From: Ilumatobacteraceae bacterium
GTDB lineage: Bacteria; Actinomycetota; Acidimicrobiia; Acidimicrobiales; Ilumatobacteraceae
Assembly: GCA_021298435.1 (NCBI GenBank)
Contig: JAJTFJ010000016.1
Coordinates: 1-39,275 of the forward strand
Length of the DNA: 39,275 nucleotides
Direction of reading: 5' to 3'
The notes beneath the pieces are model-generated. The model was not told the origin of the DNA and did not search any database. It saw only the letters and a program-made list of their open reading frames with translations. Position numbers and translations under genes: made by a program. Of the stretch, positions 1-39,275 are shown piece after piece. The first letter of the stretch is position 1. The number at the start of each line of letters is the position of its first letter.

Positions 1-1783
1 TGGTGGGCGCAAGCGTTGGGGGCACAGTGGTTGCTGGAACCGCGGTGGTGCTGGCGGGGGAGAGACCTTGCTTAGGGGTGGTGATCACGGTGACCCCATC
101 GGCGATGACGAACTGAGACGTGAGTGTCTTGAGTTCACCGATGGTGGTGACTCCGTTGATTTCCATCTTCCAGTTACCCGGGGCTCGTAGCAACATGCCG
201 GAGTCTTCGGCAACCAACGCAGCACCCGGCCGAGTGATCGGCACGTTGATGGTGAAACCGGAGTAGTTCGGATTCTCGGGTGTGAACTTCACAGTGAATT
301 TTTGAATACGTGACGGTCCGAAGAGTTCGATCAGAACTCTGTTGGCACCGATGTTGCCAGGTGTGATGGAGACACGCACATGGAAATTGTCGGCTCCTTC
401 GAGATCTTGCACGATGGCGTAGTCAACACGCGGACCTTTATCAACTTGCAAAACATATGGCGGGCGCATTGAAAGGAGCCACGATGAAAGCGCAAGAATC
501 ACAATGGTGATTGATAACTGGAAACCAACGGGACGCTTGAGTCGGTAGACAACTTTTTCGTTCAGCGACTTTGCACGTTGTAAACCACGCAACACAAATT
601 GACGCACTGTGTTGTCAACAAAAATAAGTGCAGCAACAATTAACGACTTCAAGAGAATGACACGACCATGTCCGCTATTGATGAGGCTGAAATTGTCAAT
701 GCGGTACACCTGAATAGCGCCAGTGACGATGATGCCCACCATCACAAGGTTTGCAATGCGGCTCCAACCACGAAGTGCGTGAACAAGGTCGTTACTACCA
801 GGTCCGTATAAAACAACACGCCAGATAATTGCGATAGCACCGACCCAAGTTGCGACCAATGCCATGTGCGATACAGAGAGCAAGACGCCAAGCGCGGCAT
901 ACCGACCGCCTGTGCGATCAAAACCAAAAGAAAGTGCAAAGAACAGCAATGCGATGGTGCTCGGCATCACCAAGTTTTCAAAGTTGATGCGTTCTGTGAT
1001 CCACGCAAAATATGCAAGGCCACACACTGCAATAAAGCGAAGCACCAACGCACGGCCATCGTTCGTTTCAAATAGTGGACCCCATGATGTTGGCGAGATG
1101 GTCGAACCGATTCCTGTTCCCGCTTGACGTGCTGACATGAGCATCATCAACAGAACAAGTGATGCAATCGCAAGAATGCTGATCTGCCGGAAATACTTTT
1201 CGCACACTGGGTACTCAACACCTTCAGGCCAGGCGATCTTGATGAAGATCAATCCGCCAAAGAGTGCTGATGTGAAGAAGAAAGAAATCCACCGCACGAG
1301 CCCAATGGGACCGCCGAGGCGTGGCTCTGACACCGCTGCTTCTTCACCAGGAACACCAGGGATTGTTGGTGTCGTGTTTCCGGGATTAGCGGCAGGCACG
1401 GTGGTGGTGACATCAACTGCCGATGTGAAGCTGTAAGTACCGGCGCTGGTGTCAGGCAATGTCCACGTGACAGTGCAATTGCCATTTGAGAGGCGTTGCG
1501 TGAGTGCCGCTGAGACAGTGAGCCCATCGGCTGCGAGTTGAGGTGCACTGAGGTTGATGATGCGGCTATCACATGTGAGAACCAGACCCATTTGCGCGAC
1601 GGCCTCTGCGCCACCGACCGGGGCGGTGAAACGCAATTGAATCTGGGTGGGCGCGAGGGTGATGGTCTCGCCATTTCCAGGGGTGGAGGTATCGATGGAA
1701 TTGTCCCCTGCGGCATGAGCGGTTCCGGTGCCGAGGACAATGGCACCAAAGAAGGCGAGGAGGAAGGGGAGGAAGCGACGCAT
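1..1783 (-). CDS. CopC/CopD-like copper resistance membrane protein (3' end beyond window)
   Basis: This frame is open from an ATG at 1783 to the left edge, so at least 594 codons are present and the C-terminus is missing. The N-terminus is a signal peptide (MRRFLPFLLAFFGAIVLGTG then AHA-A). A CopC-like beta domain follows (the "TPGNGETITLAPTQIQLRFTAP"-type start of about 100 residues), then a Thr/Pro linker. A CopD-like multi-pass membrane domain comes next (helices around VRWISFFFTSALFGGLIF, ISILAIASLVLLMMLM, MALVATWVGAIAIIW, VILLKSLIVAALIFVD). After a last helix (FQLSITIVILALSSWLLSM), a large extracytoplasmic region ends in a Thr/Pro-rich stretch at the window edge. CopC/CopD fusions of the YcnJ kind are implicated in copper binding and uptake. 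The canonical N-terminal CopC His is not obvious right after the predicted cleavage site, so copper specificity is inferred. It is divergent from dnaX. Confidence 0.75.
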   Translation of the reverse strand, partial: MRRFLPFLLAFFGAIVLGTGTAHAAGDNSIDTSTPGNGETITLAPTQIQLRFTAPVGGAEAVAQMGLVLTCDSRIINLSAPQLAADGLTVSAALTQRLSNGNCTVTWTLPDTSAGTYSFTSAVDVTTTVPAANPGNTTPTIPGVPGEEAAVSEPRLGGPIGLVRWISFFFTSALFGGLIFIKIAWPEGVEYPVCEKYFRQISILAIASLVLLMMLMSARQAGTGIGSTISPTSWGPLFETNDGRALVLRFIAVCGLAYFAWITERINFENLVMPSTIALLFFALSFGFDRTGGRYAALGVLLSVSHMALVATWVGAIAIIWRVVLYGPGSNDLVHALRGWSRIANLVMVGIIVTGAIQVYRIDNFSLINSGHGRVILLKSLIVAALIFVDNTVRQFVLRGLQRAKSLNEKVVYRLKRPVGFQLSITIVILALSSWLLSMRPPYVLQVDKGPRVDYAIVQDLEGADNFHVRVSITPGNIGANRVLIELFGPSRIQKFTVKFTPENPNYSGFTINVPITRPGAALVAEDSGMLLRAPGNWKMEINGVTTIGELKTLTSQFVIADGVTVITTPKQGLSPASTTAVPATTVPPTLAPT

Positions 1784-1865
1784 GGGTTGAGAAAACGGTA
1801 GCCAGTCGGCACGCCGTTGAAGTGTTCAACGATGGCACACACAGCCCCCCGATGCACCTCATTGG

Positions 1866-1871
1866 TAGGGT
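1866..1871 (+). promoter_or_regulatory. dnaX -10 box, leaderless start
   Basis: TAGGGT lies exactly 7 nt before the ATG at 1879, so transcription would begin at or next to the start codon. No good Shine-Dalgarno is present. A perfect 7-bp inverted repeat (CATTGGT 1860-1866, ACCAATG 1875-1881) frames this box and could be an operator. Confidence 0.5.
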
Positions 1872-1878
1872 CACACCA

Positions 1879-3777
1879 ATGGCAACACAGTCCCTCTACC
1901 GTCGCTTCCGTCCACGGAAGTTCTCCGAGCTGTATGGCCAGGAGCACATTGTGCGGGCTTTGCGTAATGCCGTCATTAATGGGCGCGAAGGCCAGGCCTA
2001 TTTGTTTTCAGGGCCTCGTGGTACCGGTAAAACCACCACCGCCCGAATTCTGGCCAAGGTTCTGAACTGTGAGAACCCCGTCGAAGGCGAACCCTGCTGT
2101 GAATGTGATTCCTGCAAGGCAGTGGAGTTGGGCACCAGTTACGACGTTCTGGAATTGGACGCTGCCAGCAATAACGGTGTTCAGGAAATTCGCGACATCA
2201 TCGAGGCAGCCGCGCTGACCAGCCCTGGTCGTCATCGTGTTTTCATTCTTGACGAAGTCCACATGCTCACCCGTGCTGCCGAAGCCGCATTGTTGAAGAC
2301 ACTGGAAGAGCCACCAGCACAGGTTGTGTTTGTGTTGGCAACAACCGATCCGCAAAAAGTGTCAGAAACGATTCGCAGTCGCGTACAGCATCTGCAGTTC
2401 CACTTGCTGCCTATTGACCAGCTTGAGAAGTACGTCCGGTTCGTTATTGAAAAAGCTGAACTTGATGTTGATGATGAAGGCATTGCCCATGTTCTTCGCC
2501 AAGGCGGCGGAAGTGCTCGCGACACATTGTCGGCACTTGAACTTGTTGCTGCTGGTGGTGGCGAGCCAGAGGATGCTCAGCACACCGAAGAGATTGTGAA
2601 AGCAATTGTTGATCGCAATCACGGTGAAGCGTTGGCTGCAGTTGCTCGCGCGATGCAGCAAGGCCGCGATGCACACACATATGCCGAAGACATTGTGCGA
2701 CTCATGCGTAACTGCTTCTTGTCCATCATGTCGCCAGAACTAGTGCAACTGCCTCAGGCTCGACTTGCCGAACTCAACGGATATGCACGTGAGCTCGGCG
2801 TGCAACGCATTGTTCGCATCATGGAAGTACTCGGCAGCACGATGGTGGAGATGCGTCATGCGCCCGACTCTCGTTTGTTGTTAGAGGTTGCAGTCGTACA
2901 ACTTGCAGCACCATCGTTTGACGACAGCACAGAAAACTTGCTCGCACGTATCTCGCAACTTGAAGAAGCTGTGAAGCAGTTGAAGGAACAAGGTGTCGCA
3001 GCTGCATTGCCGCCAGCGCCGCTGAACCCTGCGACAGGTCGTGCAAAAATTGGTGGCCGCGCTGCTGTCGGCGCAGCCACTGGTAGTGCGGCTGTAGAGC
3101 AGATGCCCGCCACTTCACCTGGCACAAGTGCAAACGGTGAAGCAGCAGACACTGCTCACGCCGCACCCAAAGACCCAACTGCGCCAACACCAGCGCCGGC
3201 TTCTTCAAAGAACACTGCGCCAACACCAGCGCCGGCTTCTTCAAAGAACACCCAGGCCACAGCGGCGCCAGCCGAAGTTACAAAAGATGTGGATGAGGCG
3301 CGCGACGACAGTGGCGCCGTGGAAGTACCTGCGGTTGCTGTAGCAACAGGAGACCCGGCGCAGATGTGGCCGCAGGTGACCGACGCTATGAAGGGCCTCC
3401 CGAAAGCAATCTTTAAGCCAGCAATCGTTGAGTCTTTTGACGGCAAGAAACTCACCATCAAGTTGCCCGCCAATACTCCTTTGAAGCGTGCACAAGATCA
3501 GTCGGCAGCTGTTGTTGATGCGGTGAAGAAAGTATGTGGCCTGAGTTGCACCGTGGTATTCACGCAAGCTGATCCCACATCCGGAATCGAACGACCATCT
3601 GCTCCAGTAGTAGAAGAGAAGACGAAGACAATCGACAAGGTTGTCGAAGATGATCCATACGCAGAGATTGATATGAAGGAAACAACCGCTGTCGATGACG
3701 CGATTGATCCTGTGCTCGCTGCGTTGCAAGACTCTTTCCCCGATGGTGTTGTCATCGACGACACCTCAGCGCAGTAA
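1879..3777 (+). CDS. dnaX: DNA polymerase III subunit gamma/tau
   Basis: Clamp-loader ATPase of the replicative polymerase (632 aa). The protein begins MATQSLYRRFRPRKFSELYG, the usual DnaX N-terminus. It has a Walker A motif at residues 45-53 (GPRGTGKTT), a zinc knuckle C64-x8-C73-x2-C76-x2-C79 and a Walker B LDEVHML around 124-130. After the ATPase and domain III comes a low-complexity Ala/Pro/Thr linker (about residues 380-480) and a C-terminal tau-like domain. The linker holds a perfect 36-bp tandem duplication (3178-3213 and 3214-3249, unit TAPTPAPASSKN). The open frame extends to 1822, but ATG 1879 matches the family N-terminus and sits 7 nt after a TANNNT box. recR follows after 5 bp. 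No ybaB gene lies between them, unlike the common dnaX-ybaB-recR order. Confidence 0.95.
   Translation: MATQSLYRRFRPRKFSELYGQEHIVRALRNAVINGREGQAYLFSGPRGTGKTTTARILAKVLNCENPVEGEPCCECDSCKAVELGTSYDVLELDAASNNGVQEIRDIIEAAALTSPGRHRVFILDEVHMLTRAAEAALLKTLEEPPAQVVFVLATTDPQKVSETIRSRVQHLQFHLLPIDQLEKYVRFVIEKAELDVDDEGIAHVLRQGGGSARDTLSALELVAAGGGEPEDAQHTEEIVKAIVDRNHGEALAAVARAMQQGRDAHTYAEDIVRLMRNCFLSIMSPELVQLPQARLAELNGYARELGVQRIVRIMEVLGSTMVEMRHAPDSRLLLEVAVVQLAAPSFDDSTENLLARISQLEEAVKQLKEQGVAAALPPAPLNPATGRAKIGGRAAVGAATGSAAVEQMPATSPGTSANGEAADTAHAAPKDPTAPTPAPASSKNTAPTPAPASSKNTQATAAPAEVTKDVDEARDDSGAVEVPAVAVATGDPAQMWPQVTDAMKGLPKAIFKPAIVESFDGKKLTIKLPANTPLKRAQDQSAAVVDAVKKVCGLSCTVVFTQADPTSGIERPSAPVVEEKTKTIDKVVEDDPYAEIDMKETTAVDDAIDPVLAALQDSFPDGVVIDDTSAQ
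3178..3249 (+). repeat. 36-bp perfect tandem duplication in the dnaX linker
   Basis: Two identical 36-nt units (3178-3213 and 3214-3249) encode TAPTPAPASSKN twice. The repeat is in frame in the disordered linker between the ATPase core and the C-terminal domain. It looks like a recent slippage duplication. Confidence 0.9.
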
Positions 3778-3782
3778 GAACT

Positions 3783-4391
3783 ATGGCTTCTCCGTATACA
3801 CCGCCAGTGCAGATGCTCATTGACGAGTTAGGTCGCTTGCCAGGCATTGGGCCACGTAGTGCACAACGTTTAGCGCTTCACCTCATCAAATCTGAAAATG
3901 AAGATGTTGCTCGTCTTGCTCGCGCAATCATCGAAGCGAAGCAACGTGTGCGATTCTGTGATCGTTGTTTCAACTTGGCAGATGCTGAGTTGTGCAGTAT
4001 CTGTACTGATGCAAAGCGTGAAACATCCATCGTGTGTGTTGTCGAAGACTCGCGCGATATCGCAGCGTTAGAACGTACTGGCGAGTTCCGCGGTCGCTAT
4101 CACGTACTACTGGGTCTCATTGATCCGCTACAAGGCGTCAGCCCAGAGAACTTAAAAGTACGAGAGCTCATTGCGCGGATCAAGCCCGAAGGCATTACAG
4201 AAGTTGTTGTGTGCACGAGCAACAACACCGAAGGTGATGTCACTGCGATGTATCTCGTCCGTTTGCTTGATCCACTGGGCGTCACCGTCAGTCGATTAGC
4301 AAGTGGTTTGCCCGTGGGCGGAGACATTGAATTCGCCGATGAAGTCACACTTGGTCGTGCGTTCGGCAATCGTCGCCGGCTTGACCCGTAG
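3783..4391 (+). CDS. recR: Recombination mediator protein RecR
   Basis: RecR (202 aa) works with RecO/RecF to load RecA on gapped DNA. The sequence shows the helix-hairpin-helix LPGIGPRSAQRLA (19-31), a zinc finger C59-x2-C62-x8-C71-x2-C74, and a Toprim domain starting at about residue 83 (VCVVEDSRDIAALERTG). The C-terminus (LASGLPVGGDIEFADEVTLGRAF) is typical. It is 5 bp downstream of dnaX and presumably co-transcribed. Its stop is 2 bp from the convergent stop of the channel gene, with no room for a hairpin terminator. Confidence 0.96.
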   Translation: MASPYTPPVQMLIDELGRLPGIGPRSAQRLALHLIKSENEDVARLARAIIEAKQRVRFCDRCFNLADAELCSICTDAKRETSIVCVVEDSRDIAALERTGEFRGRYHVLLGLIDPLQGVSPENLKVRELIARIKPEGITEVVVCTSNNTEGDVTAMYLVRLLDPLGVTVSRLASGLPVGGDIEFADEVTLGRAFGNRRRLDP

Positions 4392-4393
4392 AG

Positions 4394-5614
4394 CTAACTA
4401 GTAACACCCGACTTGTGAGCACTCACAGGTTGCGCGTGATAGATGCCGGTATGACCACTTGTTGCATACGCAGCAGCACACGCAAGCGCGAAAAATGTGA
4501 GGCCCTGCCCGCCGAACAGCTCGATGCCGATGATGGTGCACGCAAGTGGGGTATTCGTTGCCCCGGCTAGCACCGTGATGGAACCGATGATTGCGAACAC
4601 CACAACATTGGCTCCCATGATGTGTGCATAACTTGCGCCGGCCAATGCGCCAATCACAAACAGCGGAATGAACTCACCACCGACGAATCCTGAACCAATC
4701 GTGATGGAGGTCAACAGCAACTTGCTGCCCCATTGTCCTGCAACTGATCCATTCATCGCTTCAAGAGCGAGTGGAATAGAAAGTCCGGAGTAGTCGCGCC
4801 ATCCGAAAGAAAGAATGAGGATGGTGAGAAGAACACCGCCGATGACAGGACGTGCTGGGTACCACGCGACGTATTTCTTGAGAGTGTCCTTGATGAAATG
4901 TGTGAGATGCACAAAGAGCATTGCGATGAGGCCACCAATCACTCCGAACAAGATGACCTTCCATGCCATGGAAACTGACCATGCAACCTTTGGCATGACG
5001 GGATAGTGCGTGTGCGACACACCGAGTCCGCGCACCACTGCGTCTCCCACGAAACTTGCAACGAATGCTGGCACCAGCGCTTCGTAACGAACCCGGCCCA
5101 CACGTTGCACTTCTAAGGCGAAGACAGCACCAGCAACAGGTACTCCAAAGACAGATCCGAATCCGCCAGCAATTGCGGCGATCAACATGAGGGAGCGGTC
5201 TGCTGGGTTCAGACCCAACCTTTTGCTGATGGGGTCAGTCACACCCGCGGCTAATTGCAGAGCTGCGCCTTCACGACCAGTCGAACCACCAGCCACATGA
5301 GAGACGACGCTTGCACCAAAGATGAGCGGCGTGAGTCGGAGAGGAATCCATTCAGAGCGGGAATGGATTTGATCGATGATGAGATTGCTGCCGCGTTCGA
5401 GTCCGCGACCGAGGTAGTGATACGAACAACCAACAAGAAGTCCTGCAAGTGGCAATGTAAACACCAGCCAGTTGTTGCCCTCCCGCGTGTCGGTTGCCCA
5501 GTTCAGAGCCTCAATGAATGCAGCTGAAAGAAGCCCGGATAAAACTCCAATGAGAAATGCAAGAGCCACCCAGCGGGCGACATGCATCGCTCGACTGAGT
5601 GGCTCTTTGAACAT
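4394..5614 (-). CDS. CLC-family channel/antiporter, CLC-F (fluoride) type
   Basis: Multi-pass CLC protein (406 aa). The selectivity motif GSGIP of chloride transporters is replaced (GASVVSHVAGGSTGREGAALQ, 100-120). The gating glutamate is present as E115 in GREGA, followed by GSGFVGGEFIPLF (307-319). The C-terminal motif SGHTGIY (386-392) and ATNTPLACTIIGIELFGG (352-369) are features I associate with the fluoride/proton antiporter branch (CLC-F, eriC-F) rather than the E. coli ClcA branch. Fluoride export is therefore the likeliest role, but chloride cannot be excluded. The start lies 8 bp after the thiolase stop on the same strand, so the two genes probably share an mRNA. There is no space for a fluoride riboswitch directly upstream. 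Confidence 0.85.
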   Translation of the reverse strand: MFKEPLSRAMHVARWVALAFLIGVLSGLLSAAFIEALNWATDTREGNNWLVFTLPLAGLLVGCSYHYLGRGLERGSNLIIDQIHSRSEWIPLRLTPLIFGASVVSHVAGGSTGREGAALQLAAGVTDPISKRLGLNPADRSLMLIAAIAGGFGSVFGVPVAGAVFALEVQRVGRVRYEALVPAFVASFVGDAVVRGLGVSHTHYPVMPKVAWSVSMAWKVILFGVIGGLIAMLFVHLTHFIKDTLKKYVAWYPARPVIGGVLLTILILSFGWRDYSGLSIPLALEAMNGSVAGQWGSKLLLTSITIGSGFVGGEFIPLFVIGALAGASYAHIMGANVVVFAIIGSITVLAGATNTPLACTIIGIELFGGQGLTFFALACAAAYATSGHTGIYHAQPVSAHKSGVTS

Positions 5615-5622
5615 CTACAGAT

Positions 5623-6804
5623 TTAGAGTGCGCGCAAGATGATGGCGTCACCTTGTCCGCCACCGCCGCACAGTGCAGCTGCACCAACACCGCCGCCACG
5701 ACGACGAAGTTCGTGAAGGATGGTGAGTGCAAGACGGTTGCCGCTCATGCCGATGGGGTGACCCAAGGCAATTGCGCCACCGTTGACGTTCACGATTTCG
5801 TCAGTGATGCCGAGTTCCTTCATCGATGCAATGCCGACTGCAGCGAATGCCTCGTTCAATTCGAACAAGTCAACGTCGGATGTCTTCATGCCGGCACGGT
5901 CAAGTGCGCGCAAGATGGAACGGCTTGGCTGGTGCAACAACGAAGCGTTGTCTGGACCAGCAACCATGCCATACGAAAGAACTTCGCCCAATGGCTTCAC
6001 GCCGCGAGCTTCTGCTGCCTTCTTTGACATCATGACGACTGCTGAACCACCATCGGAAATCTGTGACGCGTTTGCTGCAGTGATGCTGCCGTTCTTGTCG
6101 AATGCTGGCTTCAAACCACCAAGTGATTCCATCGTGGTGTCTGCGCGAACGCCTTCGTCCACTGTGACCATCTTTGGATCACCCTTGCGTTGTGGAACAG
6201 CGACAGGAATGATTTCATCATTGAAGCGGCCAGCTTCGATAGCTGCTGCTGCACGAACGTTTGACTTCATCGCAGCTTCGTCTTGCTGATCACGTGTGAT
6301 ACTGCCAGCGACGTAGTTGTCGGTGCCGAGTCCCATGAGGACATTGTCGAATGAACACCAGAGACCGTCATGAACGATTGCGTCCTTCAACTCAGTGTTG
6401 CCGTAGCGGAAACCGCCACGTGCACCTTGTGCGAGGTACGGAGCATTCGTCATTGACTCCATGCCGCCAGCAATCACGATGTCGGCTTCGCCGGAAGCGA
6501 TCATCTGGTCAGCGAGATAGATCGAGTTCAAGCCGGACAAGCACACCTTGTTGACGTTGATGGAAGGAATGTTCATGGGGATGCCACCCTTGAACGCAGC
6601 TTGACGTGCAGGTACCTGTCCCTGGCCAGCCATGAGAACCTGGCCCATGATGACGTGCTCAACTTCTTCGGGCTTCACGCCGGCACGCTCAAGAGCTGCC
6701 TTGATTGCAAAACCACCGAGGTCTGCAGCACTAAATGAGGAAAGCGCACCACTCATCTTGCCGATGGGTGTACGTGCTCCTGCGACGATGTATGAACCGG
6801 CCAT
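5623..6804 (-). CDS. Acetyl-CoA acetyltransferase (thiolase)
   Basis: Biosynthetic-type thiolase (393 aa) that condenses two acetyl-CoA to acetoacetyl-CoA, or cleaves it. The nucleophile is C88 (NVNKVCLSG). The NEAFA motif, H349 in GGAIALGHPIG and C379 in CGGGGQG match the Zoogloea-type C89/H348/C378 triad in position. The frame opens at 6828, but ATG 6804 is preferred: it is preceded by GGAG (6810-6814 complement) at 5 nt and gives the usual MAGSYIVAGARTPIG start. It is divergent from ccr across 137 bp. Together with ccr and the 3-hydroxyacyl-CoA dehydrogenase at 26715 it can feed the ethylmalonyl-CoA pathway. Confidence 0.95.
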   Translation of the reverse strand: MAGSYIVAGARTPIGKMSGALSSFSAADLGGFAIKAALERAGVKPEEVEHVIMGQVLMAGQGQVPARQAAFKGGIPMNIPSINVNKVCLSGLNSIYLADQMIASGEADIVIAGGMESMTNAPYLAQGARGGFRYGNTELKDAIVHDGLWCSFDNVLMGLGTDNYVAGSITRDQQDEAAMKSNVRAAAAIEAGRFNDEIIPVAVPQRKGDPKMVTVDEGVRADTTMESLGGLKPAFDKNGSITAANASQISDGGSAVVMMSKKAAEARGVKPLGEVLSYGMVAGPDNASLLHQPSRSILRALDRAGMKTSDVDLFELNEAFAAVGIASMKELGITDEIVNVNGGAIALGHPIGMSGNRLALTILHELRRRGGGVGAAALCGGGGQGDAIILRAL

Positions 6805-6865
6805 ATATGCCTCCGAAATGTGGGGCACCCGAACTAGGTGCGAGGCTTTTTAGGTTAGGAGATGA

Positions 6866-6933
6866 TTCCCCCAAACTCGTTATCGCTAATTCCCCCACAC
6901 CCGATATCTCCAGTTCCCCCAAACTCGCTATCG
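6866..6933 (+). repeat. Three 24-bp-period direct repeats overlapping the ccr promoter
   Basis: The motif TTCCCCCA(A/C)ACTCG(T/C)TATCG begins at 6866, 6890 and 6914, an exact 24-bp period. Copies 1 and 3 match at 19 of 20 bases and copy 2 is degenerate (TTCCCCCACACCCGATATC). Copy 3 contains most of the ccr -10 box. The array lies between the divergent thiolase and ccr genes and is probably a set of regulator binding sites. Confidence 0.8.
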
Positions 6934-6934
6934 T
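6929..6934 (+). promoter_or_regulatory. ccr -10 box, leaderless start
   Basis: TATCGT lies exactly 7 nt before the ATG at 6942 and is part of the third 24-bp repeat. There is no Shine-Dalgarno. A bound regulator on this repeat would directly touch the -10 box. Confidence 0.5.
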
Positions 6935-6941
6935 CACTCGG

Positions 6942-8270
6942 ATGGAAAAGATCCTCCAAGCCATCCTGAATGGTGCATCGGGTGAAGAACTCGCCGCCAT
7001 TCCACTGCCCACCACCTACCGCGCGGCGATTGTCCGCAAGGAAGACGAGAAGATGTGGGAGGGAATTGCCAGTGCGGACAAGGATCCTCGCAAGAGCATC
7101 CATATCGCTGAAGTCCCCTTGCCAGAGTTGGCTCCTGACGAAGTCGTGGTTGCTGTGATGGCCTCCAGCATCAACTTCAACACAGTGTGGAGCAGCATTT
7201 TCGAGCCCATCAGTACTTTTGGTGCACTTGCCCGTCTCGGTCGTGAGAGCAAGTGGGCAAAGCGCCACGACCTCGACTACCACGTTCTTGGTTCAGACGC
7301 ATCTGGTGTTGTGCTTCGTACAGGTAGTGCTGTGCGCAACTGGAAGCCCGGCGACAAGATCACAGTTCATTGCAACCACGTTGATGATCAAGACCCTTCT
7401 TCACACAGCGACTCGATGATGGGCTCTAACCAGCGCATCTGGGGTTACGAGACAAACTTCGGTGGTCTCGCAGATCTTGCTGTTGTGAAGGCAAACCAGC
7501 TCATGCCAAAGCCTGCTCACCTCACATGGGAAGAAGCAGCTGTCAGCGCACTCTGTAACTCAACGAGTTACCGCATGCTCGTGTCAAAGAACGGCGCGAA
7601 CATGAAGCAAGGCGATGTCGTTCTCATCTGGGGCGCATCGGGTGGCATTGGCTCCTATGCATTGCAGTACGTCCTCAACGGTGGTGGAATCCCCGTCGCT
7701 GTTGTTTCTTCTGATGAAAAGGCTGCAATCCTTCGCGAGATGGGTTGCGAGCACATCATCAACCGCAAGACTGCGAACTATAAGTTCTGGAACGATGACA
7801 ACACGCACAACGAAAGTGAATGGCGTCGTCTTGGTGGTGACATTCGCGCACTTGTTGGCGAAGATCCGGACATCGTGTTCGAACACCCAGGCCGCAGCAC
7901 CTTTGCTGCATCAATGTTCGTGACGAAGAAGGGCGGCACCATCGTTACGTGTGCTGCAACCAGTGGCTTCATGATGGAGTTTGACAACCGTTACTTCTGG
8001 ATGCGTTTGAAGAAACTCGTTGGTTCACACTTTGCGAACTACAAAGAGTCATACGAAGCAAATCGTCTCATTGAAAAGGGAATGATTCATCCTGTGATGT
8101 CACAGGTGTTCAGCCTCGAACAGACTGGTGAAGCTTCGTACCAAGTGCATAACAACATGCACGAAGGAAAGCTTGGCGTTTTGTGTTTGGCACCTGAAGA
8201 AGGTCTTGGTGTTGACAACCATGAGCTTCGTGCCAAGGTTGCTGACAAGCTCACTTGGTTCCGTCGTTAA
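6942..8270 (+). CDS. ccrA: Crotonyl-CoA carboxylase/reductase
   Basis: Ccr (442 aa) reductively carboxylates crotonyl-CoA with NADPH and CO2 to (2S)-ethylmalonyl-CoA, the key step of the ethylmalonyl-CoA pathway. It also supplies extender units in Streptomyces. The sequence closely follows the Streptomyces enzyme throughout. It has the MDR nucleotide-binding motif IWGASGGIGSYA (229-240) and the CO2-pocket residues N80, E170 and H363. The pocket Phe known from the Kitasatospora enzyme is Tyr169 here. The frame opens at 6735, but ATG 6942 gives the family N-terminus (MEKILQAILNG) and fits the promoter spacing. Methylmalonyl-CoA epimerase follows after 40 bp. Confidence 0.96.
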   Translation: MEKILQAILNGASGEELAAIPLPTTYRAAIVRKEDEKMWEGIASADKDPRKSIHIAEVPLPELAPDEVVVAVMASSINFNTVWSSIFEPISTFGALARLGRESKWAKRHDLDYHVLGSDASGVVLRTGSAVRNWKPGDKITVHCNHVDDQDPSSHSDSMMGSNQRIWGYETNFGGLADLAVVKANQLMPKPAHLTWEEAAVSALCNSTSYRMLVSKNGANMKQGDVVLIWGASGGIGSYALQYVLNGGGIPVAVVSSDEKAAILREMGCEHIINRKTANYKFWNDDNTHNESEWRRLGGDIRALVGEDPDIVFEHPGRSTFAASMFVTKKGGTIVTCAATSGFMMEFDNRYFWMRLKKLVGSHFANYKESYEANRLIEKGMIHPVMSQVFSLEQTGEASYQVHNNMHEGKLGVLCLAPEEGLGVDNHELRAKVADKLTWFRR

Positions 8271-8310
8271 TCCATCATCTCGCTAATTCATCTCACAGAA
8301 AAGAGCCATC

Positions 8311-8712
8311 ATGCTTTTGACAGAAATTGATCACATTGCAATTGCCGTTCGCGATCTCGAAGCTGCAGTTGAGTACTACCAAAAGGCTTTCGGCGCCACC
8401 ATTGATCACCGCGAAGTCGTGGAGTCCGATGGTGTTGAAGAAGTGCTGATGAAGGTTGCTGAGAGCTACATCCAGTTGCTTACACCGACGAACCCTGATT
8501 CTCCTGTGGCGAAGGCCATTGAGAAGCGCGGTGAAGGTCTGCATCACATTGGGTACCGCGTGAACAATTGTGCTGAAGCGCTTGCATCAATGATTGCTGC
8601 CGGAGCAACACCGATTGACAAAGCTCCTCGCCCAGGTTCTCGTGGAACAACGGTTGCATTCATGCACCCCAAGGGCAGCTTCGGCACCCTCATCGAACTC
8701 GTTCAGGAATAA
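8311..8712 (+). CDS. Methylmalonyl-CoA/ethylmalonyl-CoA epimerase
   Basis: VOC-fold metalloenzyme (133 aa) that interconverts the 2R and 2S epimers of methylmalonyl-CoA and ethylmalonyl-CoA. Two beta-alpha-beta-beta-beta modules are visible. Likely metal ligands are H8 (ITEIDHIAIAV region), Q56 (YIQLLTP), H79 (GLHHIGYRV) and E130 (LIELVQE). It follows ccr by 40 bp, which fits its role of converting the Ccr product into the mutase substrate. There is no TANNNT box at the start, so it is probably read from the ccr mRNA. A hairpin follows the gene. Confidence 0.93.
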   Translation: MLLTEIDHIAIAVRDLEAAVEYYQKAFGATIDHREVVESDGVEEVLMKVAESYIQLLTPTNPDSPVAKAIEKRGEGLHHIGYRVNNCAEALASMIAAGATPIDKAPRPGSRGTTVAFMHPKGSFGTLIELVQE

Positions 8713-8719
8713 ACGTCCT

Positions 8720-8737
8720 CAAGCACTGAGGTGCTTG
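8720..8737 (+). terminator. Hairpin after the epimerase gene
   Basis: CAAGCAC (8720-8726), loop TGAG, GTGCTTG (8731-8737): a perfect 7-bp stem starting 7 nt after the epimerase stop. It has no T-run, so it may be a weak terminator or a 3'-stabilising hairpin of the ccr operon. Confidence 0.4.
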
Positions 8738-8770
8738 GACAATTCCAGAAAATGTCGTTAGACACTGTTC

Positions 8771-9421
8771 ATGCGTGAACTTGTCTGGGCTGTCATCGGT
8801 GTCTTGTTTGGACTGCGAGCAGTTCTGCAAGCCCAACGAGATGTCATTCGTTTACGAGCAACAGGGGAAACCTTTGGCTCAGGTCGTGTCGCTGAGTTTT
8901 CTCTCGTCATCCCGCTAGTTGTCTCTGCATCCTCTGCCTTGTGGTGGATAGCTGCGAATCAATTTGCAGAAGATCTCACTGTTCTTAGTTTCGGTGTTCT
9001 CATCTTGGTGGGAATTCGATTGATGTTGATTGACATTGATACGCATCTTCTTCCCAGCGGCATTGTGTATCGGGCGATTGCTATTGCAATCCCATTGCTG
9101 ACTCTTGCAGCTGTCTCGGATGACTCAGGCTCTATCGGGACCATGTTTTTGGGTGCAGTCATCATGTGGGTTCTCATGAAAACTCTCGAGGTGTTGTCCC
9201 GCGGTGATCTAGGCGGTGGAGACGTGCGCTTAGGTCTTTTGCTGGGTCTCTATACGGGGTGGCTGTCTCTCGAGCATGTGGCGGTGGCCGTAGTGACGGC
9301 ATGTGCAGTAGCCGGCCTCTTTGCTCTGGGACTTGTGGTTCTTCGTCGTGCGGGGCGTCGCACGCACATTGCCTTTGGTCCTTTCCTCATCGCAGGAGCA
9401 CTCTTCGCCGTTCTACGATGA
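8771..9421 (+). CDS. A24-family prepilin peptidase
   Basis: Membrane aspartyl protease (216 aa) of the type IV prepilin peptidase family, which cleaves prepilin-like leader peptides. Catalytic aspartates are D88 (LIDIDTHLLP) and D151 (GGGDVRLG). About six hydrophobic segments are present. The N-terminal cysteine-rich methyltransferase domain of classic PilD is absent, so this is a short form. No pilin, PilB/C or Tad genes lie in the window, so its substrates are unknown. The SDR gene starts 25 bp downstream. Confidence 0.85.
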   Translation: MRELVWAVIGVLFGLRAVLQAQRDVIRLRATGETFGSGRVAEFSLVIPLVVSASSALWWIAANQFAEDLTVLSFGVLILVGIRLMLIDIDTHLLPSGIVYRAIAIAIPLLTLAAVSDDSGSIGTMFLGAVIMWVLMKTLEVLSRGDLGGGDVRLGLLLGLYTGWLSLEHVAVAVVTACAVAGLFALGLVVLRRAGRRTHIAFGPFLIAGALFAVLR

Positions 9422-9446
9422 GGGCACACCAAACAGGGGGTCCGAA

Positions 9447-10184
9447 ATGTCCGAACTAACAGGCATGGTTGCCATCGTCACCGGTTCATCAAGCGGTATC
9501 GGAGAACGCGTTGCGCAACGCCTTTCCGAACTTGGTGCGAAAGTTGTTGTGAACTCGGCTAGCAGCGTGGAAGCAGGTCAGAAAGTGGCCGATGCACTTC
9601 CCGGTGAATCGATGTATGTGCAAGCCGACATCAGTGACAAAGCACAGTGCGAAAACTTGGTTGCACAAACGGTGAAGAAGTTCGGTGGAGTTGACTTGCT
9701 TGTGAACAACGCTGGTTGGACAACACTTGTGCCGCACGGTGATCTTGATTCATTGACGGAAGAGATCTTTCGTAAGACATTTGATGTCAATGTGTTCGGA
9801 ACATGGAATCTCACGATGGCTGCAATGCCGTACTTGCGTGAATCAACTGACGGACAAGTCGTCACCATCACATCAGTTGCTGGTGTGCGCCCGATGGGTT
9901 CTTCGATTGCGTACTCAATGTCAAAGGCTGCACTGAATCAGATGACGCACTTGTTGGCGAAGAGCCACGGCCCAGTGCGATTCAATGCAGTGGCACCTGG
10001 CCTCGTTGAAACACCATGGACAAAGGATTGGGCAAATCAGCACGCAGGTGTTGCAGCGATAAATCCGATTAAGCGTTCAGCAACACCTGATGATTGTGCA
10101 GAAGCAACTCTCGCTCTTGTGCGCGGCAAGTACATCACCGGACAAGTTCTTGTTGTCGATGGTGGCCTGACGCAAGTCAGCTAA
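9447..10184 (+). CDS. SDR-family oxidoreductase
   Basis: Classical short-chain dehydrogenase/reductase (245 aa). It has the cofactor motif TGSSSGIG near the N-terminus, NNAG (LLVNNAGWT), the catalytic Ser of ITSVAG, YSMSK and the C-terminal ITGQVLVVDGG typical of FabG-like enzymes. The substrate is not determined. The open frame runs back to 9321 inside the prepilin peptidase gene. ATG 9447 is preferred because it has AGGGGG at 9435-9440 and gives the usual SDR N-terminus. Confidence 0.9.
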   Translation: MSELTGMVAIVTGSSSGIGERVAQRLSELGAKVVVNSASSVEAGQKVADALPGESMYVQADISDKAQCENLVAQTVKKFGGVDLLVNNAGWTTLVPHGDLDSLTEEIFRKTFDVNVFGTWNLTMAAMPYLRESTDGQVVTITSVAGVRPMGSSIAYSMSKAALNQMTHLLAKSHGPVRFNAVAPGLVETPWTKDWANQHAGVAAINPIKRSATPDDCAEATLALVRGKYITGQVLVVDGGLTQVS

Positions 10185-10197
10185 TTGCTGAACTGGT

Positions 10198-11154
10198 CTA
10201 CCGACCACGAAATGGTGTGATGCCATTCGCTGGCACAACACCTAAACGTCCACGTTGGTAATCGTCGAATGCTTGTTGCAATTCGGCACGTGTGTTCATG
10301 ACGAACGGTCCGTACTGTTCGACGGGTTCACCAATGGCTTCACCGCCCAAGAGAATCACATCGAGTGCTTCATGTGCGGATGCTTCAAGCGTGATGGTGT
10401 CACCGGCGCCATAGACAACTGTTTGACCAACGCCCATTGCGATGTGTTCTGAGCCAGCAAAACCTGAACCCTTGAGGCCGTGTGCAAGTGCGTTGAAGTG
10501 CGGATTCCATGGCAACACCATGCGCGCACCGGGGGAGATAGTTGCATGTGCAATCACAATCGGCGTGTGTGTAGAACCAGGTCCGGTGACGCCACCAAGA
10601 TCACCAGCGATGAGACGAACAAGAGTGCCTGCATCGGGTGTGGTGAAGAGTTTCACCAAATGTGAGTCAAGGTTCTGATACGCGGGTGGAATCATCTTGT
10701 CTTTTGCAGGAAGATTCACCCAGATCTGCAGACCATGGAACATGCCGCCCTGAATCACCATGCTCTCGGGTGGTGTTTCAATGTGCAGAACTCCACCACC
10801 TGCAGTCATCCATTGCGTGTCGCCATCAGTGATGACGCCGCCTCCACCGTGAGAGTCCTGGTGGATGAATGTGCCGTCCATGATGTACGTGACAGTTTCG
10901 AAACCGCGGTGTGGGTGCCAGTCGGTACCACGAGGTTCATACGGGGCGTAATCAACGGCGCCCATCTGGTCCATCATGATGAACGGATCAATGACGTTTT
11001 TAGGCAAACCAGCAAATGCACGACGCACGGGGAAGCCTTCACCCTCAAGACCTTGCGGGGCAGTGGTGAGTGAGCGAATCGGCCGGTCGACAGCTTCGAG
11101 GCCAGGGGCGTCGTAACGAGGAAGGGTCAATGTGTCGGCGGTGACTGCAGGCAT
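10198..11154 (-). CDS. Pirin-family protein
   Basis: Bicupin pirin (318 aa). The iron ligands of pirins are conserved: HPHRGFETVTYIMDG supplies two His, and the GGGVLHIETP segment supplies His and Glu. Bacterial pirins include quercetin 2,3-dioxygenases and regulators of pyruvate dehydrogenase, so the exact role is open. The frame opens at 11238, but ATG 11154 is chosen because AGGAG lies 7 nt upstream. An 18-bp inverted repeat (11172-11189) overlaps its likely -10 box. It is divergent from the exonuclease and convergent with the SDR (13 bp apart). Confidence 0.92.
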   Translation of the reverse strand: MPAVTADTLTLPRYDAPGLEAVDRPIRSLTTAPQGLEGEGFPVRRAFAGLPKNVIDPFIMMDQMGAVDYAPYEPRGTDWHPHRGFETVTYIMDGTFIHQDSHGGGGVITDGDTQWMTAGGGVLHIETPPESMVIQGGMFHGLQIWVNLPAKDKMIPPAYQNLDSHLVKLFTTPDAGTLVRLIAGDLGGVTGPGSTHTPIVIAHATISPGARMVLPWNPHFNALAHGLKGSGFAGSEHIAMGVGQTVVYGAGDTITLEASAHEALDVILLGGEAIGEPVEQYGPFVMNTRAELQQAFDDYQRGRLGVVPANGITPFRGR

Positions 11155-11171
11155 TGTGTGGCTCCTAAAAG

Positions 11172-11191
11172 TAGTTGCGAGGTCAACTATA
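11172..11191 (-). promoter_or_regulatory. Operator-like palindrome over the pirin -10 box
   Basis: TAGTTG (11172-11177), 6-bp spacer, CAACTA (11184-11189): a perfect 6-6-6 inverted repeat. On the minus strand TATAGT (complement of 11186-11191) is a good -10 box overlapping one half-site, followed by AGGAG and ATG. This is the arrangement of a repressor operator. The regulator family is not determined. Confidence 0.5.
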
Positions 11192-11236
11192 TCTACACAG
11201 ATGTCGATCCCCACGGGTCTGCGAGACTGAAACACC

Positions 11237-12133
11237 ATGATTATTCACCTCATCGATGGCACCTATGAGCTGTACCGCCAGCACTTTGGCCAAGCAGTGC
11301 GCCACTCAACACCACCACCGTTAGCTGCCACGCGTGGTGTTGTTACTTCTACGTTGCAACTGCTTGCGGGAGGCGCCACTCACGTCACGGTGGCAGTTGA
11401 TCATGTGATTGAAAGTTTTCGTAACGATCTCTACGACGGATACAAGACATCCGATGGCATGGAAGAGGAAATCCTTCATCAGTTACCGGTGATGGAAGAT
11501 GCCTTGCGCGCACTCGGAATTCCGGTGTGGCCGATGGTGAAGTACGAAGCCGATGACGGTTTAGCTGCGGGTGCATTTCGCGCTGCAGCAGACTCGCGTG
11601 TTGATCAAGTGCAGATGCTGACGCCCGATAAAGATCTTGGTCAGATGGTGAGTGGCAATCGTGTTGTGCAATACGACCGACGAAATGACCTCATCATTAA
11701 TGAAGCAAAGATCATTGAGAAGTTTGGAGTGGGTCCGGCGAGCATTGCGGACTGGTTGGGTCTCGTTGGTGACACTGCCGATGGTTTCCCCGGACTTCCT
11801 GGTTGGGGTGCAAAGAGTGCAGCCACTGTTCTCGCGCAGTACAAACACATTGCAGACATCCCGAATGATGAAGCGCAGTGGGCGGCTGATGGTGTTGCAG
11901 TGCGTGGAGCAGCGAAGTTGGCTGCAACATTGCGAGATCAACGCGAGATGGCAGATCTCTTCAAAGTTGTTGCCACTGTGGTGACCGATGTTGATGACGA
12001 TGTACCCATTGGGAACGTCGACGATTGGGAATGGCGCGGTCCTTCGAAGGAACTTGCGGCGATCGCTAAGCAATTAGAAATGACAGACCTCGTGGAGCGC
12101 GCTGAGCGCGCCATGATTGGCCGCAGAATCTAG
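11237..12133 (+). CDS. 5'-3' exonuclease (stand-alone PolA-type 5' nuclease domain)
   Basis: Free-standing 5' nuclease (298 aa) resembling the N-terminal domain of DNA polymerase I. Metal-binding acids are visible in HLIDGTYELYR, VAVDH, YEADDGLAAG and TPDKDLGQMV. The H3TH DNA-binding element is GDTADGFPGLPGWGAKSAATVL. Such proteins process flaps or Okazaki fragments, probably as backup to PolA. It starts 83 bp from the divergent pirin gene. Its stop directly abuts the convergent stop of the secreted protein. Confidence 0.9.
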   Translation: MIIHLIDGTYELYRQHFGQAVRHSTPPPLAATRGVVTSTLQLLAGGATHVTVAVDHVIESFRNDLYDGYKTSDGMEEEILHQLPVMEDALRALGIPVWPMVKYEADDGLAAGAFRAAADSRVDQVQMLTPDKDLGQMVSGNRVVQYDRRNDLIINEAKIIEKFGVGPASIADWLGLVGDTADGFPGLPGWGAKSAATVLAQYKHIADIPNDEAQWAADGVAVRGAAKLAATLRDQREMADLFKVVATVVTDVDDDVPIGNVDDWEWRGPSKELAAIAKQLEMTDLVERAERAMIGRRI

Positions 12134-13414
12134 TTACTTAACAGCAGCAGGCTTTGCCCGCACTGTGTACTTCAATGTGCGCGGTTTGATCTTCGTCTTG
12201 TCGGGGCGAGCCTTTTTCCCACTGGTAACCCACGTGCGTGTCCACTTACCCTTTGCATTCAGTGTTGCCGTGCCAGTCTGAATGGCGGTGACAAGTGCCT
12301 TCGGAAGAATGCACGCCTTCTTTGGTGTGTACCACTTCCACTTTGCAGTCTTCATTTTTTTGGTTGAACCAAATGGTGCATAGGTGCACTTGTAATTCTT
12401 GGTCTTGGCACCATCTTTGTACTTTGCAGAAATTGTCATCTTGATTTTTCCTGCGTAGTTCTTCATACGAATCTTCGGCTTGATGCCGTTCTTCTTGTCG
12501 ACAGTGAAACCAACTTCGTTAGTGATGATGATGTTGCCTGGAATAGCAGTTGGCCAGAAACCTTCTGTGAATTCATCGGTTTCAGATTCGGTTGCAGGAT
12601 CCACATCCCATGACGGAGCATTGCTATCAGTGGTTACTGGAGGCACAGTGGTGTCGGTCGAGATATTGGTAACAGGTGCGACAGTTTTTGCTAGCACCGT
12701 GACTGCAGAAGATGCTGCACCTATAGGCGTGGCTCCGCCGACGTTATCGAATGCAATGACTGAAAATCTGTATTCGGCGCCTGCTGTGAGATTTGAGATA
12801 ACGCATGATCCAGATGCCCCCGTGATATCGCATCGACCATTACCTGGACTGGCGTAAACACGGTAGCGCGCGGGTTGTCCACCAGAAGTTGGAGCAGCAA
12901 TTGATGCAGTAATGCTTTCTGGTCCCGGGACGATTGATGGCGCGACCGGTGTGGGCAACGACGAAATATTGGAAGAATTGTTGACTGGCTCATCTGTAAA
13001 TGCTGCTGCGTCATTGCCAGCCGTATCTTGCACTGCTGTGTTTGATGTGCCAGTCACTGGTGTTGTAGCCAGGTAGGAAATAGTCAGTCTCTGGCCAGCA
13101 GTTAAAACGGACGCCAACAATACTTCGACATTGGTTAAGCCTGTGCTGACTGAGACAATTGGAACCACGACGCCGTCCACCTTGACTTCAAACAATGAAG
13201 TAGTCGGATAATTAGTGGGATGGAGCCGTTCGTTGTAATCCAAAGTAATCGTTTTGTAATCAATGTTGGACAGCCTTGTGCCCTGCAAAACAGGCTCTCC
13301 GGCCGCAGAAGCTTTATCTGGTGAACCAATGGGAGTAGGAAGAGCCAAGAGCGCAATTGAGAGGACGAAGGCTGCGAAGGCTCGTGAGGAGCAGAATCTG
13401 ATGGTTTTCAACAC
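12134..13414 (-). CDS. Secreted SwmB/fibronectin-III domain protein
   Basis: Exported protein (426 aa) with no recognised enzymatic function. A signal peptide covers about residues 1-38 (FVLSIALLALPTP core, ASAAG cleavage region). A SwmB-like domain spans about 40-145, with the ITLDYNERL, FEVKVDG, LTAGQRLTISY and AVQDTAGNDAAAF landmarks. A fibronectin type III domain follows at about 155-245, then an acidic Thr/Pro linker. The final ~130 residues are very Lys-rich (KMKTAKWKWYTPKKACILPK) and match nothing I recognise. Such architecture suggests a surface or matrix protein. The start is GTG 13414, 6 nt after a TANNNT box. Confidence 0.8.
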   Translation of the reverse strand: MLKTIRFCSSRAFAAFVLSIALLALPTPIGSPDKASAAGEPVLQGTRLSNIDYKTITLDYNERLHPTNYPTTSLFEVKVDGVVVPIVSVSTGLTNVEVLLASVLTAGQRLTISYLATTPVTGTSNTAVQDTAGNDAAAFTDEPVNNSSNISSLPTPVAPSIVPGPESITASIAAPTSGGQPARYRVYASPGNGRCDITGASGSCVISNLTAGAEYRFSVIAFDNVGGATPIGAASSAVTVLAKTVAPVTNISTDTTVPPVTTDSNAPSWDVDPATESETDEFTEGFWPTAIPGNIIITNEVGFTVDKKNGIKPKIRMKNYAGKIKMTISAKYKDGAKTKNYKCTYAPFGSTKKMKTAKWKWYTPKKACILPKALVTAIQTGTATLNAKGKWTRTWVTSGKKARPDKTKIKPRTLKYTVRAKPAAVK

Positions 13415-13420
13415 CTAATT

Positions 13421-13426
13421 ATCCTA
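13421..13426 (-). promoter_or_regulatory. -10 box of the secreted protein gene
   Basis: On the minus strand TAGGAT is followed by 6 nt and the GTG start at 13414. There is no Shine-Dalgarno, which suggests a leaderless mRNA. Confidence 0.4.
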
Positions 13427-13449
13427 GAGCGCCCTGAACATCCTTCATT

Positions 13450-13466
13450 GACCCCAATTGGGGGTC
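13450..13466 (-). terminator. Hairpin downstream of the SRP RNA
   Basis: GACCCC (13450-13455) pairs with GGGGTC (13461-13466) across a 5-nt loop. It lies 15 nt beyond the 3' end of the SRP RNA and before the secreted-protein promoter. There is no T-run, so it is only a candidate. Confidence 0.4.
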
Positions 13467-13481
13467 TCAGGGAGCGCCTAT

Positions 13482-13608
13482 GGGCAGTGAAGTGACGGCC
13501 AGGCGACCTGCGGCGCACGACCTATCCCGTGTGGAGGCTGCTTCCGTCAGGACCTGACCTGGTTTACGGGCGATCGTCGCACAGGACCCGACCGCCACCT
13601 CACCGCCC
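13482..13608 (-). ncRNA. ffs: Signal recognition particle RNA (small bacterial type)
   Basis: The RNA partner of Ffh in membrane-protein targeting. On the minus strand, the complement of 13536-13560 reads AGGTCAGGTCC-TGAC-GGAAGCAGCC, the conserved SRP helix-8 tip with its asymmetric loop. The tetraloop is UGAC instead of GGAA. The flanks form a long hairpin: GGGCGGTGAGGTGGCGG at the 5' end (13608 downwards) pairs over 17 bp, three of them G-U, with the 3' end CCGTCACTTCACTGCCC (ending at 13482). An inner CCCGT/ACGGG helix also forms. Ends are set from this pairing and may be off by a few nt. The length of about 127 nt fits a 4.5S-like RNA. Confidence 0.9.
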
Positions 13609-13692
13609 ACGAGCGAACCCGAGAACGTAGAGGATGACAGCGTACAAGGCATATATCCTGACTGCCTCGCGGGGTCAGCAATGGCCCCTCGT

Positions 13693-13780
13693 GGAAGAGT
13701 GCGAGAGCGGCCGAACCGGCACGCTTGGAAAGCGTGTGAAGTGAAAGCTTCCGTGGGTTCGAATCCCACCTCTTCCGCCA
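13693..13780 (+). tRNA. tRNA-Ser (anticodon GGA)
   Basis: Full cloverleaf of 88 nt. The acceptor GGAAGAG pairs with CTCTTCC, followed by G and an encoded CCA. The anticodon arm is CACGC-TTGGAAA-GCGTG with anticodon GGA (codons UCC/UCU). A long class II variable arm and a GGTTCGAATCC T-arm confirm serine. tadA starts 20 nt downstream on the same strand. Confidence 0.97.
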
Positions 13781-13800
13781 GACATCAGTAGGTTGTGCCC

Positions 13801-14250
13801 ATGACTCATGAGGACGCCATGCGGATTGCACTCGAAGAGGCCGCACTTGCCGGGGCCAAGGGCGATGTCCCCGTTGGTGCCGTGATCTTGCACAACGGTG
13901 AAGTGATTGCGCGCCGGCACAACGAACGAGAAGCAAGTAATGACCCCACTGCACACGCTGAAGTGTTGGCATTGCGTGATGCAAGCAAACTGCTCAACAG
14001 TTGGCGCCTCAGTGAATGCACGCTTGTTGTCACGCTGGAACCATGTGTGATGTGTGCGGGTGCGACACAATCAGCGCGCATTGGTCGCCTTGTGTATGGC
14101 GCTGCAAACTTCGAAGCAGGTGCAACTGCAAGTTTGTACAACGTGATGAGTGATCCGCGTCTTGGGCATAATCCGCCCGTAGAACATGGTGTTTTGGCAG
14201 CTGAATCAGCAGCGCTACTCAAGGAATTCTTCGGCTCAAAGCGTTCATAG
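13801..14250 (+). CDS. tadA: tRNA-specific adenosine deaminase TadA
   Basis: TadA (149 aa) converts A34 to inosine in tRNA-Arg(ACG). The zinc site is HAEVLALRDA (His plus catalytic Glu) and PCVMCAGA (two Cys). The C-terminus NPPVEHGVLAAESAALLKEFF is typical. A GTG at 13795 is possible in frame, but ATG 13801 gives the normal MTHEDAMRIALEEA start. The gene is sandwiched between two tRNA-Ser genes with 20-nt spacers on both sides, so all three are probably one transcript ended by the terminator at 14365. Confidence 0.94.
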   Translation: MTHEDAMRIALEEAALAGAKGDVPVGAVILHNGEVIARRHNEREASNDPTAHAEVLALRDASKLLNSWRLSECTLVVTLEPCVMCAGATQSARIGRLVYGAANFEAGATASLYNVMSDPRLGHNPPVEHGVLAAESAALLKEFFGSKRS

Positions 14251-14270
14251 CCCCGATAGCGTTTATTAAC

Positions 14271-14360
14271 GGAAGGGTGCCAGAGCGGCCGAATGGGACT
14301 GTCTCGAAAACAGTTGTGGTGTCACAGCCACCGCGGGTTCAAATCCCGCCTCTTCCGCCA
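14271..14360 (+). tRNA. tRNA-Ser (anticodon CGA)
   Basis: 90-nt tRNA. The acceptor GGAAGGG pairs with CTCTTCC (one G-U), with encoded CCA. The anticodon arm is ACTGT-CTCGAAA-ACAGT with anticodon CGA (codon UCG). It has a long variable arm and a GGTTCAAATCC T-arm. A strong terminator begins 4 nt after its CCA end. Confidence 0.97.
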
Positions 14361-14364
14361 TTGC

Positions 14365-14394
14365 GACCCGGCTTCGGCCGGGTCGTTTTTGTTT
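14365..14394 (+). terminator. Rho-independent terminator of the tRNA-Ser/tadA unit
   Basis: GACCCGGC (14365-14372), UUCG loop, GCCGGGTC (14377-14384), then GTTTTTGTTT. It has a perfect 8-bp GC-rich stem with a stable tetraloop and a T-tract. It reaches the stop codon of the convergent hydrolase gene. Confidence 0.93.
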
Positions 14395-15889
14395 AACAGA
14401 GTTTTTCTGCGAATGACACTTTGGTCGTCAGCAAATACTTATTGACTGCTGTGGTGACGCAGTCATTTTCTCCGTACCCCGTGTGACGATCCGCAGTCAC
14501 CACGATGAGGCGACCATCTTCCAATGCGGACGTCATTTTTCGTGAACTCTCGAGCGGTGTCGCTGCATCGCCAGTGGTACCGATGACAATGACTGGGCCA
14601 GCGCCCTTGCCGGTAATTGCAATGCGACGATCTGGCTTCGCCTTCCAGAAAACACAGCCGTATCCACTGGTGAACCCGTGCGCCAGTCGCGGTGCGACTG
14701 CTTCGAACTTTGGAAGATACGCATCTGTTTCTTCAACGGTGAGTGGGCCTGGATCATCGAGACACAGGATGGCGTTGAACGCTTCGAGTTCGTTGCCGTA
14801 GGTTCCATCGCCTTTGCGTTGGTAGTAATCGTCGTTCAGCGATAACAAACCAGCACCGTCACCCTTTTGTGCATCAGCGAGTGCTTGCTCTAACTCATCC
14901 CACATTGTCGATGAATACATGGCCTGAGAAATTGCTGTCAGTGCAACTGCCTGATTAACGGGAGCGCGCTTGGCGCCAGTTTCCAAAGGCCGCGCATCAA
15001 GTTCTTCGATCAGCTTGTCGTAGGCGCCTTCTGCATCTCCCTTGTTGTGGAAAGGACATTTCACATCTTTCGAGCACTTCTCGAGAAAAGCTGTGAACTG
15101 CTTTTCAAATCCTTTCGCTTGGTCGAGGCCGCCCTGCATGTAGTCAGCATCAGGGTCGGTCGCACCATCAAGGACTGCAGCACGAACAGTGGTGGGAAAC
15201 ATTGTGAGCCACGCTGCCCCCAGTTCACTTCCATACGAAAAACCAAAGTATGAGATCTTTTCTTCACCAAGTGCAGCGCGGATGGAATCCATATCGCGCA
15301 CTGTGTTGTTCGTAGAGACATACGGAAGAATGTCTCCGCTGTTCTTTTCGCACTCTTCCGAGAAAAGACGACTTGCTTCAATCAGAGTCCTCTTCTCTGC
15401 GGCAGTCTGTGGTGATGGGTCGGCGGTGAAGTACTTGTCGTAATTGTCGATGCAGTCAACGGCTGGTGTTGACTCGCCAGTACCGCGTGGGTCCCACCCA
15501 ATGATGTCGAAAGAGTCAACGATGTCCCCGCCAAAATAAAGAGTGGGGTCTTCTGCCAGAAAGAGACCACCAAAACCAGGGCCACCGGGGTTGACAAGCA
15601 TGGAACCGATGCGCTTTGCAGGCTTTGCGGCCGGGTGCTTCACCATCTTCAGAGAAAATTGACCGACTGATGGATTGTCGTAGTCGTAGGGCACCTTGAA
15701 TGTGGCGCACATGGTGGGGTCAAGTTCATCCCCCGTGCACGATTTCCAATTGATAGTGCCACCGACTGCTGGCGTGATGGAGGTTGGTGTGGCTGCGGAC
15801 TGTGGGGTCGTGGTGTCAGATGTTGAAGCGGACGAACATCCCGCGATGGTGACCAATAAAACAGAAGCAATCAGTGTTTTGCGAAGCAC
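14393..15889 (-). CDS. TAP-like alpha/beta hydrolase lipoprotein
   Basis: Secreted serine hydrolase (498 aa) of the tripeptidyl aminopeptidase (S33/TAP) type found in actinobacteria. The signal peptide ends in the lipobox IAGC (Cys18), so it is anchored outside the membrane. Core motifs are NPGGPGFGG (oxyanion region, 100-108), GWDPRGTGES (131-140) and the nucleophile elbow GFSYGS with Ser218. The C-terminal TAP region has GDAATPLESS (Asp) and a terminal His in DRHTGYG. It probably trims peptides or hydrolyses esters; the substrate is unknown. The start is GTG 15889, exactly 7 nt after a TAGTGT box. It is divergent from the ABC exporter. Confidence 0.9.
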   Translation of the reverse strand: MLRKTLIASVLLVTIAGCSSASTSDTTTPQSAATPTSITPAVGGTINWKSCTGDELDPTMCATFKVPYDYDNPSVGQFSLKMVKHPAAKPAKRIGSMLVNPGGPGFGGLFLAEDPTLYFGGDIVDSFDIIGWDPRGTGESTPAVDCIDNYDKYFTADPSPQTAAEKRTLIEASRLFSEECEKNSGDILPYVSTNNTVRDMDSIRAALGEEKISYFGFSYGSELGAAWLTMFPTTVRAAVLDGATDPDADYMQGGLDQAKGFEKQFTAFLEKCSKDVKCPFHNKGDAEGAYDKLIEELDARPLETGAKRAPVNQAVALTAISQAMYSSTMWDELEQALADAQKGDGAGLLSLNDDYYQRKGDGTYGNELEAFNAILCLDDPGPLTVEETDAYLPKFEAVAPRLAHGFTSGYGCVFWKAKPDRRIAITGKGAGPVIVIGTTGDAATPLESSRKMTSALEDGRLIVVTADRHTGYGENDCVTTAVNKYLLTTKVSFAEKLC

Positions 15890-15896
15890 TTAAAAG

Positions 15897-15902
15897 ACAC
15901 TA
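15897..15902 (-). promoter_or_regulatory. -10 box of the TAP-like hydrolase gene
   Basis: TAGTGT on the minus strand lies exactly 7 nt before GTG 15889. There is no Shine-Dalgarno, so the mRNA is likely leaderless. Confidence 0.45.
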
Positions 15903-15918
15903 GGCCCAGGTTCGCCCG

Positions 15919-15924
15919 TAGCCT
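15919..15924 (+). promoter_or_regulatory. -10 box of the ABC exporter gene
   Basis: TAGCCT lies exactly 7 nt before the in-frame GTG at 15932. This favours GTG 15932 over the ATG codons at 15938 and 15992. Confidence 0.45.
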
Positions 15925-15931
15925 CATCAGG

Positions 15932-17803
15932 GTGCGAATGGGTCCTCATATGCTTCTCCCCGGTGATGCCGATGCTGTGAAGGGTGCACGAATGAAACGT
16001 GCTTCTTTGCGTCGGGCTTGGCAGTTCTCATCTCCATACAAATGGCAGATCATCGGCTTCCTTTTGGCCATTGTTGCCTCAGCCTTGGCCGCGCTTGCGC
16101 CACCACTTTTGTTCCGCGCGATTCTCGACACGGCAATTCCCGAGGGAAACCGTGGTCTGATCACGACTTTGGCGGTCATCTTGGTGACTGCAGCGATAGC
16201 CGATGCGGGGCTGGCAATTATTCAGCGCTGGTTGAGTTCCACAATTGGTGAAGGCCTTATCTATGACCTTCGTGTCGCGCTATTCGACAAAGTGCAACGA
16301 ATGCCCATTGCATTCTTTACTCGCACACAAACGGGCGCACTAATCAGCCGCCTCAATAGTGATGTAGTTGGCGCACAGACTGCGGTGACATCAACCTTGG
16401 GAAGTGTCGTCTCTAACGTTGTAGTACTCATCACCACCTTGGCTGCAATGTTCGTTCTCGAATGGCGATTGACATTGCTGTCCTTGGTCGTCCTTCCTTT
16501 GTTCATCGCACCAGCAAAACGCATGGGCCTGAAGTTGGGTGGCATTGCGCGCGAGCAGATGGAACTCAATGCGCAGATGAATACGCAAATGAGCGAGCGT
16601 TTCAACGTTGCGGGGGCAATGATTGTCAAACTCTTCGGTCGACGTGAACGAGAAGTCAATACTTTTGCAACGAGCGCATCAGGAGTGCGTGACACCGGTA
16701 TCAAAGCTGCGTTGTATGGGCGAGTGTTCTTCGTTGCTCTTGGTCTTGTCGGTGCGATGGGTGCTGCAGCCATCTATGGCATCGGTGCACAACTTGTTGT
16801 CTCCAAATCAATCACTCCAGGAACGTTGGTTGCATTAGCTGCACTTGTCACTCGCATCTATCAACCTCTCACTGGCCTTACTAATGCGCGTGTAGAAGTC
16901 ATGACGGCGTTTGTTTCATTTGATCGCGTGTTTGAAGTGTTGGATGCACCGGTGTCCATCGTTGATCGCCCTGGAGCAATTGATTTGGTGGAACCTCGTG
17001 GCGAGATCGAGTTCGACAATGTTGTCTTTCGGTATCCGCCCGCATCAGATTCATCCGTTGCATCGCTGGAAATGCCGGGAGGAACATCAGGTGATCCTGA
17101 TGTCGACGTATTGAAGGGCATCAGCCTTCATGTCGCGGCAGGTGAGACTGTCGCAGTTGTTGGTTCTAGCGGTTCTGGCAAGAGCACGATGGCGACATTG
17201 GTGCCTCGCTTGTACGACGTCACAACAGGTGCTGTGCGAATTGACGGACATGATGTTCGTGACCTCACGGGAGACTCACTTCATGATGCCATTGGTGTGG
17301 TGACACAAGATCCGCATCTCTTTCACGAAACCATCAAGGCCAATTTGTTGTACGCACGACCTGATGCAACAGATGAAGAAGTGATTGCTGCCTGTGAGGC
17401 AGCTCGTATTCACTCAACAATTGCCGCATTGCCTGATGGCTATGAAACCTTTGTTGGCGAGCGTGGCTATCGCCTCTCCGGCGGAGAAAAGCAGCGCGTG
17501 GCCATTGCTCGTATGTTGTTGAAGAATCCGGCAATCATGATTCTGGACGAAGCCACCAGCCATCTTGACAATGAGAATGAATCATTGGTGCAAGAAGCTC
17601 TTGAAGCCGCGTTACATGGCAGAACTGCCCTGGTCATTGCACACCGATTGTCAACAATCCGCGATGCTGACCGCATTGTCGTTGTTGATAATGGCCGCAT
17701 TGTGGAACAAGGAACCCACGATGCCTTGATGGAGCTTGATGGCGCCTATGCCTCTCAGGTTCGTGCCGGCGGTTCTTTCGGTGCTGCCACACCAACTCTC
17801 TAG
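15932..17803 (+). CDS. ABC exporter, fused membrane and ATPase domains
   Basis: Half-size ABC exporter (623 aa from GTG 15932). The N-terminal half is a six-helix transmembrane domain; the C-terminal half is the nucleotide-binding domain. The ATPase has Walker A VVGSSGSGKST, Q-loop VTQDPHLFHETI, signature LSGGEKQRVAIARM, Walker B IMILDEATSHLD and H-loop VIAHRLSTI, so it should be active as a homodimer. The substrate (lipid or drug) cannot be told. The start is ambiguous: 15932 matches promoter spacing, and the short leader before KRASLRRAWQF resembles homologues. The stop TAG doubles as the start of the xseA -10 box. Confidence 0.9.
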   Translation: MRMGPHMLLPGDADAVKGARMKRASLRRAWQFSSPYKWQIIGFLLAIVASALAALAPPLLFRAILDTAIPEGNRGLITTLAVILVTAAIADAGLAIIQRWLSSTIGEGLIYDLRVALFDKVQRMPIAFFTRTQTGALISRLNSDVVGAQTAVTSTLGSVVSNVVVLITTLAAMFVLEWRLTLLSLVVLPLFIAPAKRMGLKLGGIAREQMELNAQMNTQMSERFNVAGAMIVKLFGRREREVNTFATSASGVRDTGIKAALYGRVFFVALGLVGAMGAAAIYGIGAQLVVSKSITPGTLVALAALVTRIYQPLTGLTNARVEVMTAFVSFDRVFEVLDAPVSIVDRPGAIDLVEPRGEIEFDNVVFRYPPASDSSVASLEMPGGTSGDPDVDVLKGISLHVAAGETVAVVGSSGSGKSTMATLVPRLYDVTTGAVRIDGHDVRDLTGDSLHDAIGVVTQDPHLFHETIKANLLYARPDATDEEVIAACEAARIHSTIAALPDGYETFVGERGYRLSGGEKQRVAIARMLLKNPAIMILDEATSHLDNENESLVQEALEAALHGRTALVIAHRLSTIRDADRIVVVDNGRIVEQGTHDALMELDGAYASQVRAGGSFGAATPTL

Positions 17804-17806
17804 AGT
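17801..17806 (+). promoter_or_regulatory. xseA -10 box overlapping the upstream stop codon
   Basis: TAGAGT lies exactly 7 nt before ATG 17814. Its first three bases are the TAG stop of the ABC exporter. It would let the xse operon be transcribed independently as a leaderless mRNA. Confidence 0.45.
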
Positions 17807-17813
17807 GTGAGCA

Positions 17814-18998
17814 ATGTCTTCTGAGATCGAATTCGTCAACGGAATCCCTTCCTTCACTGTTGGTCAATTTGCTGGCGTCCTGAATCAGGTCATGAAGGCG
17901 TCTTTTGACGAAGGCGTATGGGTGGAAGGTGAGATTGAGGGAGTCAAGCGTCCGAACCCTCATATGTACTTCACTTTGATTGAAAAAGTTGATGGCGCGA
18001 AAGCGCAGTTGAATGTCAATCTTTTTGCGGGGCCACTAAAGAACATTCAAGCAAAACTTCGCAATCAAGGCATCGAATTGAAAGATGGCTTGAAGGTGCG
18101 CCTCTATGGTCGGCCCGATTACTACGCGCCCTTTGGCAAGTTGTCACTTGTGGTGTCAGACATTGACACACAGTTCTCGGCCGGAGACATCGCAGCAAAA
18201 CGCGAAGAACTATTGCGAGCACTTCTTGAAAAAGGCGTTGACAAGGTCAACAAGCGCAAGCCTGTGCCGTTAGTGCCCTTACGTCTCGGCATTATTTCTT
18301 CCAGTCAGGCTGCAGGTTGGGCCGACGCACAACAGCATCTTTTGGAATCAGGTATTGGCTTTTCTATTTCGTTTATTGATGTTCGCGTACAAGGCGATGA
18401 TGCTGCGCCGCAAATTATTCGCGCATTGAAGACATTCTCTCGCCGTGATGACATCGATCTTGTTTTGTTGATGCGTGGTGGTGGATCAAAGGGAGACCTT
18501 GCGGCGTTTGATGACGAAGGTATCGCAATGGCAATCTCCCAATGTGCTCATCCGGTGTTCACAGGTATTGGCCATGAGATTGATACAAGCATTGCCGATG
18601 TCATTGCGCATACCGCCAGCAAAACACCTACTGCGTGTGCTCAAGCAGTCATTGCCTTGGTTGAAGAATTCCTCGGAGAGTTGGCGTATTCAGCAGATCA
18701 ACTGCGTCGTGTCACCGAGGGCTCTCTTGTGAGAGCGCGTTCTCGAATCAATATGTCGATTGAACGACTGACAACGAGACCACGTATCGCTTTGGAACGT
18801 CAGGCTCAAAGAGTCGCAATGCATGCTTCGGCGATTCGTTTACTCGACCCTGTCACCACCATGGCTCGTGGATGGAGCATCACTCGTGATGAAGACGGAA
18901 AAGTTGTTCGTTCTCGAACTGATGTTTCTCCCGGCCAGAAAATCACCACGTTGCTTACCGATGGCAGCATCACCAGCACAGTAGAAGGGGTTGCATAA
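17814..18998 (+). CDS. xseA: Exodeoxyribonuclease VII large subunit
   Basis: XseA (394 aa) is the catalytic subunit of exonuclease VII, which degrades single-stranded DNA from either end. An N-terminal OB fold is visible (FTVGQFAGVLNQVMKASFDEGVWVEGEIEG ... HMYFTLIEK). The catalytic core follows with LGIISSSQAAGWADA, VLLMRGGGSKGDLAAFDDE and GIGHEIDTSIADVIAHTASKTPTACAQAV. The C-terminus DPVTTMARGWSITRDEDGKVVRS is diagnostic. Its stop overlaps the xseB start by 1 nt (TAATG), so translation is coupled. Confidence 0.96.
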   Translation: MSSEIEFVNGIPSFTVGQFAGVLNQVMKASFDEGVWVEGEIEGVKRPNPHMYFTLIEKVDGAKAQLNVNLFAGPLKNIQAKLRNQGIELKDGLKVRLYGRPDYYAPFGKLSLVVSDIDTQFSAGDIAAKREELLRALLEKGVDKVNKRKPVPLVPLRLGIISSSQAAGWADAQQHLLESGIGFSISFIDVRVQGDDAAPQIIRALKTFSRRDDIDLVLLMRGGGSKGDLAAFDDEGIAMAISQCAHPVFTGIGHEIDTSIADVIAHTASKTPTACAQAVIALVEEFLGELAYSADQLRRVTEGSLVRARSRINMSIERLTTRPRIALERQAQRVAMHASAIRLLDPVTTMARGWSITRDEDGKVVRSRTDVSPGQKITTLLTDGSITSTVEGVA

Positions 18999-19300
18999 TG
19001 GCAACAAAGAAGGCTCAATCAGCAGACCCAGCGGGTTATGCAGAGGCAATGCGTGAAGTCGAATCAATTCTTTCTGAATTGGATTCTCCATCGGTCGACG
19101 TTGATGTGTTGTCGACAAAAGTTGAACGCGCATCCTTTCTCATTAATTGGTGCAATGAGCGCATTTCTTCTGCGCAGATGACAGTTGATGCACTTGTTGC
19201 TGATCTCGGAGTCTTTGAAGAAGACGAATCTGATGAAGATGATTTTGACGATGATGACTTCGATGAAGAAGAAGACGACGAGGACGAAGACGACGAATGA
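18998..19300 (+). CDS. xseB: Exodeoxyribonuclease VII small subunit with acidic tail
   Basis: XseB (100 aa). Residues 12-70 are the usual helical small-subunit domain (GYAEAMREVESILSELDSPSVDVDVLSTKVERASFLINWCNERI). The last 28 residues (73-100) are almost entirely Asp/Glu, with two Phe interruptions, which is unusual for this family. It is coupled to xseA by a 1-nt overlap and to the prenyl synthase by a 4-nt ATGA overlap, giving the order xseA-xseB-prenyl synthase seen in many bacteria. Confidence 0.93.
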   Translation: MATKKAQSADPAGYAEAMREVESILSELDSPSVDVDVLSTKVERASFLINWCNERISSAQMTVDALVADLGVFEEDESDEDDFDDDDFDEEEDDEDEDDE

Positions 19301-20343
19301 GTTCAACGAGTGAACTCATTGCTCGTGTTGACGCATTACTTGCGCAGACTCTTGAGGAGAATCAGCAACGGTGGGCACCACTTCAGCAAGATCTCCACAC
19401 AATCTTTGAAGAGATTCAGGCGCTTGTCCTCGGTGGGGGCAAGCGTTTGCGTCCACAGTTCACCCATTGGGGCTGGGTAGCTGCTGGGGGAGACCCAACG
19501 TCGGCAGAATCACCGCGAATTGGTGCGGCGATTGAATTGCTCCATGCTGCAGCACTCTTCCATGACGATGTCATTGACGATGCCGATACTCGTCGCTCGC
19601 GACAGTCAACGCATAAGAACTTCGCCGAGAGCCACTCGACAAACGGCTGGGTGGGCGAGTCTCGACGATTTGGCGAAGGTTCTGCGATCCTCATCGGCGA
19701 CATCACCTATGTCTTGTCCGACTCTTTGACCAATTCCCTTTCCGCGGAAGCGCGTCTCATCTGGCACGACCTTCGACTTGAGATGAATATCGGTCAATAC
19801 CTCGATGTGTTGGGCTCTGCCCGTCAAACTCGTGAGATCGCCGAAGCTGACCTCATCTGTCGTATGAAGAGCGCCAAGTACACGATCGAACGTCCGCTAC
19901 ATCTCGGAGCCGTTGCGGCAGATCCGAAGCGGGGTTCAGCCTTGATGCCGATGTTGTCGGCATATGGTCTGCCGCTTGGCGACGCTTTCCAAATGCGCGA
20001 CGACATTCTGGGTGCATTTGGCGACACCGCCATCACCGGCAAGCCAGTGGGTGGCGACTTCCGTGAGGGGAAACCCACCCCACTTTTGGCTCGTGCCTGT
20101 GCCGTTGCAACAGGCCAGCAAGCCGAAGTTCTCAACATGGTCGGTGCGCCAGATCTGTCTGACGAAGACATCGCAAAGATTCAACAAGTGGTCACAGAGA
20201 CCGGAGCTCTTCAGGCGATGGAAGATGTCATCAGTATGAATCATGCACAAGCACTGCGGGCTCTGAAGAAATCTGAGATGCAAGGCGAATCATTTGATGC
20301 GCTGGTACATCTTGCAGATGTTGTCACGCAGCGCGTGATCTAA
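19297..20343 (+). CDS. Polyprenyl (geranylgeranyl/farnesyl-type) diphosphate synthase
   Basis: Trans-isoprenyl diphosphate synthase (348 aa). It extends allylic diphosphates with isopentenyl diphosphate for quinones, carotenoids or lipid carriers. The GGGKRLRP motif (46-53), the first Asp-rich motif HDDVID (89-94, then DADTRR) and the second DDILGAFGD are present. Chain length cannot be assigned with certainty. The start overlaps the xseB stop (ATGA). Its stop overlaps by 4 bp the convergent stop of the next gene. Confidence 0.93.
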   Translation: MSSTSELIARVDALLAQTLEENQQRWAPLQQDLHTIFEEIQALVLGGGKRLRPQFTHWGWVAAGGDPTSAESPRIGAAIELLHAAALFHDDVIDDADTRRSRQSTHKNFAESHSTNGWVGESRRFGEGSAILIGDITYVLSDSLTNSLSAEARLIWHDLRLEMNIGQYLDVLGSARQTREIAEADLICRMKSAKYTIERPLHLGAVAADPKRGSALMPMLSAYGLPLGDAFQMRDDILGAFGDTAITGKPVGGDFREGKPTPLLARACAVATGQQAEVLNMVGAPDLSDEDIAKIQQVVTETGALQAMEDVISMNHAQALRALKKSEMQGESFDALVHLADVVTQRVI

Positions 20344-21005
20344 ATCGCAGCGTAGATATCAAGCGCATCTTGCATCGTGATATCAGTCATCACTCCTGCT
20401 TCTGCCTTAATCGCTTCGATCCATGGTGGCGATACTTTGCATGTCACTGCAATCGGGTCATCGAGACCAGATGTGGCAACTGCAAGATGTGTGAACGTGA
20501 CTGCATAGTTCGGTGGTCGAGCATCACGTGAGAGTTCGATAAGCGCCCATGGATCTGGTGCTTGCCCAACTCGTGGGCCTGCAACTGGAATTTCTGAACT
20601 CGATGTTGCGTGAATGGAACCGCCAGTAAGACCAGGACCATCAACGATGACGGCTCCACGCACCAGTGATGGACGTGCACCTGCAATCAGGAATGCAACG
20701 TAGCCACCAAGTCCACGGCCAAGAACTGTTGCTTCTCCGAGGTAGCGAAGTGCAACGTCAACATCTGCCATCAGTATTTCTGCTGAGTAGCCACCACCGC
20801 GCGGCACCGTGGAAGCACCATGGCCGGTGAAGTCCAGTGCCCAGATGGGGCCAGCCCACGAAAGTGGCAAAGAGGCAATGTTTACAGCGCTTTCTCCGAG
20901 GCCGTGCAATAAGAGCAAAGGTCGTCCGGCGCCGTCTTGTAACTGATGCAACGCAAGCGTGATGCGATTGTGCTGCAGAGAAATTGTCTGTATCGCTGTG
21001 CTCAT
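20340..21005 (-). CDS. Alpha/beta hydrolase-fold protein lacking the catalytic serine
   Basis: Alpha/beta-hydrolase fold (221 aa). LLLLHGLGESAVN (oxyanion region) and WALDFTGHGAST are normal. The nucleophile elbow, usually GHSLGG, reads GRGLGG (96-101), so Gly98 replaces the serine. No catalytic His is evident near the C-terminus (MTDITMQDALDIYAAI). It may be a non-enzymatic or binding member of the family. Its start overlaps the stop of the upstream hydrolase by 4 nt (ATGA), so the two are translationally coupled and may act together. Confidence 0.8.
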   Translation of the reverse strand: MSTAIQTISLQHNRITLALHQLQDGAGRPLLLLHGLGESAVNIASLPLSWAGPIWALDFTGHGASTVPRGGGYSAEILMADVDVALRYLGEATVLGRGLGGYVAFLIAGARPSLVRGAVIVDGPGLTGGSIHATSSSEIPVAGPRVGQAPDPWALIELSRDARPPNYAVTFTHLAVATSGLDDPIAVTCKVSPPWIEAIKAEAGVMTDITMQDALDIYAAI

Positions 21006-21910
21006 GACAAGAAATCCAGTACTAGTTTGCTCACACGTTGTGGGTCTTCAATGTGAATGAAGTGCCCAATATCTTCCAACACTTCAAGACGTCCGCCTTG
21101 TGGAATCCACGGCAACACATCACGTGCACGTGCACCCCAGCCCATTGGTTCATCAACAGTTCCGAGTAGTCCAAGAAATGGAATGGGAAGAGATGCCATG
21201 CGCAACGCACTCCACTCAGGACGCCATGGTCCGAATCCACCGAAGCGCATCGAAGGATCAAGTTTCCATCTCCAGCCGTCGGCCTCGTGTCGTGCGCCAA
21301 CGGTGACGAGATACTCCAACCATTCAATAGAAAGTCGTGGATTCATTTTCGCGCGGCGTGCAGCAAGGTCAACAAGTGTTCCTGGTTTACGAATTGCAGT
21401 TGCGGCATTGTGTCGGTTGTCAAGCCATGAACCGATTTCGTTTGCCATGAGACGCGTTTGATCATGATCGGGAACATCGGGCATGCGTCGCTTGCTCGGC
21501 ATGCCATCAATGTTCACCATGCGTGAAGCGCGATACGGACTTGCTTCGATCAACTGCATCATCAACGCGCCACCCTTGGAATGGGCAACGACAGGTGCGG
21601 CTGTATCGGTTGTGGATGTCATCACTGCCAATGCGTCACGGATATCTGCATCCCAGCTGTACATCTCCGCGTAATCGCTGTCGCCATGTCCGCGGTGATC
21701 CCAGGTGACCACGCGCCAGCCTGCGTCGGCGATGAGTGGACCGAAGACATCGAAGGTTCGGGCAAAGTCGGAGCCTCCATGGACGAGAAACACCACGGGA
21801 TCTGACTCTCGGCCCCATTCGTACACCGCGATACCAACATTGTCGGCATTGACCTGACGGAATCGGTCCGGCTGTCGGGCGCCAGGGTAGGTGCGGGTGT
21901 CTGTACTCAT
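21002..21910 (-). CDS. Alpha/beta hydrolase
   Basis: Alpha/beta hydrolase (302 aa) with an intact triad: VFLVHGGSD (oxyanion hole), WDHRGHGDS, nucleophile elbow AHSKGG with Ser111, GTVDEP (acid) and a C-terminal GHFIHIEDP (His). The first Gly of the elbow is Ala, which is tolerated in some families. The substrate is unknown. It is the first gene of a two-gene unit with the degenerate hydrolase, and divergent from the LysM gene. A TAACCT box lies 9 nt before the start. Confidence 0.88.
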   Translation of the reverse strand: MSTDTRTYPGARQPDRFRQVNADNVGIAVYEWGRESDPVVFLVHGGSDFARTFDVFGPLIADAGWRVVTWDHRGHGDSDYAEMYSWDADIRDALAVMTSTTDTAAPVVAHSKGGALMMQLIEASPYRASRMVNIDGMPSKRRMPDVPDHDQTRLMANEIGSWLDNRHNAATAIRKPGTLVDLAARRAKMNPRLSIEWLEYLVTVGARHEADGWRWKLDPSMRFGGFGPWRPEWSALRMASLPIPFLGLLGTVDEPMGWGARARDVLPWIPQGGRLEVLEDIGHFIHIEDPQRVSKLVLDFLS

Positions 21911-21919
21911 CGAGGTACG

Positions 21920-21925
21920 AGGTTA
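21920..21925 (-). promoter_or_regulatory. Candidate -10 box of the hydrolase pair
   Basis: TAACCT on the minus strand lies 9 nt before ATG 21910. The spacing is looser than the 7-nt cases, so the support is weaker. Confidence 0.3.
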
Positions 21926-21984
21926 GGACAGTGGAGCCAACTGAGACCACATGGGGCGAACACGGGACAGTTGCGTCATCGCCG

Positions 21985-21990
21985 TAACAT
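21985..21990 (+). promoter_or_regulatory. -10 box of the LysM gene
   Basis: TAACAT lies exactly 7 nt before ATG 21998. The GAGGGGG between them touches the ATG and is too close to act as a Shine-Dalgarno, which favours leaderless initiation at 21998. Confidence 0.4.
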
Positions 21991-21997
21991 GAGGGGG

Positions 21998-22363
21998 ATG
22001 TTTCTTCGCACTCGCCTCCACATGTACCTCTTGTGGAGCACATGCGCGTTCGCGTTTCTTGCGATCATCTCCGGTCTTCTCACCGATGGCGGCTCTGGTG
22101 CAGCGAGCGATACAACACTTGTGCAAGGTGCTGCGACGACCACCACAATTGCGACGGGACCAACCACTGCACCACGTACGTATGTCGTGCAGTCGGGTGA
22201 GTCTCTCTTTGCGATCGCAAGGAAGTTCAATCTCAGTGCACCAGCTCTCGTGGAGTTGAACAACATCAAAGACCCCGACCGTGTGTCTGCAGGCACACAG
22301 TTATTGCTCCCGCCCAGTAACGGTTTCGTGGCCATTGGTGCATCCACCACGATGGCTCCATAG
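21998..22363 (+). CDS. Membrane-anchored LysM domain protein
   Basis: Small envelope protein (121 aa from ATG 21998). One N-terminal membrane segment (MYLLWSTCAFAFLAIISGLL) is followed by a Thr-rich linker and a single LysM domain (TYVVQSGESLFAIARKFNLSAPALVELNNI ... GTQLLLPP) that should bind peptidoglycan. No catalytic domain is attached. Alternative starts are TTG 21971, ATG 21989 and ATG 22022. The promoter spacing favours 21998. Confidence 0.8.
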   Translation: MFLRTRLHMYLLWSTCAFAFLAIISGLLTDGGSGAASDTTLVQGAATTTTIATGPTTAPRTYVVQSGESLFAIARKFNLSAPALVELNNIKDPDRVSAGTQLLLPPSNGFVAIGASTTMAP

Positions 22364-22414
22364 CGATTCAGCGAAGCCTCATGGTTTTGACCCCATGCGA
22401 CATCATTTCTTTCA

Positions 22415-22420
22415 TACACT
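22415..22420 (+). promoter_or_regulatory. -10 box of the beta-hydroxylase-like gene
   Basis: TACACT lies 6 nt before ATG 22427, with no Shine-Dalgarno between. A leaderless start is likely. Confidence 0.4.
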
Positions 22421-22426
22421 GAAGTT

Positions 22427-23122
22427 ATGACCACAACATTTTGGCCCACGCAAGAACATTGGTCCGTTGCAATTCCTTTGCGTACTCCGCACCCGCGTCT
22501 TGAGTGTCTCGCCGAAACTGGTTTTGTTGGTTTGAAGCCCATCGCATTTGATGTTCCACAACACGAATGGGAATCACTCGAGTACTTCGATTGGAAGAGC
22601 GGCGGTGACACAAACTTCGCACCACTTGCGTCTGCAGACGGAGAACTTGATTGTCGCGGATTCTGGGACAAGGGCAAAACTGACAAAGATGCCATCTGGA
22701 CATCGAACGCAGAACTAGCGCCAACATTGAGGAATTACGTCAATTCAGTCGGCGCCAACTTTGGTCGTGTGCGGATCATCAAGCTTGAGCCACAGGACCG
22801 TGATCAAGCAATTCGCTCAATTCATCGTGACGACAACAATCGCTTCAACCCAGAGAATGAAGGATGGGTTGTGCGTTCATGGGTGGAACTCACCGACAGT
22901 CCCGACAGCTACATGTTGCTGATGGACAATGGTCCAGACGGATTGCCAGACCCATCAACCGAGCGTCGCGTTCCGTTGTCGAAGGGTGCACGTTTTGTTG
23001 TTGACACGCAACGCTTGTGGCATGTGGTTGTTCACAACCACGATTTCCCTCGGTACGCATTGATTACGAGTTTTGAGAGCGGCGCTGCTCTCGATTCATT
23101 TATCTCACGCGAACACGCGTAA
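22427..23122 (+). CDS. Aspartyl/asparaginyl beta-hydroxylase-like protein
   Basis: Cupin-like protein (231 aa) resembling the aspartyl/asparaginyl beta-hydroxylase family of 2-oxoglutarate/Fe(II) enzymes. SIHRDDNNRF supplies a candidate HxD metal site. The distal His and an Arg follow in RLWHVVVHNHDFPRYALITSF, which resembles the HxxxN..R end of this family. The substrate is unknown. Iron binding is inferred from motifs only, so the assignment is moderate. It is an isolated plus-strand gene, convergent with the DUF1761 gene across a hairpin. Confidence 0.65.
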   Translation: MTTTFWPTQEHWSVAIPLRTPHPRLECLAETGFVGLKPIAFDVPQHEWESLEYFDWKSGGDTNFAPLASADGELDCRGFWDKGKTDKDAIWTSNAELAPTLRNYVNSVGANFGRVRIIKLEPQDRDQAIRSIHRDDNNRFNPENEGWVVRSWVELTDSPDSYMLLMDNGPDGLPDPSTERRVPLSKGARFVVDTQRLWHVVVHNHDFPRYALITSFESGAALDSFISREHA

Positions 23123-23126
23123 GTAC

Positions 23127-23145
23127 ATCGCGCACTGTGCGCGAT
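23127..23145. terminator. Bidirectional hairpin between convergent genes
   Basis: ATCGCGCA (23127-23134), loop CTG, TGCGCGAT (23138-23145): a perfect 8-bp stem lying between the two stop codons. There is no T-run. It is a plausible shared terminator. Confidence 0.5.
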
Positions 23146-23561
23146 TAGAAAGCCGCGATGATTGCGCCCATCACTGTAAGCGCGACGATGTCATTCCCTG
23201 CTTCCAGTGCCCAAGCAAGAAAACCTTGTCCAGCGAAAAGTCGATGGCCGACTGATGACATCGCAGCTATTCCAATTCCGAGTGCAACAGCAATCAGTGC
23301 ACCTTGCGCAATAGACGCGTTCTCGTAGAGACCATTGATGACTCCGGACAAGATGATTGCTTGGATGAACATTGATCCGACCAAGCTGGCGAAGATCGCG
23401 CCCATGTTTGTGCCCTTGCCTGGAACCTCATCGGCTGGCTTTCCCATGGCACGCCACCACAGAGGGAAAAAAGTCTTGGGGCTAAACCACAGGGCACCCG
23501 CACCAAAACCGGCAATGGTGGCCAAAAAGATGGCAAAAATGTTGAAAGAACTGAAATCCAT
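23145..23561 (-). CDS. DUF1761 family membrane protein
   Basis: Four-helix membrane protein (138 aa) of the DUF1761 family. It has the typical ALWFSPKTFFPLWWRAMGK segment after helix 1 and hydrophobic stretches at about 8-28, 52-75, 85-103 and 113-136. The function is unknown. AAGGGG lies 6 nt before the ATG. It is the last gene of the minus-strand series, 25 bp after the glutathione peroxidase gene. Confidence 0.8.
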   Translation of the reverse strand: MDFSSFNIFAIFLATIAGFGAGALWFSPKTFFPLWWRAMGKPADEVPGKGTNMGAIFASLVGSMFIQAIILSGVINGLYENASIAQGALIAVALGIGIAAMSSVGHRLFAGQGFLAWALEAGNDIVALTVMGAIIAAF

Positions 23562-23586
23562 GAGTACCCCTTGTCGGGCACTCAGA

Positions 23587-24069
23587 TTAGAGGGCTGATT
23601 CGATAGCGGAAGTGATGACGCCGTCGTCGGGAGATGTCTTTGGGTGGAAGCGAGCGATCACTGCGCCATCGCGACCAATGAGGAACTTTTCAAAGTTCCA
23701 ACGAATGTCGCCCTTCTCACCTTCAGCATCTGCGACGGGTGTCAAAGAGGCATAGAGAGGGTGCTGGTTCTCGCCGTTGACGTCGATCTTCTCGGTGAGA
23801 GGGAATGTGACGCCGTAGGTGGTGGAGCAGAAGGTTGCGATCTCTTCTGATGTGCCTGGCTCTTGTCCAAGAAACTGGTTACAAGGAACGCCGACCACGG
23901 TGAAGCCGCGATCGCCATAGGTCTTTTGCAAACCCTCGAGTTGTTCGTATTGCGGCGTGAGTCCGCACTTGCTTGCCACGTTGACGAGCAATGTGACTTT
24001 TCCATCGGCTGCAGCCAATGCATTGGGTTGTCCGTTAAGGGTTGCGATGGGGGTTGCGTAAATGCTCAT
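23587..24069 (-). CDS. Glutathione peroxidase-family thiol peroxidase
   Basis: Peroxidase of 160 aa with the family motif NVASKCGLTPQY (peroxidatic Cys35), VGVPCNQFLGQEPGT (Gln of the triad) and RWNFEKFLIGRDG (Trp and Asn). It uses Cys rather than selenocysteine. Actinobacteria generally lack glutathione, so thioredoxin is the likely reductant (family knowledge). It is 49 bp downstream of the mutase gene and 25 bp upstream of DUF1761. Confidence 0.93.
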   Translation of the reverse strand: MSIYATPIATLNGQPNALAAADGKVTLLVNVASKCGLTPQYEQLEGLQKTYGDRGFTVVGVPCNQFLGQEPGTSEEIATFCSTTYGVTFPLTEKIDVNGENQHPLYASLTPVADAEGEKGDIRWNFEKFLIGRDGAVIARFHPKTSPDDGVITSAIESAL

Positions 24070-24099
24070 GCAGAGTGCAACCCATCAAGCACAGGTTGG

Positions 24100-24116
24100 A
24101 TTCCCGAAACGGGAAT
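24100..24116 (-). other. Hairpin after the mutase gene
   Basis: ATTCCCG (24100-24106) pairs with CGGGAAT (24110-24116) over a 3-nt loop, immediately after the mutase stop on the minus strand. There is no T-run. It may be a partial terminator or stabiliser between mutase and peroxidase. Confidence 0.4.
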
Positions 24117-24118
24117 AT

Positions 24119-25996
24119 TTATGCGCGGTACGCGACAGCGAGCTCTGCAACTTCACGCATGATGCGTGAGATGTCGAAGTCCTTCGGTGTGTACACGGCG
24201 GCCACACCTTGGCTCATGAGCAATTCGCGGTCTTCTTCGGGAATGATTCCACCCACGATGACGGGGGCGACATCGGGATCTTCGTCTCGAGCGCTAGCAA
24301 CAATCTGCTCAGGCGTCAGACGGATACCGCTATACACAACTTCCATTCCTGCATCACGCGCAGCAACAGCAATCTGCTCTGCACCATTGGAGTGACCATC
24401 AAGACCTGGCTTTGCAACGAGGAAACGAGGTGGGCCACCGGCAATTGACTTCACAAACTCAGCAACTTCGGCGAGTGCGTGAGTACGACGACCAACTGCA
24501 GCGCCAACACCAGTGGGTGCACGGAACTCGCCAAACACTTCGCGGAGCACAGCTGACCATTCGCCAGTTGTGCCACCGGCTTCGGCCAACTCAATCGATG
24601 CTTCCATGATGTTCTCGTCGGATTCAGCGGCAGCACGTACGCGGGCAAGTGCTGCTTGCACTCGTGCGTTGTCACGGGATGAACGCCATGCTGCGACATC
24701 GGCAATCATTTCGTTTTCTACAGCAGGGTCAACAACAAGAATGTTTCCAGGCACAGCAAGCGGGCTGTCTTCTGACTCGGTGTATGAGTTCACACCAACA
24801 ACAACTTGTTCACCGCCTTCGATGCGACGAGTACGTGTTGCCATCGAACGCACTAAGCGACCCTTAAGTTCATCAACAGAATTGAATGCACCACCGAGTG
24901 ACAGCACTTCTTCAAACTCTGCCCATGCAGCATCGCGAAGCTCCGCAGTGCGTGCTTCGATGACCTTTGATCCATCAAAGATGTCTTCGTACTCAAGAAG
25001 ATCTGATTCGAATGCAAGCACTTGCTGCATACGCAATGACCACTGCTGGTCCCACGGACGAGGCAAACCAAGAGCTTCGTTCCATGCAGGCAACTGCACG
25101 CTACGTGCACGAGCATTCTTCGAAAGTGTGACTGCGAGCATTTCAAGAACGATGCGCTGAATATTGTTTTCTGGCTGCGCCTCGGTGAGACCAAGCGAGT
25201 TCACCTGCACGCCATAACGGAAGCGACGAGCCTTTGCGTCGGTGACGTTGTAGCGCTCGCGACCAATACGATCCCACAACTCGGTGAACGCACGCATCTT
25301 GCACACTTCCTCAATAAAGCGAATGCCGGCATTGACGAAGAATGAGATAGAACCAAAGACTTGGTCGAACTGTTCATCATCGACCTGACCGCTTGCGCGA
25401 ACAGCGTCGAGAATGTCAACAGCGGTGGCAAGTGAGTATGCAATCTCTTGCACTGGTGTCGCACCTGCTTCTTGCAAGTGATACGAGCACACGTTCATCG
25501 GGTTCCACTTCGGTGCGTTCTGTGCACACCATGCGACCATGTCGACGATGAGTCGCTTGGATGGTGCTGGCGGGAAGATGTACGTACCGCGTGAGAGATA
25601 TTCCTTCACGATGTCGTTCTGCGTGGTGCCACGAAGTTCTTGTGATGTGGTGCCTTGCTCGCGTGCATTGGCTACGTAGAGAGCAAGCATCCATGCAGCA
25701 GTGGCATTGATGGTCATCGACGTGTTCATCTTGCCCGGAGGAATGGAGTCGAGCAGTGTGCGCATGTGGCCGAGGTGGGCGACAGGAACGCCAACCTTGC
25801 CGACTTCTCCGTGCGCCAATACATGGTCGGGGTCGTATCCGGTCTGCGTCGGCAAGTCGAATGCAATGGAGAGACCGGTCTGGCCTTTGGCCAAGTTGGT
25901 GCGGTAGAGCTGGTTAGAAGCCGCGGCGGTGGAATGGCCCGAATAGGTGCGCATTAACCATGGGTCGTCACGGCGGGGGGTGCTTGCGTCAGTCAC
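24119..25996 (-). CDS. ecm: Ethylmalonyl-CoA mutase, shortened in the B12-binding domain
   Basis: Adenosylcobalamin mutase (625 aa from GTG 25996) that rearranges (2R)-ethylmalonyl-CoA to methylsuccinyl-CoA. The N-terminal barrel matches the MeaA/Ecm type: DDPWLMRTYSGHSTA, GQTGLSIAFDLPTQTGYDPDH, NTSMTINATAAWMLALY, YLSRGTYIFPPAPSKRL. The C-terminal B12 domain keeps the axial ligand His535 (LDGHSNG, 532-538) and VGGIIP, but D533 to GG583 spans 51 residues against about 79 in the usual DxHxxG-x41-SxL-x26-28-GG layout, and the SxL segment is absent. The frame runs back to 26158 inside aat, but GTG 25996 gives the family N-terminus. It lies 43 bp downstream of aat. Confidence 0.9.
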   Translation of the reverse strand: MTDASTPRRDDPWLMRTYSGHSTAAASNQLYRTNLAKGQTGLSIAFDLPTQTGYDPDHVLAHGEVGKVGVPVAHLGHMRTLLDSIPPGKMNTSMTINATAAWMLALYVANAREQGTTSQELRGTTQNDIVKEYLSRGTYIFPPAPSKRLIVDMVAWCAQNAPKWNPMNVCSYHLQEAGATPVQEIAYSLATAVDILDAVRASGQVDDEQFDQVFGSISFFVNAGIRFIEEVCKMRAFTELWDRIGRERYNVTDAKARRFRYGVQVNSLGLTEAQPENNIQRIVLEMLAVTLSKNARARSVQLPAWNEALGLPRPWDQQWSLRMQQVLAFESDLLEYEDIFDGSKVIEARTAELRDAAWAEFEEVLSLGGAFNSVDELKGRLVRSMATRTRRIEGGEQVVVGVNSYTESEDSPLAVPGNILVVDPAVENEMIADVAAWRSSRDNARVQAALARVRAAAESDENIMEASIELAEAGGTTGEWSAVLREVFGEFRAPTGVGAAVGRRTHALAEVAEFVKSIAGGPPRFLVAKPGLDGHSNGAEQIAVAARDAGMEVVYSGIRLTPEQIVASARDEDPDVAPVIVGGIIPEEDRELLMSQGVAAVYTPKDFDISRIMREVAELAVAYRA

Positions 25997-26039
25997 GGGT
26001 TCAGTATGGCAACGGGTGGGGGCGTTCCCCACAGCAGGG

Positions 26040-26696
26040 CTATGGCTGGATGGCTGAGGCCAGCAATTGCAGGTATTTCTCGCGCGGAATTGCAATACAG
26101 CCGAGGCTCTCCAGGTGGTCGGTGCGCCACTGAGTATCGAGCAATTCCATGCCGTCAAGAGTCATCAGTTGTACAAGATGCATCAGGGCCACTTTCGATG
26201 CATCGGTCTCGATATGGAACATGGATTCACCTGCGAAAAACCTGTTGATGCGCACTCCGTAGAGGCCACCCACCAAGTCACCTGCTTCATTCCAGACTTC
26301 GACACTGTGTGCGTGGCTTTCTTTGTGCAGGTCGGTGTAGGCGTCGATGAAGGTCTGGTTGATCCAGTTGCCATCAGTGCGCATGGAGCCACATAACGTC
26401 ATCACTTCCGTGAACGCTTGGTTAACCGTGCAGGTGAACTTCTTGGCACTTTGTTGCATGGACCGAGTGATGCGAAGTCCATCAAGTGGGATCACTCCGC
26501 GATCAACAGGCGACCACCACGCAAGTATTTGCTCACTTGAGAAGATGCGCGCTTTGACAAACATCGGGAACATGCCGTGCGCGTAGGCATACAACAAAGT
26601 ATCTATTTCTAAATCTGCACCAGCATGAACGATGTCATCATCGGGCCAGAGATCAGGCGCAGGGAATGGCCATCGGCATTCTGTCGGCGGCTTCAT
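26040..26696 (-). CDS. aat: Leucyl/phenylalanyl-tRNA-protein transferase
   Basis: Aat (218 aa) attaches Leu or Phe to N-terminal Lys/Arg of proteins, creating N-degrons for ClpS/ClpAP. Family landmarks are FPAPDLWPDDDIVHAGADLEIDTLLYAYAHGMFPMF, ILAWWSPVDRGVIPLDGLRITRSM, NWINQTFIDAYTDLHKESHAHSVEVW and VGGLYGVRINRFFAGESMFH. It lies 18 bp after the 3-hydroxyacyl-CoA dehydrogenase gene on the same strand. Confidence 0.95.
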   Translation of the reverse strand: MKPPTECRWPFPAPDLWPDDDIVHAGADLEIDTLLYAYAHGMFPMFVKARIFSSEQILAWWSPVDRGVIPLDGLRITRSMQQSAKKFTCTVNQAFTEVMTLCGSMRTDGNWINQTFIDAYTDLHKESHAHSVEVWNEAGDLVGGLYGVRINRFFAGESMFHIETDASKVALMHLVQLMTLDGMELLDTQWRTDHLESLGCIAIPREKYLQLLASAIQP

Positions 26697-26714
26697 GTCA
26701 CCTACCTGAATTCA

Positions 26715-27557
26715 TCAGTACGTATAGAAACCTGAACCGGACTTGCGACCGAGCTTGCCAGCGGCAACCAAACGACGAAGTGTTGGAACGGCTGCGTAAT
26801 TCGCATCTGCGAACTCTGCATACAACGCATCAAGGATGGCGAGTGATGTATCGAGACCGACAAGATCGAGCAATGCGAATGGGCCCATTGGGAAGTTGCA
26901 ACCGCCCTTCATTGCGGTGTCGATGTCTTCCATTGTTGCGGTGCCTGTTTCCCAAATGCGAATTGCATTGTTGAGGTAGGGGAAGAGCAATGCGTTCACG
27001 ATGAAGCCTGCGCGGTCCTTCACCTGCACGCCATTCTTTCCGCACTGTGCAGTGAATGCGTTTGCAGCATCGATGGTTTCATCTGATGCAGTTATTGGAC
27101 GAACAACTTCGACCAATGGCATTGCTGTTGCAGGGTTGAAGAAGTGAATGCCGCACACCTTGTCGGGACGACCGGTGGCCATTGCCATTTCAACAACAGG
27201 AAGCGTGCTGGTGTTGGTCGCAAGAATTGCACTTGGCTTGACAGCCTTGTCGAGTTCAGCGAAGAGAGCTTTCTTGACGTCGAGGTCTTCGACAACTGAT
27301 TCGATCACGAGGTCACAATCAGCAAGATCTGCGATCTTGTCGGTGGCTGACAAACGGCCAAGGATCGCAGCCTTGTCGTCTGCTGTGATCTTCTCGCGGG
27401 ACAACTGCTTGTCGAGACCCTTTTCGATGGAGGTGATCATTGCCTGTGCTGATGCAGCACTGCGTGAGCGAACGATGACTGTGTAGCCAGCCTTCGCAGC
27501 AACTTCTGCCAAGCCTGAACCCATGATGCCTGAGCCGCAAATACCGATTGTCTTCAT
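26715..27557 (-). CDS. 3-hydroxybutyryl-CoA dehydrogenase
   Basis: 3-hydroxyacyl-CoA dehydrogenase (280 aa) of the short, stand-alone butyryl type. The Rossmann motif is GSGIMGSG (8-15), followed by the signature HFFNPATAMPLVEVV with the catalytic His, and KDRAGFIVNALLFPYLNNAI. It interconverts acetoacetyl-CoA and 3-hydroxybutyryl-CoA, upstream of crotonyl-CoA. GGGAGG stands 6 nt before the ATG. It heads the minus-strand series dehydrogenase-aat-ecm-peroxidase-DUF1761, which links it to the mutase two genes downstream. Confidence 0.94.
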   Translation of the reverse strand: MKTIGICGSGIMGSGLAEVAAKAGYTVIVRSRSAASAQAMITSIEKGLDKQLSREKITADDKAAILGRLSATDKIADLADCDLVIESVVEDLDVKKALFAELDKAVKPSAILATNTSTLPVVEMAMATGRPDKVCGIHFFNPATAMPLVEVVRPITASDETIDAANAFTAQCGKNGVQVKDRAGFIVNALLFPYLNNAIRIWETGTATMEDIDTAMKGGCNFPMGPFALLDLVGLDTSLAILDALYAEFADANYAAVPTLRRLVAAGKLGRKSGSGFYTY

Positions 27558-27631
27558 TTCAAACCTCCCGAATGAGTACTCGCGAGGCTAACAACAGGCC
27601 CTTCTTTTTGAAGAACCCGCAGTGAAAGCGC

Positions 27632-28486
27632 TTACTGCTCGGCGATGGTGATGGTCTTGACGGTGACCGTACGGCTGGGCTTGCCGCCAAGGCCGTCCAT
27701 GGTTGCCTCATGAAGACCGATGATCTTCTTGATGACATCGAGACCCTTGGTGACCTTGCCGAAGGTGACGTAGGTGCCCTGACCGTCGAGGGCAGATGCC
27801 TTCGGACCTGTCACGAAGAAGAACTGGGCTCCGGCCGAATCGGGAGCGCCGGTGCGGGCCATCACGAGGTCACCCTCGGAGTATGCATACGGGCCACCTT
27901 CGTCTTTGATGGTGTACCCGATGCTGTCGCTCGCGCTGAAACCGCCACCCTGGATGATGTCGATGGAGGGGTCAGTACGGAAGATCGTGGTGCCGTCGTA
28001 GTACTTGTACCGAGACAATGAAACGAAGTTATTCACGGTGCCAGGCACTGCCTGGGCGTTGAGCGCAACGACAACCGAGCCTTCAGATGTGTTGAAGGTC
28101 GCGGTGTAGGACTTCGCAGGATCAATGCACTTCTTCATCGAGTCGCTGAATTCCTCGACACGCTTCTGGGAGCCATCGGTCTTCGGGCAGGCAGTGGTGC
28201 CTTCAACAATGGTGAGGGGCTTGCCGGCCACAGTTGATGCGGGGGCATTGGAGGAATCCGTTGATGCCGAGGTGTCGGTTGGTGCAACAGTGGTGACAGC
28301 AGGTGCGGCTGTCTCGCTGCCGCCTCCCAGCTGGGAGATTGCGAAGAGTGCAATCACCAGGACGGGGATGCCCACCCCGAAGATCAGCCCACGCTTGGTG
28401 AGCTTGCTGCGCTGTTGTTTCCGGATGCGTTCCTGACGAGCGCGATCGCGGTTGGCTTTTTGACGTTCTCTTTTATCTGTACCCAC
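27632..28486 (-). CDS. Membrane-anchored cyclophilin-type peptidyl-prolyl isomerase
   Basis: Cyclophilin (284 aa) with a basic cytoplasmic start ([24 protein letters not shown]), one membrane helix ([20 protein letters not shown]), a Thr/Ala-rich linker and an extracytoplasmic isomerase domain from about residue 120. The domain is recognised by [42 protein letters not shown] and GTYVTFGKV. It likely assists folding of exported proteins. The start is GTG 28486, 9 nt after a TAACCT box. It is divergent from lysC. Confidence 0.92.
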
Positions 28487-28495
28487 GAAGTCGGC

Positions 28496-28501
28496 AGGTT
28501 A
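28496..28501 (-). promoter_or_regulatory. Candidate -10 box of the cyclophilin gene
   Basis: TAACCT on the minus strand lies 9 nt before GTG 28486. It stands back to back with the lysC box in a 42-bp intergenic region. Confidence 0.3.
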
Positions 28502-28513
28502 GTACCTCACGGG

Positions 28514-28519
28514 TATCCT
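28514..28519 (+). promoter_or_regulatory. Candidate -10 box of lysC
   Basis: TATCCT lies 9 nt before the GTG start at 28529. There is no Shine-Dalgarno, so near-leaderless initiation is likely. Confidence 0.35.
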
Positions 28520-28528
28520 CTTCCATCG

Positions 28529-29791
28529 GTGGCACTCATTGTTCAAAAATATGGCGGCACGTCGGTCGCAGACCCTGACCGCATTAAGTCGGTGGCGGAC
28601 CATATTGCCTTCACGCGCAAGCACGGAAATGACGTCGTCGTGGTCGTTTCGGCCATGGGAAAGAGCACCGACAACCTTTTGTCCCTTGCCAATGCAGTCT
28701 CCGATGTGCATCCGGGCCGCGAGATGGACATGTTGCTCAGCACCGGCGAGCGCATCTCGATGGCGCTGTTGTCTATTGCCTTGGCCGGAATCGGCGTTGA
28801 GGCTGTCAGTTTCACGGGTTCACAAGTCGGCATCATCACCGACACCATTCACACCAAAGCCAAGATTCTGGAAATCACCGGCGATCGCGTTCGTGACGCA
28901 TTGGCAGAAGGCAAGGTTGTTGTCGTTGCCGGATTTCAGGGTGTGTCGACCAGCAATGAGATCACGACACTGGGACGTGGCGGGAGCGATACCACCGCAG
29001 TCGCAATTGCTGCGGCGCTGAATGCCGATGTGTGTGAGATCTACACCGACGTAACTGGTGTGTTCTCCGCTGACCCGCGTATTGCACCACAAGCTCGCAA
29101 GCTCACTCGTTTGCAGTTTGATGAGATGCTTGAGATGGCTGGTGTCGGTAGCAAAGTTCTCGCGCTTCGATCAGTCGAATTCGCTCGTAATCACAATGTT
29201 CCTATCCATGTTCGTTCCAGCTTCACTTGGGAGCACGGCACGTGGGTGAGCGCAGAAAAATCACAAGGAGACACTTCAATGGAAGAGCCAATCATTTCCG
29301 GCGTTGTGAATGACGCCAGTGAATCAAAGGTCACTGTTGTTGGTGTGCCTGACCGCCCCGGTATCTCAGCTGCACTGTTTGAAAACCTTGCGAACGCAAA
29401 CATCAACGTTGACATGATCGTGCAAAACACATCGAAAGATGGTCTGACCGACATTTCTTTCACGATGCCAAAAGCAGATATGAAAGTTGCAGAAGAAATC
29501 GTGTCGCGCGTTGCATCAGAAATCGGTGCACAGGGCGTTACTCACGACTCAGAAATCGCGAAAGTTTCTTTGGTGGGCGCAGGTATGAAGACAAGCCCTG
29601 GCATTGCAGCCAAGATGTTCCGTGTTCTTGCAGACAACAACATCAACATCCATATGATCTCGACGAGCACCATTCGTGTTTCAGTCGTTGTGTCCTCTTC
29701 AGACATGGAATCTGCAGTTCGTTCGCTTCATACAGCGTTCGATTTGGACTCTGGTACTGCGTATTCGGCACCATTGCCCGAACGCAAGTAA
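28529..29791 (+). CDS. lysC: Aspartate kinase, alpha chain
   Basis: Aspartokinase (420 aa from GTG 28529) phosphorylates L-aspartate, the first step to lysine, threonine, methionine and diaminopimelate. The kinase domain shows VQKYGGTSV (5-13), [33 protein letters not shown] and [16 protein letters not shown]. Two ACT domains follow from about residue 265 ([63 protein letters not shown]), so feedback inhibition is expected. The frame runs back to 28415, but GTG 28529 gives the family N-terminus [10 protein letters not shown]. An internal start at codon 251 probably produces a separate beta chain. Confidence 0.95.
29279..29791 (+). CDS. Aspartate kinase beta chain from an internal start
   Basis: In-frame ATG at 29279 (codon 251 of lysC) is preceded by AAGGAG (29265-29270) with an 8-nt spacer, one of the best ribosome binding sites in the window although it lies inside a gene. 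The product (170 aa) would be exactly the two ACT domains. Aspartokinases of Corynebacterium and Bacillus (isozyme II) make such a beta subunit of about 160-172 residues from an in-frame internal start near codon 250 to form alpha2beta2 enzymes. Production here is inferred from that precedent. Confidence 0.7.
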
Positions 29792-29812
29792 CGAGCCTGC
29801 AATACTCAACTA

Positions 29813-31692
<1,880 letters not shown>

Positions 31693-31696
31693 TTTT

Positions 31697-31714
31697 GTCG
31701 CGTTATTGCGCGAC
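31697..31714. terminator. Hairpin between convergent asd and receiver-like gene
   Basis: GTCGCG (31697-31702) and CGCGAC (31709-31714) form a 6-bp stem with a 6-nt loop, just after the asd stop and across the opposing stop. No T-run follows on either strand. Confidence 0.35.
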
Positions 31715-32191
31715 GGTGTCAGCAGTATCTGCCGTGACTTCTTCGGTCACGGTTGCATCTTCTGCAACTGCTTCTTCCGCGATCTCTTCTTCAAGATCAG
31801 GTGTGGGAATACCTTCCGCGTAGCAACCGCCACCGGCAATTGCGGTGACAGCTTTGCGCAAGCGAAGTGAGTCGAGAGGCTTGATGGTCCATCCGTCGGC
31901 ACCGCTACGGCGCGCCATGTGAACATCGGCAACGCGATCGAGAAGCATGAGGACCGGAACCTTGGGCAATGCACCACTCGACTGGTCGAGGCGAAGGTCC
32001 ATCGTGATGGCCATGCCGCCCATGCTGCCGACCTGCATATCGAGGATGGCGATGTCGGGGGTGTTGGCTGCAACAGCGGGAGCAACCTCACGGCCGTTGG
32101 AAAGTACGGCAAATGTGGTGGAGGGAGAGTCGAGCGCGGCTTTGACCTCGTTGACGACCCACTGGGCATCGGTTGCAATCAGGATGTGCAC
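31703..32191 (-). CDS. Stand-alone receiver-like protein with acidic tail
   Basis: A 162-aa protein whose first ~115 residues resemble a response-regulator receiver domain. The candidate phosphorylation site is D51 (DIAILDMQVGSMGG) and Lys104 is in WTIKPLD. Only one acid (D8, IATDAQW) of the usual acidic pair is present, and the conserved Ser/Thr after beta4 is hydrophobic (VPVLMLLDR). The pocket is therefore degenerate. There is no output domain; the C-terminal 35 residues are Glu/Ala/Thr-rich. The start is GTG 32191 (MHILIATD), since the longer open frame lies inside the ATPase gene. It is 10 bp downstream of the ArsA-like gene, so a role linked to those ATPases is suspected. Confidence 0.7.
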   Translation of the reverse strand: MHILIATDAQWVVNEVKAALDSPSTTFAVLSNGREVAPAVAANTPDIAILDMQVGSMGGMAITMDLRLDQSSGALPKVPVLMLLDRVADVHMARRSGADGWTIKPLDSLRLRKAVTAIAGGGCYAEGIPTPDLEEEIAEEAVAEDATVTEEVTADTADTVAQ

Positions 32192-32201
32192 GGGAAGAAC
32201 T

Positions 32202-33311
32202 CTACTGCCGAGCCTGTGGGGCTGCGAGTTGCTGGGCCAAAACCACAATGGATTCCATGTCATGGATGTCAGAGGGCATCTCGGTTGCCGTGGAGGAAGG
32301 GACTCCAGCAAATTTCTCTTGAGCCCGAGCGAGGAACCCGTTGATGCCTGCTTCGGCGCGTTCGGCGTCTTCACACAGTTCTGCCAAGAGAGCGTGTGCT
32401 CGTGCAGTGTCTCCACTGCTTGCGGTTGCTGCAAGATGCTCAGCTGTTGAGGTGGTGGTGCCGAAACGAGGAGGCATGCGATTCGCAACGATCATCTTCA
32501 ACGTGATGCCAAGACGCTTCAGTTCGGAAACGAAATGATTTGCTTCTTTCAATGCATCAGGTGATGGTGCGGTAACGACAACGAAGCCGGTTTTGTCACT
32601 GCGGAGCGTGTCGGCCACTGCAAGTGCACGGCGTGAGAATTCGTTTTCCATTCCGTCAAACGCTTTGAGGAATGCAGCAACACCAGAGAGTGCATCAGAA
32701 CCGACAATGTTGGAGATGAGTTTGAGAACGGGAGTGAGTGCAGCATTTGCAATGCGGAAACCACCACGACTTGGCGCAATGAGAAGACGCACAATCGGAT
32801 GCTTCAAGAAACGTGCCAGACGTTCTGGCGATTCAAGAAAGTCCAATGCGTTTCTTGACGGTGGAGTATCAACGATAATGAGATCAAAACGTTCGTCATT
32901 GCTGAGTTCGTACAGGCGTTCGGCAGCCATGTAGTCGCGAGTACCAGAGATGGAACGCGAGAGATTTCGGTAGAACGAGTTCTCCATCACTTCACGTGCG
33001 CGTTCGGGCGTGGGTGATGTACTGCGCACCAAGTTGTCGAATGTTTCACGCACATCAAGCATGGTGACCCACAATTCTCCAATGGAATCAGTGTTTACTT
33101 GCTGTGGTTCGTTACCAAGATCATTTGTGAGGCCGATTGCATCAGCAAGACGTTTCGCAGGGTCAATGGTGATAACGCACACACGTCGACCCAATTGAGC
33201 AGCGCGAACACCGAGCGCAGCAGCCACACTTGTCTTCCCCACACCGCCTGTGCCGCACGTGACGAGAACTTGTGCATCAGCGCAAAGTGCATCAATCGTG
33301 AGCGTGGTCAT
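32202..33311 (-). CDS. ArsA/Get3-type anion-transporting ATPase family protein
   Basis: P-loop ATPase (369 aa) with the deviant Walker A of the ArsA/Get3 group, CGTGGVGKTS (19-28), the switch-like ITIDPAKRLADAIGL and the DTPPSRNALDFLESP motif characteristic of actinobacterial ArsA-like proteins. It has no arsenic operon context. Paired genes of this kind occur in mycobacteria and Streptomyces, where a role as cytosolic sensor or targeting ATPases has been proposed. Its ATG overlaps the stop of the other ArsA-like gene (ATGA), so the two products are probably partners. The Get3-type zinc CxxC motif is not seen. Confidence 0.88.
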   Translation of the reverse strand: MTTLTIDALCADAQVLVTCGTGGVGKTSVAAALGVRAAQLGRRVCVITIDPAKRLADAIGLTNDLGNEPQQVNTDSIGELWVTMLDVRETFDNLVRSTSPTPERAREVMENSFYRNLSRSISGTRDYMAAERLYELSNDERFDLIIVDTPPSRNALDFLESPERLARFLKHPIVRLLIAPSRGGFRIANAALTPVLKLISNIVGSDALSGVAAFLKAFDGMENEFSRRALAVADTLRSDKTGFVVVTAPSPDALKEANHFVSELKRLGITLKMIVANRMPPRFGTTTSTAEHLAATASSGDTARAHALLAELCEDAERAEAGINGFLARAQEKFAGVPSSTATEMPSDIHDMESIVVLAQQLAAPQARQ

Positions 33312-33646
33312 GGCAGAGCGTCAATCGCGAGAGCAAGGTCTTCCACCATTGCAGTGACAAGTTCGCCACCATCAAGACGACGTCGTGTGACGGTCATTTG
33401 TGGAAGTTCAAGTGTGGAACTGAGAACGGCGATTGCTTCTTGTTGCGCTTGGGAACGTTGCGCTGCATACGTATAAGCATCGACAAGTTCTTGCGACATG
33501 TCTGTCGTTGACAGTGATGGAACGTCAGATTCTTTCTTGTTGACAACAACGGGTGCCAAAACAATGTGAACGTCATCGCGCAATTCAGTTGCTGCTTCCA
33601 CAGTTTCTTGCACGGGTGTCATCGCTGGTGTTGTCACCATCAGCAA
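33308..33646 (-). CDS. ArsA-like ATPase, C-terminal part in a shifted frame
   Basis: This 112-codon frame (TTG 33646 or ATG 33640) begins VTTPAMTPVQETVEAATEL, exactly the segment expected to follow the P-loop half that ends at 33640 in another frame. ArsA-like proteins of this group have a "V..P...PV.E" strand-helix here. The junction reads TGATG, so the stop of the first part and an ATG overlap by 1 nt. A single missing base near 33641-33646 (for example TGCCTG to TGCTG) would join both parts into one protein of about 281 aa. It could be a real split gene with coupled translation, a frameshift mutation or a sequence error. Confidence 0.7.
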   Translation of the reverse strand: MLMVTTPAMTPVQETVEAATELRDDVHIVLAPVVVNKKESDVPSLSTTDMSQELVDAYTYAAQRSQAQQEAIAVLSSTLELPQMTVTRRRLDGGELVTAMVEDLALAIDALP

Positions 33647-34149
33647 CGAGTTCCGTCAGCGAGCATCGCGAGAACTTCATCGGCTTGTTGCGCAATAGGG
33701 CCGGTAGCCAGTGCACGCTTCAGTTGCAGGGGAGCACGAACGAGATCGATGGCATGACCAGCTGCGGGCCCATCCACGATGATGATGTCGGCGCGCAGTT
33801 CCTTTTCGAATGCCTTGATCCGCCCGAGAACAAGAAGATCGTCGAGGCCAGGAGCCGTAGTGGCGACCAATTCGACGATGCCGGACTTGGCCAACTGGCG
33901 TGAAATAAGTCCCATGCCCTTTGAGGCGAGGTAGTCGGTGAGGGCATTGCCGGGGGTAACGGTGACCCTTTCCAAGCGTTCATGGGCAGGAACCTCAATG
34001 GTTTCAGCGTCAAACGAGACCAAAAGGGCTCGAAGGCCACTTTGGGCAGCCAAGAGCGCCAGCGAGCCTGCCACTGCGGATTTCCCCACGCCGCCTTTGC
34101 CAGCAACAATGAGGACACGCTGTGCCGTGAAAAAGTGGTGTGGTTCCAT
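33640..34149 (-). CDS. ArsA-like ATPase, N-terminal part with P-loop
   Basis: The first 169 residues (ATG 34149) of a second ArsA-like ATPase. It shows Walker A AGKGGVGKS (16-24), LLVSFDAETIEVPAHERLERV and the Walker-B-like IIIVDGPAAGHAIDLVRAPL, and then stops at LADGTRC. Family members continue for another 100 or more residues; that continuation lies directly downstream in the -1 frame. The longer open frame (start 34182) overlaps the divergent nfeD start region, so ATG 34149 is preferred. It heads a minus-strand unit with the intact ATPase and the receiver-like gene. Confidence 0.75.
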   Translation of the reverse strand: MEPHHFFTAQRVLIVAGKGGVGKSAVAGSLALLAAQSGLRALLVSFDAETIEVPAHERLERVTVTPGNALTDYLASKGMGLISRQLAKSGIVELVATTAPGLDDLLVLGRIKAFEKELRADIIIVDGPAAGHAIDLVRAPLQLKRALATGPIAQQADEVLAMLADGTRC

Positions 34150-34166
34150 AACGCAAGGAGAGACCT

Positions 34167-35516
34167 TTGAGGGTAGGCGCAAAAAGACGCATCATGTGCG
34201 GACTTGGTCTGGTTCTTGTCGGACCAGTGATGGGAGTCCTGACCGCCAATGGCGCACAGGCTTCCACTGGTGCAGAGAAATTGGCACCAGTTGACGTGGT
34301 CGAGGTCAGCGGCATTGTCGATGCCATCGTGGCGCAGAGCATTGGCGAGTCGATCGAGCGCTCGCAGAACAATGGTGCACAAGCTGTGGTGTTGCAGTTC
34401 AACACCAAGGGTGCAGTTGTTGGTCGTGATCGCATGGCAGAGATTGCGACTGCAATTCAGGAGTCAAAGATTCCTGTTGCCATCTGGGTCGGGCCGAGCG
34501 GCTCGCGTGCCTATGGCCTTCCTGCACAGTTGCTTGCGGTTGCAGACGTGACCGCCATGGCGCCAGGTGCACGCATGGGTCGTACCGGAACGATGTTGAC
34601 TGTTAACGGAAAGCCTCTGAGCTTCGGCGCAGCTGATGATGCGATCTATGCAAAAACACTTGGGTTCCTTGAAGCACGTGAACAGGATGTATTGAAGTTT
34701 TCGACAGACGACCGTGGCGTGCCGGTGTTGCGCAACATGTTGTTTGCACTTGATGGTTTGACCATTCGCGGCACAACTCTCGACACCGTTGCAGACGTGT
34801 TGGATAAGAACGGTCAAGTCATTCGTGAGGCAACAACTGTTCGCTTCTTTAAGTTGGGCTTAATGCCTCGCTTGTTGCACACGGTTGCTAGCCCGCCATC
34901 GGCATATCTGTTGACCACCATTGGCCTTGCACTATTAATCTTTGAGTTCTTTACTGCGGGTATCGGCATCGGTGCATTTGTTGGATCCGTGTGCTTGGTT
35001 CTTGGAACGCTTGGCATGGGGGCTCTCCCCATGAGTGGCTTTGGCCTGACTTTGTTGATTCTTTCGATGATTGCGTTTGCAATCGACGTACAAGTCGGCG
35101 TGCCGAGATTGTGGACTGGTCTAGGGCTAGTTGCCTATATCGGAGCGTCGTTCACGATGTTCCGAAGTGTTGATGGTCTCACGATGCGACCAGGGTGGTT
35201 ATCGCTCATGGTGTGCATTGTGGGCGTTGCACTGACGTTCATCGTGGGTATGCCGTCAATGGTGCGCACCCGTTTTGCGACACCAACAATTGGTCGGGAG
35301 AACTTGGTGGGCACCACCGGCGTCGCAGTAGGCGAAGTAAACCCTGAAGGAATCGTTTTGGTTGACGGTGCGCAGTGGCGTGCTCGCACAAACCGTGCAA
35401 CTCCATTGGCGAACAATGCTGAGATTCGCGTTGCGAGCATCGACGGCATCACCTTGCAGGTGGAACCACTTGAAGGTGCGGCTCGCGATTATCGAGAGGC
35501 GCGTAAGTCGCAATAG
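34167..35516 (+). CDS. NfeD-family membrane protein with ClpP-like domain
   Basis: Long NfeD protein (449 aa). The TTG start at 34167 is supported by AAGGAG (34155-34160) at 6 nt. It has a signal peptide (ICMGLG..VLVGP region to AQAST), then a ClpP/crotonase-like domain (residues 42-200, VDVVEVSGIVDAIVAQSIGESI, AVVLQFNTKG, TAMAPGARMG). Several membrane helices follow (about 240-360) and a C-terminal OB-fold NfeD domain from about 380 (GTTGVAVGEVNPEGIVLVDGAQWRAR). The catalytic Ser of archaeal NfeD proteases aligns to the AYGLPA segment and appears to be Gly117, so it may not be an active protease. The family is thought to act in membrane quality control with stomatin/SPFH proteins. Confidence 0.88.
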   Translation: MRVGAKRRIMCGLGLVLVGPVMGVLTANGAQASTGAEKLAPVDVVEVSGIVDAIVAQSIGESIERSQNNGAQAVVLQFNTKGAVVGRDRMAEIATAIQESKIPVAIWVGPSGSRAYGLPAQLLAVADVTAMAPGARMGRTGTMLTVNGKPLSFGAADDAIYAKTLGFLEAREQDVLKFSTDDRGVPVLRNMLFALDGLTIRGTTLDTVADVLDKNGQVIREATTVRFFKLGLMPRLLHTVASPPSAYLLTTIGLALLIFEFFTAGIGIGAFVGSVCLVLGTLGMGALPMSGFGLTLLILSMIAFAIDVQVGVPRLWTGLGLVAYIGASFTMFRSVDGLTMRPGWLSLMVCIVGVALTFIVGMPSMVRTRFATPTIGRENLVGTTGVAVGEVNPEGIVLVDGAQWRARTNRATPLANNAEIRVASIDGITLQVEPLEGAARDYREARKSQ

Positions 35517-35521
35517 CGGCC

Positions 35522-35992
35522 ATGTTTCTTCTCATTGTTTCTCTTGTGGTGGTTCTGCCACTGATTGAGTTGTATTTCATCGTCCAAGTAGGCCAAGAAC
35601 TTGGGTTGATACCGACGGTTGCATTGCTCATTGTGATTTCGGCAATCGGCTCAGCATTGGTGAAGCGCGAAGGCATCAAGGCGTTTCGCCGCTTTGTGGT
35701 GGCCGCACAGACCGGCGATGAACTGACGAAAGAGATTGCGAACGGCGTGTGCATTCTTGCCGCCGGAGTTTTCTTGCTGGCACCTGGTTTTATCTCTGAC
35801 ATCCTGGGAATCGCTCTGCTGTTGTCCCCGGTTCGTTTAATGATTGTGCGATTCGCAAGCCGGCGCATCCATGGGAAGACCACAGTGATACGCAGTACGC
35901 ACTCGGGACCTAGGGTGGAAAACAGGGGATATCTGTCAGAGTCGAATGACGTGATTGATGTTGAACCGCACGAAGGGGATGATGAGCGGTGA
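35522..35992 (+). CDS. fxsA: FxsA family membrane protein
   Basis: FxsA-type protein (156 aa). The N-terminal helices (FLLIVSLVVVLPLIELYFIVQVGQELG; IPTVALLIVISAIGSALVKREG) and AAGVFLLAPGFISDILGIALLLSP are the family hallmarks. The C-terminal 45 residues are charged and cytoplasmic. In E. coli FxsA counteracts phage T7 exclusion by F plasmid PifA; the general function is unknown. It lies 5 bp after nfeD and overlaps the NUDIX gene start by 4 bp (GTGA). Confidence 0.9.
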   Translation: MFLLIVSLVVVLPLIELYFIVQVGQELGLIPTVALLIVISAIGSALVKREGIKAFRRFVVAAQTGDELTKEIANGVCILAAGVFLLAPGFISDILGIALLLSPVRLMIVRFASRRIHGKTTVIRSTHSGPRVENRGYLSESNDVIDVEPHEGDDER

Positions 35993-36825
35993 GTGATACG
36001 TCAAGTGAAGAATTTGATCCGACCACTGTGCCGGTGAAGCCAGCGGCAACGGTGTTGTTGGTGCGTGATGCAGATGCAGGCGGTGTTGAAGTGTTCATGC
36101 TTCGACGCACATTCAATGCTGCTTTTGCAAGTGGCATGTTTGTCTTTCCTGGTGGAAAAGTTGACGACGTCGACGGTGTTGATGAAATTGCCGAATTATG
36201 TGATGGCCTTACCGACACCCATGCAAGTTCGTTGCTGGGAATTGCAAACGGTGGTCTTGCCTATTGGGTCGCCTGCATCCGTGAATGTTTTGAAGAAGCG
36301 GGTGTGTTACTCGCTCGTCACGAAACAACCGGTGATGTTGTTCGCTTTGATGATGAGGCAACAGCACAACGATTTGAAGTTGAGCGCGAGAACATTCACG
36401 ACGGGTCTGTGGCGCTACTTGATTTATGCAAGCGTGAAGGTCTTCGTCTCACAACAGATGACATTCACTATGTGAGCCATTGGATTACACCCATGGGCGA
36501 GAAGCGCCGATTTGATACTCGCTTCTTCATCGCACGTGCACCACAAGCACAAGAGCCATTGCACGACGATGGGGAAACGATTGAGAGTTTTTGGATCAGT
36601 CCGCAAGAAGCAATTGAGCGCGCGCACGAAAGAGACTTGATGTTGATGCCTCCGACAAAAGCAAACATTGAGTTCTTGTTGCCATTCAAAACTGCCGATG
36701 AAGTGTTGGCTGCAGCAGCTCAAGTGGGAATGCCACAAACAATTCTGCCAAAGTTGAAGATCGACTCAGATGGTCGAGTCGTCGGAATCGCTATGCCGGG
36801 AGATCCGGAGTACGCCGTACTGTGA
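35989..36825 (+). CDS. NUDIX hydrolase, NUDT7/NUDT19-like
   Basis: NUDIX protein (278 aa from GTG 35989). The second half of the NUDIX box is clear (RECFEEAGVLLA, matching REUxEExGU). The glycine-rich start FPGGKVDD is separated from it by an insert of about 35 residues, as in the NUDT19-type subfamily that hydrolyses CoA derivatives. The substrate is not proven, but CoA or acyl-CoA would fit the CoA-rich window. Translation is coupled to fxsA (GTGA overlap). Its 3' end overlaps the convergent mrp gene by 35 bp. Confidence 0.88.
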   Translation: MSDTSSEEFDPTTVPVKPAATVLLVRDADAGGVEVFMLRRTFNAAFASGMFVFPGGKVDDVDGVDEIAELCDGLTDTHASSLLGIANGGLAYWVACIRECFEEAGVLLARHETTGDVVRFDDEATAQRFEVERENIHDGSVALLDLCKREGLRLTTDDIHYVSHWITPMGEKRRFDTRFFIARAPQAQEPLHDDGETIESFWISPQEAIERAHERDLMLMPPTKANIEFLLPFKTADEVLAAAAQVGMPQTILPKLKIDSDGRVVGIAMPGDPEYAVL

Positions 36826-37990
36826 CGCCGACCGCGACGTCTTCGTCGCGTGCAGAGCATCCGTTCATGTCGTCGTTGTCTGGCGTTTCTTCAATGATGC
36901 GTGCAGCAATTCGAGAGAACACTTCGGCTGCTTTACCAATGCCATCGAGCACAACTGGTTGACCCGCATCGCCACCTGCAGCAACTGTTGGTTCAATCGG
37001 TACTTGACCCAAAAGCTCCACACCGATTTCATCGGCTAATGCTTGACCGCCACCTGTGCCGAACAATGCATACGACTCACCATGGTCGCACTCGAAGGCA
37101 CTCATGTTTTCAATCACGCCTGCAACGCGCAAGAAACTGCGTCGTGCCATGTCGGCGGCGCGGATTGCTACCTTCTGTGCAGACACTGCAGGTGTAGTGA
37201 CAATAAGAAGATCGGTGCGAGGCAACATACGTGCAAGACCCATTTGTACGTCACCGGTGCCAGGCGGCATGTCGATGACGAGATAGTCAAGGTGTCCCCA
37301 CTGCACGTCATTCAAAAATTGTTCGACAGCTTTTGTGAGCATGAGTCCGCGCCACATCAGAGCGGTGCCTTCGTCTTCGACCAACATGCCGGTTGAGACA
37401 ACTTTGAGAAGTCCATTGCCGACGCGACGTTCGTTTGGCATGATCATCGGCTTGTCGCGACCATCAATCTTTTGGGCCTCAAGACGGTCGGGCATTCCCA
37501 ACATTCGAGGAATGGAGAAGCCCCAGATATCTGCATCGAGGACACCAACGGTTTTGCCGGCTGCGGCAAGAGCGGCGGCAAGGTTCACGGTGACGGACGA
37601 CTTGCCCACACCACCTTTGCCACTGGCGATAGCAAGGATGCGCGCTCCGGTGGGCACTGCGGTGTCGGTGGCGTTCTCGCGGGCATTCCAACGGGCACGA
37701 GACATGACGGCTGTGCGCTCGTCGGCTGTCATCTCGCCCCAGTCGATCTTTACCTTCTGCACCCAGGGGTGCACTTCCAGGCGGCTACGAATGTCCTTCT
37801 GAATCTGGGCGCGAAGAGGGCAGCCTCGGATGGTGAGCTTGACCCCAATGGTCACAATGCCGTCAGCCATGGTGATATCTCCGGCCATTCCGAGGTCGAC
37901 AATGTTGTCGCCCAGTTCTGGGTCGATGACAGCACGGAGGAGGTTACGGACCTCTTCCTCGGTGGGCGCTGGGGGAACTCTCTGGCTCAC
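36791..37990 (-). CDS. mrp: Mrp/ApbC-type iron-sulfur carrier ATPase
   Basis: Mrp (399 aa from GTG 37990). An N-terminal MIP18 (DUF59) domain (EEEVRNLLRAVIDPELGDNIVDLGM) precedes the P-loop NTPase (ASGKGGVGKSSVTVNLAAALA, DADIWGFSIPRMLG, LVIDMPPGTGDVQ). The family carries Fe-S clusters to apoproteins. The CxxC motif used for the bridging cluster in ApbC is only half present (FECDHGES, C-D-H-G). The long open frame to 38347 is an artefact over the neighbouring gene; GTG 37990 gives the DUF59 start and sits 7 nt after a TACACT box. It is divergent from the IscA/ErpA-type gene. Confidence 0.94.
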   Translation of the reverse strand: MSQRVPPAPTEEEVRNLLRAVIDPELGDNIVDLGMAGDITMADGIVTIGVKLTIRGCPLRAQIQKDIRSRLEVHPWVQKVKIDWGEMTADERTAVMSRARWNARENATDTAVPTGARILAIASGKGGVGKSSVTVNLAAALAAAGKTVGVLDADIWGFSIPRMLGMPDRLEAQKIDGRDKPMIMPNERRVGNGLLKVVSTGMLVEDEGTALMWRGLMLTKAVEQFLNDVQWGHLDYLVIDMPPGTGDVQMGLARMLPRTDLLIVTTPAVSAQKVAIRAADMARRSFLRVAGVIENMSAFECDHGESYALFGTGGGQALADEIGVELLGQVPIEPTVAAGGDAGQPVVLDGIGKAAEVFSRIAARIIEETPDNDDMNGCSARDEDVAVGVTVRRTPDLPA

Positions 37991-37997
37991 AAAATGA

Positions 37998-38003
37998 AGT
38001 GTA
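37998..38003 (-). promoter_or_regulatory. mrp -10 box, leaderless start
   Basis: TACACT on the minus strand lies exactly 7 nt before GTG 37990, with TCATTTT between and no Shine-Dalgarno. Confidence 0.45.
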
Positions 38004-38017
38004 CGGCGGTATCGGAA

Positions 38018-38040
38018 ATGCCGTGAGGCATGCCTAGTAT
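38018..38040 (+). promoter_or_regulatory. Promoter and small palindromes upstream of the ErpA-like gene
   Basis: TAGTAT (38035-38040) is a good -10 box 32 nt before ATG 38073. ATGCC-GTGA-GGCAT (38018-38031) and the palindrome GGCATGCC (38027-38034) lie just upstream, between the two divergent Fe-S genes, and could be an operator. Confidence 0.35.
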
Positions 38041-38072
38041 GAAGGCAACCCGGATCCTTTTTGGAGGTCATC

Positions 38073-38393
38073 ATGATCACTCTCACAGATGTTGCAGCAA
38101 AGAAAGTCGCAGAGCTTCTCGCTGAAGAAGGCGCACAAGATCTTGCACTTCGCGTTTCCGTGAAGAGCGGTGGCTGCTCAGGCTTCTCGTACGACATGTA
38201 CTTCGATGGCGACATCGCAGCAGATGACGTCACCCTCACATTCGGCGATGTCAAGGTCGTTGTCGACCCAGCATCAGCTCCAATGCTTGAAGGTGCAAGC
38301 CTCGACTTCAAGAACTCTCTCACCGAGCAGGGCTTCTCAATCTCCAACCCGAACGCACAGCGTTCATGCGGTTGCGGTAAGTCGTTTAGCTAA
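38073..38393 (+). CDS. A-type iron-sulfur carrier (IscA/ErpA/HesB)
   Basis: A-type carrier (106 aa) that delivers Fe-S clusters. The three ligand cysteines are present: C35 (SGGCSGFSY), C99 and C101 (SCGCGKSF). ATG 38073 has GGAGG (38063-38067) 5 nt upstream; the frame itself opens at 38061. It stands head to head with mrp, another Fe-S carrier, across 82 bp, which supports a shared role. Its 3' end overlaps the last gene of the window by 8 bp. Confidence 0.95.
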   Translation: MITLTDVAAKKVAELLAEEGAQDLALRVSVKSGGCSGFSYDMYFDGDIAADDVTLTFGDVKVVVDPASAPMLEGASLDFKNSLTEQGFSISNPNAQRSCGCGKSFS

Positions 38394-39275
38394 TTCCCGC
38401 GGCTGCGAGAACTTCTCGTAGCTCTCTCGCATCAAAGATCGCATCCAGTCGATCTATCTGAACACCTTGTGCATCAGTGATGTACAACAACGGTTCATAG
38501 CTGAGTTTGTATGCCTGCACTGCGGGCGATGCCTCTGTTGCTGTTTTGTCTTTGTACACGTCTGCATGAACAAAAACTGCTTTGTTTTCAAGGGTTTTTG
38601 AGATCTCAATGAGCGCATCAAGGCCAGGTGCACATGTTCCTGTTTTGCAATACGCAGGTGTTCCGATGAGATACACAACAGGCTTGCCGCTCTTCAACGC
38701 TTCGGTCAATGTCATCGAATGGAATGGGCATGTGCCCTCGGGTCGTGTACAAATTGGATTCACGCCGCGCGCATTGTCAACGGTTGGCGTATCGAATGGT
38801 GGAAGAGGATCTCCCACTTTGGGCATGGGCACATCACTGGGCTTCAATACTTGGAAAGTGACTTCCGTATCGGGGGCAATGTCGAGGGTGAGGACGTAGA
38901 TGCCCTCTTTCTTGATATTGAAAACAAACGGCCAATACGGAACAGACATGTTTTCGTCGTAACGCTGTGCACGTACTGAATCGAGAATCACGTCTCCGGT
39001 TTCACTATCAATCACTTTCGCTGTGAGTTCATCGGGCAGGGTGACTGTGCCATCGGTACTGAGAACACCTGACTTGTCGGCGAGGGAAAGGGGAAGACGC
39101 ACCTTGCCAGGAACGATTGATTCGGGAGAGAAGCGCTTGGCGATCTGAAGGGATCCGTCAAGGCCCTTGAGCACGTCAGCTGAACCCGTGCCGCCGGAGC
39201 CAGACCCACCGCCGCATGCTGCCAAAACGGCCCCCGCTCCCACGGTTGCGGACAGGGCAAAAAACTGTCGACGGC
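38386..39275 (-). CDS. Tat-exported lipoprotein with thioredoxin-like region (5' end beyond window)
   Basis: The frame is open to the right edge, so the N-terminus is incomplete. The first visible residues are RRQFFALSATVGAGAVLAACGGG: a twin-arginine motif, a hydrophobic stretch and a lipobox LAAC. GTG 39243 would remove the signal and is not the true start. A beta-rich domain (about 100 residues) precedes a thioredoxin-like domain with CTRPEGTCPF and a CX4C site YCKTGTCAPG, then VFVHADVYKD and PLLYITDAQG. The Cys spacing differs from CxxC thioredoxins. The protein may be an extracytoplasmic redox or metallochaperone protein; the function is not known. Confidence 0.8.
   Translation of the reverse strand, partial: RRQFFALSATVGAGAVLAACGGGSGSGGTGSADVLKGLDGSLQIAKRFSPESIVPGKVRLPLSLADKSGVLSTDGTVTLPDELTAKVIDSETGDVILDSVRAQRYDENMSVPYWPFVFNIKKEGIYVLTLDIAPDTEVTFQVLKPSDVPMPKVGDPLPPFDTPTVDNARGVNPICTRPEGTCPFHSMTLTEALKSGKPVVYLIGTPAYCKTGTCAPGLDALIEISKTLENKAVFVHADVYKDKTATEASPAVQAYKLSYEPLLYITDAQGVQIDRLDAIFDARELREVLAAAGIS

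Follow-up and report, generated by a model that had tools for sequence, protein, structure and literature searches.

An ethylmalonyl-CoA mutase gene without the SxL segment of its B12-binding domain, and similar losses elsewhere in the same draft genome: a probable sequence or assembly error

The window, i.e. the whole 39,275 nt stretch analysed, is contig C9 of draft genome G000, which comprises 1,534,142 bases in 56 contigs and is 76.5% complete. It encodes an ethylmalonyl-CoA mutase (Ecm) with a shortened B12-binding domain. Also present are genes for crotonyl-CoA carboxylase/reductase (ccr), an epimerase, a thiolase and a 3-hydroxybutyryl-CoA dehydrogenase, and therefore the context of the ethylmalonyl-CoA pathway (Table 1); the thiolase, ccr and epimerase genes adjoin one another at 5623-8712, approximately 16 kb from ecm. 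The ecm reading frame is open without interruption from 24119 to 26158 on the reverse strand, where a TTG marks its upstream limit. The GTG at 25996 is likely to be the start, because the frames of several same-genus orthologs, 653-655 aa from stop to stop, are closed by a stop codon shortly before that position; counted from this GTG, the product is 625 aa long. For the open frame at 24119-26158, Pfam assigns residues 62-543 to MM_CoA_mutase, while the B12-binding match covers only positions 2-54 of the 121 in the profile (24269-24427).

The best matches among solved structures are methylmalonyl-CoA mutases (1req_A, 6oxc_A and 2xij), which have the same barrel and C-terminal B12 domain, and which are approximately 32-35% identical to the window's Ecm over the structural match. 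This contrasts with an identity of 64-99% to 69 aligned orthologs, and methylmalonyl-CoA mutases act on a different substrate class. The name Ecm is given to this clade partly on the basis of ccr in the window; the two other genes of the pathway that were considered, ccr and the epimerase, were both found. The neighbourhood of ecm is the same in the nearest relative, G014. The closest named relatives are metagenome-assembled genomes (MAGs), titled Actinomycetota, Acidimicrobiaceae or Ilumatobacteraceae, several of which come from lakes or reservoirs by our reading of their isolate names.

Table 1. Features of the window, and sites at which the window's assembly lacks at least 25 nt relative to sister genomes. 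Coordinates without a handle are those of the window.
Feature	Location	Strand	Loss	Basis or remarks
Acetyl-CoA C-acyltransferase (thiolase)	5623..6828	-		TIGR01930, above cut-off
Crotonyl-CoA carboxylase/reductase (ccr), intact, same pathway as ecm	6735..8270	+		TIGR01751, above cut-off
Methylmalonyl-CoA (ethylmalonyl-CoA) epimerase	8311..8712	+		TIGR03081, above cut-off
Ethylmalonyl-CoA mutase (ecm/meaA), shortened B12-binding domain	24119..25996	-		Pfam and NCBIfam matches; relatives
Remaining B12-binding domain: beta1, DGHSNG, alpha1, beta2, alpha2, then directly beta4 (GG), alpha4, beta5, alpha5	24122..24427	-		Pfam; AlphaFold2
Junction in ecm	24268..24269	.	81 nt (27 codons)	DNA alignment with G014, G023 and G003; three relatives keep the bases
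3-Hydroxybutyryl-CoA dehydrogenase	26715..27557	-		NF005875, above cut-off
LysR regulator (HTH)	L161 (G000:C37) near 4850		73 nt, frame-shifting	two relatives keep the bases
RsmE	L161 (G000:C37) near 17551		56 nt, frame-shifting	
RF3	L176 (G000:C17) near 2959		35 nt, frame-shifting	
UvrA	L202 (G000:C47) near 9528		88 nt, frame-shifting	
GH2 beta-galactosidase	L176:9935		117 nt	diverged flanks
ABC ATPase	L190:5408		35+38 nt, frame-shifting	diverged flanks
PDZ/radical-SAM/DUF512 protein	L178 (G000:C5) near 17698		195 nt, in frame	includes the CxxxCxxC iron-sulfur motif
SDR			45 nt	
Kynureninase-like enzyme			126 nt	

The B12 domain is shorter by exactly 27 residues, which span beta3, the SxL loop and alpha3. 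Their sequence is VGLSILSGSHMQLVPEVVRQLRAEGVD in the three nearest relatives, where the orthologs read ...ARDEDPDV-VGLSILSGSHMQLVPEVVRQLRAEGVD-APVIVGG..., and the window reads ...ARDEDPDVAPVIVGG... instead. The motif of the axial histidine, DxHxxG, is kept (D533-G-H535-S-N-G538, numbered from the GTG at 25996), as is the GG loop (G582-G583), with 49 residues separating the latter from D533 against 76 or 77 in orthologs. In the orthologs, the Ser of SxL lies 47 residues after the Asp of DxHxxG, and GG in most of them at +76 or +77. No SxL segment is found approximately 41 residues after DxHxxG in the window, nor anywhere in its translation after the DGH motif. It lies within the missing columns in all 69 aligned orthologs, only the window being without it, such that chance is not a concern, and in SILSGxH every position but x is the same in each of the 69; the aligned 1req_A also has an SxL segment. 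The first-pass annotation, made from the window alone, was thus right that the SxL segment is absent, and that it was lost cleanly, in frame and with the remainder of the protein intact. Its estimate of 84 nt is replaced by 81 nt from the alignment, and the interval in which it placed the deletion (24262-24285) narrows to the junction in Table 1.

In an AlphaFold2 model of an intact ortholog, the missing stretch (residues 577-603) comprises strand 576-580 minus its first residue and the whole of helix 584-599, i.e. one beta-alpha unit. The corresponding model of the trimmed Ecm has a four-stranded domain (beta1, beta2, beta4 and beta5) as opposed to the five strands of the AdoCbl-binding type, and a structure search with it returns a list headed by ordinary B12 mutases. 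One reading of this model is that the mutase works with its B12 domain cut down to four strands. Strand beta4 would then occupy the position vacated by beta3, and the tail of the cofactor would be held without the SxL loop, or a different corrinoid form would be used. The open frame and the retention of the remainder of the protein are consistent with this, as is a mean pLDDT of approximately 81 over residues 521-625; the same block of the intact ortholog scores higher under the same protocol, at approximately 88, and the trimmed model, having been built from aligned intact relatives, is silent on stability. A comparable case is Mmp10, which has a B12-binding domain of four strands with neither DXHXXG nor SXL (PMC8828468). 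The likeness would consist of a B12-binding domain without SxL that, in the model of this Ecm, has four strands. Unlike the window's Ecm, Mmp10 is a radical SAM methyltransferase lacking DXHXXG, with a domain that is only marginally Rossmann-like (PMC8828468). A literature search, which was not exhaustive, found no description of an Ecm lacking SxL. Were the trimmed enzyme to work, B12 mutases could evidently do without their SxL loop, an unexpected result.

The distribution of the gap was studied using the window's own 114-residue domain as the query. Among 221 genomes of the family, 219 gave matches, but the only end-to-end match among those listed was in the window's own genome, with the other listed Ecm matches ending at query residue 67-69. 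A search of 395 genomes of the class, drawn evenly, gave matches at E 1e-20 or better in 157; again, of the matches listed, none but that of the window's genome covered the whole query, the others ending at query residue 66-89. Seventeen of the listed class matches continued a little beyond the junction, as far as query residue 76-89, and on retrieval every one had SxL at +47 and GG at +76. A trimmed domain shared across the lineage is therefore rejected, because a true sharer would rank first in these rank-ordered listings, and the deletion that the first-pass annotation proposed to look for in related genomes was not seen among the matches listed from either set. The Ecm/MeaA of an Acidimicrobiia MAG, UFOp-RE-4nov15-221 (WLHL01000029.1, L033), is 99% identical to that of the window outside the gap and possesses the 27 residues, SxL loop included, that the window's protein is without. 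The ecm frame of another relative, at L085 (JAJYGZ010000031.1) 29-1960, has one stop codon across the match.

Selection on ecm was examined by counting the changes private to each sequence, with G003 as the outgroup and only positions at which the other three sequences agree being used. The window's gene has 16 private synonymous changes and no nonsynonymous ones, while G014 has 21 and 1, and G023 has 30 and 2, respectively. This implies that the gene has been fully constrained up to, or nearly to, the present. The rest of the B12 domain has 18 silent differences from G014 and not one amino acid difference, hence no compensating substitution was found there. An old pseudogene would have drifted, and an enzyme remodelled for function after losing a central strand should show compensating change somewhere. 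Neither ecm nor the other genes with losses that were scored show signs of relaxed selection after the loss. The absence of compensating changes, the invariance of SILSGxH among orthologs and the similar losses in unrelated genes of the same assembly all argue against a working trimmed mutase, which we consider very improbable; that a natural Ecm, working or using another corrinoid, would have beta4 in place of the beta3-SxL-alpha3 unit appears more improbable still. Of the three options the first-pass annotation had offered, a damaged enzyme is possible, while the different corrinoid mode finds no support.

Nor does the remaining option, a compensating subunit. A free B12-binding protein with DGH and SxL intact is encoded at G000:C10:54788, a kind of subunit that the annotation had proposed to look for, and could be imagined to serve the Ecm barrel. 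Its obvious partner, by our inference, is a large subunit of a mutase that has no B12 domain of its own (G000:C39:139290), such that the two probably form an ordinary separate mutase rather than a patch for Ecm. Match counts also indicate that additional B12-domain matches are common in genomes whose Ecm is intact, and the Ecm of the window retains most of its own B12 domain, which would be in the way. A separate subunit is consequently regarded as extremely improbable. A second, intact ecm, for which the annotation had likewise proposed a search, was not found in the draft, which is 76.5% complete.

The junction itself has 1 nt of homology, allowing the break to slide by 1 nt. The gap ends in G014 read GATGTCGTCGG on the left and GTTGATGCCCCCG on the right, and GATGTC occurs at one end only in the nearest relatives, G014 and G023, whose identity to the window in aligned blocks is 92-95% and 91-92%, respectively. 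Recombination between GATGTC repeats, proposed in the first-pass annotation, is thus rejected, there being no GATGTC pair in G014; furthermore, the window has PDVAPV, not the PDAPV that a join through the shared GATG would produce.

The level of similar losses elsewhere in the assembly was then assessed by comparison with G014 or G023, first for the window and 14 other stretches (249,910 aligned own bases) and subsequently for 10 more (140,965). Across the 390,875 own bases, and within colinear alignments, the window's assembly lacks sequence at 10 sites with gaps of at least 25 nt and the relatives at one, a split with a two-sided sign-test probability of 0.012, the 25 nt threshold having been chosen after the first results had been seen. 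The single site at which a relative lacks bases is a 27 nt gap in G023, which is also the only event in a 38,589-base comparison of G023 with G014. The gap in ecm is therefore accompanied by further private losses in constrained genes of the same assembly (Table 1), nine in the sampled stretches, which an annotation made from the window alone could not see. The median pN/pS is 0.059 for eight affected genes and 0.055 for 328 others; UvrA and the beta-galactosidase were left out of this scoring, and the RsmE entry, read on the wrong strand and containing two stops, should be disregarded. For the eight sites other than ecm and LysR, the comparison involved a single relative, and which side changed is judged mainly from the interruption of conserved domains. 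The GH2 and ABC ATPase sites, with their diverged flanks, may represent ordinary divergence; at the former, no open frame of 100 aa is present in the window's genome, although 117 is a multiple of three. Taken alone, the loss from the PDZ/radical-SAM/DUF512 protein would pass for another striking variant.

The losses range from 35 to 195 nt, with a junction slide of 0-2 nt at the seven sites of the first batch and 0-1 nt at those of the second. In the relatives, a short, imperfect GGCAGC-like repeat stands at either end of the stretch missing from the LysR gene, which makes a repeat-mediated loss possible in that case. Half of the 10 lengths (73, 56, 35, 35+38 and 88 nt) would shift the frame; the other half are multiples of three, where one in three would be expected, and this leans slightly toward natural losses. 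The direction of the imbalance depends upon size. Gaps of 10-24 nt run the opposite way, with the relatives lacking bases at nine places and the window's assembly at none, while at block breaks of 0.4-3.7 kb, which fall outside the 10:1 count, the relative has extra DNA at five and the window's genome at four. Symmetric divergence was rejected as the cause of the gaps on the 10:1 split at 25 nt or more, yet the shorter gaps (0:9) and the block breaks (5:4) do not share that split. Hence the peculiarity of this draft lies in long losses within genes rather than in indels as a whole.

Together, the gap is known from one assembly, the rest of ecm is under full constraint and more such losses are present in the same assembly. 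The missing 81 nt are thus probably an error of the draft genome arising in sequencing, library preparation or assembly. The bases would have dropped out during library construction or contig joining, as one of a set of clean losses scattered over the assembly, and the real ecm of the cell would be intact, encoding an ordinary Ecm that serves the ethylmalonyl-CoA pathway. The excess of longer losses (10 against 1), the normal constraint on the genes that are hit and the invariance of the deleted columns in all 69 orthologs favour such an error, whereas the reversal among the 10-24 nt gaps (0 against 9) does not. As regards mechanism, de Bruijn assembly needs reads crossing the junction, so that a simple collapse of the graph on an overlap of 0-2 nt is a poor candidate.

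The alternative is that the deletion is real and very recent, the sequenced strain or cell having a freshly broken ecm that arose within a burst of short deletions in the cell line; the protein would then fold badly or fail to bind adenosylcobalamin, leaving the ethylmalonyl-CoA pathway off or leaky. Contigs are normally built from reads, such that molecules spanning the junction probably existed, and a slide of 0-2 nt resembles the outcome of end-joining or replication errors. The lack of private nonsynonymous changes is also compatible with a loss confined to the latest part of the branch, estimated at no more than approximately 6% of it, given the 16 synonymous changes observed and approximately 3.2 nonsynonymous changes expected per synonymous one without constraint. 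However, around 10 gene-damaging losses per 391 kb, including those in RF3, RsmE and UvrA, would be hard to sustain in a living lineage, and no relaxed constraint is evident in the eight genes scored, which do not include UvrA and the beta-galactosidase. The reversal of the 10-24 nt class makes an artefact somewhat less likely and a fresh lesion somewhat more so, but the latter still seems rather unlikely, and we infer that the losses were not present in the living cell.

Whether artefact or fresh lesion, the trimmed mutase is therefore uninformative with regard to corrinoid chemistry. When a conserved motif drops out cleanly and in frame from one draft genome, the result can mimic a new enzyme variant, and a sister comparison over a few hundred kilobases is able to distinguish a property of the gene from one of the assembly. 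Claims about gene content drawn from this draft should be made with care as regards the broken genes for UvrA, RF3, the LysR regulator and RsmE.

The 10-24 nt sequences that are extra in the window's genome are found at 26526-26546 in the window and in L156, L164, L170 and L194; one example, of approximately 18 nt, lies inside a leucyl/phenylalanyl-tRNA transferase gene. Elsewhere, the window's genome is longer by 0.4-1.1 kb than G014 at L198 (G000:C39) 6340-7460 and at L172 (G000:C39) 5384-5771 and 10800-11180, and than G023 at L156 12211-13081. A further variable spot adjoins tRNA-Ser(CGA) at 14361-14394, where the window has almost nothing, G014 has approximately 1.8 kb encoding what look like an HxlR-like regulator and an MFS-like transporter, and G003 has several kilobases of other DNA.
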